Shown piece by piece: positions 1-64,000 of a stretch of 64,000 nucleotides of DNA. Numbering within the stretch: the stretch's first letter is position 1; the number at the start of each line of letters is the position of its first letter. The position numbers were made by a program, and so were the translations under genes. The notes beneath the pieces are model-generated. The model saw only the letters and a program-made list of their open reading frames with translations. It was not told the origin of the DNA and ran no database searches. Source of the DNA: Polaribacter sp. (GTDB lineage Bacteria > Bacteroidota > Bacteroidia > Flavobacteriales > Flavobacteriaceae); the NCBI RefSeq assembly GCF_024639685.1, contig NZ_JAHEHX010000021.1:248001-312000 (forward strand). Direction: 5' to 3'.

Positions 1-702
1 TTTATCACCACCACCTAAAAAACCAATATAAGCTGCTAACACAGCACCAGCAACTGTAGCCATACCTCCTATCATTACTAACAGCATCTCAGACCTATTC
101 ATCTTATCTAAATAAGCCTTAATTAGTAATGGAGCTTCTGTTTGACCTAAAAATATATTACCTGCTACAGATAAACTTTCTGTTCCTGAAATACCTAAAA
201 CTTTACTTAAAGCTATAGCTAGAAGCTTCACAACTTTTTGAATAATACCTAAATAAAATAATAATGATGTTAAGGCCGAAAAGAAGATTATCGTTGGTAA
301 AACTTGAAAAGCAAAAATATACCCAAAAGTATTTACATCACCTACCATACCTGAAAACAGAAACTCGCTTCCTGCTTTGGTATATTCTAAAATTTCGATA
401 AAAATTCCGCCTATAAATTCAAAAACCTTCTGAATAAAAGCAATTTTTAGCACACCAATTGCAATTAATAATTGAATTGATAAACCTATACCTACTTTTT
501 TCCAATCAATAGCTTTTTTATTACTACTAAATAAAAATGCAATTATAATTAAAGAGCACATTCCTAAGACACCCCTCCATAAACTATTAAAAGAAAAACC
601 TTGGCTCGGTAAAATCTTACTCGCTGTTTGCACAACCTCTGTATCTTGAGAAAAAATAGACAAAGAAAAGATACAGAAAAATACGATAAGTATTTTTTTC
701 AT
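1..702 (-). CDS. NupC-family concentrative nucleoside transporter, N-terminal part (runs off window start)
   Basis: Minus-strand translation from ATG at 702: MKKILIVFFCIFSLSIFSQ... then GVLKIAFIQKVFEFIGG...FGYIFAFQVLPTIIFFSALTSLLFYLGIIQ...SLSVAGNIFLGQTEAPLLIKAYL, typical CNT family. Confidence 0.85.
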   Translation of the reverse strand, partial: MKKILIVFFCIFSLSIFSQDTEVVQTASKILPSQGFSFNSLWRGVLGMCSLIIIAFLFSSNKKAIDWKKVGIGLSIQLLIAIGVLKIAFIQKVFEFIGGIFIEILEYTKAGSEFLFSGMVGDVNTFGYIFAFQVLPTIIFFSALTSLLFYLGIIQKVVKLLAIALSKVLGISGTESLSVAGNIFLGQTEAPLLIKAYLDKMNRSEMLLVMIGGMATVAGAVLAAYIGFLGGGDK

Positions 703-722
703 AATTATAATATAAATAAGTT

Positions 723-1331
723 TTAAGAGCGTTTGCTTATTTCGTCTCTAATATTTGCTGCCAGTTCGTAATTTTCATTGGCAACAGCAAGATCTAACTG
801 TTTATTTAATTCTTTCAAGGATAACGAAGTATAGTCTTTTTTTATTGATGAAGAATCATTCTTAGAAACCATATCCTCTTTTTGATTTAAATTATTTTGT
901 ATTTCTAACTCCTCTTCTACTTTAAGATAAACACCTGCTTTATCCAAAATATTTTCATAAGTATAAATAGGAGCATCAAATCGAACTGCAATAGCAATTG
1001 CGTCTGAAGTTCTAGTATCTATGACTTCTTTTTTGCCATCTTTTTCGCAAACTAAACTTGAAAAAAACACACCATCAACTAATTTATGGATAATAACTTC
1101 TTTTATATTAATAGAAAAAGTAGCAGAAAATGTTTTAAATAAATCGTGTGTTAGTGGTCTTGGAGGCCTAATTTCTGTTTCTAAGGCAATAGCAATAGAT
1201 TGTGCTTCAAAAGCTCCAATAATAATAGGTAAAGTTCTTGTTCCTTCTATCTCGCTCAAAACCAAAGCATAAGCACCAGTTTGTGTTTGACTATAAGAAA
1301 TCCCTTTGATGGTTAATAATGTTAAACTCAT
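723..1331 (-). CDS. Bifunctional nuclease family (DUF151) protein with C-terminal UVR motif
   Basis: LPIIIGAFEAQSIAIALE and RTSDAIAIAVRFDAPIY motifs; C-terminal LKELNKQLDLAVANENYELAANIRDEI is UvrB/UvrC-like. Start placed at internal MSLTLLTIKG. Confidence 0.85.
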   Translation of the reverse strand: MSLTLLTIKGISYSQTQTGAYALVLSEIEGTRTLPIIIGAFEAQSIAIALETEIRPPRPLTHDLFKTFSATFSINIKEVIIHKLVDGVFFSSLVCEKDGKKEVIDTRTSDAIAIAVRFDAPIYTYENILDKAGVYLKVEEELEIQNNLNQKEDMVSKNDSSSIKKDYTSLSLKELNKQLDLAVANENYELAANIRDEISKRS

Positions 1332-1436
1332 AGACAAATCTACATAATTAAAAAGCAAATAAACTTTTTTTAAGAGGGCACAATTTAATAAAAATAATAG
1401 ATTGAGAACTTTTATTTCGTGAGTTTTTTAAAAAGT

Positions 1437-1470
1437 AAAAACCTACTAAAAGAATAGTAGGTTTTTTTTT
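1437..1470. terminator. Rho-independent-like hairpin downstream of etfA
   Basis: AAAACCTACTaaaagaatAGTAGGTTTTTTTTT. Confidence 0.7.
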
Positions 1471-1489
1471 AATCTTCTTTTTTAAAAAA

Positions 1490-2449
1490 TTAAGAAGCTT
1501 GTTTAAAAGCTTTTAATTTTTCTATTAAGGTTGGCACAACTTCAAAAGCGTCACCAACAATACCATAATCTGCAGCTTTAAAGAAAGGTGCCTCAGGATC
1601 AGTGTTAATAACTACTTTTACTTTTGATGCATTAATACCTGCTAAATGCTGTATCGCTCCAGAAATACCTATTGCTATGTATAAATTAGATGCAACAGGC
1701 TTACCTGTTTGACCTACGTGTTCTCCATGAGGCCTCCATCCTAAATCAGAAACTGGCTTAGAACATGCAGTAGCTGCTCCTAAAACATCAGCTAAATCTT
1801 CAACCATATTCCAATTTTCTGGCCCTTTTAAACCTCTACCTGCAGAAACTACAACTTCTGCATCTGCAATAGTAACTTTACCTGTTACTCTTTCTAGTTT
1901 TTCTGAAGTAACTCCAGAATCTACTACTGCAGCATCAAAATTTTCTGTTGATCCTGAAACTGCATTCTCATGCACACCATAAGAATTTTTAGCTACCCCA
2001 ATAATTTTATTATCTGTAGTAATTACTGTATTACTAAAACCTTTATTTGAGAACGCTTTTCTTTTTACTCTAAAAGGAGCTGTTGAACTTGGTAATTCTA
2101 CTACATTTGATGCATAGCCTGCATCTAAAGCTACTGCTAATAATGGTGCTGCATGTAAAGTATCAATACTTGAATCTAAAACAACCACTGATGCTCCAAC
2201 AGATGAAGCTGCCTGCTCAATAACAGAGGCATACTTTTTTGCATTAAAAGTTGATAATGAATCATTAGTAACTGAAAGTACTTTTTCTGCACCATAAGTA
2301 TACAGCTCTTCATTATTATTAGCGTTTATTGTTATAGCTACAAGATTGCTACCTAATTGCTCAGCAACTTTTTTGGCATAAGAAACAACTTCAAATGCAC
2401 TTTTCTTAAATTTTCCTTCTGTTGAATCTGCGAAAACTAAAACTGACAT
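1490..2449 (-). CDS. etfA: Electron transfer flavoprotein subunit alpha
   Basis: VVSAGRGLKGPENWNMVEDLADVLGAA..., GQTGKPVASNLYIAIGISGAIQHLAGI FAD-binding signature. Confidence 0.95.
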   Translation of the reverse strand: MSVLVFADSTEGKFKKSAFEVVSYAKKVAEQLGSNLVAITINANNNEELYTYGAEKVLSVTNDSLSTFNAKKYASVIEQAASSVGASVVVLDSSIDTLHAAPLLAVALDAGYASNVVELPSSTAPFRVKRKAFSNKGFSNTVITTDNKIIGVAKNSYGVHENAVSGSTENFDAAVVDSGVTSEKLERVTGKVTIADAEVVVSAGRGLKGPENWNMVEDLADVLGAATACSKPVSDLGWRPHGEHVGQTGKPVASNLYIAIGISGAIQHLAGINASKVKVVINTDPEAPFFKAADYGIVGDAFEVVPTLIEKLKAFKQAS

Positions 2450-2547
2450 ATATTTTAAGTTTTATATGTTGATTTTTTATCAAACTAAAAAAACAACAAG
2501 ATTATTTTTTATTTGTTCCGATTTTAAAACTTCGGATAATTTTATGT

Positions 2548-3294
2548 TTAAATTACTTTAGCTTCATTGTGCAACAAGTTAATTAACTCATCTACATTAT
2601 CTGCATCAATCAATTTAACTGCACCCTTTGGCGCTGGTTTTTCAAAAGATTCAATAGATGTTGCATCCTCTGCTAAAATAGGTTCTAAAACATTTAAAGG
2701 TTTTTTACGAGCCATCATAATTCCACGCATATTAGGTATACGCAAATCTTTCTCTTCTACAATTCCTTTTTGACCACCAATTACTAATGGTAATGAGGTA
2801 CTTAAAGTTTCATTTCCTCCATCAATTTCTCTAACTGCTGTTACTAAAGTACCATCTACTTCTATACCCACACAACCATTTACAAAATTGAAATCTACTA
2901 ATGCAGCTAACATTCCAGGAACCATACCACCATTATAGTCAATTGATTCTCTACCTGCTAAAACTAAATCATACCCACCGCTTTTAACAACCTCTGCTAA
3001 CTGTTTTGCAACAGACAAACCATCTGCAGCATCTACATTTACACGAATAGCATCATCTGCACCAATTGCTAAGGCTTTACGTAATGTTGGTTCTGTAGTT
3101 GCATTACCAACATTAACAACAGTTACACTTGCACCATGCTTTTCTTTAAACCACATTGCTCTTGTTAAACTGAACTCATCATAAGGATTGATTACAAATT
3201 GTACTCCATTAGTATCGAATTTTGTATCTCCTTCTGTAAAATTAATCTTAGAAGTAGTATCTGGAACGTGACTTATACAAACCAATATTTTCAT
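2548..3294 (-). CDS. etfB: Electron transfer flavoprotein subunit beta
   Basis: MKILVCISHVPDTTSKI..., INPYDEFSLTRA, LVLAGRESIDYNGGMVPGMLA. Confidence 0.95.
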   Translation of the reverse strand: MKILVCISHVPDTTSKINFTEGDTKFDTNGVQFVINPYDEFSLTRAMWFKEKHGASVTVVNVGNATTEPTLRKALAIGADDAIRVNVDAADGLSVAKQLAEVVKSGGYDLVLAGRESIDYNGGMVPGMLAALVDFNFVNGCVGIEVDGTLVTAVREIDGGNETLSTSLPLVIGGQKGIVEEKDLRIPNMRGIMMARKKPLNVLEPILAEDATSIESFEKPAPKGAVKLIDADNVDELINLLHNEAKVI

Positions 3295-3440
3295 AAAATT
3301 CTATTTTTCGTTTATTAATCGATAACAAAATTAATGATTTTTTTTAAAAAATACTATGCATGCATAATAAATTTTTTGTTAAAAAATTGATATGATAAGT
3401 TTCTGAGTTTTATTTTAAATAATTCTAAAAAACAGCTGGA

Positions 3441-4222
3441 TTATTTATAAATGAACTTAAATTTCTCATAAGACACTTTTGTTTTTGGCCCTGCTACTTG
3501 AGTATAAGCCCCTGCTTTAAAGAAAAAATTACCATCCATTGTTTTCCATAAATCACTAAGATTATACGAAATAACTCTTGCTTCATTTTTAGTCAGGTTT
3601 TTAATTTCTACGGCTAACTCATCTCCATCGCCAAGAATTTTAATAATACATTCTATCCTATCTTTTTCATCAAATGAGGTAAAAAAATCGTTTTCTACAT
3701 CTCCTTCGTTTTTTAAATAACTTTCTGTAACTACAACTCTTATATCATTTCCTCCTGCAATTTCCACTCTCAATAAAGGCCTTTTTACTCCTTTTGCATC
3801 ATTATGTATTTGACCAATGGTAACTCCTTTATTAGGGCTAGCATCTGGTACATCTTCAAAGGAGGCAATAAAATGCATAGCACTCTTAGCACTTAAATAT
3901 AAATCTTTCTCTTGTCTAATTTCGATTCTATCACTTTTTTGACCTGGAGAAATTAAAATCATTTTTCCATCTAACACATAGAAATAATCTTTGAAACAAA
4001 GTTCTTCTGCTTTTTTTAAATCTAACTTTGTTTTACCTTGATTTGTATAATAATGGAGTTTCGCATCAACTAAAGCTTATTAAGTTTTTCAATATCACCA
4101 GGCTTTATATTACAATTTACTGTGTTCTTCTGACAGTAACCTAAAGTTAGGTTAAAGAGTGCATACACAACAAAAAATATATAATTTAAATTGATAAAAT
4201 TAAGTTTAATAAACTTTTTAAT
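3441..4222 (-). pseudogene. Polysaccharide lyase family 7 (alginate lyase)-like gene, apparently inactivated
   Basis: C-terminal ORF has PL7-like motifs RIEIR, IGQIH and FFKAGAYTQ. The upstream coding sequence (KKFIKLNFINLNYIFFVVYALFNLTLGYCQKNTVNCNIKPGDIEKLNK) is in another frame, joined by a 1-nt deletion near 4078, and starts with ATT instead of ATG. Confidence 0.75.
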
Positions 4223-4386
4223 ATTTTGTTAATATAATCTATTATATAAACAATTTAAAGATACTAATTTTTTCAAAAAATTATTCCATAATTTATGAAG
4301 GATGATGTTAATAAATTCAATTTGTTGCGTTGTTATAATTCTAAAGATATCAATAAAAGTTATGATTTGTTTAGATCAAAATTCAC

Positions 4387-4394
4387 TACTTTTG
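4387..4394 (+). promoter_or_regulatory. Bacteroidetes -7 promoter box (TAnnTTTG)
   Basis: TACTTTTG 30 nt upstream of the PDH E1-beta start. Confidence 0.55.
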
Positions 4395-4424
4395 TTTTTT
4401 ATTTTTAATATACGATAATAACAA

Positions 4425-5402
4425 ATGAAAACAGTTCAATTTAGAGAAGCTATTTGCGAAGCAATGAGCGAAGAAATGCGCAGAGATGAAAGCATTTATT
4501 TAATGGGTGAAGAAGTTGCTGAATATAATGGTGCTTATAAGGCTAGTAAAGGAATGCTAGATGAGTTCGGTGAAAAAAGAGTTATTGATACTCCTATTGC
4601 TGAACTTGGTTTTGCAGGAATAGCAATCGGTTCTGCTATGAATGGTAACAGACCAATTGTAGAATATATGACATTTAATTTCTCTTTAGTTGGAATTGAT
4701 CAAATTATAAACAATGCTGCAAAAATTAGACAAATGTCTGGAGGTCAGTTCAACTGTCCTATTGTTTTTAGGGGACCTACAGCTTCTGCTGGTCAACTAG
4801 GTGCAACTCACTCTCAGGCTTTTGAAAACTGGTTTGCAAACACACCTGGTTTAAAAGTTATTGTGCCTTCAAATCCTTATGACGCAAAAGGTTTATTAAA
4901 AGCTGCAATTAGAGATGATGATCCAGTAATTTTTATGGAATCTGAACAAATGTATGGTGATAAAATGGAAATTCCTGAAGGAGAGTACATTATACCTATT
5001 GGAGTTGCAGATATTAAAAGAGAAGGAACTGATGTAACTATAGTTTCTTTTGGTAAAATTATCAAAGAAGCATACAAAGCTGCTGAAGAATTAGCCAAAG
5101 AAAATATTTCTGTAGAAATTATCGATTTAAGAACGGTAAGACCAATGGACCATGATGCTATTTTAACTTCTGTAAAGAAAACAAATCGTTTGGTAATTCT
5201 AGAAGAAGCATGGCCGTTCGCAAGTGTTGCTTCAGAAATCACATATAGAATACAAGACAAAGCATTTGATTATTTAGATGCCCCTATCAAAAGAATAACA
5301 ACTGCAGATACTCCAGCTCCTTATTCTCCAGTATTACTTGAGAAATGGATTCCAAATCATAATGATGTTGTGAAAGCTGTAAAAGAAGTTTTATATTTAT
5401 AA
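4425..5402 (+). CDS. Pyruvate dehydrogenase complex E1 component beta subunit
   Basis: MKTVQFREAICEAMSEEMRRDESIYLMGEEVAEYNGAYKASKGM...; transketolase-like PYR domain and C-terminal domain. Confidence 0.93.
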   Translation: MKTVQFREAICEAMSEEMRRDESIYLMGEEVAEYNGAYKASKGMLDEFGEKRVIDTPIAELGFAGIAIGSAMNGNRPIVEYMTFNFSLVGIDQIINNAAKIRQMSGGQFNCPIVFRGPTASAGQLGATHSQAFENWFANTPGLKVIVPSNPYDAKGLLKAAIRDDDPVIFMESEQMYGDKMEIPEGEYIIPIGVADIKREGTDVTIVSFGKIIKEAYKAAEELAKENISVEIIDLRTVRPMDHDAILTSVKKTNRLVILEEAWPFASVASEITYRIQDKAFDYLDAPIKRITTADTPAPYSPVLLEKWIPNHNDVVKAVKEVLYL

Positions 5403-5424
5403 AGATTTTCACTTTAAAAATTAT

Positions 5425-5462
5425 AAAAAATCCTTTTTTCTCAATTGAAAAAAGGATTTTTT
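5425..5462 (+). terminator. Rho-independent terminator
   Basis: AAAAAATCCTTTTTTCtcaattGAAAAAAGGATTTTTT. Confidence 0.8.
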
Positions 5463-5543
5463 ATTGATATCATAATATTCAATTTATGCGAAATTCATTG
5501 CGTAAATTTACTCTTTAAATTTCTCTGAAGATTAAGCTTTCAC

Positions 5544-5551
5544 TATTTTTG
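5544..5551 (+). promoter_or_regulatory. Bacteroidetes -7 promoter box
   Basis: TATTTTTG 27 nt upstream of ppa. Confidence 0.5.
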
Positions 5552-5577
5552 CTGCAAAATAATTCAGTAAAAAAATA

Positions 5578-6111
5578 ATGAGCAAAGAACAAAAAAAACA
5601 AGTAACATTTGACGTACTTATAGAAATACCTAAAGGGAGTAGAAACAAATACGAATATGACTTTACTCTCCATAAAATACGTTTTGATAGAATGTTATTC
5701 TCTTCTATGATGTACCCTGGAGATTATGGGTTTATACCAGAAACTCTAGCATTAGATTCAGATCCATTAGATGTTTTAGTATTAGGTCACCAACCTACTT
5801 ATCCAATGGTAGTTATGGAAGTAAGACCAATTGGAGTATTCTATATGACTGATGAAAAAGGGCCAGATGAAAAAGTTATTTGTGTACCTGTTTCTGATCC
5901 AATTTGGAGTAAAAAATCAGATATTACAGATTTAAACCCACATAGACTAAAAGAAATTGAACACTTTTTTCAAGTTTATAAAGACTTAGAAAAGAAAAAA
6001 GTTGACACTGGAGGATGGGGAAATGCAGAAGCAGCTATAAAAATTTATAACGAATGTGTAGCACGATATGACAATAGTGAACACAAGAAAAAAAGAACTT
6101 TTACTATTTAA
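5578..6111 (+). CDS. ppa: Inorganic pyrophosphatase, family I (soluble)
   Basis: IEIPKGSRNKYEYD, YPGDYGFIPETLALDSDPLDVLVLG. Confidence 0.95.
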   Translation: MSKEQKKQVTFDVLIEIPKGSRNKYEYDFTLHKIRFDRMLFSSMMYPGDYGFIPETLALDSDPLDVLVLGHQPTYPMVVMEVRPIGVFYMTDEKGPDEKVICVPVSDPIWSKKSDITDLNPHRLKEIEHFFQVYKDLEKKKVDTGGWGNAEAAIKIYNECVARYDNSEHKKKRTFTI

Positions 6112-6128
6112 TTAGTCAAAAAAGAATA

Positions 6129-6165
6129 CACAAAACATCTTAATTTATTAAGATGTTTTTTTGTG
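6129..6165 (+). terminator. Rho-independent terminator
   Basis: CACAAAACATCTTAATttaTTAAGATGTTTTTTTGTG. Confidence 0.8.
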
Positions 6166-6324
6166 CATAAAATTATTTTTTAGCTTCATTATATAATACA
6201 AAAACATAAAAGAAATACAATCAAATCTTCATTAATTTATAAAAGTGAAAATATAATAATTTAAGAGTTAAATAAATAAATAATCTTTAATTTCTATAGT
6301 CTTTTTTTATCAATTTAATTTTAT

Positions 6325-6332
6325 TACTTTTG
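6325..6332 (+). promoter_or_regulatory. Bacteroidetes -7 promoter box
   Basis: TACTTTTG 42 nt upstream of hppA. Confidence 0.5.
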
Positions 6333-6373
6333 GCCTCGTTTTAAAATTCAATAATTTAAATTAACTAACAAAT

Positions 6374-8761
6374 ATGGAATTATTAGTAAACTATTTATGG
6401 GCTTTTGGTCTTTTAGCCCTTGCTTTCGTTTTTATTAAAAGTGCTTGGGTTTCTAAGCAAGATGAAGGTGAAGACAGAATGAAAAGAATTGCAAAAAATA
6501 TTGCTGATGGAGCAATGTCTTTTCTAAAAGCTGAGTACAAAGTACTTGCAATTTTTGTGGTAGCAGTAGCTATCCTATTATACTTTAAAGGAAGTGCAGA
6601 AGTAGGGTCTAGTGGAGTTGTGGCAATATCTTTTATTATAGGGGCAATTTGTTCTGCTTTAGCAGGATTTATTGGAATGAAAGTAGCAACAAAAGCCAAT
6701 GTAAGAACTACACAAGCTGCAAGAACATCTTTAGGAAGAGCATTAGAGGTTGCCTTTGCAGGTGGAGCTGTAATGGGACTTGGTGTTGTTGGTCTTGGTG
6801 TATTAGGATTGAGTGGTTTATTCATGATTTATCAAAATATATGGCCAGGTGCTGAAAACTTAACACTAGTATTAAACGTTCTTTCTGGTTTCTCATTAGG
6901 TGCTTCTTCAATTGCTTTATTTGCAAGAGTTGGTGGTGGTATTTACACAAAGGCAGCTGATGTTGGTGCTGATTTAGTTGGTAAAGTAGAAGCTGGAATT
7001 CCTGAAGATCATCCATTAAATCCTGCAACAATTGCAGATAACGTTGGTGATAATGTAGGTGATGTTGCTGGAATGGGAGCAGATTTATTTGAATCTTATG
7101 TAGGTTCAATTATTGGTACTATGGTTTTAGGTGCTTTTATTATTACACCTGACTTAAATGGATTAGGTGCTGTTTACTTACCATTAGTATTAGCTGCTGT
7201 TGGAATTGTGATGTCAATTTTAGGGTCATTCTTTGTAAGAGTAAAAGATGGAGGAAATCCTCAAACTGCTTTAAATATTGGTGAATTTGGATCAGCTGGT
7301 TTAATGGTTGTTGCATCTTATTTTATAATTAATGCTCTAATTCCTGAAGCTGTAGAAGGTTTACCTTTTGGTGCTATGGGTGTATTTTGGGCAACTATTG
7401 CTGGTTTAGTAGCTGGTTTAGCTGTAGGTAAAATAACAGAATATTACACAGCTACAGGAAAAGGACCTGTTAATTCAATTGTTGAACAATCTGAAACTGG
7501 ATCTGCAACAAATATTATTGCTGGTTTAGGTGTTGGAATGATGTCCACTGCTATACCAATTATTTTAATAGCTGCTGCAATTATTGTTTCACATCATTAT
7601 GCTGGGTTATATGGTATTGCAATTGCTGCTGTTGGTATGTTAGCAAACACTGGTATTCAATTAGCTGTAGATGCTTATGGTCCCATATGTGATAATGCTG
7701 GTGGTATTGCTGAAATGGCAGAATTACCAAGTGAAGTTAGAGAACGTACTGATAAATTAGATGCTGTTGGTAACACAACTGCTGCTGTTGGTAAAGGTTT
7801 TGCAATTGCATCTGCTGCTTTAACAGCATTGGCTTTATTTGCTGCTTTTATGAAAACTGCTAATGTTACAGCTATTGATGTTTCTCAGCCTAAAATTATG
7901 GCAGGATTATTAGTTGGTGGAATGTTGCCATTCGTTTTTTCTGCATTATCTATGAATGCTGTAGGTAGAGCTGCAATGGCTATGATTGAAGAAGTACGTC
8001 GTCAGTTTAGAGATATTCCTCAATTAAAAGCTGCTTTAGAAGTTATGAGAGCAGTAGATTCTGATATGACAAAAGCAACTAAAGAGCAAAGAGCAATTTT
8101 TGATGCTGCTGATGGTGTTGCTGAATATGACAAATGTGTTGATATCTCTACAAAGGCATCAATTAAAGAAATGGTTTTACCAGGTTTATTAGCTATTGCT
8201 GTTCCTGTTGCTGTTGGTTTTATTGGTGGTTCAGAAATGCTAGGAGGTTTATTAGCTGGTGTAACAACATGTGGTGTTTTAATGGCAATCTTTCAATCAA
8301 ATGCAGGTGGTGCTTGGGATAATGCTAAGAAGACTATTGAAGAACAAGGAAAAAAAGGAACTGATGCTCATAAAGCAGCAGTTGTAGGAGACACAGTTGG
8401 TGATCCTTTTAAAGACACTTCTGGACCTTCTTTAAATATTCTTTTAAAACTAATGTCTGTTGTTGCTTTAGTAATTGCACCAAGTATTGCAATGAATAGT
8501 GCAGATGTATCTGATTACAATACTAAGAAAGAAGTAAAAGTAGAGATCAAACAAACTACTGGAGATTTAGCAATGGCTACAATTACAACAACAAAAACTA
8601 TTGATGGAGTTGTTACTGAAGATATTCAAAAAATTGAGGGAACTGTTGAAGAAATAGAAAAAAAAGCAAAAGAAGCTGGAGAAATAGCTTCTGTAAATGT
8701 TTCTAAAAATAAAAAAGAAGTAACAAAAAAAATTGAAGTTATTGTTGAGAAACAAGAGTAA
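6374..8761 (+). CDS. hppA: Membrane-bound ion-translocating pyrophosphatase, K+-dependent type, with charged C-terminal tail
   Basis: [69 protein letters not shown] has Ala at the K+-dependence position; ~80-aa K/E-rich C-terminal extension. Confidence 0.95.
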
Positions 8762-8780
8762 ATTCAATTTAAATTATTTA

Positions 8781-8810
8781 AAAAAGCATCCAAAATTGGA
8801 TGCTTTTTTT
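8781..8810. terminator. Bidirectional terminator between convergent hppA and pxpC
   Basis: AAAAAGCATCCAaaatTGGATGCTTTTTTT. Confidence 0.8.
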
Positions 8811-9657
8811 ATGGAATTAATTTAAACTTAAATTTGTTATTAGTTGTCTTTTGAGCTAATATATTTATTGAATTTTCTGTTAATTGTATTATTCTTGGAT
8901 ATCCTCCAGTAACTTGACAATCTCTCATTAATACAATTAATTTACCTGAAGGCGTTATCTGAACAGTACCTGGAATAACAGCTGATGTTAGAATTTGTTC
9001 AAAATTATTTTCTACTATTTCATTCAGTTTAAAACCCATTCTATTATTATCTATAGATAATGAAAAAGATTTCTCAAATAATATATTTTGTTGTTCTTTA
9101 TTTAATAAATCAAATTCAGGTCCTTTAAAACATTCTATTATTTCTGATTCAAAATGATTTTTACTTATTTTTATTAATGAATTTGAATCTCTTAAATCTT
9201 GATCAAATGTATTATAATTTATAATATCGTTTTTTTTGAGAAGAAAATTTTTTGTGACATTTCGATAAAAACTTCTACTACCTAATTTTATTTCTGATAA
9301 AAAACCTCCTTTTACAGCAATGTAACAACGGACACCATACTTCACTTTTCCAAAGGATAAAACGTCATGTTTTTCGACTATAATTCTTTGATTTATTGAA
9401 ATAGGTTTATCGTTAATAGTAGGTGAAAAATTTCCACCAGAAATTGCAATCTCAGTATTTTCTAAAAATAAAAATTTACAAGCTCCTAGTGTTATTTCAA
9501 TAACAGCAGCATCTAGAGAATTATTTAAAATATGATTTGTTAAATCAGATGAAAAAAAATCCATAACTCCAGAAACAGGTACTCCAATTGATGCAAAACC
9601 AACTCTTCCTTTATCCTGTATAGATGTAAAAAAACCTGCTTTTAAAACTTTAAGCAT
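8809..9657 (-). CDS. pxpC: 5-oxoprolinase subunit C (biotin-dependent carboxyltransferase / AHS2 family)
   Basis: VLKAGFFTSIQDKGRVGFASIGVPVSGVMD; operon with pxpB and pxpA. Confidence 0.9.
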   Translation of the reverse strand: MLKVLKAGFFTSIQDKGRVGFASIGVPVSGVMDFFSSDLTNHILNNSLDAAVIEITLGACKFLFLENTEIAISGGNFSPTINDKPISINQRIIVEKHDVLSFGKVKYGVRCYIAVKGGFLSEIKLGSRSFYRNVTKNFLLKKNDIINYNTFDQDLRDSNSLIKISKNHFESEIIECFKGPEFDLLNKEQQNILFEKSFSLSIDNNRMGFKLNEIVENNFEQILTSAVIPGTVQITPSGKLIVLMRDCQVTGGYPRIIQLTENSINILAQKTTNNKFKFKLIP

Positions 9658-10381
9658 CAGTGGAAATTTTTATTAGTTGATACTTATTTTTTAAAATTTC
9701 ATTTTCAATATGATAAAATTCTTCTAAAGAAATAGATTTGAATTTTATAAAATCACCTGCTTTTGCAAAACAAGTTACCTCTTTTTCCAAATCAAAAAAG
9801 TGTATTGGTGTTTTCCCAATAATATTCCAACCACCAGCAGATACATTAGGGTAGACACCAGTTTGCATACCTCCTATTCCAACTGCCCCCTTAACAACAT
9901 TCAATCTTGGATTGGGTTTTCTATCAAAATAGAGTCGTTCATTTAAACCTCCTAGATAAAGAAAACCTGGTAAAAAACCTATAAAGTAAATTTTGTAAAC
10001 TACCTCTGAATGTAGGTTTATAATTTCTTGAATATCTAAATTTGATTTTTGTGATATTTCTTTAAGATCTATTCCAAATTCTAAATCATAACAAACAGGA
10101 ATTTCCCATTGATAATATTTTTGTTCTTTTATATTTTGTGTTGATTTATATTCTGTTTTTAGAATAGATACTTGTTTTTTAAAGTCATTAATATAACTTC
10201 TAAAAATGACCGTTAAAGAATTATACCCTTGAATTAAATCTATAAAATCAACATTTTTATTTACTAGAAGTTTTTCTTTATAAATCAAAATATCATTCAA
10301 AATGAAATCATCAATTACTGACTTCCATTCTATCAAAATTGCCTTTTCCCCAAATCGCTTATATGTTAGATTTTCAGCCAA
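9650..10381 (-). CDS. pxpB: 5-oxoprolinase subunit B (AHS1/KipI family)
   Basis: FIGFLPGFLYLGGLNERLYFDRKPNPRLNVVKGAVGIGGMQTGVYPNVSAGGWNIIGKTP. Confidence 0.92.
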   Translation of the reverse strand: MAENLTYKRFGEKAILIEWKSVIDDFILNDILIYKEKLLVNKNVDFIDLIQGYNSLTVIFRSYINDFKKQVSILKTEYKSTQNIKEQKYYQWEIPVCYDLEFGIDLKEISQKSNLDIQEIINLHSEVVYKIYFIGFLPGFLYLGGLNERLYFDRKPNPRLNVVKGAVGIGGMQTGVYPNVSAGGWNIIGKTPIHFFDLEKEVTCFAKAGDFIKFKSISLEEFYHIENEILKNKYQLIKISTDA

Positions 10382-11105
10382 TTGTATATTCTTCTTTTTT
10401 TAAATTTTGATATAAAAATTTTAAAATTTCTAGTGCATTTTCAGTATCACTATGCACACAAAACGTATCTACTTTTATTTCTTTTTCTAAACCAGAAACA
10501 GTTTTCACCTTATTTCTTTTAACCATATTAAAAACATGTTTAAAAACTTTTTTTTCATTAACCAATAATGCGTTTTTTTCTTTTCTAGAAAGCAAGGTTA
10601 AATTATCAGTATAGTTTCTGTCAGCAAAAACTTCATATTTTATTTTTATGTTATTTGCTATAGCAACTCTCTCTATTACAGATTGATAAGGAACATACAA
10701 ATATGAATATTTTAGATAATCTTTAATGATTTCAATAAAAATATTTGCTAATTTTTCATCAATAGCTACTGCATTGTACAATGCTCCATGAGGTTTTATA
10801 TGATGAAATTCTGCTCCAAAATAAGACAATCGAGTTAAAAAAAAATCAAGCTGATTTTGAATACTAATTTTTAATTCTTCACTTGAAATTTTTATCAATT
10901 TTCTACCGAAATTCACTTTATCAGGAAAAGATGGATGTGCACCAATCTTAACATTATTTTCTATAGCTAATTTTATAGTTTTATCAATTGAATGTTGATC
11001 ACCAAAGTGTCCTCCACAAGCTATATTACAAGATGAAATATATGACATTATTAAATGTTCATTTAATACTCCTTCTCCAACATCACAATTAATATCAATC
11101 TTCAT
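10374..11105 (-). CDS. pxpA: 5-oxoprolinase subunit A (LamB/YcsF family)
   Basis: IDINCDVGEG, SCNIACGGHFGDQHSIDKTIKLAIENNVKIGAHPSFPD, HIKPHGALYN. Confidence 0.93.
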   Translation of the reverse strand: MKIDINCDVGEGVLNEHLIMSYISSCNIACGGHFGDQHSIDKTIKLAIENNVKIGAHPSFPDKVNFGRKLIKISSEELKISIQNQLDFFLTRLSYFGAEFHHIKPHGALYNAVAIDEKLANIFIEIIKDYLKYSYLYVPYQSVIERVAIANNIKIKYEVFADRNYTDNLTLLSRKEKNALLVNEKKVFKHVFNMVKRNKVKTVSGLEKEIKVDTFCVHSDTENALEILKFLYQNLKKEEYTIG

Positions 11106-11106
11106 T

Positions 11107-12333
11107 TTATAATAAATTAAACACTTTCAAAATTCCTTTTGCCCCTAAAAAGACAGTAATAGCTATAATGATAAACCCTAAAACATTTTGTTTTTTTGTA
11201 TTTACAAAACTTCCTAAGACATTCTTTTTATTCATAATCCATAATAAAATTCCAGCAATTAATGGTAAAAGCATTCCATTAGCAACTTGAGCAAATTTTA
11301 TAATTTCAATAGGTTTAATACCAATTGAAGAAAATAAAACACCTAAAAATAAAATAACCATCCAAACTGCTCTAAAAGATTTTGATTGCATGTTACCTTT
11401 AAAACCCAAACAACCCTTAGCTACATAAGCAGCAGCTAAAGGTGCAGTAATAGCAGAAGTAATTCCTGCTGCAAATAAACCTAAAGCTAAAAAGTATTTT
11501 GCAAATTCACCATATAAAGGAGCTAATCCTTCCGCTAAATCTGCTACATTTAAAATATCTTTTGATGGAATAGATGCAGCAGAAACAATTATAGCCATGG
11601 AAACTAATCCTCCTAAAACAATAGAAACAATGGTATCTTTTTTAGCTAATAAAACATCTTCTTTTTTCTTCCATCTTTCTTTTACCAAAGAAGCATGTAA
11701 AAACAAATTATAGGGAACCACTGTAGTTCCAATTAAACCAATTATAGTTAGTAAACTTTTCTCAGGAAATTTAGGAACAAACATTCCTTTTAAAATTTGT
11801 AAAATACTTGGTTTAGTAACAACTGCTGTAATTAAAAACGAAAAACTCATCAATAACACTAAAGTGACTAATGCTTTTTCTAAAAATTTATAATTACCAA
11901 TATATAAGAGAACAAAAGCAATAAGCCCTATAATGATACTCATAAAGTTGATAGAAAAGTTACCAAAAATGAATTTGAATTCTCCAAAAACAGTTTCTAA
12001 TCCTAAAATTCCTCCACTAATATTTCCTGCTTCATAAGAAGCGTTTCCAATTACAATTGCTGATAAAATTAAAATAGTAATAAACTGTTTTAAAAAAGGA
12101 ATTCTTATTTCTTCTCTTATAACTTCTGATAATCCTTTTTGGGAAATAATACCTAATCTTGCTGCCATCTCTTGTAAAATAATGGTCGCAATTATAGACA
12201 ATAACATTGCCCATAATAAATTAAATCCAAAATTGACACCAGCTAAAGTACATAATGTAACTGTTCCTGGGCCAATAAATGCTGCTGCAACTAAAGTTCC
12301 TGGGCCAACATTTCGAATCCATTTTATTATCAT
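11107..12333 (-). CDS. NRAMP-fold transporter with non-canonical substrate-site motifs, first gene of the pxpABC operon
   Basis: NRAMP fold clear (GPGTLVAAAFIGPGTVTLCTLAGVNFGFNLLW; IGTTVVPYNLFLHASL), but DPGN is replaced by GPGT and MPH by VPY. Confidence 0.88.
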   Translation of the reverse strand: MIIKWIRNVGPGTLVAAAFIGPGTVTLCTLAGVNFGFNLLWAMLLSIIATIILQEMAARLGIISQKGLSEVIREEIRIPFLKQFITILILSAIVIGNASYEAGNISGGILGLETVFGEFKFIFGNFSINFMSIIIGLIAFVLLYIGNYKFLEKALVTLVLLMSFSFLITAVVTKPSILQILKGMFVPKFPEKSLLTIIGLIGTTVVPYNLFLHASLVKERWKKKEDVLLAKKDTIVSIVLGGLVSMAIIVSAASIPSKDILNVADLAEGLAPLYGEFAKYFLALGLFAAGITSAITAPLAAAYVAKGCLGFKGNMQSKSFRAVWMVILFLGVLFSSIGIKPIEIIKFAQVANGMLLPLIAGILLWIMNKKNVLGSFVNTKKQNVLGFIIIAITVFLGAKGILKVFNLL

Positions 12334-12380
12334 AAAAAGTCTATTTAATTTTCTGAATAAATATACTTTTTTAAAAAGAA

Positions 12381-12404
12381 AAACACCTCAAAATTGAGGT
12401 GTTT
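12381..12404 (-). terminator. Terminator of pckA
   Basis: AAACACCTCAaaatTGAGGTGTTT. Confidence 0.75.
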
Positions 12405-12429
12405 ATATTATTTAAAAAACTTTTATATA

Positions 12430-14040
12430 TTAATAAGCATATCTTTGAGGACCACCTCTTCTAATTTCTTCACTTGCAAATTCTTCAAACTGTTTAAAGT
12501 TATTTCTAAATGCATTCGATAATTTAAAGGCAGTTTCGTAATAAGCATCATCATTATTCCAAGTTGCTCTCGGACTTAATAATTCTGTTGGCACTCCAGG
12601 GCAAGATCTTGGTTGTGCAACACCAAATACTGAGTGAATATGGTAATCTTCATAAGTATAATCTTTTAAATCTCCATTTAACACAGCAGTAATCATTGCT
12701 CTAGTATATTTTAATGGCATTCTTCTACCTACACCATATTTACCTCCAGACCATCCTGTGTTTACCAACCAAACGTTTACGCCAGCCTCTGTCATTTTTT
12801 TACTTAGCATTTCTGCATACTTAGTAGGATGTAAAGGCATAAATGGCGCTCCAAAACAAGCTGAAAAACTTGGTACTGGTTCTGTTACACCTGCTTCTGT
12901 ACCTGCTACTTTTGCTGTATAACCAGAGATAAAGTGATACGCTGCTTGACTAGGTGTTAATTTAGATATTGGAGGTAGTACACCAAATGCATCTGCTGTT
13001 AAAAAGAAGATGTTTTTCGGGTTTTTACCAATAGATGGTTTCTGAATATTATTTATATGATAAATAGGGTAACTAACTCTTGTATTTTGGGTAATTGAAG
13101 TGTCTGAAAAATCGACAGCTCCGTTATCATCCATAATTACATTCTCTAAAATTGCACCTTTCTTAATTGCAGAAAAGATTTCTGGTTCTTGTTCTTGTGA
13201 TAAGTTAATCACCTTTGCATAACAACCTCCTTCAAAATTAAAAACGGTGTTTTCTGCTGTCCAGCCATGTTCATCATCTCCAATTAAACTCCTATTTGGG
13301 TCTGTAGATAACGTAGTTTTACCAGTACCAGATAAACCAAAGAAAATAGCTGTATCTCCCTCTTTACCTACGTTTGCAGAACAGTGCATAGGTAATATAT
13401 TCTTATAAACTGGTAATATAAAATTAAGAGCATAAAAAATACCTTTTTTAATTTCACCTGTGTAACCTGTACCACCAATTAAAGCAATCTTCTTAGAAAA
13501 GTTTAAAATTGAAAAATTATGCTGACGAGTTCCATCTACAGCAGCATCTGCCATAAAACCTGGGGCATTAATTACTGTCCATTCAGGAGTAAAGTTTTGT
13601 AACTCATCTTCTGTTGGCCTTAAGAACATGTTGTAAGCAAACATGTTGCTCCAAGGATATTCATTAACCACTCTAATATTTAATTTGTAATTTTCGTCTA
13701 CACAAGCATAACTATCTCTTACAAATATTTCTTTTTCCGATAAATAATTGACAACCTTATTATAAAGGCTATCGAATTTATTATCATCAAAAGGTAAATT
13801 AATGTTACTCCAATAAACTTCGTCTTTTGTAATTTCATCTTTTACAATAAAACGATCCATAGGTGAACGCCCTGTAAATTCACCTGTATTTATAGCAATT
13901 GCGCCTAAAGATGATTCTACTCCTTGTTCTTTCTGTAAAGTTACTTGATGTAATTCGTTAGAAGTTAATTGATAACGAATTGTTGCATTTTTTATTCCTA
14001 GACTATTTAACGAAATCGATTTCGTATTTATATCTACCAT
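12430..14040 (-). CDS. pckA: Phosphoenolpyruvate carboxykinase (ATP)
   Basis: GEFTGRSPMDRFIV, FFGLSGTGKTTLSTDPNRSLIGDDEHGW. Confidence 0.97.
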   Translation of the reverse strand: MVDINTKSISLNSLGIKNATIRYQLTSNELHQVTLQKEQGVESSLGAIAINTGEFTGRSPMDRFIVKDEITKDEVYWSNINLPFDDNKFDSLYNKVVNYLSEKEIFVRDSYACVDENYKLNIRVVNEYPWSNMFAYNMFLRPTEDELQNFTPEWTVINAPGFMADAAVDGTRQHNFSILNFSKKIALIGGTGYTGEIKKGIFYALNFILPVYKNILPMHCSANVGKEGDTAIFFGLSGTGKTTLSTDPNRSLIGDDEHGWTAENTVFNFEGGCYAKVINLSQEQEPEIFSAIKKGAILENVIMDDNGAVDFSDTSITQNTRVSYPIYHINNIQKPSIGKNPKNIFFLTADAFGVLPPISKLTPSQAAYHFISGYTAKVAGTEAGVTEPVPSFSACFGAPFMPLHPTKYAEMLSKKMTEAGVNVWLVNTGWSGGKYGVGRRMPLKYTRAMITAVLNGDLKDYTYEDYHIHSVFGVAQPRSCPGVPTELLSPRATWNNDDAYYETAFKLSNAFRNNFKQFEEFASEEIRRGGPQRYAY

Positions 14041-14124
14041 ATCAATATTTTTTTATTTTTATAAGTAACAAAACTAATGAATATTTTAAAACAACGTGAT
14101 TATTAGAAAATATTTACGTATTTT

Positions 14125-14505
14125 TTAATTATTTTTTATTTTTTTTACGAATACTATAATTATTAAAAGCCAAGCAATTATAAAAAACAAACCTCCTAAA
14201 GGTGTTGTAAACCAAATAGATTTTGCAGTTATAGAGGTTAATTGTATGCAATAGATAGATCCTGAAAACAATATAATACCTGAAAATAAAAGATAACTTA
14301 TGGTATTTTTTTGCTTTTCTGTAAATCCATCATAAAGGTTAATAATAAGCAGTATTATTACATGATACATCTGATAACGAACTGCAGTTTCAAAACTCTG
14401 TAAACTTTCTTGGGTTAAGGTTCCCTTTAAAGCATGTGCTCCAAAAGCACCTAGAATAACAGCGGACAATCCCAAAAAAGAAGCAATAACTATATTTTTA
14501 AACAT
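14125..14505 (-). CDS. DUF423 family small membrane protein
   Basis: LGAFGAHALKGTLTQESLQSFETAVRYQMYHVIILL. Confidence 0.85.
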   Translation of the reverse strand: MFKNIVIASFLGLSAVILGAFGAHALKGTLTQESLQSFETAVRYQMYHVIILLIINLYDGFTEKQKNTISYLLFSGIILFSGSIYCIQLTSITAKSIWFTTPLGGLFFIIAWLLIIIVFVKKIKNN

Positions 14506-14577
14506 TTTTATTTGTTTTTGTTATATTTTAAACAATTATATTATCTTCGTTTATATATCAAAAATACGTTTTATTTC

Positions 14578-15945
14578 ATGAAAAAAATTTTGATTATTGG
14601 TTCTGGAAAATCGAGTTCATCTCTTATTAAATACTTATTAGACAAAGCTGACAAAGAAAATCTGTTTTTAACGATTGGAGATTTAGACATTAAGAATGCT
14701 AAGAAATTGGTTAATAATCATAAAAAAACCAATGTTATTCAGTTTGATGTATTTAACGATAATCAAAGACAGCATGAAATTAAAAATTCTGATTTAGTAA
14801 TTTCTATGTTGCCTGCAAGATTCCACATAGAAGTAGCAAAAGATTGTATTACATTTAAAAAACACATGGTTACTGCATCTTATATTTCTAAAGAGATTCA
14901 AGCATTAAATGAACAAGCCAAAGAAAATAATCTCATTTTTATGAATGAGATAGGCTTAGATCCTGGTTTAGATCATATGAGTGCCATTAAAGTGATCGAT
15001 TCTATCAGAGAAAGAAGTGGAAAACTATTATTATTTGAATCTTTTTGTGGAGGATTGGTTGCTCCAGAAAGTGATACTAATCTATGGAATTATAAATTTA
15101 CTTGGAATCCTAGAAATGTGGTTTTAGCAGGTCAAGGAGGAGCAGCTATGTTTATTCAAGAAAGTACTTATAAATACATTCCTTATCATAAATTATTTAG
15201 AAGAACTGAATTCTTAAAAATAGAAGATAAAAGGTATGAAGCATATGCTAATAGAGATTCGTTAAAATATAGAAATATGTATGGTTTAGATAATATACCA
15301 ACCATGTATAGAGGCACTATTAGAAAGATTGGATTTTCTAGAGCATGGAACATTTTTATTCAATTAGGTATGACAGATGATTCTTACACAATAGAAGGTT
15401 CTGAAAACATGAGTTATCGTGATTTTGTAAACTTATTCTTGGCTTATTCGCCTTCTGATTCTGTAGAGCTAAAATTGCGCTCTTACTTAAAGATTGATCA
15501 AGATGATATTATGTGGGAAAAATTAGTAGAATTGGGTTTATTTAATCCAAAGAAAAAAGTGAAACTCAAAAATGCAACTCCTGCTCAAATCCTACAAAAA
15601 ATATTAGAAGATTCTTGGACCCTAAAAAGTGATGACAAAGACATGATTGTTATGCAGCATTTATTTGGATACGAATTAAATAATAATAAAAAACAGATAG
15701 AAAGCAGCTTGGTTGTTAAAGGAGAAAATCAAACCTATACTGCAATGGCTAAAACAGTAGGTTTACCTGTTGCTATTGCTGCTTTAAAAATATTAAAAGG
15801 AGAAATAAAAACTCCTGGGGTTCAATTGCCAATTCGTAAAGAGGTCTACGAGCCAATTTTAAAAGAACTTGAAAATTATGGCATCACTTTTAAAGAAAAA
15901 GAAGTTCCTTATTTAGGATATAACCCTAATCATGTTAGAGGATAA
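14578..15945 (+). CDS. Saccharopine dehydrogenase family protein
   Basis: MKKILIIGSGKSSSSLIKYLL..., NEIGLDPGLDHMSAIKVID; start at internal ATG 14578 preferred over 14512. Confidence 0.9.
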   Translation: MKKILIIGSGKSSSSLIKYLLDKADKENLFLTIGDLDIKNAKKLVNNHKKTNVIQFDVFNDNQRQHEIKNSDLVISMLPARFHIEVAKDCITFKKHMVTASYISKEIQALNEQAKENNLIFMNEIGLDPGLDHMSAIKVIDSIRERSGKLLLFESFCGGLVAPESDTNLWNYKFTWNPRNVVLAGQGGAAMFIQESTYKYIPYHKLFRRTEFLKIEDKRYEAYANRDSLKYRNMYGLDNIPTMYRGTIRKIGFSRAWNIFIQLGMTDDSYTIEGSENMSYRDFVNLFLAYSPSDSVELKLRSYLKIDQDDIMWEKLVELGLFNPKKKVKLKNATPAQILQKILEDSWTLKSDDKDMIVMQHLFGYELNNNKKQIESSLVVKGENQTYTAMAKTVGLPVAIAALKILKGEIKTPGVQLPIRKEVYEPILKELENYGITFKEKEVPYLGYNPNHVRG

Positions 15946-16671
15946 TTACATTTTTAAATAAAACTCTTTCGTTAAAGATACATAGGCTTCTGTGTATTTA
16001 TGTCTTTCAGTTTCAATAATTAGTTCTTGAATATCAATGGCACTTTGGTGAAAAGAAAACTCTAGTAAACTGCGCTTAACAGTGGATGTCTTATTGCCCT
16101 TTACATGACAGATTCGATTAACGTACAAACCTTGTTTTTTTGCTAATTCTATAAATGTGACCTCCTCTTTTCTAGGAATTATAGTAGAGAAACATCCATC
16201 ATCATTCAATATCATTGCAACACCTTTTAATAAATCTTCAAATGACAAAGAAGATGTAAATCTTGCTTTATTTCTAGAATCGTTACCTGTTTCAAAATCA
16301 TCTGAATAAAAAGGAGGATTAGATACAACTAAACCATAACTTTCCTCTTCCTCTTCAATTTCGGTAGCAAAATCAGTAAAATCAGAATGATAACAAAATA
16401 AGCGATCACTCCAGTCTGAACCTTCAAAATTCTCTACAGTTTGCTCATAAGCATCAACATCAAGTTCTACTGCGTCAATTGTAAAAGCTTCAGAACGTTG
16501 AGCCATAATTAAACTAATAACTCCTGTACCTGTACCAATATCGAGTATAGATTCTATATCATTAGTAACAGAACACCAAGCACCCAAAAGAACTCCATCA
16601 GTTCCAATTTTCATTGCGGTTTTATTTTGGTGAACCGTAAACTCTTTAAAATGAAAAGGCTTGCTACTCAT
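15946..16671 (-). CDS. tRNA1(Val) A37 N6-methyltransferase (TrmN6/YfiC-like)
   Basis: KIGTDGVLLGAW, ILDIGTGTGVISLIMAQR, VVSNPPFY. Confidence 0.9.
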   Translation of the reverse strand: MSSKPFHFKEFTVHQNKTAMKIGTDGVLLGAWCSVTNDIESILDIGTGTGVISLIMAQRSEAFTIDAVELDVDAYEQTVENFEGSDWSDRLFCYHSDFTDFATEIEEEEESYGLVVSNPPFYSDDFETGNDSRNKARFTSSLSFEDLLKGVAMILNDDGCFSTIIPRKEEVTFIELAKKQGLYVNRICHVKGNKTSTVKRSLLEFSFHQSAIDIQELIIETERHKYTEAYVSLTKEFYLKM

Positions 16672-16798
16672 AGACTTTTAATTTCAACAAAATTAAGCTA
16701 TTCAAAAAAAATGCTCCTAAAAAGAAAAATGGAAATGCAAATAAGTTTGCAAAGATTCACTTTAATTTTAGAATTCCTTAGTAATTATAAGAATTTCT

Positions 16799-17329
16799 TT
16801 ATGAATTTAGATATAGATCGATTAAACCGGTTGGTGTCTCTACTTCTATTTTTTTATGAATTCTGTCTACTTTTTTAATAAAGTTATCAATCATAGGTAT
16901 AAAGATTTCTTTCTCGTCTTTATTTATTTCAAATAAAGGCTGAGCAGCTTTATCATTTATATGAACTATGACACCAACATAACCAAAATTTATATCGATT
17001 ACCTGAAAACCAATAACTTCATGATAATAAAACTTATCTCCTGAGAGTTTCGGCAATAAGTCTAAAGGCAAATAAATTCCACATTTTAAAATAGAATCGG
17101 CCTCTTCTTCAGAATAAATGTCTTCGAATTGTACACGTAATTGATTCCCTTTATGAAGAGAGCTTTTTTCAATAAAAAATGGAACCAGGTTTGTGCCAAA
17201 TTCGACATAAACTGATTCCATATTTTTATACAACTCGGGCTCGTCTGTATCTAGTTTGATAACAACTTCACCCTTAAAACTATATTTTGTTACGATTCTG
17301 CCTAAATAAAAACACTCTTCTTTACGCAT
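16799..17329 (-). CDS. rimM: Ribosome maturation factor RimM
   Basis: FYLGRIVTKYSFKGEVVIKLDTDEPELY; C-terminal LFEI..KEIFIPMIDNFIKKVD; adjacent to rpsP. Confidence 0.92.
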   Translation of the reverse strand: MRKEECFYLGRIVTKYSFKGEVVIKLDTDEPELYKNMESVYVEFGTNLVPFFIEKSSLHKGNQLRVQFEDIYSEEEADSILKCGIYLPLDLLPKLSGDKFYYHEVIGFQVIDINFGYVGVIVHINDKAAQPLFEINKDEKEIFIPMIDNFIKKVDRIHKKIEVETPTGLIDLYLNS

Positions 17330-17343
17330 ACCGTATAAAAGTT

Positions 17344-17889
17344 TTATTCAGCTGATTTTTCTTCCTCAGAAGTAGCTACTTCTTCAGTTTCTGTAGTTTC
17401 TTCAGTAGCAGCTTCTGCTTCTTCAGTTACTTCTTCTACTTCTGGTAATGCAGCAGCAATTCTTGCTTCGTTAACTGCTTTTTCAGCTTCTAAAGCTTTT
17501 GCTTTAGCATCAGCTTCTACTTTTGCTAACTTTTCTTCTTTGCTAGAAACTTTACTTGTCTTCTCTTCTACCCAAGCATTAAACTTTTCTTCTGCTTGTT
17601 CTTCAGTTAAAGCACCTTTTCTTACACCACCAACTAAATGGTTTTTTAGCATTGCACCTTTGTAAGATAATATTGCTTTTGCAGTGTCAGTTGGCTGAGC
17701 TCCACTCTGTAACCATTTTACAGCACCATCAACATCTAAGTTAATTTCTGCTGGGTTTACATTCGGATTATAGGTACCTATTTTTTCTAAATAACGACCA
17801 TCTCTTTTTGAACGTGAATCTGCAGCAACTATCCAATAAAATGGTTTGCCTTTTTTACCATGTCTTTGTAATCTAATTTTTACTGGCAT
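17344..17889 (-). CDS. rpsP: 30S ribosomal protein S16 with long Glu/Ala-rich C-terminal tail
   Basis: MPVKIRLQRHGKKGKPFYWIVAADSRSKRDGRYLEKIGTYNP; residues ~150-181 acidic. Confidence 0.97.
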   Translation of the reverse strand: MPVKIRLQRHGKKGKPFYWIVAADSRSKRDGRYLEKIGTYNPNVNPAEINLDVDGAVKWLQSGAQPTDTAKAILSYKGAMLKNHLVGGVRKGALTEEQAEEKFNAWVEEKTSKVSSKEEKLAKVEADAKAKALEAEKAVNEARIAAALPEVEEVTEEAEAATEETTETEEVATSEEEKSAE

Positions 17890-17965
17890 TCTTATTAATT
17901 TTTTAAGGTTCTCGACCTTGGTTATTAAAAATCTTATTATCTCGTAATAAGCGAGCGCAAATTTA
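17890..17965 (-). promoter_or_regulatory. Promoter and candidate structured 5' leader of rpsP-rimM
   Basis: Minus strand: TAAATTTG (-7 box, 17958-17965), GC-rich CTCGC...GCGAG-type hairpin at the presumed transcript start, then AAGGT-cgaga-ACCTT hairpin (17905-17919) just upstream of the start codon. Confidence 0.5.
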
Positions 17966-18199
17966 CAATTTTCTTTTTAATAAAAACCAATTATAATACA
18001 TATAATATATTCATTATCAGCATTCACTCTCATAAAAAAAATAGAACTTGAATATATTGAAGGTTATAGAGTAATAAAGCTTCTATAAAAATTTACTAAA
18101 ATTCTTTTATTGTTGATAAGTCTAAACAACTTATATCAGTAAAATTTAAGTTGTTTTTGTACATTTAATATTCCTTAATTATACTAGATAAAATCGTTT

Positions 18200-21100
18200 A
18201 TGTACTTAATTTTTGATACTGAAACTACAGGGTTACCAAAAAGTTGGAATGCCCCTATTACAGATACAGATAATTGGCCAAGATGTATACAAATTGCTTG
18301 GCAGTTGCATGATGAAATGGGTAATGTTTTAGAGCATAATGATTTTTTAATTAAACCTAATGGGTTTAACATTCCTTATGATGCAGAAAGAATTCACGGG
18401 ATTTCTACAGAATTAGCAGAAAAAGAAGGAATTTCCTTAGAGGAGGGTTTGCAGTTATTTAATGAGGTTTTACAGAAAACCACATTTGTTGTTGGTCAAA
18501 ATGTAGAGTTCGATTTAAATATTATGGGTTGCGAATTCCATAGACGAGCAACAGAAACAACTTTAAATAAGTTGCCTGTCTTAGATACTTGTACAGAAAA
18601 GACAGCATTACTTTGTCAAATTCCAGGTGGTAGAGGAGGTAAATTTAAACTTCCTACGCTAACAGAGTTACACAAATATTTATTTGGAATTGATTTTACA
18701 GAGGCACATAATGCAACTGCAGATGTAGAGGCTACAACTCGTTGTTTCTTAGAATTAATTAGAATTAGAGAATTTACGAAAGAACAACTAGACGTAGATT
18801 CAGATTACTTTAAAAACTTTTCTGAAGCAAATCCAAAACCAATTCAATTAATTGGTTTAAAACACATCAACTTAAAAAAAGAAAGTGATAAAATTAGGAG
18901 AAAGCTAGAGAAACAAAAAGATTCGGCATCAACCTTGTCTACCTCTGAAGGCCTTTTAGAATTAAAAGATGTTTCTTTCGCACACTTACACAATCATACA
19001 CAATTCTCTGTACTACAATCTACCATGCAAATTGGTAATATTGTAGCTGCAGCTGCAAAAGACAATATGCCTGCTGTTGCAATGACAGACACTGCAAACA
19101 TGATGGCCTCATTTCATTTTGTTAGTGCTGTTTTAAGTCATAATAAAACTGCAGACACACCAATGAAGCCAATTATTGGGTGCGAATTTAATATTTGTGA
19201 AGATCATAAAAACAAATCTCAAAAAGACAATGGTTACCAAGTAGTTTTACTAGCTAAAAACAAAAATGGCTATCATAATTTAGCTAAAATGTCTTCTATC
19301 GCTTTTGTTGATGGCTTTTATTATGTACCAAGAATTGATAAAGAAATCATCAAAAAATATAAGGAAGATATTATTGTTTTAACAGGTAACTTGTATGGAG
19401 AAGTACCAAGTAAAATTCTAAATCTTGGTGAAAAACAGGCTGAAGAAGCTTTACTTTGGTGGAAAGAAGAATTTAAAGATGATTTTTACATTGAGTTAAT
19501 GAGGCATAATCAACAAGATGAAACTATCGTAAATGAAACTTTATTAAAATTCTCTAAAAACCACAAAATAAAAATTGTTGCAACTAACAACACCTTTTAT
19601 TTAGAAAAAAAAGACGCCAATGCACATGACATTCTATTATGTGTTAAAGATGGTGAAAAACAAGCTACTCCAAAGGGAAAAGGACGAGGTTACAGATATG
19701 GCTTGCCTAACGAAGAATATTACTTTAAGTCAACAGAAGAGATGAAAACGCTTTTTGCAGATTTGCCAGAAGCAATTATCAATATTCAAGAAGTTGTAGA
19801 TAAGATAGAAATATTCACGTTAGCTAGAGATGTTTTATTACCAGCTTTCGATATTCCTGAGGAATTTAAAGATGTAAAAGATGACGAAGACGGAGGAAAA
19901 AGAGGGGAAAATAATTTCTTAAAACACTTAACTTTTGAAGGTGCTAAAATTAGATATGGAGAAATTGCTCCAGAAATTAAAGAACGTTTAGATTTTGAAT
20001 TAGAAGTAATTGAAAAAACAGGGTACCCTGGTTATTTTTTAATTGTAGAAGATTTTATCAGGGAAGCCAGGAAAATGGATGTTGCAGTAGGTCCTGGTCG
20101 TGGTTCTGCAGCTGGTTCTGTAGTTGCTTATTGCCTTTGGATTACAAACATAGATCCGATTAAATACGATTTACTTTTTGAGCGTTTCTTAAATCCTGAG
20201 CGTGTTTCCATGCCAGATATCGATATCGATTTTGATGACGAAGGTCGAGGGAGAGTTATGGATTATGTAATTCAAAAATATGGCGCTAACCAAGTTGCAC
20301 AAATTATTACCTATGGTACTATGGCTGCAAAATCTTCTATAAGAGATACGGCTAGAGTACTAGACTTACCTCTTTTTGAAGCAGACCGAATTGCAAAATT
20401 AATTCCTGGTGTTAAGCTTAAAAATATTTTTGGTGAAGATGCAAAAAGTAAAGGTAAAATTGCAGGATTAAGGGCTGAGGAGAAGGTAATGGTAGAGGAA
20501 CTTCAAAAGCTTGCATTAGGTGCTGACTTAGCCTCAGAAACCGTAAACAAAGCGACTATCTTAGAGGGTTCTGTTAGAAATACGGGAATACATGCATGTG
20601 GTGTTATTATTACTCCTAGCGACATTACCAATTACGTTCCTGTTGCTTTAGCAAAGGATTCTGATATGTATGTTACTCAATTTGACAACTCTGTAGTAGA
20701 ATCTGCAGGTTTGTTAAAAATGGATTTCTTAGGATTAAAAACACTAACTTTAATTAAGGACACTGTAAAAATTGTAAAAGCAAAACACAATGTTGATTTA
20801 GATCCTGAGAATTTTCCTTTAGATGATGAAAAAACATACGAGCTCTTTCAAAGAGGAGAAACTGTTGGTATTTTTCAGTATGAATCTCCAGGAATGCAAA
20901 AACACATGCGTTCTTTAAAACCAACTGTTTTTGCTGATTTAATTGCAATGAATGCTTTGTACAGACCTGGACCAATGGAATATATTCCGAGCTTTATTAA
21001 CAGAAAGCACGGAACGGAAGATATTGAGTACGATTTGCCGGCAATGGAAGAGTATTTGGCAGAAACTTACGGAATTACAGTTTACCAAGAACAGGTAATG

Positions 21101-22537
21101 TTACTCTCGCAAAAACTGGCAGATTTCACCAAAGGTGAAGCCGATGTTTTACGTAAAGCAATGGGTAAAAAGCAAATAGCGGTTCTTGACAAAATGAAAC
21201 CAAAATTCATTGAGCAAGCAGGTAAAAATGGTCATGATGAAGAAAAACTAGAAAAAATATGGAAAGATTGGGAAGCCTTTGCAAGTTATGCCTTTAACAA
21301 ATCTCACTCTACTTGTTATGCCTGGATTGCTTATCAAACTGCTTATTTAAAAGCACATTATCCTGCAGAATATATGGCTTCTGTACTTTCTAACAATATG
21401 AAAGATATTAAAGCTGTTTCTTTCTTTATGGAAGAATGTAAACGAATGGGATTAGAGGTTTTAGGACCAGATATTAATGAATCTTATTTAAAATTTTCAG
21501 TAAATCAAGAAGGTGCTGTTCGTTTTGGAATGGCTGCTGTTAAAGGTGTTGGTGCTGCAGCTGTAAGAGCTATTATTGCAGAACGTAAAGAAAATGGTAA
21601 TTACACTTCTATTTTTGATTTAGCAAAACGTGTAGATTTAAGAGCTGCCAATAAAAAATCTTTTGATAGTTTAATTAAAGCAGGTGCTTTTGATTCTTTT
21701 TCTGATACACATAGAGCACAATATTTTGCTACAGATGAAAAAGGAATTACCTTTTTAGAAAGAGTTATGAAATTTGGTAGCAAATACCAAGAAAATGAGA
21801 ATTCTGCACAGGTTTCTATGTTTGGTGAAACCTCTACAGTTCAGTTTCCTGAACCAGATATTCCTGAATGTGAAACTTGGGGAACAATGGAACTTTTATC
21901 ACAAGAAAAAGAAGTCATTGGTATTTATATTTCTGCACATCCTTTAGATGATTTTAAAAACGAAATGATTTTTTGCAACGCAAGATTAAGAGATTTTAAA
22001 GGAGATCTGAAAGAGATTGTAGGGAACAACTTGTCATTTGCAGGTATTATAACAGAGGTACAACATAGAGTATCTAAAGCAGGAAAAGGCTGGGCCTCTT
22101 TTTTTATTGAAGATTATGGAGACAATCATGAATTTAGAGTATTTGGTGAAGATTACCTTAAGTTTAAACATTTCTTAGTACCAAATTCTTTTTTATTTGT
22201 GAGAGCTACCATCCAAGCTGGCTGGACAAATAAAGAGGGTGTAGAAGGTGAACCTCGGATAAAGTTTACAGAGTTTAAACTACTCCATGATATTATGGAC
22301 ACGCTTTGTAAAAAAATAACCATTAAAATGTCTATCAATGATGTAAGTGAAGAAAATATTTTAAATCTAGAAAGTATTCTTAGAAATAATAATGGAAAAC
22401 AAAATTTACACTTTACTATTTGGGATGCTCAAGAAAAAATTGAACTTAGTTTACCGAGTAGAAATACAAAAATTAAGATTTCCTCAACACTTTTAGCAAA
22501 TCTAGATCAGCAACATATTAGATATAAACTGAATTAA
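18200..22537 (+). CDS. dnaE: DNA polymerase III alpha subunit with fused N-terminal DnaQ-like (DEDDh) 3'-5' exonuclease
   Basis: N-term YLIFDTETTGLPKSW...NATADVEATTR; then PHP (FAHLHNHTQFSVL), polymerase PDIDIDFDDEGRGRVMDYV, GPGRGSAAGSVVAYCL. Confidence 0.96.
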   Translation: MYLIFDTETTGLPKSWNAPITDTDNWPRCIQIAWQLHDEMGNVLEHNDFLIKPNGFNIPYDAERIHGISTELAEKEGISLEEGLQLFNEVLQKTTFVVGQNVEFDLNIMGCEFHRRATETTLNKLPVLDTCTEKTALLCQIPGGRGGKFKLPTLTELHKYLFGIDFTEAHNATADVEATTRCFLELIRIREFTKEQLDVDSDYFKNFSEANPKPIQLIGLKHINLKKESDKIRRKLEKQKDSASTLSTSEGLLELKDVSFAHLHNHTQFSVLQSTMQIGNIVAAAAKDNMPAVAMTDTANMMASFHFVSAVLSHNKTADTPMKPIIGCEFNICEDHKNKSQKDNGYQVVLLAKNKNGYHNLAKMSSIAFVDGFYYVPRIDKEIIKKYKEDIIVLTGNLYGEVPSKILNLGEKQAEEALLWWKEEFKDDFYIELMRHNQQDETIVNETLLKFSKNHKIKIVATNNTFYLEKKDANAHDILLCVKDGEKQATPKGKGRGYRYGLPNEEYYFKSTEEMKTLFADLPEAIINIQEVVDKIEIFTLARDVLLPAFDIPEEFKDVKDDEDGGKRGENNFLKHLTFEGAKIRYGEIAPEIKERLDFELEVIEKTGYPGYFLIVEDFIREARKMDVAVGPGRGSAAGSVVAYCLWITNIDPIKYDLLFERFLNPERVSMPDIDIDFDDEGRGRVMDYVIQKYGANQVAQIITYGTMAAKSSIRDTARVLDLPLFEADRIAKLIPGVKLKNIFGEDAKSKGKIAGLRAEEKVMVEELQKLALGADLASETVNKATILEGSVRNTGIHACGVIITPSDITNYVPVALAKDSDMYVTQFDNSVVESAGLLKMDFLGLKTLTLIKDTVKIVKAKHNVDLDPENFPLDDEKTYELFQRGETVGIFQYESPGMQKHMRSLKPTVFADLIAMNALYRPGPMEYIPSFINRKHGTEDIEYDLPAMEEYLAETYGITVYQEQVMLLSQKLADFTKGEADVLRKAMGKKQIAVLDKMKPKFIEQAGKNGHDEEKLEKIWKDWEAFASYAFNKSHSTCYAWIAYQTAYLKAHYPAEYMASVLSNNMKDIKAVSFFMEECKRMGLEVLGPDINESYLKFSVNQEGAVRFGMAAVKGVGAAAVRAIIAERKENGNYTSIFDLAKRVDLRAANKKSFDSLIKAGAFDSFSDTHRAQYFATDEKGITFLERVMKFGSKYQENENSAQVSMFGETSTVQFPEPDIPECETWGTMELLSQEKEVIGIYISAHPLDDFKNEMIFCNARLRDFKGDLKEIVGNNLSFAGIITEVQHRVSKAGKGWASFFIEDYGDNHEFRVFGEDYLKFKHFLVPNSFLFVRATIQAGWTNKEGVEGEPRIKFTEFKLLHDIMDTLCKKITIKMSINDVSEENILNLESILRNNNGKQNLHFTIWDAQEKIELSLPSRNTKIKISSTLLANLDQQHIRYKLN

Positions 22538-22663
22538 AATACGAAATCCAATAACTAAACCTCTATTTTTTGTGATCTCGTTATAAAATGCTGATTTTTT
22601 TATGAATCCCTGATTTTTGTTTTTATTAACATTTAAAAAACAAACAGTGACCCTATTATTTTA

Positions 22664-22671
22664 TAGTTTTG
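22664..22671 (+). promoter_or_regulatory. Bacteroidetes -7 promoter box
   Basis: TAGTTTTG 21 nt upstream of the FAD-oxidase start. Confidence 0.5.
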
Positions 22672-22691
22672 TTTAACAAAATAAAAAAATA

Positions 22692-24020
22692 ATGAAACAA
22701 AATAAAAATGGAACTTGGGTTAGTTGGAATGAAAATTTAAAACACAACTACAAAACGATGTATAGCATTACTAAAGAAGAAGAACTTCAAGAAGTAATCG
22801 CTAACAGTGAAAAGATTCGTTTTTTTGGTAGCAAACAATCTTCAGCAGATATCGCTACAGGTTCAGACGCAATAATAAACATGACTACCTATAATAAAAT
22901 TGTTTCTTATGATTATACAAAGAAAACAATTACTGTTCAATCTGGTCTTCTTTTAAGTGATCTTCTTGAAGCTATAGAATCTGTAGGTTGGTGCATTCCT
23001 TGTTTACCGGATATTAATACTATAACAATTGGAGGAGCTTTAGCAACAGGAACTCATGGTACAAGCGGAAAGCTTTTATCTGAATATATGAGTGAGTGTA
23101 ACTTAATCCTTGCGGATGGGAGTTTAAAAACAATTACAGAAGATGATGAAGATCTAATAAACGCTGTAAGAGTCTCTTTAGGAATGTTGGGAGTTATGTC
23201 TACCATTACATTTCAATGCGAGCCAATATATACTTTACATGTAAAGGAAAAACCAGAAAGTGATAGCGAATGGTTACCAAAAATAAAAAGTAGGTTAAAG
23301 GAACATGACTTCTTAAGAATATTATGGCTTCCTCACACCAATAAAGGCTATGTGATTACTGGAGATAAAATAGATGCCAATACAGAAGTAATCGAAAATA
23401 AAGGTCCAAAATATTTAAAACATAGAAGGAATGCTTCAAAAATATTATACAAATACTCTCACAAGTTTCCATGGATTACAGCAATAGCAAATAAAATATT
23501 AGCTAAAGCTTTTTTTAGTTCAAAAAAAGAACACAAAGGCAGTTTGTACCAAGCAACAGTAACCAAATCTAGAGGATCTACTCTAGAATTGGCAGAATGG
23601 ACCATTGGTTTAGATAAATTCCCACAAGTATTTGAGGAGATTAAAAGCGAAATTAATAAATGGAGTAATAAATCATTCATTCATATTCCTATGGATGTAA
23701 GATTTGTTTATAAAGATAAAAGTTGGTTAAGCTACGCATATGGACAAGATACAGTAACCATGGGCTGTGTTTCTAGAAATGCTGCAACTGCAGATACTTA
23801 TGAAGCCTTTAAAAGTGTAGAAAAGATTTTCTTAAAACATGGAGGTAGACCTCATTGGGGAAAACGATTTGCTGCTAAAGATGCAAAATTATCAAAAGTA
23901 TATCCAAAATGGGAAAACTTTAAAGAACTTAGAAATCAATTAGATCCGACTAATAAGTTTTTAAATCCATATTTAACAGAACTGGTTAATGCTAAAGCTT
24001 TAGTGTATGAAAATGCCTAA
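22692..24020 (+). CDS. FAD-binding oxidase, D-arabinono-1,4-lactone oxidase/aldonolactone oxidase family
   Basis: FFGSKQSSADIATG, GALATGTHGTSGKLLSEYMSECNLILADGS; C-terminal GGRPHWGKRF. Confidence 0.9.
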   Translation: MKQNKNGTWVSWNENLKHNYKTMYSITKEEELQEVIANSEKIRFFGSKQSSADIATGSDAIINMTTYNKIVSYDYTKKTITVQSGLLLSDLLEAIESVGWCIPCLPDINTITIGGALATGTHGTSGKLLSEYMSECNLILADGSLKTITEDDEDLINAVRVSLGMLGVMSTITFQCEPIYTLHVKEKPESDSEWLPKIKSRLKEHDFLRILWLPHTNKGYVITGDKIDANTEVIENKGPKYLKHRRNASKILYKYSHKFPWITAIANKILAKAFFSSKKEHKGSLYQATVTKSRGSTLELAEWTIGLDKFPQVFEEIKSEINKWSNKSFIHIPMDVRFVYKDKSWLSYAYGQDTVTMGCVSRNAATADTYEAFKSVEKIFLKHGGRPHWGKRFAAKDAKLSKVYPKWENFKELRNQLDPTNKFLNPYLTELVNAKALVYENA

Positions 24021-24666
24021 AGGTTTTTTGTTTGACTTTGATGGGGTTGTTGTAAATAGCTTTAAAAGTCATCATGCTGCTTGGGCATCTGCCTTTTACG
24101 AATTATTTAAAAGAGAAATACCGCAATTTCCATTGGAAATGGCAGGTAAATCTCCAATGAGGATTGCAAACTACTATTGTAGTACGATTGACAGAGAAGA
24201 CTACACAAAAAAACTTTACGATTTAAAAGATCTTCATTTAGACAAACATTTTATAACCCCTAGATTATTGCCAGGAATTTTAGAAATCACCTCATTTTTA
24301 AGAACAGAAAATATTCCATATGGAATAGCTAGTAATGCAACTAAACAATTTCTTAAAAATAGTGTTACTGCACTAAATTTAAGTTTTACAAAGGTATTTG
24401 GAGTAGAAGATTATGAACATCCAAAACCAGCACCAGAAGCTTATATTACATTAGCAAAAGCAATAGGTTTTACAGCTAAAGATTTTAAAGAACTTTGGGT
24501 TTTTGAAGATAGCTTAACTGGAATTACTGCGGCTAAATCTGCAGGAATGAACCCTATAGGTATTCTTACACAATATAGTGAAGAGGCATTATCAAAGGCT
24601 GGAAGTAGTCTTGTTTTTCAAACAATATTGGAAGCGTATCATTATCTTATAAAAACTAACCCGTAA
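24007..24666 (+). CDS. HAD-superfamily hydrolase (beta-phosphoglucomutase-like)
   Basis: GFLFDFDGVVVNSFKSHHAAW, VFGVEDYEHPKPAPEAYI, VFEDSLTGITAAKSAGM. Confidence 0.9.
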   Translation: MKMPKGFLFDFDGVVVNSFKSHHAAWASAFYELFKREIPQFPLEMAGKSPMRIANYYCSTIDREDYTKKLYDLKDLHLDKHFITPRLLPGILEITSFLRTENIPYGIASNATKQFLKNSVTALNLSFTKVFGVEDYEHPKPAPEAYITLAKAIGFTAKDFKELWVFEDSLTGITAAKSAGMNPIGILTQYSEEALSKAGSSLVFQTILEAYHYLIKTNP

Positions 24667-25546
24667 TTTCTCTAAATAATGTTTCTAAATTTTTTTGTTG
24701 AGTAGATAATTCTAGAATTTTAAGCTCTTTCTCTTTAGCAAAGTCAAAAAGTTTAGGTCTCATATCTTCTTTGGCATCAAAAGTAAGAATCCAAGATTCA
24801 TTTTCTTTTTGAATAGAAGTAAGATTAAAAAGCGGTTTAAAATCATTGTCAGAAATTATTTTATCGAACAATACTACAATAACTTGTAAGTTACTATTTT
24901 TGAGAATACTTAATGATTGATCTTTAAGTATTCTCCCTTTTTTAATGATAAGTACTCTATCGCAAATTGCCTCTACTTCTTGCATAATGTGAGTAGATAA
25001 TAGTACTGTTTTCTGTTTACCTAAATCTTTAATCAATTTTCTAATTTCAACCAATTGATTCGGATCTAAACCAGTAGTTGGTTCATCTAAAATTAAGACT
25101 GATGGATTGTGTAAGATAGCTGCTGCAATGCCAACTCTCTGCTGATATCCTTTAGAAAGTTGGTATATCTTTTTATGGGCTTCATCTGTTAACCCAACTT
25201 TTTCTATACAGCTTTCAATTTGTTTTTTATCAACCTTAAAAATTTGGGCTCTAAATTGTAAATATTCTCTTACATACATTTCTGCATATAAAGGATTGTG
25301 TTCTGGCAAATAACCTATGGTTTTCTGAGCCTCAATTGGGTTTTGTAGCACATCTATTTCATCAACCAAAACATCACCAAAATTTGGTGTTATAAAACCT
25401 GTTAAGATTTTCATCATGGTAGATTTACCTGCACCGTTTGGACCTAAAAAGCCAATAATTTCTCCTTTCTTGGCTGAAAAAGAAATGCCATTTAAAGCTT
25501 TTTGCTCTTTATATAATTTAGAAACTGATGTTACTTGTATAGACAT
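24656..25546 (-). CDS. gldA: Gliding motility-associated ABC transporter ATP-binding subunit GldA
   Basis: GFLGPNGAGKSTMMKILTGFITP, LSKGYQQRVGIAAAILHNPSVLILDEPTTGLDPNQ. Confidence 0.88.
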   Translation of the reverse strand: MSIQVTSVSKLYKEQKALNGISFSAKKGEIIGFLGPNGAGKSTMMKILTGFITPNFGDVLVDEIDVLQNPIEAQKTIGYLPEHNPLYAEMYVREYLQFRAQIFKVDKKQIESCIEKVGLTDEAHKKIYQLSKGYQQRVGIAAAILHNPSVLILDEPTTGLDPNQLVEIRKLIKDLGKQKTVLLSTHIMQEVEAICDRVLIIKKGRILKDQSLSILKNSNLQVIVVLFDKIISDNDFKPLFNLTSIQKENESWILTFDAKEDMRPKLFDFAKEKELKILELSTQQKNLETLFREITG

Positions 25547-25593
25547 GATTTTCTTTTTGTTACACTAAAACTGTAAACGTAATAATATTACTT

Positions 25594-26355
25594 TTAGTTT
25601 TTGATTGCCAATCTTATTTTTCGAATATTTTTCATTCTTTGCCAAGCTTCTCTGTGCCTTTGTTTGTAAAACCATAAAGTACCTAAATCTAATAAAAAAT
25701 AAAACAAACTAATTCCACTTGGTGGATTTGCACTTGGTAAAAATGGCACTACATTCCAGGCTTTACTTGGCCAAAACCAACATTTATAATAGGTACCTAC
25801 CAACTCTAAAACAACTACAGATGCATACATGGTTAAGTAAAACAAACGCTCTTTTGATTTATTTCGTAAGATGAATAAAGTTGCAACTGTCATTACAAAA
25901 CCAAAAACATCATTCTTAAGTACCAAAAACAAGGTCGAATAAATAATGATAGCTATAATCAAAAAGGTTTCAATTTGTTTTCTTCTACCTTTTATTGATG
26001 CTGCTTTCGAAAAACACAAAACTGCTATGTATACAAATGCATGACCAAAAGGAATGTAATGTGGTACATTTTCTAATCTATAGGTATACATACCCAATAA
26101 AACAGAAAATAAATACTCACCAAAAAAACCAATAAGAACAGCAGAAACCATTTGTTCTTTTAATCTTGGTGTTACTTTAAAAAATGTAATAAAAAATACA
26201 ATGAGCATTAAAGCATTTGCATAAACCTGTGCGTTTTCAGTAATTTTTACAATGTAAAAACTATCTAAAAACAAGCCTACAACAAAAAAAAGATAAAGTA
26301 AACCTAACGTTTTAAAAGTTGTGTAAATAGGCGATTTTGATGCTAATAAACTCAT
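25594..26355 (-). CDS. Polytopic membrane protein of unknown function
   Basis: Multiple hydrophobic segments; no domain recognised. Confidence 0.7.
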   Translation of the reverse strand: MSLLASKSPIYTTFKTLGLLYLFFVVGLFLDSFYIVKITENAQVYANALMLIVFFITFFKVTPRLKEQMVSAVLIGFFGEYLFSVLLGMYTYRLENVPHYIPFGHAFVYIAVLCFSKAASIKGRRKQIETFLIIAIIIYSTLFLVLKNDVFGFVMTVATLFILRNKSKERLFYLTMYASVVVLELVGTYYKCWFWPSKAWNVVPFLPSANPPSGISLFYFLLDLGTLWFYKQRHREAWQRMKNIRKIRLAIKN

Positions 26356-26370
26356 TTAACAAAAATAAAA

Positions 26371-26395
26371 AAATGGCTCAAGAATGAGCCATTTT
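26371..26395 (-). terminator. Terminator of outer-membrane receptor gene
   Basis: AAATGGCTCAagaaTGAGCCATTTT. Confidence 0.75.
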
Positions 26396-26417
26396 ATATT
26401 TAAAGATTTTAGATGAA

Positions 26418-29168
26418 TTATAATTGATAACGAACTCTAAAACTTATGAATCTTGGTAAAATAAATCTCTCATTTAATGTAAATGCAAATACACTCTGAC
26501 TAACTGAGGCTTGTGAACCAGTTGCTAATAAGTTATTACCTACTACTTCATATTCCCATTTTGCATCACTATCTTTTCTATAAGCTAATTTTGCATTCCA
26601 TAAACTAAATGAGTTAGCAGAAACACCATTTTGTCTTTGATCTGTAAATGAATAATCTGAAGTTAATGTTACAGATTTCCAAATGTAAGCATCAAAGTTT
26701 ATAGAAGGTGTATGTCTAACTGTTTTAACAATATCTCGTCTTGCACTGTTTTCTTGGTTGCTAAAACTAATGTTATACCTTAAAGTAATATTTGGTGCTT
26801 TTCTAAAGTTAGTACCAATTCTTGTATTAAAACCATAACTTGTATTCTCATTAGTATTCTCTAAAGAATTGATGAATTGATAACTTTTATTAAAATTATA
26901 ATTACCTCCTAAACGTGTTTGAATTTTTCCAAAAGTTTTTCCTGCAGATAATATGGCTGTAAAGTTTTCATTATCTAAAAGAGAGTTGATAGAATTACTA
27001 ATAGAAACTACAGAACCTGGTTCTAAAATTGTATTTCTGTTTACTTGATCTATGGTTTTAGTGTAATTAACTCTAGCAAACACATTACTGTTGTTAAACA
27101 AATTAAAACTTCGATAATTTAAACTTACATTATGAAAACTTGCATTAATTAATTCTGAATTTCCAAAAAAGAAAGAATCGTAACTATTGGCAACAATACC
27201 TCTAGCAATCTGATTAACATCTGTAAAATTTACTTGTGGTCTGTATGTGAAATTTAAACTCTCACTTTGCTTAAACTGTGCAATAACATTAAACTCAGGT
27301 AAGAATTTAAAGAATATATCTTCAAAAGTTTCAGTACCATATTGTGTATTATTTGAGTTGTAAGAATGTAATGTAAAACCAGGTGTAAATGTAAAAATAC
27401 CTGATCTTAATCTATATCTTAAACCTGCATAAATATCAGTAAAATTATACTCAGTATCATTGGTTGTTTGAGGATCTACAATACCAGGTATTGTTGGATT
27501 AGGATCTAATTCTGCACCATTGTCTAAAATTTGGAAAAAACGAGAATCAAAATTTTGTTGACTTAATATAGTACCAGCAACAAAGTTTAAGTTACTTTTT
27601 TGATTTAGAATATAGTAGTAATCTAATTTTGCATCTAATTGATTCGATTTTACTTTTCTGTCTTGCTCTAATGTATAAAACATGTTAGACCTGTCTAAAC
27701 CTAAAGTTTCTGCAGCATCATCAAAACCATCATTATCTACATCATCATTATTATTTGGATCATTTTCTAAAGAAGCTACATAAAAAGGATCTTCATCTTG
27801 TAATAAATGTTTTACCTCTAAAGCAAAAATACTTTTTTCGCTTGCAGTATAGAAATAACTAAAATCTTGATTTATAGTGTATGGTGTTGCACTTTCGAAC
27901 TGATTAATATCACTTAACACTCTAGAATCTACAGACTCATTGCTAAACTCGTTAGAAAAACGTCCAGAAATATTATAATTTAACTGGTTGTTAAAATCTT
28001 TCTTATAAACAGTACTAAAACGAAATAAACCTGTGTTACTTGTTTGGTCTGTTTTAGTATCTCTAAATTCATCTGGAATTCTAGGATCTACATAATCAAT
28101 ATCATTAATATTTCGCTGTCCGTTACTATTCCCAGACCAAATTAAAAATCCACTTAAATCTAATTTAGGGTTTGGGGAATAACTAAAATTTAACGCAGAA
28201 AGCCTTGTTTCTATTCTGTTTGCATTTCTTGCACCAGCATTTAAAAAGCCAATACCAGCATCTCCTAAACTAATATTTGTTCCATTAGAAGGACTTTGAC
28301 TTTGGAAACTTCCTCCAAAACTTCTAGCATCTCTTCTACTGATAACAACATCACCAAGATTATTTACATCACCAATAATGTTGATGGTATATTTTGGTGT
28401 GTAATAAAATAATTTTGGCTGAAACAAATACAAGGTTTCATCTTGAGATTGACCTCCACCTGCAGAAATATCACCAAACCAAAAGTTCTTTTTACCTTCT
28501 TTTAATTTAATGTTGATAGCAACCCTATCTTGATTGTTTTGTACACCACTTAATTGGCTTACATTCGAGTAGTTTCTTAAAACCTGTATTTTATCTACAG
28601 CATTAGATGGTATGTTTTCTGTAGCTAATTTAGTATCTCCACTAAAAAACTCTTTACCATCAACCATTATTTTTTCGACAGCTTTACCTTCTACTTCAAT
28701 TTGGCCTTCATCATTTATTTCTACACCTGGTAATTTTTCCAATACATCTTTTAGTTTCCTTTCAGAACCATTTTTAAAGGAATCTGCATTATAAATAATA
28801 GTATCTCCTTTAACAGTTACAGGCATCTTTGCTACTATGTTAATCCCTTCTAACATATTGTCTTCATACATAGTGTAGTTTTTAGACATGTCTGTAGCAC
28901 CAGTTTTTATGTTTTCGCTAATTTCTTTAAAACCAACATAACTTATTTTTATATTGTAAACTGTATTTTTTGCCAAATCTAGTTTAAAAACACCTTTAGC
29001 ATCTGTAAAACCATAAGAAGCAATTCGTTTAGCAACAGTATCTAAAGCAATAACGTTTGCCATTTCTAATGGCTCACCTATAGAATCTTTAACAACTCCT
29101 GAGTATTTTATTTGACCACTAGCTGATAAAGACACCATAAAAATGGCGATAAGTAGTAATTTTTTCAT
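26418..29168 (-). CDS. TonB-dependent-receptor-like outer membrane beta-barrel protein with CarboxypepD_reg-like domain
   Basis: N-term MKKLLLIAIFMVSLSASGQIKYSGVVKDSIGEPLEMANVIAL; plug-like LEKLPGVEINDEGQIEVEGKAVEKIMVDGKEFFSGD; C-terminal aromatic. Confidence 0.9.
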   Translation of the reverse strand: MKKLLLIAIFMVSLSASGQIKYSGVVKDSIGEPLEMANVIALDTVAKRIASYGFTDAKGVFKLDLAKNTVYNIKISYVGFKEISENIKTGATDMSKNYTMYEDNMLEGINIVAKMPVTVKGDTIIYNADSFKNGSERKLKDVLEKLPGVEINDEGQIEVEGKAVEKIMVDGKEFFSGDTKLATENIPSNAVDKIQVLRNYSNVSQLSGVQNNQDRVAINIKLKEGKKNFWFGDISAGGGQSQDETLYLFQPKLFYYTPKYTINIIGDVNNLGDVVISRRDARSFGGSFQSQSPSNGTNISLGDAGIGFLNAGARNANRIETRLSALNFSYSPNPKLDLSGFLIWSGNSNGQRNINDIDYVDPRIPDEFRDTKTDQTSNTGLFRFSTVYKKDFNNQLNYNISGRFSNEFSNESVDSRVLSDINQFESATPYTINQDFSYFYTASEKSIFALEVKHLLQDEDPFYVASLENDPNNNDDVDNDGFDDAAETLGLDRSNMFYTLEQDRKVKSNQLDAKLDYYYILNQKSNLNFVAGTILSQQNFDSRFFQILDNGAELDPNPTIPGIVDPQTTNDTEYNFTDIYAGLRYRLRSGIFTFTPGFTLHSYNSNNTQYGTETFEDIFFKFLPEFNVIAQFKQSESLNFTYRPQVNFTDVNQIARGIVANSYDSFFFGNSELINASFHNVSLNYRSFNLFNNSNVFARVNYTKTIDQVNRNTILEPGSVVSISNSINSLLDNENFTAILSAGKTFGKIQTRLGGNYNFNKSYQFINSLENTNENTSYGFNTRIGTNFRKAPNITLRYNISFSNQENSARRDIVKTVRHTPSINFDAYIWKSVTLTSDYSFTDQRQNGVSANSFSLWNAKLAYRKDSDAKWEYEVVGNNLLATGSQASVSQSVFAFTLNERFILPRFISFRVRYQL

Positions 29169-29213
29169 TTGTAAATTAATTTAATTGAATAGCAATTTTA
29201 AGAAAGAGTCATT

Positions 29214-30044
29214 TTAGTAACCTCTTCTACCTCCACCACGTCTGTTTTGAAAACGTTCTTTTAATTCTTCGGTCTTTTGTTTTATAATTTTGTTGTATTT
29301 CTCTCTCGTTACTTTTGTACCTTTTTTTGGTTTTTCTATAGTAATCGGTTCAGAAGGATTGATTACAATCTCAGTACACAACATGGTTGTTCTATCTGCA
29401 TTTAATTCTAAAATTAACCCTGGCAATCCCCAATAAGATTCAGGACCAGAACTAACAGGAATTTGTGGTGTGTACCAAGCAGTAACATTAAGTATTTTTT
29501 CAGCAGCTTTATCTTCTGTTTTTGTAGAATCATTTTCTTGATTTCTTCTTCCTCTTCTAAAAATACCTCCCCAATCAATTTTAGTATCTACAGTAGTCAT
29601 AGTTGCTTTATAAGCGGTATACTGACCAATTTTTTTACTCTCTGTACCTAACTCCCATTTTGGTTGTTCCATTGGCTCAACAACTAAAAAACGTTTGCTA
29701 AATTGCTCTACGTCTTCAATCATTTCACGATCCTTTAAGTTTTTATAAATAGAACCCTGACCATTACTTGCACCCCATCGTGAACCTGAAGTTCCTGGAG
29801 CATCTAATTTTACTTCTTCCTTGAAAGAAGATTCATTTTTATTAAAGCTTAATATGTATGTTTTCTCTAAAAAATTTTTCATACGAGCCATCATTTGCTT
29901 TTTTTGTTGCTCGCTCATTTGATTACCAAACCTACTCATATCCATCGTAGTTTTAGACATATAGGTAGCTTTACCTTCAAAGTTTTTTTGTGCAAAAGTT
30001 GCCATTGTAATTAATGACAGAAAGAGTGATAATAATGATTTCAT
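29214..30044 (-). CDS. GLPGLI family protein (copy 2), Arg/Gly-rich C-terminus
   Basis: YWGLPGLILELN signature; C-term RFQNRRGGGRRGY. Confidence 0.92.
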   Translation of the reverse strand: MKSLLSLFLSLITMATFAQKNFEGKATYMSKTTMDMSRFGNQMSEQQKKQMMARMKNFLEKTYILSFNKNESSFKEEVKLDAPGTSGSRWGASNGQGSIYKNLKDREMIEDVEQFSKRFLVVEPMEQPKWELGTESKKIGQYTAYKATMTTVDTKIDWGGIFRRGRRNQENDSTKTEDKAAEKILNVTAWYTPQIPVSSGPESYWGLPGLILELNADRTTMLCTEIVINPSEPITIEKPKKGTKVTREKYNKIIKQKTEELKERFQNRRGGGRRGY

Positions 30045-30142
30045 GTTTATTTTTAAAAATTTTAATCAAAAGTAATTGTATAATGTTCACTAAGACTTAA
30101 AAAAAGCTTAAAAGTTTAAACATGTTAGGAAAACTTTAACAG

Positions 30143-30985
30143 TTAATCTCCCATTTTAATCTGAATTCCGTTGCCTAATTCCACCCCTTTTCTAGATTTC
30201 ATTTTCTCCATCATTTCATCATTCTTTTTCTTTTGAATTTTTATAAATTTCTTTTTAGAAACTATTTTTCCTTTTTCTGGTTCAATAATCTTAATTTCTT
30301 TTTCTGGATTCAGTTCAATTTCAGTACAGACAATTAAACTTTTACCATCATTTATTTCTAAAATTAATCCTGGTAATCCTTGATAGTCTTTTGGACCATT
30401 ACTTATAGGAATCTGAGTAGTGTACCAAGCTGTTGTTGTAACAGATTCTTTGGTTTTAGTCTCTTTAGATTCTCCATTAACCATGCTAAAACTTATATTT
30501 TCTGCTTCTTTTGTAAAACTAGCTTTATAACAGGTATACATTCCGATGTTTTTAGTTTCTGAAGATAATTCCCAATTGTACAATTCTAGTTTATCTTTTA
30601 CTAAAAACGGTTTTCCCATAATTTGAGTTTTATTAGAAAATGTTTGATCTTTTATATTTTTATAATAAATATCTGTACTTCCAGACCCTCCGAAAGACAT
30701 TACCATAACTCCACCTCTACCTGCCATAGGATTTGGATTGTCTAATTTTACATCTTCCTTATAAATAGATGTTGTTTTATCAAACTCGAGAATAAAGGTC
30801 TTTTGACTCATTTTTTGCATTCTTTTCTTGAGCTCTTCCTGCATTTTATCTGTTATTCCTGGCTGATTTTCCCCATAAGAAATTGTAGATTTTCTACTCG
30901 TTTTATAGGTTGCTTTTCCCGTAAAATTTTGTGCGTTTATTGTATTCACAACTAATATTAATATCAAAAAATGTAATGCTCTCAT
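30143..30985 (-). CDS. GLPGLI family protein (copy 1)
   Basis: YQGLPGLILEIN signature; same architecture as neighbour. Confidence 0.92.
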   Translation of the reverse strand: MRALHFLILILVVNTINAQNFTGKATYKTSRKSTISYGENQPGITDKMQEELKKRMQKMSQKTFILEFDKTTSIYKEDVKLDNPNPMAGRGGVMVMSFGGSGSTDIYYKNIKDQTFSNKTQIMGKPFLVKDKLELYNWELSSETKNIGMYTCYKASFTKEAENISFSMVNGESKETKTKESVTTTAWYTTQIPISNGPKDYQGLPGLILEINDGKSLIVCTEIELNPEKEIKIIEPEKGKIVSKKKFIKIQKKKNDEMMEKMKSRKGVELGNGIQIKMGD

Positions 30986-31229
30986 GTGTTTGTTTCTCTT
31001 TAATATATCTAATTAATAAAGTGAAAATAAACATTTAAAAATAAAATTTCAAGAATGCAGTAATTTTGCTTCATAAAAATTAAAAATTTATGATTTTATT
31101 TAAAAATTCATTAAAAAACGCTCTAGATAAAAAAAAGTTAATTGAAAGATTTTTATAAATTAAATCATTACCCCATTTTACTTTATTATTTTTAGTAATT
31201 TAGCCCTTCTTAACTTATAGAATAAAAAA

Positions 31230-31844
31230 ATGCACGTTGCAATAGCAGGAAATATTGGCGCAGGTAAAACTACGTTAACCAAATTACTAGCCAAACATTA
31301 CAAATGGAAACCTCATTATGAGGCTGTGGACGAGAACCCTTATTTAGATGATTTTTATGGAGAAATGGAACGCTGGTCATTTAATTTACAGGTATACTTT
31401 TTAAATAGTCGTTTTCGCCAAATTTTAGAATTGAGAGAAACAGGTAAAAACATTATACAAGATAGAACCATATATGAGGATGCACATATTTTTGCGCCTA
31501 ACTTACATGCAATGGGTTTAATGACAAATAGAGATTATAGTAATTACAGTTCTCTTTTTGAGTTAATGGAAAAATTAGTTTCTCCTCCAGACCTATTAAT
31601 TTATTTAAGAGCAGACATATCTACCCTAGTAGGACAAATTCATAAAAGAGGAAGGGAATATGAAAACTCTATAAGTATAGATTATTTAAGCAGATTAAAT
31701 GAGCGCTATGAAGCTTGGATTTCTACCTATACCAAAGGAAAGTTATTAGTAATAGATGTAGATAGTTTAGACTTTGTGACAAATCCAGAAGATTTGGGAT
31801 ATATTATAGATCGTATAGATTCACAAATAAATGGTTTATTTTAA
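31230..31844 (+). CDS. Deoxynucleoside kinase
   Basis: MHVAIAGNIGAGKTTLTKLLAKHY, ENPYLDDFYGEMERWSFNLQVYFLNSRF, QDRTIYEDAHIFA. Confidence 0.93.
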   Translation: MHVAIAGNIGAGKTTLTKLLAKHYKWKPHYEAVDENPYLDDFYGEMERWSFNLQVYFLNSRFRQILELRETGKNIIQDRTIYEDAHIFAPNLHAMGLMTNRDYSNYSSLFELMEKLVSPPDLLIYLRADISTLVGQIHKRGREYENSISIDYLSRLNERYEAWISTYTKGKLLVIDVDSLDFVTNPEDLGYIIDRIDSQINGLF

Positions 31845-31876
31845 AAATCATTAAATTAGTGATTTATAAAAATAGA

Positions 31877-31906
31877 AAGAGACCGTAAAAACGATCTCTT
31901 TTTTTT
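31877..31906 (+). terminator. Probable terminator
   Basis: AAAGAGAccgtaaaaacgaTCTCTTTTTTTT. Confidence 0.65.
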
Positions 31907-32240
31907 GTGATAAAATTATCACTAATGATAGATAGTCCCCCAACTCTCTATCAAGTTTTTATTGAAATAAGTCAATACTTGATAATTTCTAAAAAAATTA
32001 AAACAACGTAATTTGTAGATAGTTTACAAAAGTGTATTTTAATTTCGAAAAAAAGATACTTTATATTTTGCGGAATTATGAAAAAAAATAACATAATTAT
32101 GAAAATGCAAAAATAAACCCTATAAGAGCTTTGGGCATTGAAAAAAAATAAACATAACTTTTTTGTAACATTTATTTAAAAACAAACGTATAATACTATA
32201 GAGATAGTAAATATCTTTTTTTAAAAGCATTTAGAAATTC

Positions 32241-33104
32241 ATGAGACAACTTAAAATTACCAAGCAGGTTACGAATAGAGAAACTGCTTCCCTAGACAAA
32301 TACTTACAAGAAATTGGTAAAGTAGATTTAATTACTGCAGATGAAGAGGTAGAATTGGCTCAGCTTATTAAAGCAGGAGATCAAAGAGCCTTAGAAAAAT
32401 TAACAAAGGCCAATTTACGTTTTGTAGTTTCTGTAGCAAAACAATATCAAAATCAAGGTTTAACATTACCAGATTTAATTAATGAAGGTAACTTAGGTCT
32501 AATTAAAGCAGCAAAACGTTTTGATGAAACTCGTGGTTTTAAATTTATCTCTTATGCAGTTTGGTGGATTCGTCAATCTATTTTACAAGCGTTAGCAGAG
32601 CAATCTAGAATTGTACGTTTACCTTTAAATAAAATTGGTTCTATTAATAAAATCAATAAAATGTATGCGTTTTTAGAGCAAGAAAATGAAAGACCTCCAA
32701 GTCCTGAAGAAATTGCAAAAAAACTAGACATGACTGTTAATGACGTTAAAGAATCTATGAAAAATTCAGGACGTCATGTATCTATGGATGCTCCTTTAAT
32801 TGAAGGTGAAGACTCAAACTTATACGACGTTTTAAATTCTGGCGAATCTCCAAACCCAGATAGAGTTTTATTACACGAATCTTTACGTATAGAAATAGAC
32901 AGAGCTTTAGAAACTCTTACTCCTAGAGAAGCAGATGTTGTAAAATTATACTTTGGTTTAGGAGAACACCAACCAATGACTTTAGAAGAAATAGGTGAAA
33001 CTTTCGATTTAACAAGAGAGCGTGTGCGTCAAATTAAAGAAAAAGCAATTCGTAGATTAAAACACACATCTAGATCTAAAATTTTAATGACCTATTTAGG
33101 ATAA
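32241..33104 (+). CDS. rpoD: RNA polymerase primary sigma factor (RpoD/SigA)
   Basis: [87 protein letters not shown]. Confidence 0.97.
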
Positions 33105-33126
33105 ACTAAATTCTCAATAAAAAATA

Positions 33127-33160
33127 AAAAACTCTCAAATTCATTTTTGAGAGTTTTTTT
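33127..33160 (+). terminator. rpoD terminator
   Basis: AAAAACTCTCAAAttcaTTTTTGAGAGTTTTTTT. Confidence 0.8.
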
Positions 33161-33166
33161 ATTTAA

Positions 33167-33240
33167 AGCTATTTCCTGCTTTGTATTATATCTTTTTTTT
33201 TAATCTTTAAAAAAGTATGCCACTTCAATTAGGGCTAAAC
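33167..33240. repeat. Dispersed intergenic hairpin repeat, copy A
   Basis: AGCTATTTCCTGCTTT...[CTTTTTTTTTAATCTTTAAAAAAG]...GCCACTTCAATTAGGGCTAAAC; end boxes shared with 49568-49643. Confidence 0.7.
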
Positions 33241-33292
33241 TTCTTAAAAAAGAATTTAATTTAATTCAAACTAAGTTCATTAACTAATTAAT

Positions 33293-33300
33293 TATCTTTG
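33293..33300 (+). promoter_or_regulatory. Bacteroidetes -7 promoter box
   Basis: TATCTTTG 21 nt upstream of rpe. Confidence 0.55.
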
Positions 33301-33320
33301 CATAAAACAATGTTAAAATA

Positions 33321-33977
33321 ATGAGTAACTTAATAGCACCTTCAATACTAGCAGCAGATTTTGCTAACTTACAAAGAGATATAGAAATGGTAAATAATAG
33401 TGAAGCAGATTGGTTTCATATAGATATTATGGATGGCGTTTTTGTGCCAAACATCTCTTTTGGAATGCCAGTATTAAAAGCAATTAAACAACATGCAACC
33501 AAAACTATTGATGTGCATTTAATGATTGTAAATCCAGATCAATATATACAAACATTTGCAGATTTAGGTGCAGACATTTTAACGGTTCATTATGAGACGT
33601 GTACACACTTACACAGAACAATACAAGCTATAAAAGCTGCAGGCATGAAAGCAGGTGTTGCTTTAAATCCTCATACGCCCATTGCAGTTTTAGAAGATAT
33701 TATAGCAGATTTAGATATGGTTTGCTTAATGAGTGTTAATCCTGGTTTTGGAGGGCAATCATTCATAGAAAACACCTATAAGAAAGTTAACCAACTAAAA
33801 CACTTAATTGAGTTTACAGAAGCTGACTGCCAAATAGAAATTGACGGTGGAGTTACCGATAAAAATGCAAATGCTTTAATTGAAGCAGGCGCAAATGTAT
33901 TGGTTGCAGGTAGCTATGTTTTTAAGAGTGAAAACCCTACAGAAACCATTGCAGACTTAAAAAATATAATTACCTAA
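33321..33977 (+). CDS. rpe: Ribulose-phosphate 3-epimerase
   Basis: IAPSILAADFANLQRDIEMV, WFHIDIMDGVFVPNISFG, MSVNPGFGGQSF. Confidence 0.96.
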   Translation: MSNLIAPSILAADFANLQRDIEMVNNSEADWFHIDIMDGVFVPNISFGMPVLKAIKQHATKTIDVHLMIVNPDQYIQTFADLGADILTVHYETCTHLHRTIQAIKAAGMKAGVALNPHTPIAVLEDIIADLDMVCLMSVNPGFGGQSFIENTYKKVNQLKHLIEFTEADCQIEIDGGVTDKNANALIEAGANVLVAGSYVFKSENPTETIADLKNIIT

Positions 33978-35363
33978 TTGTATACAGTAGTAGACATAGA
34001 AACCACAGGTAACGGCAATAAAGGTCAAAAAATTACTGAGATTTCTATTATTGTTTTTGATGGTAAAAAAATCATAGACGAGTTTACATCACTTGTAAAC
34101 CCTGAGCAAAATATACCTCCATTTATTACCAATTTAACTGGGATTACAAATGCTATGGTTAGGTATGCACCTAAATTTCATGAAATTGCAAAAAAGGTAG
34201 AAGAGCTTACTAGAGACACTATTTTTGTTGCACATAACGTAAACTTCGATTACAACATCATCAAAGATGAATTTAAGAGTTTAGGTTTCGATTTTAGACG
34301 CAAAAAACTCTGTACAGTTCGTTTATCAAGAAAAATAATTCCTGGATTGCAATCTTATAGTTTAGGTAATATTTGTATTGGTGAAAATATACCAATTAAT
34401 GGCAGACATAGAGCAAAAGGAGATGCAGAAGCCACCACAGAATTGTTTAAACGATTACTAGAAAGAGATGATCATTTTATTATTAATTCATTTTTAAATC
34501 CGCGTTCACGTCAAGCAACATTACCTCCTTTATTAGATAAAAAAGTAGTAGATGAATTACCAGAAACTTTTGGAGTTTATTATTTTAAAAATAGCGCTAA
34601 AGAAATTATTTATGTTGGTAAAGCTAATAATATAAAGCAACGAGTAATTAGCCATTTTTACGACAAAAAAAAGAAAGAAAGAGAAATGTGCCAAGAAACT
34701 GCACACCTTTCTTATACTGAAACTGGTAGTGAATTGCTTGCGCTTTTATTGGAATCATCAGAAATAAAAACAAAGTTTCCAAAGTTTAATAAATCTCAAA
34801 AAAATAGCAATACTGCGAACGGCTTGTTTTCTTATGAAGATCAAAAAGGAATTTTACATTTGGCTTTTAATAAACTAAAATTGACTCCTAACCCAATACT
34901 AACCTTTTACTCAATAGCTGAATGCAGAGCATTCTTAGAGAGTTTGTGCAACGAGTATGAACTTTGCCCAAAATATTGTCATTTACAAACTAATGTAAAA
35001 GATTGTTTTAACTATCATTTACAAAACTGCAAAGGGGTATGTAATCAAAAAGAAGAAATAGCGATTTATAATAAGAGAGTACATAAAGCAATAACCTCTA
35101 TAGGTTTTAAGGCTAAAAATTTAGTTATTAAAGAAACTGGAAGAAATAATGCTGAAATTGGCTTTACTCTAATTTTAGAAGGCACTTACAAGGGTTTTGG
35201 CTATATAGATAAAACTCAAGCAGAACAGTTAGAGCAACCAGAAGATTATCAATTCTTTTTACAACCAAAAAGAGACAATAGAGATGTACAACGAATTTTA
35301 ACTGCTTATTTAAAAAAGGATTCGAAAGAAAAACAGCAAAAAAATGGAAAAATCAGCATATAA
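33978..35363 (+). CDS. DEDDh exonuclease fused to GIY-YIG (Cho/UvrC-like) endonuclease domain; TTG start
   Basis: YTVVDIETTGNGNKGQKITEISI (ExoI), RHRAKGDAEATTELF (ExoIII), then PETFGVYYFKNSAKEIIYVGKANNIKQRVISHF (GIY-YIG). Confidence 0.9.
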   Translation: MYTVVDIETTGNGNKGQKITEISIIVFDGKKIIDEFTSLVNPEQNIPPFITNLTGITNAMVRYAPKFHEIAKKVEELTRDTIFVAHNVNFDYNIIKDEFKSLGFDFRRKKLCTVRLSRKIIPGLQSYSLGNICIGENIPINGRHRAKGDAEATTELFKRLLERDDHFIINSFLNPRSRQATLPPLLDKKVVDELPETFGVYYFKNSAKEIIYVGKANNIKQRVISHFYDKKKKEREMCQETAHLSYTETGSELLALLLESSEIKTKFPKFNKSQKNSNTANGLFSYEDQKGILHLAFNKLKLTPNPILTFYSIAECRAFLESLCNEYELCPKYCHLQTNVKDCFNYHLQNCKGVCNQKEEIAIYNKRVHKAITSIGFKAKNLVIKETGRNNAEIGFTLILEGTYKGFGYIDKTQAEQLEQPEDYQFFLQPKRDNRDVQRILTAYLKKDSKEKQQKNGKISI

Positions 35364-36624
35364 GATACATATAATTGGTGCAGGTGTTAGTGGTTTAATC
35401 GCTGCTCAGATTTTAGAGAATTATGGCTATCATCCAACAATTATAGAGGCTACAGATAGAGTTGGTGGTAGAGTAAAATCTGATAGTTATAAGGGATACA
35501 CTCTAGATCATGGTTTTCAAGTTTTACTTACTTCTTACCCTGCAGCAAAAAAATATTTAGATTATAAAGCATTAGAATTACAAGAGTTTTTACCTGGAGC
35601 TACCATTTTTAAAAATGGAAATCAGCAAACCATTGGAGATCCTTTAAGAAAGTTAACATTACTATTTCCAACCTTATTATCTTCAATAGGTAATTTTTCT
35701 GATAAGCTGAAAGTATTAAAATTAAACACAATCTTAAAGAAAAAGGAAGTTTCAGCTATTTTTAAAGAGGAAGAAAAAACTACCTTACAATACTTGCAAG
35801 ATTTCGGTTTTTCAGAAACAATCATAACCGATTTTTTTAAGCCTTTTTTCTCTGGAATATTTTTAGAACCAAATTTGGATACCTCTAGCAGAATGTTTGA
35901 GTTTGTATACAAAATGTTTGGTGATGGTTTAGCTGTATTACCAAAAAAAGGGATTCAAGCAATATCAGATCAACTTAAAAGCAAATTAAACAACACTACT
36001 TTTCTATTCAACAGTGCTGTTAAAGAGGTTAAAGACAATACTATTTTATTACAAGATCATTCAGAAATAAAAAGTCACATTACAATAATTGCAACAGAGG
36101 CAAATACTTTAGTTTCTAATCTTAAAAACCAAGAAACAGAATGGAAAAGTTGTGATACTTTATATTTTGAAACAGAAAAAAGAGTTATTCAAAAACCAAT
36201 AATTGGATTAATAGCTAATAAAAGTTCTTTGGTAAACAACATATTTTATCATACCAGTGTTCATACAAATAATACAAGTGATAAAGAATTATTATCTGTT
36301 AATATCGTGAATAACCATCAATTAAATGAAGCTCAATTAATTAACAAAGTACAGCAAGAATTGAAAGAGCATTGTAAAATTGAAGGACTTCATTTCTTAA
36401 AAAGATTTCAAATAAAGAAAGCGTTACCTAACCTTACAAATTTACAATATGAAATTTCTAGTACAGAAACTAAGCTAAAATCTACCTTATTTTTAGCTGG
36501 AGATCAATTATTAAACGGTTCTTTAAATGCAGCAATGATTGCTGGAGAAAGAGCAGCTTTAGGCGTTATTCAAACCTTAGAAGATGGTTTAATTGTAGAT
36601 GAACTGACTTCTGAATATTCGTAA
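35344..36624 (+). CDS. FAD-dependent amine oxidase/phytoene desaturase-like oxidoreductase
   Basis: KIHIIGAGVSGLIAAQILENYGYHPTIIEATDRVGGRVKSD; C-term LFLAGDQLLNGSLNAAMIAGERAA. Confidence 0.9.
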   Translation: MEKSAYKIHIIGAGVSGLIAAQILENYGYHPTIIEATDRVGGRVKSDSYKGYTLDHGFQVLLTSYPAAKKYLDYKALELQEFLPGATIFKNGNQQTIGDPLRKLTLLFPTLLSSIGNFSDKLKVLKLNTILKKKEVSAIFKEEEKTTLQYLQDFGFSETIITDFFKPFFSGIFLEPNLDTSSRMFEFVYKMFGDGLAVLPKKGIQAISDQLKSKLNNTTFLFNSAVKEVKDNTILLQDHSEIKSHITIIATEANTLVSNLKNQETEWKSCDTLYFETEKRVIQKPIIGLIANKSSLVNNIFYHTSVHTNNTSDKELLSVNIVNNHQLNEAQLINKVQQELKEHCKIEGLHFLKRFQIKKALPNLTNLQYEISSTETKLKSTLFLAGDQLLNGSLNAAMIAGERAALGVIQTLEDGLIVDELTSEYS

Positions 36625-36658
36625 AAAACTCAAAGTAAAATTTACTTTGAGTTTTTTT
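36623..36658 (+). terminator. Rho-independent terminator
   Basis: AAAAAACTCAAAGTAAAatttACTTTGAGTTTTTTT. Confidence 0.8.
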
Positions 36659-36675
36659 GTGACTCCAGCAGGATT
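36658..36675 (-). repeat. 18-bp duplicate of the tRNA-Arg(TCG) 3' end
   Basis: TGTGACTCCAGCAGGATT identical to 36774-36791, which covers the 3' acceptor arm and part of the T arm. Confidence 0.85.
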
Positions 36676-36775
36676 ATCAAAGATGATCCTAACAAAACTC
36701 CGTTTTGAAAAAAGAGTTAGAAACTTTAATACATTAAACAAGTTTAACTTTTATATTTTCTAACTCTTCTTATTG

Positions 36776-36849
36776 TGACTCCAGCAGGATTCAAACCTGC
36801 AACCCTCAGAGCCGAAATCTGATATTCTATTCAGTTGAACTATGGAGCC
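36776..36849 (-). tRNA. tRNA-Arg(TCG)
   Basis: Minus strand GGCTCCA...TCAGA-TTTCGGC-TCTGA...GCAGG-TTTGAAT-CCTGC-TGGAGTC-A; cloverleaf with UCG anticodon. Confidence 0.92.
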
Positions 36850-36886
36850 TTTTGTAATTATTTATAAGTTGGCAATTAAGATACTA

Positions 36887-37336
36887 TTATCCTAAATTTT
36901 TCTTGACTAATATCGAAATAGTTTTTCCATCTGCTTGTCCAGAAAGTTTTTTAGAAACAACACCCATTACTTTACCCATATCTTTCATTCCTGCTGCATT
37001 TAATTCTGTTATGGTTGTCAATACAACTTTTTCAATTTCCTCTTCAGATAGTGCCTCTGGTAAAAACTGCTCTAAGACTGCAATCTCTGCCAATTCAGGT
37101 GCTGCTAAATCTTCTCTTCCTTGCTTTAAGAAAATAGCTGCACTATCTTTTCGCTGTTTTACTTGCTTCTGAATAATTTTTAATTCTTGTTCTTCTGAAA
37201 TTTCTTCTTGAGCTCCAGACTCAGTTTTAGCTAATAAAAAAGCAGATTTCACAGCTCTTAAAGCTTGTAAGGCAACAGTATCTTTTGCTTTCATTGCCTC
37301 TTTCATTTTGGTCATTACCTGTTTTTGTAAACTCAT
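36887..37336 (-). CDS. GatB/YqeY domain-containing protein
   Basis: MKEAMKAKDTVALQALRAVKSAF...; GKVMGVVSKKLSGQADGKTISILVKKNL. Confidence 0.92.
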   Translation of the reverse strand: MSLQKQVMTKMKEAMKAKDTVALQALRAVKSAFLLAKTESGAQEEISEEQELKIIQKQVKQRKDSAAIFLKQGREDLAAPELAEIAVLEQFLPEALSEEEIEKVVLTTITELNAAGMKDMGKVMGVVSKKLSGQADGKTISILVKKNLG

Positions 37337-37797
37337 CTTAATTGTTTTTTATTTCTCTTCTTTTTTAAATATAGTACTTTACTCTTATAATCAATAAAAG
37401 CTTTTCCTTTTTCTAGAACATCTGCTCCAATAATTCCATGTACTTTATCTGCATTATGTTCTTGTAACGCTGAATTTACATGTGCTAGATTGAATAATAC
37501 CAAATGAAATTTATTGGTATGCCAGTTCCCAATAGTAAGGCTATTCTTTTTAGATAACTTTGTTTCCATACCTGTTGCTCCTGCTCCAGAAGCTTTTGTT
37601 TTACAATCCTCTGCAGTAAGCTTAAAAAAAGATATTAAATCTAAACCTACACAAGAATTAGAAGCTCCTGTATCTAAAATGAACTTTCCTGGAACTCCAT
37701 TAATATTTGCCTTTAACTCTAAATGATTTGTAGCAATTTTATGAAGTTTAACTTTTACATAATTTTTATGTAATAAAATAGCATCAATACTTTTCAT
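37333..37797 (-). CDS. Retropepsin-like (clan AA) aspartic protease family protein
   Basis: GKFILDTGASNSCVGL and VHGIIGADVLEKGKAFIDY. Confidence 0.85.
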   Translation of the reverse strand: MKSIDAILLHKNYVKVKLHKIATNHLELKANINGVPGKFILDTGASNSCVGLDLISFFKLTAEDCKTKASGAGATGMETKLSKKNSLTIGNWHTNKFHLVLFNLAHVNSALQEHNADKVHGIIGADVLEKGKAFIDYKSKVLYLKKKRNKKQLR

Positions 37798-37937
37798 AAG
37801 GCATATTCATAAACCAAAAATACAATTTATAAAGTATAGAAAAAATTACAAGAAGTTATTTTAGATAGATTATTTAACAATAGGGATTTGAAATTATTTT
37901 GAAAATTCTATATCTTTAGATAGTAAAACTATTTCTT

Positions 37938-38414
37938 ATGAAGACTCCGAAAAGATTAGAAAAAGCCTTAGTTAAATTATACAATGCTTACCATAATAAT
38001 ACTTTAAATCCAGAAGATTGTGCAGCATGTGCAGTAGGCAACATACTAGATAATCATGATAGTTGGAAACACTTATCTAATGATCACGGATCTTTAGAAC
38101 TAAGTTATGTTGGTAGAGTTCATCAGAACTTAGGCAGAAAATTTAATGGTTACACACCCATAGAAATTTTGAAAATAGAGAAAGTGTTTTTAGAAGCTTG
38201 TGGTTTTAAAACGCCTTTATGTCATTATAATATAAAGCCAGATAACCCTACAGCTAATGATATACTTTTTAATGGACTTTCTGCAGTTGTAAATCTCTTA
38301 TGCGAATTAGATAATATAGAAAATATAATGAACCTTTCTAAATTATTTAAGCAAGAAAATGGAGAACCTGTATACCATCTAGAAACATTTTTAAGAGAAA
38401 AGGCAATAGCTTAA
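37938..38414 (+). CDS. Conserved hypothetical protein of the Flavobacteria
   Basis: Complete ORF LEKALVKLYNAYHNNTLNPEDCAACAVGNILDN...; no functional domain recognised. Confidence 0.75.
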   Translation: MKTPKRLEKALVKLYNAYHNNTLNPEDCAACAVGNILDNHDSWKHLSNDHGSLELSYVGRVHQNLGRKFNGYTPIEILKIEKVFLEACGFKTPLCHYNIKPDNPTANDILFNGLSAVVNLLCELDNIENIMNLSKLFKQENGEPVYHLETFLREKAIA

Positions 38415-38431
38415 TAAATAATTATAAGAAA

Positions 38432-38466
38432 CAAAAAAACCAACGTTATTATCGTTGGTTTTTTTG
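38432..38466. terminator. Bidirectional terminator
   Basis: CAAAAAAACCAACGttattatCGTTGGTTTTTTTG. Confidence 0.8.
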
Positions 38467-38485
38467 TTTCTATAATTTTGAATGA

Positions 38486-39793
38486 CTATCCTCCAAAGTC
38501 ATCAAATCTGATGTGTTCATCTGGAATACCAAAGTCTTCACCCATTTTCTGAACAGCTTTGTTCATTAACGGTGGTCCACAGAAATATAATTCTATATCT
38601 TCTGGAGACTCATGATGGCTTAAGTAATTATCAATTACACAATTGTGTATAAAACCAACAAACCCATCACCTTCGGCATCTATATTCTCTTTTACTTTCC
38701 AATTATCCTCTTCCATTGGTTCAGATAAAGCTAAGTAAAATTTAAAGTTTGGAAAATCTCTTTCTAATTCTTTAAAATGATCTAGATAGAATAATTCTCT
38801 CTTAGAACGACCTCCATACCAATACGTAACTTTTCTACCCGTTTTTAGGGTTTTGAATAGGTGATATAAATGAGAACGCATTGGAGCCATTCCTGCACCT
38901 CCACCAACATATAACATTTCTGAATCAGATTCATTGATAAAAAATTCTCCATAAGGACCAGAAATCACACACTTATCACCTTTCTTTAAGTTAAAGATAT
39001 ACGATGAAGCAACACCTGGATTAACATCCATCCAATCGCCTTTTGCTCTGTCAAAAGGAGGAGTTGCTATACGTACGTTTAACATAATTTCTCTACCCTC
39101 TGCAGGGTAAGAAGCCATTGAATAAGCTCTTTCTACAGTATCCGTATTTTTCATTACTAAAGGCCAAAGCTTAAACTTATCCCATTCAGCCTGAAACTTG
39201 TCTGGAGTATCGTGCTCCTCTGGGTGCGCAGTAATATCCATATCAGAAAACTTAACTTCACATGGAGGTATTTCGATTTGAATATAACCACCTGCCTTAT
39301 ACCCCATATCTTCAGGAATTTCTACTACAAATTCCTTAATAAATGAAGCTACGTTATAGTTTCTTACAACAACAGCATCCCACTTTTTAATTCCAAATAC
39401 TTCTTCTGGAATCGTAATGTTCATGTCTTGTTTCACTTTAACTTGACAAGCTAAACGAATACCAGACTTTAATTCTTTCTTTGTGAAATGTGGTACTTCA
39501 GTTGGTAAAGCTTCTCCTCCACCCTCTAAAACGTGACACTCACATTGTACACAAGAACCTCCACCACCACAAGCTGATGGTAAAAATATTTTTTCATTAC
39601 CTAAAGTTGTAAGTAGTGTACTACCTGAACCAACTTCAATTTTCTTTTCTCCATTAATGGTAATAGTTACTGGACCAGAAGGCGATAACTTCTGCTTCAC
39701 AAACAACAATAAAGCAACTAATATTAAAGTAATTAGTAAAAAAGCTGCTACTGTTGCAATAACTGTACCTGTTGTACCTGCTGCTAATATCAT
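38486..39793 (-). CDS. nqrF: Na+-translocating NADH:quinone reductase subunit F
   Basis: LPSACGGGGSCVQCECHV 2Fe-2S motif; FAD/NAD domain RAYSMASYPAEG, YVGGGAGMAPMRSH. Confidence 0.97.
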   Translation of the reverse strand: MILAAGTTGTVIATVAAFLLITLILVALLLFVKQKLSPSGPVTITINGEKKIEVGSGSTLLTTLGNEKIFLPSACGGGGSCVQCECHVLEGGGEALPTEVPHFTKKELKSGIRLACQVKVKQDMNITIPEEVFGIKKWDAVVVRNYNVASFIKEFVVEIPEDMGYKAGGYIQIEIPPCEVKFSDMDITAHPEEHDTPDKFQAEWDKFKLWPLVMKNTDTVERAYSMASYPAEGREIMLNVRIATPPFDRAKGDWMDVNPGVASSYIFNLKKGDKCVISGPYGEFFINESDSEMLYVGGGAGMAPMRSHLYHLFKTLKTGRKVTYWYGGRSKRELFYLDHFKELERDFPNFKFYLALSEPMEEDNWKVKENIDAEGDGFVGFIHNCVIDNYLSHHESPEDIELYFCGPPLMNKAVQKMGEDFGIPDEHIRFDDFGG

Positions 39794-39794
39794 T

Positions 39795-40529
39795 CTAATT
39801 GTTATTTAAGTTTGTGTTTTCTGCTACTATTTTAGCATCCTCTTCTTTATTCAATTCTTTTTGAACCTCTACTTTAGCTTCCTCTGTTTTTGGCTCTTCT
39901 TTCTTTTCATCACCTCCAGTTAACATACCTCCAAAGCTCATAAAACCAATGGCCATTAAACCAGTAATAATAAAAGTAATTCCCAAACCTCTTAAAGCTG
40001 GTGGAACACTCGAATATCTAATTTTTTCACGAATTGCAGCAATAGCTAAAATGGCTAAAAACCATCCAATTCCTGAACCAACTCCATATGTTAATGCTAA
40101 TCCTAAAGATGGTATTTCTCTAGATTGCATAAATAAACTTCCTCCAAGAATTGCACAGTTTACAGCAATTAAAGGTAAAAATATACCCAAAGAATTATAT
40201 AGTGATGGAGAAAATTTCTCGACAATAATTTCTACCAACTGTACCATTGTTGCAATAGTTGCAATAAACATGATAAATGACAAAAAACTTAAATCGTATT
40301 GAGCATAGTCTTCACCCAACCAAGAAAGTGCTCCTTCTTGTAAAATATATTGATCTAACAACCAGTTTAAAGGAACAGTAACTGCCAGTACAAAAATAAC
40401 AGCAGCACCTAAACCTACAGCAGTAGATACTTTTTTAGATACGGCTAGGTAAGAACACATCCCTAAGAATGTTGCAAAAACCATGTTATCTATAAAAATC
40501 GATTTGAAAAATAATTCTATATGTTCCAT
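39795..40529 (-). CDS. nqrE: Na+-translocating NADH:quinone reductase subunit E, K/E-rich C-terminal extension
   Basis: [27 protein letters not shown]; operon position; ~45-aa charged tail. Confidence 0.95.
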
Positions 40530-40574
40530 ATTTTTATTTTTAATTCTGAAACTAGCTCAGAAAATGCTTAATGT

Positions 40575-41222
40575 CTAATTTTCTTCGATTAATGATGTAT
40601 TCTTAGTTCTTTGAATCCAAATAATGATTCCAACAACTATTAAGGCCATTGGTGATAATAACATAAATCCATTATTTTCATAACCAATTGCGTATAAACC
40701 TGTTTTTTCTATTGGATCTCCTAACACTTTAAAACCTAATAAAGTTCCAGAACCTAATAACTCTCTAAAGAAACCTACAGCAATCAAAATTACTGCATAA
40801 CCTACAGCATTCCCAATACCGTCTAAGAAAGACCTCCAAGGACCATTACCTAAAGCAAATGCCTCAAAACGACCCATAATTATACAATTTGTAATAATTA
40901 AACCAACAAATACTGATAGTGTTTTACTCAGTTCGTAAGCAAAAGCTTTAAGAACCAAATCAACAATAATTACCAATGTTGCAACTACGATTAACTGTAC
41001 AATAATTCTAATTTTTGATGGAATAATGTTTCTCATCAATGAAATCACAACATTCCCTAATCCTAAAACAAATAATACTGAAACAGACATTACAATAGAA
41101 GCTTTAAGCTCAGCTGTAATTGCTAATGCAGAACAAATTCCTAATACTTGTATAGTAATTGGATTGTTATCTAAGAAAGGATCTTTTATTAAGGCTGCGT
41201 CTTTTTTTGATATAAGTGCCAT
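40575..41222 (-). CDS. nqrD: Na+-translocating NADH:quinone reductase subunit D
   Basis: IVGLIITNCIIMGRFEAFALGNGPWRSFLDGIGNAVGYAVIL. Confidence 0.96.
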   Translation of the reverse strand: MALISKKDAALIKDPFLDNNPITIQVLGICSALAITAELKASIVMSVSVLFVLGLGNVVISLMRNIIPSKIRIIVQLIVVATLVIIVDLVLKAFAYELSKTLSVFVGLIITNCIIMGRFEAFALGNGPWRSFLDGIGNAVGYAVILIAVGFFRELLGSGTLLGFKVLGDPIEKTGLYAIGYENNGFMLLSPMALIVVGIIIWIQRTKNTSLIEEN

Positions 41223-41225
41223 AAA

Positions 41226-41972
41226 TTATGGTTTTAATGATTTAAAATAAGGTACGTATAATGATAAGTCTGACTTAATCATTGCAGAAACACCGTCTCC
41301 TGTAATGGTTGCACCAGCAATTGCATCTACCTCGTAATCTGTTTTATCGTCGTTTTTTGGATCGTTATTACCTTTTGCAACAGTTATTCCCTTAAAATCT
41401 CCTGATTCAGTTAATAAATGCTCTCCATTAAAATCATCCATAAAGTAACGTTGCTTTATGTTAGCTCCTAAACCTGGAGTTTCTCCTTTATGATCAAAAT
41501 ATGCTCCTTGTACAACCATATTCTCATCCATAGAAACATAACCCCAAATAGCGTCCCATAAACCTTTACCATAAATAGGTGCTACATAAAATGTTTTACC
41601 ATCTTTTTCACCAACAAACAAAGGCAACTTTCTTGTTTTGCCATTTTTAGCATTGGCTTGCTGCTTTTTTATATCAATTAAATAAGCATCTTCACTTTCA
41701 GTAATTTGATCTCCTTCAATTACCAATTGCTTTTTAATGTATTTTTTGAATTCTTCTCCTGCTACAGAAGTAGAAACAAAAGTTGCACTAGATTCATCAT
41801 TCTCGTTTACACCCATGGCATAAAGAATGTTCTGTTGCTTTTCTATTCTTTGATTTTCTTTAATATTTGGCTTTAAAGACGAAGCCATAAAAGCCAATAA
41901 AGAACCAACGACTAACACCATAACAACGGCGAAAATCATTGTATATCCATTACTATCTGTTTTCTTACTCAT
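41226..41972 (-). CDS. nqrC: Na+-translocating NADH:quinone reductase subunit C
   Basis: GLWDAIWGYVSMD, DAIAGATITGDGVSAM flavinylation-type site. Confidence 0.96.
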   Translation of the reverse strand: MSKKTDSNGYTMIFAVVMVLVVGSLLAFMASSLKPNIKENQRIEKQQNILYAMGVNENDESSATFVSTSVAGEEFKKYIKKQLVIEGDQITESEDAYLIDIKKQQANAKNGKTRKLPLFVGEKDGKTFYVAPIYGKGLWDAIWGYVSMDENMVVQGAYFDHKGETPGLGANIKQRYFMDDFNGEHLLTESGDFKGITVAKGNNDPKNDDKTDYEVDAIAGATITGDGVSAMIKSDLSLYVPYFKSLKP

Positions 41973-41974
41973 AA

Positions 41975-43174
41975 CTAGGCAGTTTTAACGGTAACACGTT
42001 TTAATCTCTTTTTTACGTTTCCTTGTACAACGTAATGATCTATTGTTGGTGCAAATACATTCATTAATAGAATGGCTAAGAAAACTCCTTCTGGATATGC
42101 AGGGTTAAATACACGTATCATAATAGATATAAACCCAATTAAGAATCCATAAATCCATTTTCCCTTATTGGTTTGCGAACCTGTTACAGGATCTGTAGCC
42201 ATGTAAACAGCTCCAAATGCCAAACCACCAATCATTAAATGCTCCCACCAATTTGTGCTCATTAAGCCATAAAATTTGCTAGAATCTGTAATAATATCAG
42301 CATTTACAATTCCATTAAAAATTAAGCCCATTACAGAAGCACCTATAAAAGTGGATACAATAATTCTCCAACTTCCAATCTTAGTAAAGATTAGAAAAGC
42401 TGCACCTAATAATATTAAAAATGTAGAAGTCTCACCGACTGAACCTGGAATAAAACCAAAGAACTTATCCCAATTTGAATAAATTACTTCTTGATTTTGT
42501 GCGTAACTACCCAAAATAGTTTCTCCAGAAATAGCATCTGCTGTGCCTGTTCTGTTTACAGCATCGTAAACCCAGACTTTATCTCCAGACATCCAAGTTG
42601 GATATGCAAAGAATAAGAATGCTCTAATTGTTAATGCAGGGTTTAATATATTCATACCTGTACCTCCAAAAACTTCTTTACCAATGACTACACCAAATAC
42701 AACTGCAACAGCTAACATCCAAAGTGGAGTATCAATTGGTACAATTAATGGCACTAACATACCTGTAACTAAGTACCCTTCCTCTACTTCATGTCCTTTA
42801 ATAACTGCAAAAATAAATTCTACAATTAAACCAACTCCATAAGAAACAATTACTAATGGTAATACTTTAATAATACCAATCCATAAATTATCCCAAGTAA
42901 AAAAGTTAGCTATTACGTTATCTCTTAAAGAACCGTCTATAGCTGCATAATGCTGGTAACCTGCGTTAAACATTCCAAATAACAAACATGGAATTAAAGC
43001 CATAATTACAATATTCATTGTACGCTTTAAATCATCTGCTGCTTTAATATGAGTTCCTCCATGAGTAACCTCATTTGGTAAATATAAAAACGTATGGATT
43101 GCATTAAATGCGGGCGCCATTTTGGTTCCTCTATACTTTTCTTTTAAATTATGTAAATTTTCTTTTAAGCTCAT
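41975..43174 (-). CDS. nqrB: Na+-translocating NADH:quinone reductase subunit B
   Basis: EVFGGTGMNILNPALTIRAFLFFAYP, SGETILG flavinylation-type site. Confidence 0.96.
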   Translation of the reverse strand: MSLKENLHNLKEKYRGTKMAPAFNAIHTFLYLPNEVTHGGTHIKAADDLKRTMNIVIMALIPCLLFGMFNAGYQHYAAIDGSLRDNVIANFFTWDNLWIGIIKVLPLVIVSYGVGLIVEFIFAVIKGHEVEEGYLVTGMLVPLIVPIDTPLWMLAVAVVFGVVIGKEVFGGTGMNILNPALTIRAFLFFAYPTWMSGDKVWVYDAVNRTGTADAISGETILGSYAQNQEVIYSNWDKFFGFIPGSVGETSTFLILLGAAFLIFTKIGSWRIIVSTFIGASVMGLIFNGIVNADIITDSSKFYGLMSTNWWEHLMIGGLAFGAVYMATDPVTGSQTNKGKWIYGFLIGFISIMIRVFNPAYPEGVFLAILLMNVFAPTIDHYVVQGNVKKRLKRVTVKTA

Positions 43175-43178
43175 AATC

Positions 43179-44522
43179 TTATCCTAATTCTTGTCTCATT
43201 AAATCTAACCCTTCACGAATTATTTTTTGATGTGGCTGTTTAGACACACAAATAAATTCTGTTAAAGCAAAGTCTTCTGGCGCTACTTCGTAACCCCCTA
43301 AAGCTTCCATTTCATCTAGATCTTGGATCATAAATGCTTTTAACAATTGCATTGGATAAATATCTAGAGGAAATACATTTTCGTAAGAACCTGTAACAAC
43401 AAATGCCCTATGTTCTCCGTTTGTATTCGTATTTAAATCGTACTTTTTATTTGGCGTTAACCAAGAAAAAGTTAAAGCTCTTGATGGAGAAATTTTATCG
43501 AATACTGGTTTATTCCAACCAAAAAATTCATAATCATCTCCTTCTGGTATTGCCGTAATTTGATTATCATAATAACCTAAGAACCCATCAATTTCTAATT
43601 GCTTTCCAGAAAGCACATTTCCGCTAATAACTCTTGTATTATCATTATTTAAATTATTAGCAGTTACATCTGAAATAGATGCACCAGCAATTGCTGTAAT
43701 ATATTGAGGTTTCTCGAACTGAGAACCTGTTAACGCAATAGTTCTTTGTAAATTCAATTTACCAGTTAATAACAACTCTCCAATAACAACTAAGTCTTGT
43801 GGAGTTACCACCCATACAACTTCACCTTTATTAATAGGGTCTATCGCTGCAATTTGAGTTCCTACATTTCCTGACGGATGAGGACCAGAAACCTTGTGAA
43901 TCTCTAAACCAGATAAGTTTTCAAACATAGAGTTAGCACCTACAGAAACATGTACCTTTCCTTCTGTTAATTTAGAAATTGCAGTAATTGCAGTCTGTAA
44001 CTCTGCGTCTTTACCTGCTAATGTATATTCTAAATCTGCAGCTAAAGGCGCTGTTGCGTATGCTGAAATAAAAATTGCTTTTGGAGCTTGGTCAGGATTT
44101 GCAACAACATCGTAAGGACGTTGTTTAATAAAAGGCCAGCAACCTGAAGAAAATAAATGATTCTTTACTTCTTCTGCAGACATTTTACTAGCATCCTTTA
44201 TGCCGAAATCTTTATGGATTTGTGTTGTATCAGCCGCTATCTTTACAGCCATTACTCTTCTTCTTGCCCCACGAATTACATCAGTTACTTTACCAGAAAC
44301 AGGACTAGAAAATAAAATGCGTTCGTCACTTTTTTCATAAAAAAGTGTATCTCCTGCTTTTACCTCTGCACCCTCTTTGGCAACAAGTTTTGGTGTAATT
44401 CCATGGAAATCTTCTGGTTGCACTGAGTAAACACTACTTAAAGAACTATTTGTAGTGGTTTTTTCTGCAACACCAATAAGCTTAATATCTAAGCCTTTTT
44501 TAATACGAATGTCTTTTGACAT
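43179..44522 (-). CDS. nqrA: Na+-translocating NADH:quinone reductase subunit A
   Basis: IRIKKGLDIKLIGVAE..., SGPHPSGNVGTQIAAIDPINKGEVVW. Confidence 0.95.
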   Translation of the reverse strand: MSKDIRIKKGLDIKLIGVAEKTTTNSSLSSVYSVQPEDFHGITPKLVAKEGAEVKAGDTLFYEKSDERILFSSPVSGKVTDVIRGARRRVMAVKIAADTTQIHKDFGIKDASKMSAEEVKNHLFSSGCWPFIKQRPYDVVANPDQAPKAIFISAYATAPLAADLEYTLAGKDAELQTAITAISKLTEGKVHVSVGANSMFENLSGLEIHKVSGPHPSGNVGTQIAAIDPINKGEVVWVVTPQDLVVIGELLLTGKLNLQRTIALTGSQFEKPQYITAIAGASISDVTANNLNNDNTRVISGNVLSGKQLEIDGFLGYYDNQITAIPEGDDYEFFGWNKPVFDKISPSRALTFSWLTPNKKYDLNTNTNGEHRAFVVTGSYENVFPLDIYPMQLLKAFMIQDLDEMEALGGYEVAPEDFALTEFICVSKQPHQKIIREGLDLMRQELG

Positions 44523-44704
44523 AGTAAATCTGGAATTTTAGTTAACTAAAAAAATCATGCAAATTTACGGCTTTTACGAATTATTTTAAACATAAAAAAC
44601 AGGTTAAATTACTTATTTATATTTATTCTAAATAATTTTATTGTAATGTTTTTTTTAACTAACACTTTGAGTACTTTTAGGAATGTTTTAATATTTTTGT
44701 AACT

Positions 44705-45922
44705 ATGATTAAATCCTTAATTTCTTTGTATTTTGCATTTTTCAGTTGCATTCTTTATAGTCAAGAAATAAAATCAATTCTTTTAAGACCACTAGCAAAA
44801 AACACCTACACTACAATAGTACCTTTAGGTACAGTTTTAGAATTATCTTTTGACGATTTAGAGGCCGATGGAAAAGATTATCGCTATAAGATTGAGCACA
44901 TGAACCATGATTGGAAGAAAAGCAGACTTCTATCTAGTCAATTTATTAACGGCTTTAACGAGAACAGTATAATTAATGTAACAAATTCTTTTAATACTCT
45001 TCAAAGTTATACGCATTACGAAGTTCAATTTCCAAATAGAAATACAGTAATAACAAAAAGTGGTAACTACTTAGTATCTGTATTAGACGACTACGACACT
45101 GTACTTTTTTCAAGACGATTTGTATTGTGCGAAAATTTGGCAACCATAGGATTACAAGTTAGTAGAAGCAGAGATACTAAAAATTTAAATACACAACAAA
45201 CATTAGAGTTTAGTATAAACTACCCAGGTCTGAGAATTAACAACCCTCTACAAGAAGTGAATGTTACCTTGATTAAAAATGACAATTGGAACGAAACCAT
45301 TAACAACTTACAACCAACGTTCTTTAAACCAAAACAGCTAAAATACACCTACACCAACAAAACAAACTTTTGGGGCGGAAATGAATACTTAAATTTTGAC
45401 AGTAAACTATTAAGAAATAAAAGTATTAATATTACAAAAGTAGAGAAAGGGACTACTTTTAATCATTATGTATACCCCTACCAATATAAAACAAACTTAA
45501 CATATAGCTATAACCCAGACATTAACGGACAATTTGTTTTTAGAAGTTTAGAAGAAAATGATGCAAAAACAGAAGCAGATTATGTACGCATGCATTTTAC
45601 ACTTCAAACAGAAAGTACTTTTCCTAATAAGAAAATACACGTTTATGGCGCTTTTAATAATTTTGAAATCGAAAAAGAAACCGAACTTTTTTATGACTAT
45701 AAAACAAAATCATACACAGGTAATTTTTTACTAAAACAAGGTTTTTACAACTATACTTATGCAACAGTAAACCAATACAATCAAGTAGACATTAATGAAA
45801 TAAACGGGACATTTTTCCAGACTGAAAATCAATATGCAGTAATTGTATATTTTAGACCTTTTGGAAGTTTATACGATAGAGTTATTGGTGTTGGCACCTA
45901 TAATTTTAACCAAAATAGATAA
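44705..45922 (+). CDS. Type IX secretion system plug protein (DUF5103 family)
   Basis: Signal peptide, IKSILLRPLAKNTYTTIVPLGTVLELSFDDLEADGKDYRYKIEHMNHDWK. Confidence 0.85.
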   Translation: MIKSLISLYFAFFSCILYSQEIKSILLRPLAKNTYTTIVPLGTVLELSFDDLEADGKDYRYKIEHMNHDWKKSRLLSSQFINGFNENSIINVTNSFNTLQSYTHYEVQFPNRNTVITKSGNYLVSVLDDYDTVLFSRRFVLCENLATIGLQVSRSRDTKNLNTQQTLEFSINYPGLRINNPLQEVNVTLIKNDNWNETINNLQPTFFKPKQLKYTYTNKTNFWGGNEYLNFDSKLLRNKSINITKVEKGTTFNHYVYPYQYKTNLTYSYNPDINGQFVFRSLEENDAKTEADYVRMHFTLQTESTFPNKKIHVYGAFNNFEIEKETELFYDYKTKSYTGNFLLKQGFYNYTYATVNQYNQVDINEINGTFFQTENQYAVIVYFRPFGSLYDRVIGVGTYNFNQNR

Positions 45923-45972
45923 ACCTACAATACACTTGTGTTCATTTATAAAAAAAACTACTTTTACTACGT

Positions 45973-46359
45973 ATGGTTCAGCAAGTAACAAAAGGAATTA
46001 AAATATCTGTTAAAACAAAGTTTAACGGAGTAAGCTATAGAGATACTAAGCTTTATTATGTTTTTGCATATCACATAACGATTGAAAATAATTCTTCAGA
46101 GACAGTTGAGCTTACGTCTCGTTTTTGGAAAATATACGATTCTTTAAATAAGATAGAAATTGTAGCCGGTAAAGGTGTTGTTGGTCAAACACCTGTCTTA
46201 CAACCCAAAGAACATTACGCCTACAGCTCTGGTTGTTTTCTGATATCTACTATTGGTGCAATGACCGGTTATTTCACCATGCAAAACACCAATACCTTAG
46301 AAGAATTTAAAGTATTAATACCAACATTTCAACTAATAACGCCACTCTCATCAAACTAA
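45973..46359 (+). CDS. apaG: ApaG family protein (Co2+/Mg2+ efflux-associated)
   Basis: FAYHITIENNSSETVELTSRFWKIYDS, GKGVVGQTPVLQPKEHYAYSSGCFL. Confidence 0.93.
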   Translation: MVQQVTKGIKISVKTKFNGVSYRDTKLYYVFAYHITIENNSSETVELTSRFWKIYDSLNKIEIVAGKGVVGQTPVLQPKEHYAYSSGCFLISTIGAMTGYFTMQNTNTLEEFKVLIPTFQLITPLSSN

Positions 46360-46385
46360 CAAAAGAAAAAAATAAAGTAAGTAAG

Positions 46386-47510
46386 ATTAAAGATGCTGCA
46401 TGTTTAAATTGTGGATACCCGTTTTATGGTAGCGAAAACTTTTGTCCTGAATGCGGACAAGCTAACAAGGGTAACAAAATCACTTTTTTAATCTTCGTAA
46501 AAGACATTTTTAACGGACTCTTTAACCTTGAAGCTAAATTCTGGAATACTCTTATTTCTCTTCTTATTAAACCCGGACAAGTTTCTAAAGAATATATTCA
46601 AGGTAAAAGGCAACGTTACTCAAATCCATTTCGATTCTATTTAACTGTTTCTATCGTTTTTTTCTTACTCATAGGTTTATACAAAACAGTTCAAAAATAT
46701 GAAGCTTTAGCTAGCAATGAAACAGAAGAAATTGCTATTAAAAAAATACCAAAGAAAAAAAACAAGGCTAAAGAACTTACACAAAAAGAAATCGACTCTA
46801 TAAAAACTGAAGTGAATACTGAAATGAAAAATTTCATGATTCCTATTCCAGAAAAGATGCGAGAAAATATTCTAATCGAAATAGAAAATGAAGTAAAAAA
46901 AGACACTGATTTAGACAGTATAAAAAAAGAGGTTAAAAATAAAAAGCGTACTATAGATACTGACTTAGGCACTAAACTAGAGATCTTCATGGAGTATGTT
47001 AAAAAAAATCCAGAGGCTAACATTAACAAAGCACTAGATACTTTAGGATATCAAAAGAACTTTACCAATCGATTTTTATTTACAAGAGCAGAAAGCATAA
47101 ATGCTTTTTCAGAAAACAAAGAAACGAGAGCTCAATTTTTTAACCAAATCTTATCTTATGGGTCAATTGCTTTATTTATATTCCTACCCATTTTTACACT
47201 ATTCTTAAAGCTTTATTACATTAGAAGAAAATATACCTATGTAGATCACCTCATCTTTGTATTTCACGTACAAACTGTGTTTTTTATGTTATTTGCCTTT
47301 TACTTTATTTTTATGATACTAAAACTTTCTCCTCTACTTTGGATATTTTTAGCATTATTCTTAGTCTATTTGTATCTAGCAATGAAAAAATTTTATGAGC
47401 AAGGATATTTTAAAACGTTCCTCAAGTTTTTATTATTAAATGCAAGTTTTAGCTTTATTGCTTCCATTGGAGTTATCATAGTATTTCTAATATCATTCGC
47501 TTTTTTTTAA
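46386..47510 (+). CDS. DUF3667 family membrane protein with N-terminal zinc ribbon; no canonical start codon for the conserved N-terminus
   Basis: Frame open from 46311: ...KVSKIKDAACLNCGYPFYGSENFCPECGQANKGNKITFLIFVKDIFNGLFNLEAKFWNTLISLLIKPGQVSKEYIQGKRQRYSNPFRFYLTVS; first ATG/GTG/TTG only at 46812. Confidence 0.75.
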   Translation: MKDAACLNCGYPFYGSENFCPECGQANKGNKITFLIFVKDIFNGLFNLEAKFWNTLISLLIKPGQVSKEYIQGKRQRYSNPFRFYLTVSIVFFLLIGLYKTVQKYEALASNETEEIAIKKIPKKKNKAKELTQKEIDSIKTEVNTEMKNFMIPIPEKMRENILIEIENEVKKDTDLDSIKKEVKNKKRTIDTDLGTKLEIFMEYVKKNPEANINKALDTLGYQKNFTNRFLFTRAESINAFSENKETRAQFFNQILSYGSIALFIFLPIFTLFLKLYYIRRKYTYVDHLIFVFHVQTVFFMLFAFYFIFMILKLSPLLWIFLALFLVYLYLAMKKFYEQGYFKTFLKFLLLNASFSFIASIGVIIVFLISFAFF

Positions 47511-47531
47511 ACCAATAAAATTTTTAAAATA

Positions 47532-49496
47532 CTATCTCCTTCTTTTTTTTGAAGAAGTACGGGTTACTTTCTTTTTTCTTCTGTTAAAAGGTACAGCGTC
47601 ATCAAAAGTATTTTTAGCTGCTTTTGCCTTTTTATTTTTTTGCCAAGACTTGTTTTCAGGCAACAATACATTCAATAAATCTTGTCTACCAACTTTATTA
47701 AGTGTCTTTTTAATCCAATCTTTATTTTCTTTTTTGTACCAAAAGAAAAATTTATGCTGGTCTTCTTTTTCCTTTTTTGTTTTAGGTGTTCTTGTTGGCT
47801 TTAATGTATACGGATGATAACCCGAATAATAAATTACAGTTGCTACTGTCATTGGAGTAGGTGTAAACCCCTGAACTTGCTCTAACTGAAAACCCATATC
47901 TTTAGTTTCGGCAGCTAAATTTGCCATATCTTCTACTTCGCTTGCTGGGTGACTAGATATAAAGTAGGGAATTAATTGTAGGTTTAATTTTCTCTTGATG
48001 TTGATTTTATCAAAACGTTCTTTAAACTTATGGAAATAAGTAAAAGATGGTTTACGCATCAACTTTAAAACAGGGTCTGAGGTATGTTCTGGAGCTACTT
48101 TTAAACGTCCAGAGACATGCTTTGTCATTACCTCCTCTGTATAAGTATCTAACTCTTTTGGATCTGCATTTTTGTTAAATTCTGGCACTAACATATCGTG
48201 TCGAATTCCACTACCTATAAAAGATTTTTTTACTTTTGAGTGCTTGTCTACTGCTTGGTATAAATCGGTTAATGGCTTATGAGAAGTATCTAAATTAGAA
48301 CAAATAACAGGCGATATACAACTAGGTGCAACACATTTATCGCAAATAGATTGAACTTTACCTTTCATTTGATACATATTTGCAGAAGGGCCTCCAATGT
48401 CTGACAAATAACCTTTAAAGTCTGGCATATTTGCAACCTTATCTACTTCTTTTAAAACAGATTCTTGGCTTCTACTAGCAATAAACTTTCCTTGATGCGC
48501 AGAAATTGTACAAAAGCTACAACCACCAAAACAACCTCTATGGATGTTAATCGAAAATTTAATCATTTCAAAAGCTGGTATTGGACCACGTTTGTCATAT
48601 TTAGGATGTGGTAATCTTGTATAAGGCAAATCAAAAGAACCATCTATTTCCTTTTCTGTCATTGTAGGAAAAGGCGGATTTATCAACAATGTTCTTCCTT
48701 TTACATCTTGTAAAATTCTTCTTGCTTTTAATTTATTTGACTCTTGTTCTATCACTTTAAAATTAGAAGCAAAGGTCTTTTTATCTTTTAAACAAGCCTC
48801 ATGAGAATTGATTGTTATATCTTCGCAATCATTAATTACAGGTAATTTTTCTGCTTTCTGATCTACTAAAACTGCTGTTTGTTTTATATTCTTTAAACTA
48901 GAAAATGGCACTCCTTTTTGTAATAAAGTTACAATTTCTCGTAAAGGTTGCTCACCCATTCCATAAACTAACATATCTGCTTTAGAGGTCTCTAAAATAG
49001 TAGGCATTAACTCGTCTGACCAGTAATCATAATGAGTTACTCGTCTTAAAGAGGCTTCTATACCTCCAATTAATAAGGGTACGTCTGGGAATTTATCTTT
49101 TAATATGTTGGAATAAACAGAAGTTGCATAATCTGGTCTGAACCCTTTATCACCATTTGGAGTATATGCGTCTTTATCTCTTCTTTTTTTACTTGCTGTG
49201 TAGTTAGAAACCATTGGATCCATACAACCCCCTGTACATCCAAAAAATAATCTTGGCTTTCCAAGTTTTTCGAAATCTTGTAAATTATCATTCACATTGG
49301 GTTGTGGAACAATAGCTACTCGTAAACCATAACTTTCTAAAATACGTCCAATAACTGCAGGACCAAAAGAGGGATGATCTACATAGGCATCTCCACTGAA
49401 TAAAATAACATCTAATTGCTCCCATCCACGAATTTTAACTTCCCTGTTTGTGGTTGGTAACCAATCTGTTAATTGATGTTTTTTTGTTTCTTGCAT
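47532..49496 (-). CDS. YgiQ family radical SAM protein
   Basis: SINIHRGCFGGCSFCTISAHQGKFIASRSQESVLKEV; DVILFSGDAYVDHPSFGPAVIGR. Confidence 0.95.
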   Translation of the reverse strand: MQETKKHQLTDWLPTTNREVKIRGWEQLDVILFSGDAYVDHPSFGPAVIGRILESYGLRVAIVPQPNVNDNLQDFEKLGKPRLFFGCTGGCMDPMVSNYTASKKRRDKDAYTPNGDKGFRPDYATSVYSNILKDKFPDVPLLIGGIEASLRRVTHYDYWSDELMPTILETSKADMLVYGMGEQPLREIVTLLQKGVPFSSLKNIKQTAVLVDQKAEKLPVINDCEDITINSHEACLKDKKTFASNFKVIEQESNKLKARRILQDVKGRTLLINPPFPTMTEKEIDGSFDLPYTRLPHPKYDKRGPIPAFEMIKFSINIHRGCFGGCSFCTISAHQGKFIASRSQESVLKEVDKVANMPDFKGYLSDIGGPSANMYQMKGKVQSICDKCVAPSCISPVICSNLDTSHKPLTDLYQAVDKHSKVKKSFIGSGIRHDMLVPEFNKNADPKELDTYTEEVMTKHVSGRLKVAPEHTSDPVLKLMRKPSFTYFHKFKERFDKINIKRKLNLQLIPYFISSHPASEVEDMANLAAETKDMGFQLEQVQGFTPTPMTVATVIYYSGYHPYTLKPTRTPKTKKEKEDQHKFFFWYKKENKDWIKKTLNKVGRQDLLNVLLPENKSWQKNKKAKAAKNTFDDAVPFNRRKKKVTRTSSKKRRR

Positions 49497-49567
49497 AGTT
49501 TACAAAAATACATAGAAAATTTGTGATCAAAAACTTATTTACAAATGTCTTTTGGCTAATTTTTTAG

Positions 49568-49643
49568 AGCTATTTCCTGCTTTCACTTCTCGCTTTTTTC
49601 GTTCCTCAAAAGAGCTCAGACAAATCGTTCAATAAGGCTAAAC
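49568..49643. repeat. Dispersed intergenic hairpin repeat, copy B
   Basis: AGCTATTTCCTGCTTT...[GCTTTTTTcgttcctcAAAAGAGC]...TTCAATAAGGCTAAAC; flanked by TTGGCTAAT (49552-49560) / ATTAGCCAA (49668-49676). Confidence 0.7.
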
Positions 49644-49668
49644 ATACTTATTCAGTGAAGTTCTAATA

Positions 49669-50505
49669 TTAGCCAATTACCTGTTCAACAATCTTAACAG
49701 CTTCTACAGCTTCTTTTACATCATGCACTCGTAAAATATTTGCACCATTTAATAATGCAATTGTATTTGCAGAAGTTGTTGCATTCAAGGCTTCTTGAGC
49801 GGAAATATCTAACGTTTTGTACAACATCGATTTTCTTGAAACTCCTGCTAAAATTGGAGCATCTAAACTTTTAAAAAGTTCTAAGTTCTTTAAAATTTCG
49901 AAATTATGCGCTATTGTTTTACCAAATCCAAATCCAACATCTATTAACACATCATTTACTTTTAGTTGATGTAACTTGAATATTTTCGCAGCAAAAAAAG
50001 AAATGATTTCTTTAGTCACATCTTCATAAACAGGATTTTGTTGCATATTTTGTGGAGTTCCTAACATGTGCATTAAAATGTAAGGAACTTGTAATTCTGA
50101 AACCGTGTTAAACATATTTGCATCCATATTGCCTCCAGAAATATCGTTAATTATAGCAGCTCCATGCTGTATACCTTCTTTTGCTATTCTACTTCTAAAC
50201 GTATCTACAGAGATAATAATTTGAGGAAATTCTTTTAATAACAAACCCATCACAGGCATAATTCTACTTAGCTCTTCTTCTTCAGACACATGATCTGCTC
50301 CTGGCCTAGATGAATAAGCGCCTACATCAATAAAAGTAGCTCCTTCTACTAGCATTTTTTCTACCTGCCTTAAAATTGCTGTCTCGTTTTTGTACTTTCC
50401 TCCGTCAAAAAAAGAATCTGGAGTAATATTTAAAACACCCATTACTTTAGGTGTGCTTAAATCTGTTAAATTTCCTTTGCAATTTATAGTCATGTTATTG
50501 AACAA
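49669..50505 (-). CDS. folP: Dihydropteroate synthase
   Basis: PKVMGVLNITPDSFFDGGKY, VDVGAYSSRPGADHVSEEEEL-type motif. Confidence 0.96.
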   Translation of the reverse strand: MFNNMTINCKGNLTDLSTPKVMGVLNITPDSFFDGGKYKNETAILRQVEKMLVEGATFIDVGAYSSRPGADHVSEEEELSRIMPVMGLLLKEFPQIIISVDTFRSRIAKEGIQHGAAIINDISGGNMDANMFNTVSELQVPYILMHMLGTPQNMQQNPVYEDVTKEIISFFAAKIFKLHQLKVNDVLIDVGFGFGKTIAHNFEILKNLELFKSLDAPILAGVSRKSMLYKTLDISAQEALNATTSANTIALLNGANILRVHDVKEAVEAVKIVEQVIG

Positions 50506-51079
50506 CCTTTTGAATTACATTTCTTTTTTTTGGTGCCTTATATTGTTGCATTTTCTGCATTAACTCTTCTATTGAATCTGCGACTAACAATAATTTTTTA
50601 TTTTCAGGTTTTATATAACCTTCTGCAATCATATGATCTATCTGTGCTAAAATAGCATTAAAAAAACCATTACTATTTAAAAGTCCGATTGGTTTTTGCT
50701 CAATTTGCAATTGACTTAAAGTCAACACTTCAAACAATTCATCTAAAGTTCCAAAACCACCAGGAAGCGTAATATAACCATCTGCTAACTGACTCATAAG
50801 CACCTTACGCTTACTCATTGTTTTACAAACAATCATCTCCTCTACATTAGGGTGTATTACTTCTTCTTTTTCTAAAAGCTTTGGAATTACTCCTATTACC
50901 TCTCCTTGTTGTGCTAAAATAGTATCTGCCAAAACACCCATCATTCCTATTTTTCCTCCACCGTAAACTAAACCTATTTCGTGCTTTGCAAAATAATACC
51001 CAAGAGCTATAGCTGCATCTTTATATGACGATTTATACCCAAGACTAGAACCACAAAAAACAACAACTCTTTTCATCAA
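50495..51079 (-). CDS. LOG family protein (cytokinin riboside 5'-monophosphate phosphoribohydrolase-like)
   Basis: VYGGGKIGMMGVLAD, KRKVLMSQLADGYITLPGGFGTLDELFEVLT. Confidence 0.95.
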   Translation of the reverse strand: MMKRVVVFCGSSLGYKSSYKDAAIALGYYFAKHEIGLVYGGGKIGMMGVLADTILAQQGEVIGVIPKLLEKEEVIHPNVEEMIVCKTMSKRKVLMSQLADGYITLPGGFGTLDELFEVLTLSQLQIEQKPIGLLNSNGFFNAILAQIDHMIAEGYIKPENKKLLLVADSIEELMQKMQQYKAPKKRNVIQKVVQ

Positions 51080-51158
51080 ATCAGAAATAATTTCATGGTA
51101 AAAATAAATGAAATAGCCCTAAGATTTACTACATTTGATAAATTCTTTTATTAAAATA

Positions 51159-51692
51159 ATGCAAGAGACCTCAAAACAATATGACGCTGTAGTTGAAGAA
51201 TGCAGGAATTTATTTATTAAAAAAATGTCTGATTACGGAAGTGCTTGGCGCATTTTACGTTTACCTTCATTAACAGATCAGATTTATATAAAATCACAAC
51301 GAATTCGACAATTACAAGAAAACGAAGTTCGTAAGGTAGATGAAGGTATTAAACCAGAATTTATTGGTATAATAAACTACTCAATTATGGCTTTAGTACA
51401 ATTAGAAAAAGGAGTGGTTGAAAACCCAGATTTATCTACAGAAGCAGCAACTCTATTGTATGACAAGCATCTAAAAATCACTAAAGATTTAATGCTAAAC
51501 AAAAATCATGATTATGGAGAAGCTTGGAGAGATATGCGTGTATCTAGTTTAACAGATTTAATTTTACAGAAATTATTACGCGTAAAACAAATTGAGGATA
51601 ACAAAGGGAAAACCATAGTATCTGAAGGCATTGATGCTAACTACCAGGATATGATTAACTATGCTATTTTTGCAATGATTCACTTGGCATAA
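51159..51692 (+). CDS. DUF1599 domain-containing protein
   Basis: Two repeats: KKMSDYGSAWRILRLPSLTDQIYIKSQRIRQLQE and NKNHDYGEAWRDMRVSSLTDLILQKLLRVKQIED. Confidence 0.9.
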   Translation: MQETSKQYDAVVEECRNLFIKKMSDYGSAWRILRLPSLTDQIYIKSQRIRQLQENEVRKVDEGIKPEFIGIINYSIMALVQLEKGVVENPDLSTEAATLLYDKHLKITKDLMLNKNHDYGEAWRDMRVSSLTDLILQKLLRVKQIEDNKGKTIVSEGIDANYQDMINYAIFAMIHLA

Positions 51693-51726
51693 TACCTGAT
51701 ATGTTTTACCTTTTAAATTAAAATTT

Positions 51727-52689
51727 ATGAAAATACTTGTTCAAATTGCTAGGGTACTTGTTGGTGGTCTTTTTATATTTTCGGGATTCGTAAAATTAGT
51801 AGACCCTATTGGCTCCCAGTACAAATTTGAAGAGTATTTTTCTGAAGGTGTATTGAATTTAGAGTTCTTAATTCCGTATGCTTTACCTTTTGCCATCTTT
51901 TTAATTATTGCAGAGATTGTTTTAGGGTTTGCGCTATTAGTGGGTTGGAAAGTAAAGTTTACCGTAAACAGTTTAAAACTAATAATTCTTTTCTTCCTCT
52001 TTTTAACCTGGTATTCTGCGTATTACAACAAGGTAACCGACTGTGGTTGTTTTGGAGATGCTATTAAACTCTCTCCTTGGGAAACATTTTGGAAAGATGT
52101 AATTCTTACTATCTTAATATTTTTTATAGGTTTCAAGATAAAGTTTATCAATCGTGTTTTTGTTAGAAACAACAATGGGTTTGTTGTTTTTTTATCTTTA
52201 ATAGTGTCTGCTACAATTACCTGGTATGTGCTGGTAAACTTGCCTATAATTGACTTTAGAGCCTATGCTGTAGGTAAAAACATCCCAAAGGGAATGGAAT
52301 ATAAAAATGATGGAAGTATACCTCCTATTCATGATTTCTTTTTGGAAGATGCTCAAAACGATTTAGCACCTGAAATCTTGAAAATGGACAAAGTGCTACT
52401 CATTATTATGCCTAGTTTAGAAAAATCTGATTTTAAAGCATTTCCAAATATCATAGAAACTGTAATGCAAGCAAAACAAAAAGGATATAAGGTTTACGGA
52501 GTATCTGCATCTTTTGCTGACATTATAGAACTTACCAAAAAACGCTATAAACTAGATTTCGAATTTCTATTTTGCGATGAAACAACTTTAAAAACAATGA
52601 TTAGAGCTAATCCTGGAATTATGATTTTAAATAAAGGGACCATTGTTACCAAAAAGAATTGGAGAAATATTGATGAATTAGAGCTGTAA
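51727..52689 (+). CDS. BT_3928-type DoxX/MauE membrane protein
   Basis: VGGLFIFSGFVKLVDPIGSQYKFEEYF, NKVTDCGCFGDAIKLSPWETFWKDV. Confidence 0.88.
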   Translation: MKILVQIARVLVGGLFIFSGFVKLVDPIGSQYKFEEYFSEGVLNLEFLIPYALPFAIFLIIAEIVLGFALLVGWKVKFTVNSLKLIILFFLFLTWYSAYYNKVTDCGCFGDAIKLSPWETFWKDVILTILIFFIGFKIKFINRVFVRNNNGFVVFLSLIVSATITWYVLVNLPIIDFRAYAVGKNIPKGMEYKNDGSIPPIHDFFLEDAQNDLAPEILKMDKVLLIIMPSLEKSDFKAFPNIIETVMQAKQKGYKVYGVSASFADIIELTKKRYKLDFEFLFCDETTLKTMIRANPGIMILNKGTIVTKKNWRNIDELEL

Positions 52690-53054
52690 TGAAAAACCTA
52701 CTTTTTGTTTTTATTGGTGGTGGCTTTGGTAGCGTTCTTCGCTATTGTATTAGTAAATGGCTAAACAATACAGAAACAGGTATACCTTATGGTACATTTG
52801 CAGTTAACATTTTAGGAAGCTTTCTAATTGGACTAATTTTAGGTTATGCTGCAAAAACCGATACTATTTCTGATAATCACACTTTGCTCTTAGCAACTGG
52901 TTTTTGTGGTGGCTTTACTACCTTTTCTACGTTTGCCTACGAAAACCACGTGTTTTTAAAATCAGGAGATTTTAGCTCTTTTGCTTTTTATACCATAGCA
53001 AGTTTTGCAATTGGTTTTTTAGCTGTATTTGCTGGCGTGTATGTTATCAAATAA
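52689..53054 (+). CDS. crcB: Fluoride efflux transporter CrcB
   Basis: GGGFGSVLRYCISKW, GTFAVNILGSFLIGL, GFCGGFTTFSTFAYE. Confidence 0.95.
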   Translation: MKNLLFVFIGGGFGSVLRYCISKWLNNTETGIPYGTFAVNILGSFLIGLILGYAAKTDTISDNHTLLLATGFCGGFTTFSTFAYENHVFLKSGDFSSFAFYTIASFAIGFLAVFAGVYVIK

Positions 53055-53068
53055 ATCCAAATTTTAAA

Positions 53069-53770
53069 ATGAATAAACTTGTAACTTATCAATCACAAGA
53101 AAATTACGCTGTTATAACTATTAACAATGGTAAGGCAAATGCAATTTCTCATGAGGTAATTTCTGGAATACACGAAGGGTTACATATAGCCGAAAAGGAA
53201 AGTAAAGTGGTTATTTTAACAGGAACTGAGGGTGTTTTTTCAGGTGGATTTGATTTAAGTATCATGAAAAAGTCACCTAAAGACGCTATAGATTTAGTGA
53301 CTGAAGGCTCTAAGCTCTCGCTACGAATGTTACAATTTCCACTTCCTATTATAATAGCATGTAATGGCCATGCTATTGCCAAAGGTGCTTTTTTATTACT
53401 TTCTTCAGATTATAGAATTGGTGTGCAAGGCAATTTTAAAATAGGCTTGAATGAGGTGGCAATAGGAATGACAATGCATAATGCAGGCGTGGCCATTGCT
53501 AGAGCTAGACTCTCAGAAGTATATTTAAATAGAAGTGTTATTAATGCAGAAATATATACTCCTGCAGTAGCAATAACTGCTGGGTTTCTAGATGCCATTG
53601 TACAACCAGAAGAACTTTTAAATACCGCTATTTCTACAGCTAAATTATTTGGTGAATTAAACATGGCAGCTCATGCTAAAACCAAATTAAAAATTAGAAA
53701 ACCTCACTTAAAGGCCTTGGAAAATGGTATTTTGCTAGATAAAAAAAATAGTATTAGACTTAATCCCTAA
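53069..53770 (+). CDS. Crotonase/enoyl-CoA hydratase family protein
   Basis: AVITINNGKANAIS, VILTGTEGVFSGGFDLSIM. Confidence 0.9.
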   Translation: MNKLVTYQSQENYAVITINNGKANAISHEVISGIHEGLHIAEKESKVVILTGTEGVFSGGFDLSIMKKSPKDAIDLVTEGSKLSLRMLQFPLPIIIACNGHAIAKGAFLLLSSDYRIGVQGNFKIGLNEVAIGMTMHNAGVAIARARLSEVYLNRSVINAEIYTPAVAITAGFLDAIVQPEELLNTAISTAKLFGELNMAAHAKTKLKIRKPHLKALENGILLDKKNSIRLNP

Positions 53771-54381
53771 TATTTTTTAAACGTTTTAATACCAGCTTTT
53801 ACTTCAATATCTAAATGATTCTTTCTAGGAGTTAATGGACAAGAATACTTTGCATTATAGGCACAATAGGGGTTATATGTATTGTTAAAATTTAAAATAA
53901 TAGTATTGTGTTTAATAAGATCTCCAAGCATAATATCCATATAACGACCTGCACCATAAGATTCAGACCCAGAGGTATTGTCTGTAAAAGGTAAAAAAAG
54001 GTAGTCTTTGTATTTCTCGTCTTTTAAATCATCTTGACTTTGATATATCGTAAGCGCTAATGGTTTATTTTGTAATGTGAAATTTACAACTCCAAACTCC
54101 TTGTATAAAGGAGCTCTTTCTGTTGTGGTTAGCATTTCAAAAATTGGTGCATTTTTAATTGGCGTAAACGTCGCTTTTACAATAAAAGAACTATCCACAG
54201 GAAAAAAATCGAGTCCTTTAAAATTTTTTAAATCTTTTGGAAGTAAAGGAGATGTTGTGGCATCTTTAAAACTTGCATTCAACTGCTGTTGATAGGTTGT
54301 TTTACCAATTAAAGGTCGCTTATCTTTAGAATTACAAGAAACTACAAAAAGAGTTAAAAAGAGAATTAAATATTTATTCAT
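53767..54381 (-). CDS. DUF1684 domain-containing lipoprotein
   Basis: Lipobox LFVVSCNSK; GAGRYMDI, LNFNNTYNPYCAYNAKYSCPLTPRKNHLDIEVKAG. Confidence 0.87.
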   Translation of the reverse strand: MNKYLILFLTLFVVSCNSKDKRPLIGKTTYQQQLNASFKDATTSPLLPKDLKNFKGLDFFPVDSSFIVKATFTPIKNAPIFEMLTTTERAPLYKEFGVVNFTLQNKPLALTIYQSQDDLKDEKYKDYLFLPFTDNTSGSESYGAGRYMDIMLGDLIKHNTIILNFNNTYNPYCAYNAKYSCPLTPRKNHLDIEVKAGIKTFKKY

Positions 54382-54391
54382 TAATATAAAA

Positions 54392-55324
54392 TTATAATGT
54401 AAAAACCACAAACAGTATATAGCTTAACAACAACACAGCACCATGCATCCAATTAAGTATATTTTTTTTAGGAATAAGAACCATTGGGAGTAAAACAATA
54501 ACAATAGCTAACATCCAGAAAATATCGCTAGTTAAAAGTTTTTGATCTGATAATGAAATGGGTGTAATCATTGCAGTAATTCCAATAACTGCTAAAATAT
54601 TAAATATATTAGACCCAATTAAATTCCCTAAAGAAATGGCTTTTTCTTTTTTTAGTACTGCAATAATAGAAGCTGCTAATTCAGGCACACTGGTTCCAAT
54701 AGACACCAGTGTTACCCCTATAACACGTTCTGTAACGCCAAATTCTAACGCTAATGCAGTTGCGCCTTTTATCAATAATTCAGAGCCAAGCCATAACCCA
54801 AAACATCCAAGGCTAAAAAAAACAAAAATCTTACTATTAGATAACTGATTTTCATCCTCTAACACAATTTCTGAATGCTTATTTTTTTGTGTTTTTAAAA
54901 GATATACAATAAAAGAAATTAATAAAGTAAATAGAAGTAAACCCTCTGGTTGATCAATTACTCGGTCATTTTCTAAAAAAACATAAAGTAGTACAGATGC
55001 AATGAGCATTACGGGCCAATTTACTTTGTAAAAATCTTTGTGAACGTGTAAGGTGCATAATAGTAAAGTTACCCCTAAAACCAAACCTAAATTTGCGATA
55101 TTAGAACCTATTACATTACCCAATGTCAGGTCTGACGCTCCTGTTAAAGCAGCATTTATACTAACAATAAGTTCAGGAGCAGAGGTTGCAAAAGAAACCA
55201 CTGTCATTCCAATTACAACTTTAGATATTTTTAATTTAAGAGATAAAGCAACTGCTGATTTTAATAACCAATCACCTCCAAAAATCAACAATACTAAACC
55301 TAGACCAATCCATAAAAAATTCAT
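54392..55324 (-). CDS. Calcium/sodium antiporter (CaCA family)
   Basis: Duplicated alpha repeats: VVSFATSAPELIVSINAAL...GNVIGSNIANLGLVLG and LVSIGTSVPELAASIIAVL...GNLIGSNIFNILAVIG. Confidence 0.94.
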   Translation of the reverse strand: MNFLWIGLGLVLLIFGGDWLLKSAVALSLKLKISKVVIGMTVVSFATSAPELIVSINAALTGASDLTLGNVIGSNIANLGLVLGVTLLLCTLHVHKDFYKVNWPVMLIASVLLYVFLENDRVIDQPEGLLLFTLLISFIVYLLKTQKNKHSEIVLEDENQLSNSKIFVFFSLGCFGLWLGSELLIKGATALALEFGVTERVIGVTLVSIGTSVPELAASIIAVLKKEKAISLGNLIGSNIFNILAVIGITAMITPISLSDQKLLTSDIFWMLAIVIVLLPMVLIPKKNILNWMHGAVLLLSYILFVVFTL

Positions 55325-55511
55325 CAAAAAAGTTTTTGCAAAGATACAAGATTGCACTATTATATAAATTGATTCTTTTATAAAACCCATTTTAGTTTTA
55401 ATAATAAATGAGATAAAAAAAGCTCTAAAAAGTTGGTTAATTTCTTACGAAGAAGAAAAATCACGGAAAATGGTTAATTTTACTTAAATTTAACGACAAA
55501 GGGAATAACAA

Positions 55512-55664
55512 ATGCAACAAAAAGCTTTTAAAATACTAGCCAAACTAAATAAGTTAGTATTGCCTTCATTTACTAAAAAAAAATTGGATATCTCTAAAGC
55601 CTCAAAGATGCAATTGGCAATTATTGGTTGGAGAGCCTTAGTAACAATGAAATCTTTAGATTAA
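55512..55664 (+). CDS. Small conserved basic protein (50 aa)
   Basis: MQQKAFKILAKLNKLVLPSFTKKKLDISKASKMQLAIIGWRALVTMKSLD; not in supplied ORF list. Confidence 0.6.
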   Translation: MQQKAFKILAKLNKLVLPSFTKKKLDISKASKMQLAIIGWRALVTMKSLD

Positions 55665-55670
55665 AAAAAT

Positions 55671-55901
55671 ATGAAAAATCAGCACATTACCGTATTTTCT
55701 GGTTCATCCATTCTCGTAAAGGGATTGCAAAACAGATTAGAGGACCACAACATAAGCGCTTTAATTAAAGACAGAGTGGAATCTGCAAGATTAGGCGGTT
55801 TTGGAGAGCATAGAACTGCGATTGAGTTACAAGTTTTAGATGTAGATATAGAAAAAGCTAAACCCATTGTAGCAGCTTATGAAAAAGAAATTAATTCTTA
55901 A
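55671..55901 (+). CDS. DUF2007 domain-containing (putative signal transducing) protein
   Basis: VFSGSSILVKGLQNRLEDHNISALIKD. Confidence 0.8.
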   Translation: MKNQHITVFSGSSILVKGLQNRLEDHNISALIKDRVESARLGGFGEHRTAIELQVLDVDIEKAKPIVAAYEKEINS

Positions 55902-55939
55902 AAACTCATTCTAAGATTTCTTAGTTTAAAAAAAACAGC

Positions 55940-55947
55940 TATATTTG
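55940..55947 (+). promoter_or_regulatory. Bacteroidetes -7 promoter box of tRNA-Arg
   Basis: TATATTTG 12 nt upstream of the tRNA 5' end. Confidence 0.55.
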
Positions 55948-55959
55948 CACCCGCAAAAA

Positions 55960-56033
55960 GGCCATGTGGCGCAACTGAATAGCGCACTTGATTACGGCTC
56001 AAGAGGTTCTAGGTTTGAATCCTAGCATGGTCA
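55960..56033 (+). tRNA. tRNA-Arg(ACG)
   Basis: GGCCATG...CTTGA-TTACGGC-TCAAG...CTAGG-TTTGAAT-CCTAG-CATGGTC-A; ACG anticodon. Confidence 0.93.
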
Positions 56034-56049
56034 CAAATTCAAAATCAAT

Positions 56050-56079
56050 GAGTTACATTAATTTGTAACTCTTTTTTTA
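56050..56079 (+). terminator. Terminator downstream of tRNA-Arg
   Basis: GAGTTACattaatttGTAACTCTTTTTTT. Confidence 0.75.
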
Positions 56080-56096
56080 TGCTTAAATTTTGAAAA

Positions 56097-56120
56097 AGGG
56101 CGCAGTACAGGGCGCAGTAT
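56097..56120. repeat. Tandem 12-mer in the tRNA-Arg 3' flank
   Basis: AGGGCGCAGTAC AGGGCGCAGTAT. Confidence 0.8.
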
Positions 56121-56485
56121 CGCTCTTTTTAGTTAATTTTTATTTCAAAATTCGCACACCTTATCATGAACCACTAATCACAAATATTAGCAATAGAATC
56201 ATCTATATTATCACATTTAATATAATAAAAAACACCTATATTTCTATAAGTGCCTTTTAAATGCTAATTAATTTTCTTTTTCAATATATCTTAATATTAT
56301 TAAAAAATTTATCAATCCAAAAATATATTATTATTTAGACTTTTTTAGTAACATAAGTTACATTAAAATACACACGCACAATCGAGTTGTAGATTTGTAC
56401 AATGAGGTGGTTTAATGGTAGGTACTTTTTTGCTTTTGGACGTTATTCGAGATGTTCCCTAATGTAGTAATCAGCATAGATAAAT

Positions 56486-56854
56486 TCATCCAATACCCAA
56501 ATAGTTGAAACTCTTTTTACTTAGAAAGCTTCCTGTTTCTTTTAGTTTCTTTCTACATTTTGATTCCCTTTGTTTCATCAAAACCCCAAACCTTAATACA
56601 TTTAAAGAGTCTATGATACCGTAATGCCTTTTACGACCAATATTTCTAATTTCTTTCTTTGTTAATTTGTTTTTTTTCTTTACAATTAGTTTAAATTTCT
56701 GTCTCATAACTTCCAACTCTTCACAATCAGCATTCCTAATCTGCTCTTTTATAATATTTGGGATGTTGTAACGCTTTGTATTAAGCCAAAATTCAGAAGA
56801 CCCACCACAAGAGAATAATAAAATAGTTAAAGATAGTAAGAGTAGTTTTTTCAT
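56486..56854 (-). CDS. Hypothetical lipoprotein
   Basis: MKKLLLLSLTILLFSCGGSS lipobox; no domain recognised. Confidence 0.6.
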   Translation of the reverse strand: MKKLLLLSLTILLFSCGGSSEFWLNTKRYNIPNIIKEQIRNADCEELEVMRQKFKLIVKKKNKLTKKEIRNIGRKRHYGIIDSLNVLRFGVLMKQRESKCRKKLKETGSFLSKKSFNYLGIG

Positions 56855-57129
56855 AACAAATAGTTTTTCTCAAATATAAATATATATGACCAAACAAAAG
56901 AGAGCTATCAGACATTCTTTAATTTAACCTATTTACGAGGTTTAGAAATATCAGAATTAAAAGAGGAAGATATGCCTATGGTTTATTAGTTATATTTCAT
57001 AATCTCAGCCTATCATACAATTCAACAATATTCATTCTACGTTAACCACTTACATAATAATTGCAGACTTAATAAAGCATAAAAAACCACTACATTTCTG
57101 TAAGGGTTGTATTTTAAAGTATGTCTTAT

Positions 57130-57732
57130 TTAATTCTTTACGACCTTATAGGAATTTGTCTCTTTTGTCATTTTATCTAATGTCTTGACTATGTAAATAG
57201 CACTTGATAAAACGGATAAATCAATAGTATTGCCACTTGTTTCCATTACTTTATTTCCAGTCATATCAAATATTTCAATTTCATAATCTTTATTAGAATT
57301 TAAAGCAATTTTGGAGGTTGTTGGATTTGGAAAAAGTATTACTTTATTTAAAGGCGCTGGATTTATAGATGAAAGAGATTCATTAAAAGATGCGATATCA
57401 TATTCAATAGCATTAATAAGTCCCCTTGATTGATAAGCATCGTTCAAGTCAATTACACCGTCTCCATTAGTGTCCTCGGCTTCAGATTCATCAACTATAC
57501 CATCTCCATTTTGGTCTTCTCCAGAATAATAGGCTATTGCAGTAAGTGAGATTTCAGTACCTCCAGGAATTACAAACTGATATCCAGAAGTTGGGTCGTA
57601 TAGAGAACTTTCGGTCTGACGAAGAACATACCAGAACTTACCTTCAGGAACTGATATATTGGTGCTTACATTATCAATATCTGTTTCAAAAATAACTGTA
57701 CCATTTTTAAATGAATTATATAAAACTCCATT
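57130..57732 (-). pseudogene. 5'-truncated gene for secreted protein with EF-hand/dockerin-like repeats and T9SS C-terminal sorting domain
   Basis: Open frame without a plausible start: NGVLYNSFKNGTVIFETDIDNVSTNISVPEGKFWYVLRQTESSLYDPTSGYQFVIPGGTEISLTAIAYYSGEDQNGDGIVDESEAEDTNGDGVIDLNDAYQSRG...VILFPNPTTSKIALNS...IYIVKTL; in-frame TGA at 57733-57735. Confidence 0.75.
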
Positions 57733-57871
57733 TCAGGCCCTTAAGTTTATTGAATTGCAATGTATAGACTTTTAAAATTTTTATTCTCCTGTATTCGATA
57801 AAATAAAAAGAAATCATCTTCTTGTAATGGTGTACGTCAACTTTTTTTGTAAAAAAATTTATAAAATAGAC

Positions 57872-58144
57872 TTACTTTAAGTATTGTGTAATTGCAAGTC
57901 TGTGGGCAGGTATACTTTTATCATAATTTTCTACCAAAATTTCTAATATCTCAGGCTTTTCTTTACCTATTTGGCTTTTAGAGGAGTATTTAGAAACATA
58001 TAAATTATATTGATGTTTTTCTTTTTCAAAAATTAAATAATGAGTTTCATTCAACTCAGTATATGCAATCTCATTATTTGAAAAAGCTTCTGAATTGTCT
58101 TTTATGAACTCTGAAAACTCATAATATTTTAGAACATTTTCCAT
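57872..58144 (-). CDS. Hypothetical protein, immediately downstream of clpS
   Basis: Complete 90-aa ORF, 2-nt spacing from clpS. Confidence 0.6.
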   Translation of the reverse strand: MENVLKYYEFSEFIKDNSEAFSNNEIAYTELNETHYLIFEKEKHQYNLYVSKYSSKSQIGKEKPEILEILVENYDKSIPAHRLAITQYLK

Positions 58145-58146
58145 AC

Positions 58147-58422
58147 TTATACCAATTCTGCAGATAAACCTAATTGTAACAATTTAGAACACCTAGGTTC
58201 TAAATCTTTAAACTCGCCAGATTTTACAGTGCATTTTCCTTTGTAGTGAACTAGCATTGCACACTGCTCTGCTTGTTCTAAGTTATGATCGCATACACTA
58301 ATTAAAGATTCAATTACGTGATCGAACGTGTTTACATCATCATTATGCAATACAATTTCATGCTGAAAAACCTCTTTTTCTAAGACTTCTACTTCTTCTT
58401 GAATTTTTTCTTTTGTACTCAT
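58147..58422 (-). CDS. clpS: ATP-dependent Clp protease adaptor ClpS
   Basis: HEIVLHNDDVNTFDHVIESL, EQAEQCAMLVHYKGKCTVKSG. Confidence 0.94.
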   Translation of the reverse strand: MSTKEKIQEEVEVLEKEVFQHEIVLHNDDVNTFDHVIESLISVCDHNLEQAEQCAMLVHYKGKCTVKSGEFKDLEPRCSKLLQLGLSAELV

Positions 58423-58432
58423 AAATTCAAAA

Positions 58433-59269
58433 TTACAATTTATTGTATTTTAAAGCAACCCAATTATTTCTTTCTATCGTTTTTTCTAAATTTAAATTAA
58501 ATTTAGAAACTTCAGTATCTATAGTACTAATATCTTCTTTATAAAAACCACTTAATAGTAAAATACCGTTTTTATTTAAGCAATTTGTATATACTTCCAT
58601 ATCATTCAATAAAATATTCCTATTGATATTAGCAATAATTACATCGTATTTTTTATCGGTCAACAAAGAAGAATCACCTTCATAAACATTAATATTTGTA
58701 CAATTATTGCGTTTTACATTCTCAATAGAGTTCTCATAACACCAATTATCTATATCTATAGCATCAATAGGGTTTGCACCTTTCATTTCTGCAAAAATTG
58801 CTAAAATTCCAGTTCCACACCCCATATCTAACGTTTTTTTATGCTTTAGATCTAGTGCTAGTAAATGCTGAATCATCATATGGGTAGTTTCATGATGACC
58901 AGTTCCAAAACTCATTTTTGGCTCTATAATAATATCATACTCTAAATTTGGATTCTCATGAAAAGGAGCTCTTATGCTTACCAAATCGTTTACTTGAATT
59001 GGTGTAAAGTTCTTTTCCCATTCAGCATTCCAATTGGTTTGTGCTACCTCTTTTTCTTTATAAGAAATAGAAAATTCATCTGACTTTAAAATATAAATAT
59101 CTTCTAAAATATGTGCATTATAATGGTCTTTTTGAATGTAAGCAATTAAACCAGTTTCAGTTTCTACAAAACTCTCAAAACCTACAGCACCTAGCTCTGC
59201 TACTAAAATTTCTGAAACTGGTTCTTTTGGTGTTAATGTAAAAGTATATTCAATATATATATTATCCAT
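58433..59269 (-). CDS. prmA: Ribosomal protein L11 methyltransferase
   Basis: EPKMSFGTGHHETTHMM, TLDMGCGTGILAIFAEMKGA, DVIIANINRNILL. Confidence 0.95.
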   Translation of the reverse strand: MDNIYIEYTFTLTPKEPVSEILVAELGAVGFESFVETETGLIAYIQKDHYNAHILEDIYILKSDEFSISYKEKEVAQTNWNAEWEKNFTPIQVNDLVSIRAPFHENPNLEYDIIIEPKMSFGTGHHETTHMMIQHLLALDLKHKKTLDMGCGTGILAIFAEMKGANPIDAIDIDNWCYENSIENVKRNNCTNINVYEGDSSLLTDKKYDVIIANINRNILLNDMEVYTNCLNKNGILLLSGFYKEDISTIDTEVSKFNLNLEKTIERNNWVALKYNKL

Positions 59270-59344
59270 AATAAAAAATGCATCAAGATTTAATCTTGAT
59301 GCAAATTTATTGGTTTTATACTAAAGTATGTGTTTTTGCTGTGT

Positions 59345-60103
59345 TTAAATTGCTTTAATAATGGCTGCAAAATCTGCAGGTTTTAAAGAAGCACCTCCGA
59401 TTAAACCTCCATCTACATCTTCTTTAGAAAATATTTCGTTGGCGTTTGCAGGTTTTACGCTACCTCCATATAAAATTGATACTGAATCTGCCACTTCTTG
59501 ATTGTACTTTTCAGCAAGTGTTTTTCTGATGAGAGCATGCATTTCTTGCGCTTGCTCAGGGCTTGCGGTTTCTCCTGTTCCAATAGCCCAAACAGGCTCG
59601 TAAGCTAAAACAATATTTTTAAAATCTTTACTCTCTAAATGAAACAGTCCATTTTGCAATTGACTTTTTACTACTTTAAAATGGTTACCAGATTTTCTAT
59701 CTTCTAATAATTCACCAAAACAAAAAATAGCCTCCATACCATTTTCTAAAACAGCGGATACTTTTTCTGCTAAAATAGCATCAGTTTCCTTAAAATATTC
59801 TCTTCTTTCAGAATGTCCTATAATTACAGATTGTACTCCAATAGATTGTAACATGTCTGCAGAAACTTCTCCTGTAAAAGCCCCATTTTTTGCTTGATGC
59901 ATATTTTGTGCAGCAACTTCCATTATACTTTCTTTAGTTAATGCTAAAGCAGTTGATAAATTTATATGTGAAGGTGAAATAACAACTCGTGTGTTTTGTA
60001 ATTGAAATGCTTCTATTTCTTGATGAATACCTGCTATTAGTGTTCTAGTCTCATTAACATTTATATTCATTTTCCAGTTTCCTGCTACTATTTTTTTTCT
60101 CAT
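59345..60103 (-). CDS. tpiA: Triose-phosphate isomerase
   Basis: RKKIVAGNWKMN, VIIGHSERREYF, AYEPVWAIGTG, YGGSVKPAN. Confidence 0.97.
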   Translation of the reverse strand: MRKKIVAGNWKMNINVNETRTLIAGIHQEIEAFQLQNTRVVISPSHINLSTALALTKESIMEVAAQNMHQAKNGAFTGEVSADMLQSIGVQSVIIGHSERREYFKETDAILAEKVSAVLENGMEAIFCFGELLEDRKSGNHFKVVKSQLQNGLFHLESKDFKNIVLAYEPVWAIGTGETASPEQAQEMHALIRKTLAEKYNQEVADSVSILYGGSVKPANANEIFSKEDVDGGLIGGASLKPADFAAIIKAI

Positions 60104-60189
60104 GGTTGTGTCTTTAAATCTAATTGTAAAATTAAGAAATGATCATTTAAATATTGTTCGAATTAAAAAATACTTACTACAACGTTTCC

Positions 60190-60681
60190 TTAGAGTTCTG
60201 CCAAAGCTCTCCTAATTTCCTTAGCGGTAGATTTTGTTTCATTAAACACAACAATAGCTCCTTTTTCATCAATCACCATATAGGTTGGTATCCAAGAAAG
60301 ATTTATAAATTCTACAAAATCTCCTTCATTCATGCCTTTTGGTAAATTGTAATGGTCTCCTTTTAACTGGTATTTTTTTATGGCTCTTTTCCATGCTGGC
60401 TTGCTAAAATCTGTTGATAAAAATACATAAGCAACATCTGGGAATTCTTTTTGTAATGTTACTAAATCTGGAAAGCCAACAATACAGTCTTTACACCAAG
60501 AAGCCCAAACATCTATCAGAATTTTTTTTCCTTTATGTTTATAAAGAACTTCTCTTAAAGTAATCTTAGTTCCGTCTAAACCAATAAGCATCTCTAAATT
60601 TGCAGACTCTGTAAATGAGGTTGGGTATTCTTTTTTACAGCTCATTACAACCAAAAAAAACAAAACAATAATTTTTTTCAT
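60190..60681 (-). CDS. TlpA-like thioredoxin-fold lipoprotein
   Basis: VVMSCKK lipobox; ILIDVWASWCKDCIVGFPDL redox motif. Confidence 0.9.
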   Translation of the reverse strand: MKKIIVLFFLVVMSCKKEYPTSFTESANLEMLIGLDGTKITLREVLYKHKGKKILIDVWASWCKDCIVGFPDLVTLQKEFPDVAYVFLSTDFSKPAWKRAIKKYQLKGDHYNLPKGMNEGDFVEFINLSWIPTYMVIDEKGAIVVFNETKSTAKEIRRALAEL

Positions 60682-60735
60682 TTAAATTTAAGTTTAAAAA
60701 ACAGGGATCTTTTGAGTGTTACCCATTAAAAATAG

Positions 60736-60743
60736 TATTTTTG
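60736..60743 (+). promoter_or_regulatory. Bacteroidetes -7 promoter box
   Basis: TATTTTTG 21 nt upstream of pyrF. Confidence 0.55.
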
Positions 60744-60763
60744 TATCACTTTAAGCAAAACTA

Positions 60764-61576
60764 ATGACAACTTCGCAACTAATAGCACAAATTAATCAAA
60801 AAAAATCTTTTTTATGTATCGGTTTAGATGTTGATTTAGAGAAGATTCCAACTCATTTATTAACTTTAGAAGATCCTATTTTTGATTTTAATAAGGCCAT
60901 TATTGATGCTACACACCATTTATGCGTGGCATATAAACCAAACACCGCTTTTTATGAAGCATATGGTTTAAAAGGATGGAAATCTTTAGAGAAAACAATT
61001 CATTACCTGAATAAAAATTACCCAGAAATATATACAATAGCTGATGCTAAAAGAGGTGATATTGGAAATACCTCTACCATGTATGCAAAAGCATTTTTAG
61101 AAGATTTAGCTTTTGATTCTGTAACAGTTGCTCCTTATATGGGTAAAGATTCAGTTGAGCCATTTTTAGCTTTTAAAGATAAGCATACAATAATGTTGGC
61201 TTTAACTTCTAATGAAGGGGCTTTTGATTTTCAAACTCAAAAAATTGACAATAAAGAGCTTTATAAACAGGTTTTAGAGACCTCTAAAACATGGAAATAT
61301 TCAGAAAACTTAATGTATGTTGTAGGTGCAACTAAAGCTGAATATTTTGCCGAGATTAGAAAAATAGTTCCTAAAGCCTTTTTATTAGTGCCTGGTGTTG
61401 GTGCACAAGGAGGAAACTTACAAGATGTTTGTAAATATGGTTTAACAGAGAATATTGGTTTACTTATCAATTCTTCTCGAGGAATAATTTACGCTTCTAA
61501 AAATGAAGATTTTGCAAATGCAGCTGCTTTTAAAGCAAAAGAGCTACAGCAACAAATGGAAGTAATTCTAAAATAG
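60764..61576 (+). CDS. pyrF: Orotidine-5'-phosphate decarboxylase
   Basis: [50 protein letters not shown]. Confidence 0.96.
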
Positions 61577-61764
61577 AAATAATGCAATTCAAAGACCAAA
61601 TGGTACCATTTTTTAATTGCAAAAAACCCCCACTAGAATTGTCTGTTTGGTTCCCAGCCTAACAGAACAACCACAGAGTAATGATTATAAATGGAGCATT
61701 TTCTTCTTGGTATGGGTCTCGGTTATTAAAAGCTTTTAATTGTTTTAAAGAAATGTACACTGCA

Positions 61765-61953
61765 CTACACCATTAACTCTCTGTCTAAATAACTAACTTG
61801 ATTTATTTTTTTTAAAATTTTCATTGCTTTAAATGCAGATAAATCGCTTTTAGCTTCATCTACAAAGCGATAGCTGTTAGATTGCTCTAATAAATTGGCA
61901 TATCTTTCTTTAAGATGCCTTTTGTAATTTTGGAATTGATTTTGGTAATACAT
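61765..61953 (-). CDS. Small Lacal_2735-like family protein
   Basis: LKERYANLLEQSNSYRFVDEAKSDLSAFKAMKILKKINQ resembles the short Lacal_2735 family. Confidence 0.5.
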   Translation of the reverse strand: MYYQNQFQNYKRHLKERYANLLEQSNSYRFVDEAKSDLSAFKAMKILKKINQVSYLDRELMV

Positions 61954-62038
61954 AACAAATTGAGGTTTTTTTAAATCTATGAAAAAAAAACAAACTACAC
62001 AACAGTTAATATACTTACAATAAATAAATTAGATGATT

Positions 62039-63667
62039 TTAAGCCTTTATAAGTTTAGTTATAGTAGCATTATCGTTAGTTGACGCTTTTATAAAATAAA
62101 CTCCTTTTTTTAAAAAAGAGATATCATACGTGTTTATTTGAGTACTCTGAAAAAAAGTATGTACTTTTTTTCCAGTACTTGAGTAAATAATAAATTTACT
62201 GCTTAAGATGTCTGTTCCTAATTGAATAGTAAGTTGATTTTTTGTAGGATTAGGATACAGGTTAAATCCCTTTTTTTTTAAAGGAATATTAGTATTACTT
62301 AAACTTACTGATTCTTGATATACCCTAACATAATCTACTTCCATAGGGCTCTCAGTAAAATTGGCAGCAATATTTGGTAAAATAGCAACATTTAACAACA
62401 AATACTGTGGAGCATCATAAGGCCAATTTTGAATGTTTTTATTCTCAGGTGCATATTCGTAATGTTGAATCCCATCTACACTAAACCTCATCTTTGTTGC
62501 TGACCATTCTAAAGTATAGACATGAAATTCTGTAGAAGCATTACTAATACTTCTTCCTCCTTTATTTACAGTTCCTCCAAAACTAGATCTATTATGTAAG
62601 GCACTTTGCACAAAATCTTGATTAGCTCCCCAATGTTCTATAATATCTATTTCTCCACAATCTGGCCATCCAGTAGTACCTTTTGTAGCAGCCCAATAAC
62701 CACCTGTTTCTGTGATATTTTGACCAAGCATCCATAATGCAGGAAAAGTACCTACACCAAATGGCATTTTTGCTCTAATTTCTACCTTACCATAAGTAAA
62801 AGCATATTTAGAATTCAATCTTGCAGAAGTATAATTTTTAGTTACTCCATTATTTGAATAGATCTCTTTTTTAGCTAAAATTTTTAAAGTACCGTTACTT
62901 ACATAAGAATTATCGATACGACCTGTATAATGCTGAATTTCTCCATTTGCCCAAGATTGACCATTAATAATAGGATAGGTTTGTTTAAACCATTTAGAGT
63001 TATCTAAATCTGTAACAACACCTGTTTGCCCATCAAATTCATCAGACCAAACTAAATTATCATAAACTGGCTCATCATTATCTACAGCTATAGTTCCGTC
63101 ATACAAAAAATCATCTATATATGCAGTAACTCTATCAGTATTGTTTTCTCCATTAACCTGTAGAACAACCCTATTAAAATCATTTCTGTTTATGGGTTGT
63201 TGGGAATTCGGATCAAAATTACTGTAAACGTCATCTTTAAAGTTAAAGGTTACCGTTTGCCATTGATTCAGTGCTATAGATTTTATAATCTCAGTTTGTG
63301 AGGTCCAAGGTTCATTTAACGTATTATTTTGTAATTTAAGAGATACCTGGTTGGTTTGAGAACCAGTAACACTTACTGCTGGAACATAGATTTTAAATGT
63401 AAATGTGTACTTTTCTGAAAAGTCAAAATTTTCATCTACATCAAATCTAATATTTGCATATTGTCCGCCAACATCTTTATATTCTAATACTGTATTTGAA
63501 GTATTGACACCTTCTTTATAAGGATTATTTAACCTTGCATTAATGTTGGCATTGTCTCCAAACCAAGAAGAAATTGTTCCATTTCCCTCAAAATCATCTT
63601 CGACAGTTTGTTGCCCTCTAAGTTGGTAACTAGCTAAAAATAAAATAGTAAAAATTAAAAATCTCAT
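62039..63667 (-). CDS. Secreted GH16 family glycoside hydrolase (laminarinase-like) with N-terminal carbohydrate-binding-like module and T9SS sorting domain
   Basis: Catalytic motif CGEIDIIEHWG; C-term GFNLYPNPTKNQLTIQLG...GVYFIKASTNDNATITKLIKA; start at internal MRFLIFTILFLASYQLRGQ. Confidence 0.92.
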   Translation of the reverse strand: MRFLIFTILFLASYQLRGQQTVEDDFEGNGTISSWFGDNANINARLNNPYKEGVNTSNTVLEYKDVGGQYANIRFDVDENFDFSEKYTFTFKIYVPAVSVTGSQTNQVSLKLQNNTLNEPWTSQTEIIKSIALNQWQTVTFNFKDDVYSNFDPNSQQPINRNDFNRVVLQVNGENNTDRVTAYIDDFLYDGTIAVDNDEPVYDNLVWSDEFDGQTGVVTDLDNSKWFKQTYPIINGQSWANGEIQHYTGRIDNSYVSNGTLKILAKKEIYSNNGVTKNYTSARLNSKYAFTYGKVEIRAKMPFGVGTFPALWMLGQNITETGGYWAATKGTTGWPDCGEIDIIEHWGANQDFVQSALHNRSSFGGTVNKGGRSISNASTEFHVYTLEWSATKMRFSVDGIQHYEYAPENKNIQNWPYDAPQYLLLNVAILPNIAANFTESPMEVDYVRVYQESVSLSNTNIPLKKKGFNLYPNPTKNQLTIQLGTDILSSKFIIYSSTGKKVHTFFQSTQINTYDISFLKKGVYFIKASTNDNATITKLIKA

Positions 63668-63807
63668 AAAAGTGCTAAGTGTTGCATTATATCGTAAAGT
63701 TACAACCAGAAATTTAAATTTAATAAATAAGTTACCTATATAAAAACCATACAAATTAGATGATTATATTTTAAAATACTAATAAACAGGTAGTTAAAAA
63801 AATGAAA

Positions 63808-63972
63808 CTATTTAAAGCTATCTGTTTTCTTATCATAACCATAAGGGCAATGTTTACAGCCGCTTTTACAACAATGACCTCTCTTTAAATGAAATTGTGC
63901 TGTAAAAACTTTATAACCTTGTTCATTTAAGTAAAAATCGCCTTCCTCTATGGGTATTCTTTTTTTAAACAT
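63808..63972 (-). CDS. DUF5522-like short Cys-rich protein (54 aa)
   Basis: MFKKRIPIEEGDFYLNEQGYKVFTAQFHLKRGHCCKSGCKHCPYGYDKKTDSFK; not in supplied ORF list. Confidence 0.8.
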   Translation of the reverse strand: MFKKRIPIEEGDFYLNEQGYKVFTAQFHLKRGHCCKSGCKHCPYGYDKKTDSFK

Positions 63973-64000
63973 ATTACAAAAATAGCCTATCGAAATGTAA

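Follow-up and report, generated by a model that had tools for sequence, protein, structure and literature searches.

A pxpABC operon in Polaribacter headed by an Nramp-related transporter that probably imports 5-oxoproline

Within a window of 64,000 nt from a Polaribacter sp. genome (the whole stretch of DNA that was analyzed), a gene for an NRAMP-fold transporter stands at the head of the genes for three 5-oxoprolinase subunits. This arrangement raises the question of whether the transporter carries a metal ion or the compound on which the neighboring enzyme acts. The operon comprises the following features:

11107..12333, minus strand: Nramp-related transporter of clade W (described below), putative 5-oxoproline importer, 408 aa, LeuT/NRAMP fold
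10374..11105, minus strand: pxpA, 5-oxoprolinase subunit A (LamB/YcsF), starting 1 nt past the transporter gene
9650..10381, minus strand: pxpB, 5-oxoprolinase subunit B, with a TTG start and an 8-nt overlap with pxpA
8809..9657, minus strand: pxpC, 5-oxoprolinase subunit C, divergent, with an 8-nt overlap with pxpB
12381..12404, minus strand: terminator-like hairpin and T tract of the upstream pckA, which set the operon apart
about 8780..8809, unstranded: hairpin read from the sequence in the gap between pxpC and the convergent hppA, a probable bidirectional terminator

The open reading frames agree with the spacing and overlaps described in an earlier note on this DNA, and the single transcript that it suggested is consistent with the hairpins that flank the operon at the pckA end and in the pxpC/hppA gap. 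When the operon was scanned for sigma-70 promoters, it scored no better than shuffled sequences. The pxpA, pxpB and pxpC genes are all present and contiguous, and both PxpA (231.7 bits against a curated cut-off of 226), whose core motifs are intact, and PxpB (167.5 against 145.6 bits) passed their models. PxpC fell below both NCBIfam cut-offs (186.9 against 230.2 bits and 173.7 against 500 bits) and matched Pfam CT_A_B (PF02626) at 213.7 bits (cut-off 25). Judged by sequence, the three proteins are predicted to form an ATP-dependent 5-oxoprolinase.

The transporter matched the Pfam NRAMP family (PF01566) at 306 bits, missed the curated MntH and nramp (TIGR01197) subfamily cut-offs (163.5 against 430 and 109.2 against 272.5 bits, respectively), and among the curated models passed only the broad NF037982, “divalent metal transporter”. 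Its AF2 model (pLDDT 88.9, pTM 0.88) has helix breaks that fall at the TM1 and TM6 motifs. Alignment to canonical NRAMPs confirmed that GPGT stands in place of DPGN and VPY in place of MPH, as the earlier note had observed, and identified the individual replacements as D to G21, N to T24, A to T203, M to V206, H to Y208 and the TM3 Glu to N104. The site residues are located as follows:

12256..12285, minus strand: TM1 AAFIGPGTVT (residues 17-26), with G21 and T24 in place of the metal-binding Asp and Asn and a helix break at 20-21
12022..12036, minus strand: TM3 YEAGN (residues 100-104), with N104 at the canonical conserved Glu position, a candidate specificity residue
11695..11730, minus strand: TM6 GTTVVPYNLFLH (residues 202-213), with T203, V206 and Y208 for Ala, Met and His and a helix break at 206
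11275..11289, minus strand: TM10 QVANG (residues 349-353), with Q349 as in canonical NRAMPs and N352 for Leu

Among the relatives in clade W, G21 occurred in 99/99 sequences (Asp in 6/6 canonical NRAMPs), as did V206 together with Y208 (Met and His in 6/6) and N104 at the position of the conserved TM3 Glu (E134 of DraNramp; Glu in 6/6). With G21, N104 and Y208 unchanged in all 99 relatives, the site replacements are no chance event, and the family alignment revealed no metal ligands supplied by other residues. The metal motifs are therefore replaced, and further than had been claimed, given that N104 and T203 also depart from the canonical residues; the description of these motifs as “erased”, however, probably has the wrong polarity, because in a published rooted phylogeny (PMC12873925) the Nramp-related proteins are paraphyletic and branch basally to canonical Nramps. 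It is more likely that the metal ligands were a later gain elsewhere than that they were lost in the W line.

Canonical Slc11/MntH proteins (DraNramp, ScaDMT, BfraNramp) share the fold (TM-score 0.78-0.83), can be aligned overall and have Q349 on TM10 in common with the Polaribacter protein, whereas their DPGN, MPH and TM3 Glu are all replaced in W. Clade W is also separate from the clade of YcsG, PxpT and MumT (97/99 for W, 100/100 for the YcsG group), with 20-24% identity between the groups as opposed to 45-66% inside the YcsG group, and an AU test did not reject a joint monophyletic unit of W and YcsG (p = 0.32, with a long branch). Direct orthology with PxpT, YcsG or MumT was rejected on the basis of 20-23% identity and the scarcity of W where those proteins occur (W homologues in 1/247 Actinomycetes and 3/274 Gammaproteobacteria; in Bacilli, too, a survey did not turn them up). 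The two groups are nonetheless alike in their NRAMP fold, TM1 GPG, G103-N104, Y208, N352 and pxpABC operons, and G21/N104/Y208/N352 (canonical D/E/H/L) did not vary among the 99 sequences of W or the 5 of the YcsG/MumT group. They differ in that the YcsG group has GPGF in TM1 and GGTVGGY in TM6, where the Polaribacter transporter has GPGT and GTTVVPY, and the structure entry for B. subtilis YcsG showed 24% identity to the Polaribacter transporter in alignment. No hyu-linked protein (see below) came up among the YcsG-group members considered.

The YcsG/MntG-PxpT-MumT set (B. subtilis, C. glutamicum, A. baumannii) is named “G-motif 3” in PMC12873925, and C. glutamicum needs its PxpT, a protein of the NRAMP family, to grow on 5-oxoproline (PMC13274462). 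The idea of an NRAMP-family 5-oxoproline transporter is thus already published, and clade W would represent a second, separate group; because it is a different subfamily, the published results on PxpT and YcsG are not directly applicable to the Polaribacter transporter. Residues quoted for the PF01566 “orphan outgroup” (TM3 Tyr and Asn; TM6 Thr, Val and Tyr) in PMC10606218 are exactly those of the Polaribacter transporter, and judging by quoted residues alone, clade W is most likely part of this outgroup or of the “G-motif” Nramp-related groups (PMC10606218, PMC12873925). The passages on the orphan outgroup and the other “G-motif” groups treat them as uncharacterized and name no function, substrate or enzyme linkage. 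Our literature search did not find experimental work on any clade W protein.

The linkage to pxpABC extends well beyond this genome. Among 151 Flavobacteriaceae genomes, one per genus and representing lineages that are not fully independent, the W transporter was found in 96 and PxpA in 107, with both in 95 and the transporter alone in 1 (Fisher p = 1.6e-25); 12 genomes had PxpA and no W transporter. W adjoined pxpA in 91 of the 95 genera that have both, while other NRAMPs of the same genomes did so in 0/35. Across phyla, 54/80 W loci were linked to pxpABC, 19/80 to HyuA/HyuB or a fused homologue of ~1250-1290 aa, and 6/80 to no enzyme. Where the pxpABC linkage breaks, another ATP-dependent lactam- or hydantoin-opening enzyme usually stands in.

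The hyu partner is an ATP-dependent hydantoinase/oxoprolinase that is non-homologous to PxpABC and occurs with W in haloarchaea, where the HyuA gene directly follows W in 36/38 cases, and in several bacterial phyla. At least three swaps between pxp and hyu partners were counted on the tree, and PxpA was absent from 17/21 hyu-linked genomes. A literature search returned no paper that brings Nramp and haloarchaea together with a hydantoinase or oxoprolinase. In RefSeq records ranging from Flavobacteria to haloarchaea, W carries the label divalent metal transporter, as had been anticipated for annotation pipelines, and this label is probably wrong.

The absence of metal-gripping residues, together with the pairing with two unrelated kinds of 5-oxoproline-opening enzyme, makes W most likely a 5-oxoproline importer, and this pairing provides an argument about the substrate that goes beyond any one operon. 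The earlier proposal of a non-canonical substrate such as 5-oxoproline is thereby supported by both the site residues and the conserved linkage, although the substrate, direction, coupling ion and role of each residue are what we infer for the W transporter. The operon is probably a module for taking up and using 5-oxoproline (pyroglutamate), in which W imports the compound as a source of glutamate. Gene order, sequence signature, modeled fold, clade and linkage to two unrelated lactam-opening families are directly in hand for this reading. It also draws support from the published need for C. glutamicum PxpT, whose group resembles W in fold and context, during growth on 5-oxoproline (PMC13274462), from the change at position 104 when the neighbors become arginase-family hydrolases (12/12), and from the D-glutamate cyclase gene (PF07286) in the Natroniella operon. 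Against it stand reports of the YcsG/MumT group, with the same four residues, as manganese importers (PMC10448178, PMC5050338), along with the unspecific matches of the hyu enzymes, the 12 PxpA-only genomes, the 6/80 enzyme-less loci and the divergent PxpC.

As an importer, W would bring 5-oxoproline across the inner membrane by LeuT-type alternating access, and PxpABC would then use ATP to open the lactam, yielding glutamate. An organic acid, rather than a metal, would be held by the broken TM1 (G21-P-G23), TM6 (T203/T204/Y208), N104 on TM3 and Q349/N352 on TM10. APC amino-acid transporters (ApcT, AdiC, GkApcT), which were more distant LeuT-fold matches (TM-score 0.58-0.67, 13-18% identity, another Pfam family), have a broken TM1 whose GxG turn binds the substrate carboxylate. 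In a comparable manner, the backbone amides of the GPG turn may take the carboxylate of 5-oxoproline, with Asn, Tyr and Thr side chains holding the lactam.

It is unlikely, in our estimation, that W instead moves a compound related to 5-oxoproline, either a small cyclic amide or an amino acid (hydantoin, another lactam, D-5-oxoproline or glutamate) that the linked enzymes process. Hydantoinases, caprolactamase and ketone carboxylases all belong to the Hyu family, and matches to the W-linked hyu enzymes were unspecific: the best PDB match was N-methylhydantoinase and all NCBIfam equivalog cut-offs were missed, so these enzymes may be hydantoinases or lactamases of another kind instead of 5-oxoprolinases. 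Some haloarchaeal W operons add a gene of the Asp/Glu/hydantoin-racemase superfamily, and a D-glutamate cyclase gene (PF07286) in the Natroniella W operon points to the D-isomer. On the other side, PxpA and PxpB of Polaribacter pass 5-oxoprolinase subunit cut-offs, and 5-oxoproline is the only substrate that PxpABC is known to share with the HyuAB/OPLAH superfamily. Members of PF07286 also occur in the mum operon of A. baumannii and in that of B. badius, there as a “putative hydro-lyase”.

Quite improbable is a W that transports Mn2+ or Fe2+ (or Mg2+) through an unusual site and owes its place in the operon to a metal requirement of the enzyme, even though the NRAMP fold and database names favor it, MumT deletion lowered cell Mn and conferred Mn resistance (PMC5050338), and YcsG overexpression raised cell Mn (PMC10448178). 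EleNRMT, from the NRMT Mg2+ transporters, was the closest fold by query TM-score (0.84), likewise has no DPGN or MPH, and carries Mg2+ and Mn2+ without the canonical motif (PMC10115441, PMC12873925). NRMT proteins, however, have Trp at the TM6 His position (PMC10115441), where the Polaribacter transporter has Tyr208, and are associated with the M-box magnesium riboswitch (PMC4072509), for which Rfam gave no hit at 4000-17000 of the window; NRMT membership was rejected on these two marks. In W, moreover, all canonical metal-site residues are replaced by invariant ones, the linked genes are for two unrelated lactam-opening enzymes and not for metal homeostasis, and the canonical-Glu position turns to Asp when the neighbor turns arginase-family. 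As both groups have the same four site residues, the W linkage also bears on the dispute over manganese versus 5-oxoproline for YcsG and MumT.

Hardly to be expected is a W that exports or balances internal 5-oxoproline, or swaps it for glutamate, instead of importing a nutrient: 5-oxoproline arises spontaneously in cells, PxpABC alone is enough for recycling (12 genomes are PxpA-only) and transport direction is not readable from sequence, but the functional counterpart in C. glutamicum is needed for growth on external 5-oxoproline (PMC13274462).

With W as the probable 5-oxoproline importer, a more speculative idea, possible but on balance doubtful, is that transport of a small organic acid such as 5-oxoproline was the ancestral NRAMP job and metal transport came later, with G-N-Y-N becoming D-E-H-L in the canonical line and a single N104D change in W adapting the site to a substrate with a guanidino or amidino group, handled by an arginase-family enzyme. 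The two deep groups are ~20% identical, yet both pair a G-N-Y-N site with a 5-oxoprolinase partner. For the arginase-linked subfamily, a search for guanidine riboswitches found none, and guanidine was rejected as its substrate. In this W subfamily with D104, the neighbors were arginase-family hydrolases in 12/12 cases, and position 104, which is Glu in metal transporters, offers a single residue for probing how the NRAMP fold chooses among metals, neutral lactams and possibly cationic guanidino compounds.

The transporter gene that heads the pxpABC 5-oxoprolinase operon in the window is:
11107-12333, minus strand, NRAMP-like transporter gene, 408 aa (open reading frame with a PF01566 match)

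We confirmed the layout claimed in the earlier note: pxpA follows downstream on the same strand after a 1-nt gap, and pxpA/pxpB and pxpB/pxpC each overlap by 8 nt. The 3′ end of the upstream pckA carries a terminator-like hairpin, and a second hairpin separates pxpC from the convergent hppA. The operon products gave strong matches to PF01566, PF03746, PF02682 and PF02626; PxpA and PxpB exceeded their NCBIfam cut-offs, PxpC missed its own, and the transporter, whose closest named relative is a Polaribacter filamentus protein (84%), cleared only a broad model, 'Nramp family divalent metal transporter', the kind of label the note had expected. Two other NRAMP-family genes of this genome both lack DPGN (G000:C15:48504-49721, locus L088, with TM1 GTGS; G000:C10:536866-537897, locus L089), and no canonical MntH was found there.

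Among 151 genomes of the window's family, the transporter's subfamily (W) occurred in 96, PxpA in 107 and both in 95 (Fisher p 1.6e-25). W was adjacent to pxpA in 91 of these 95, while 0/35 other NRAMPs in PxpA-bearing family genomes lay near pxpA. The linkage is also conserved across phyla: in a scan of GTDB genomes, 54 of the best 80 W loci were linked to pxpABC, 19 to HyuA/HyuB hydantoinase/oxoprolinase or its fused homologue, about 1250-1290 aa long (hyu), one had pxpABC divergent nearby, and six were unlinked. The Natroniella operon reads pxpA - D-glutamate cyclase - W - pxpB - pxpC. Gammaproteobacterial loci L159, L141, L166 and L037 have W transporters without a linked 5-oxoprolinase gene.

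W was present in 38 of 146 haloarchaeal genomes, directly upstream of HyuA for 36/38 genes. PxpA was absent from 17 of 21 hyu-linked genomes, and the W tree required at least three switches between pxp and hyu labels. 5-Oxoproline is the known substrate common to PxpABC and Hyu-type enzymes, two non-homologous ATP-dependent families, and because its partner alternates between them, W most simply carries 5-oxoproline. The Hyu partners might act on hydantoins, their domain and family matches being too unspecific to set these aside. We consider the 5-oxoproline reading, which the earlier note offered as one possibility for the window transporter, well supported: W probably carries this compound.

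A CopG-type ribbon-helix-helix regulator, possibly a local sensor comparable to PxpR, precedes haloarchaeal W genes (L035:4322-4867, L036:4268-4813, L038:4239-4784). Several haloarchaeal hyu-linked operons (L034:9886-10620, L094, L096, L100) add an Asp/Glu/hydantoin-racemase-superfamily gene (arylmalonate decarboxylase/EutA-like).

Canonical NRAMPs bind metal through TM1 DPGN and TM6 A..MPH and carry a conserved Glu on TM3. Aligned to them, the window protein has every site residue replaced (G21, T24, T203, V206, Y208, N104); both motifs are altered, as previously noted, and the alteration extends to the TM3 Glu (N104). G21, N104, Y208 and N352 were invariant across 99/99 W relatives and present in 5/5 sequences of the YcsG/PxpT/MumT (YcsG/MumT) group, the other pxp-operon NRAMPs, despite about 20% identity between the groups; in 6/6 canonical sequences these positions hold D, E, H and L. 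In the AlphaFold2 model (pLDDT 88.9, pTM 0.88), helix breaks fall at the motif positions (TM1, residues 20-21; TM6, 206), and structure matches were led by DraNramp, EleNRMT and BfraNramp, with amino-acid APC transporters next. APC amino-acid carriers bind carboxylate at a GxG turn. W would operate by alternating access, the GPG turn of TM1 binding the substrate carboxylate by analogy and N104, Y208, T203/T204, Q349 and N352 contacting the lactam; 5-oxoproline released inside would be opened by PxpABC to glutamate. The only common variation within the TM6 core of W is proline to glycine in haloarchaeal members (TTVVGYN; L034-L036, L038, L091-L104).

The earlier note called the metal motifs "erased". 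Because Nramp-related proteins are paraphyletic outside canonical Nramps in a rooted phylogeny (PMC12873925), this direction is probably reversed: it is more likely that canonical NRAMPs acquired the metal site than that the window protein's line lost it. The replacement residues of the window protein match those that Cellier names for the 'orphan outgroup' (PMC10606218). We think it less likely than not that the NRAMP family began with organic-acid transport.

A requirement for an NRAMP-family protein in 5-oxoproline use is already published for another subfamily, from which W is distinct: pxpT of the C. glutamicum pxpTABC operon is required for growth on 5-oxoproline, and PxpT is 50% identical to B. 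subtilis YcsG (PMC13274462). Other studies, however, report manganese import: PMC10448178 gave YcsG the new name MntG as a Mn2+ importer, and PMC5050338 describes A. baumannii MumT as importing Mn. Our YcsG/MumT sample comprised a Bacillus badius plasmid whose genes resemble the B. subtilis set (pxpA-NRAMP-hydro-lyase, together with pxpBC and a regulator of the IclR type), two lactobacilli, Moraxella and one A. baumannii locus (mumR-T-L-U-H-C). Members compared shared 45-66% identity with one another and 20-23% with the window protein, to which canonical NRAMPs were slightly nearer (25-27%); structural alignment with YcsG (9a52) gave 24%. Tree support was 97/99 for W and 100/100 each for the YcsG group and canonical NRAMPs. 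By sequence, W is a group separate from YcsG/PxpT/MumT, and the published 5-oxoproline and manganese results are therefore not directly transferable to it; a literature search for experimental work on W found none. The A. baumannii mum operon, published as 'manganese and urea' (L213:2457-9917), looks like a 5-oxoprolinase operon, with NRAMP, PxpA, a D-glutamate cyclase family protein (PF07286), a PxpB-like protein and a biotin-carboxylase-like protein.

In one W subfamily of the Bacilli (L183-L194, L199-L205) the motifs of TM1 and TM6 are retained, whereas positions 101 and 104 are Ile and Asp (I101, D104); in 12/12 genomes it adjoins an arginase-family hydrolase gene (agmatinase/hutG-like, below cut-offs), not a 5-oxoprolinase gene; no guanidine riboswitch was found near these transporter loci. 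D104 and the arginase-family linkage probably represent one evolutionary event rather than twelve. Even as a single event, it marks position 104, which is Glu in canonical NRAMPs, as a likely determinant of specificity. A further subgroup in the window's phylum (TM1 FVGPGTVL, TM6 TTVVTYN; L077:4147-8367, L085:3749-7929) has two genes for 2-oxoacid:ferredoxin oxidoreductase subunits immediately upstream.
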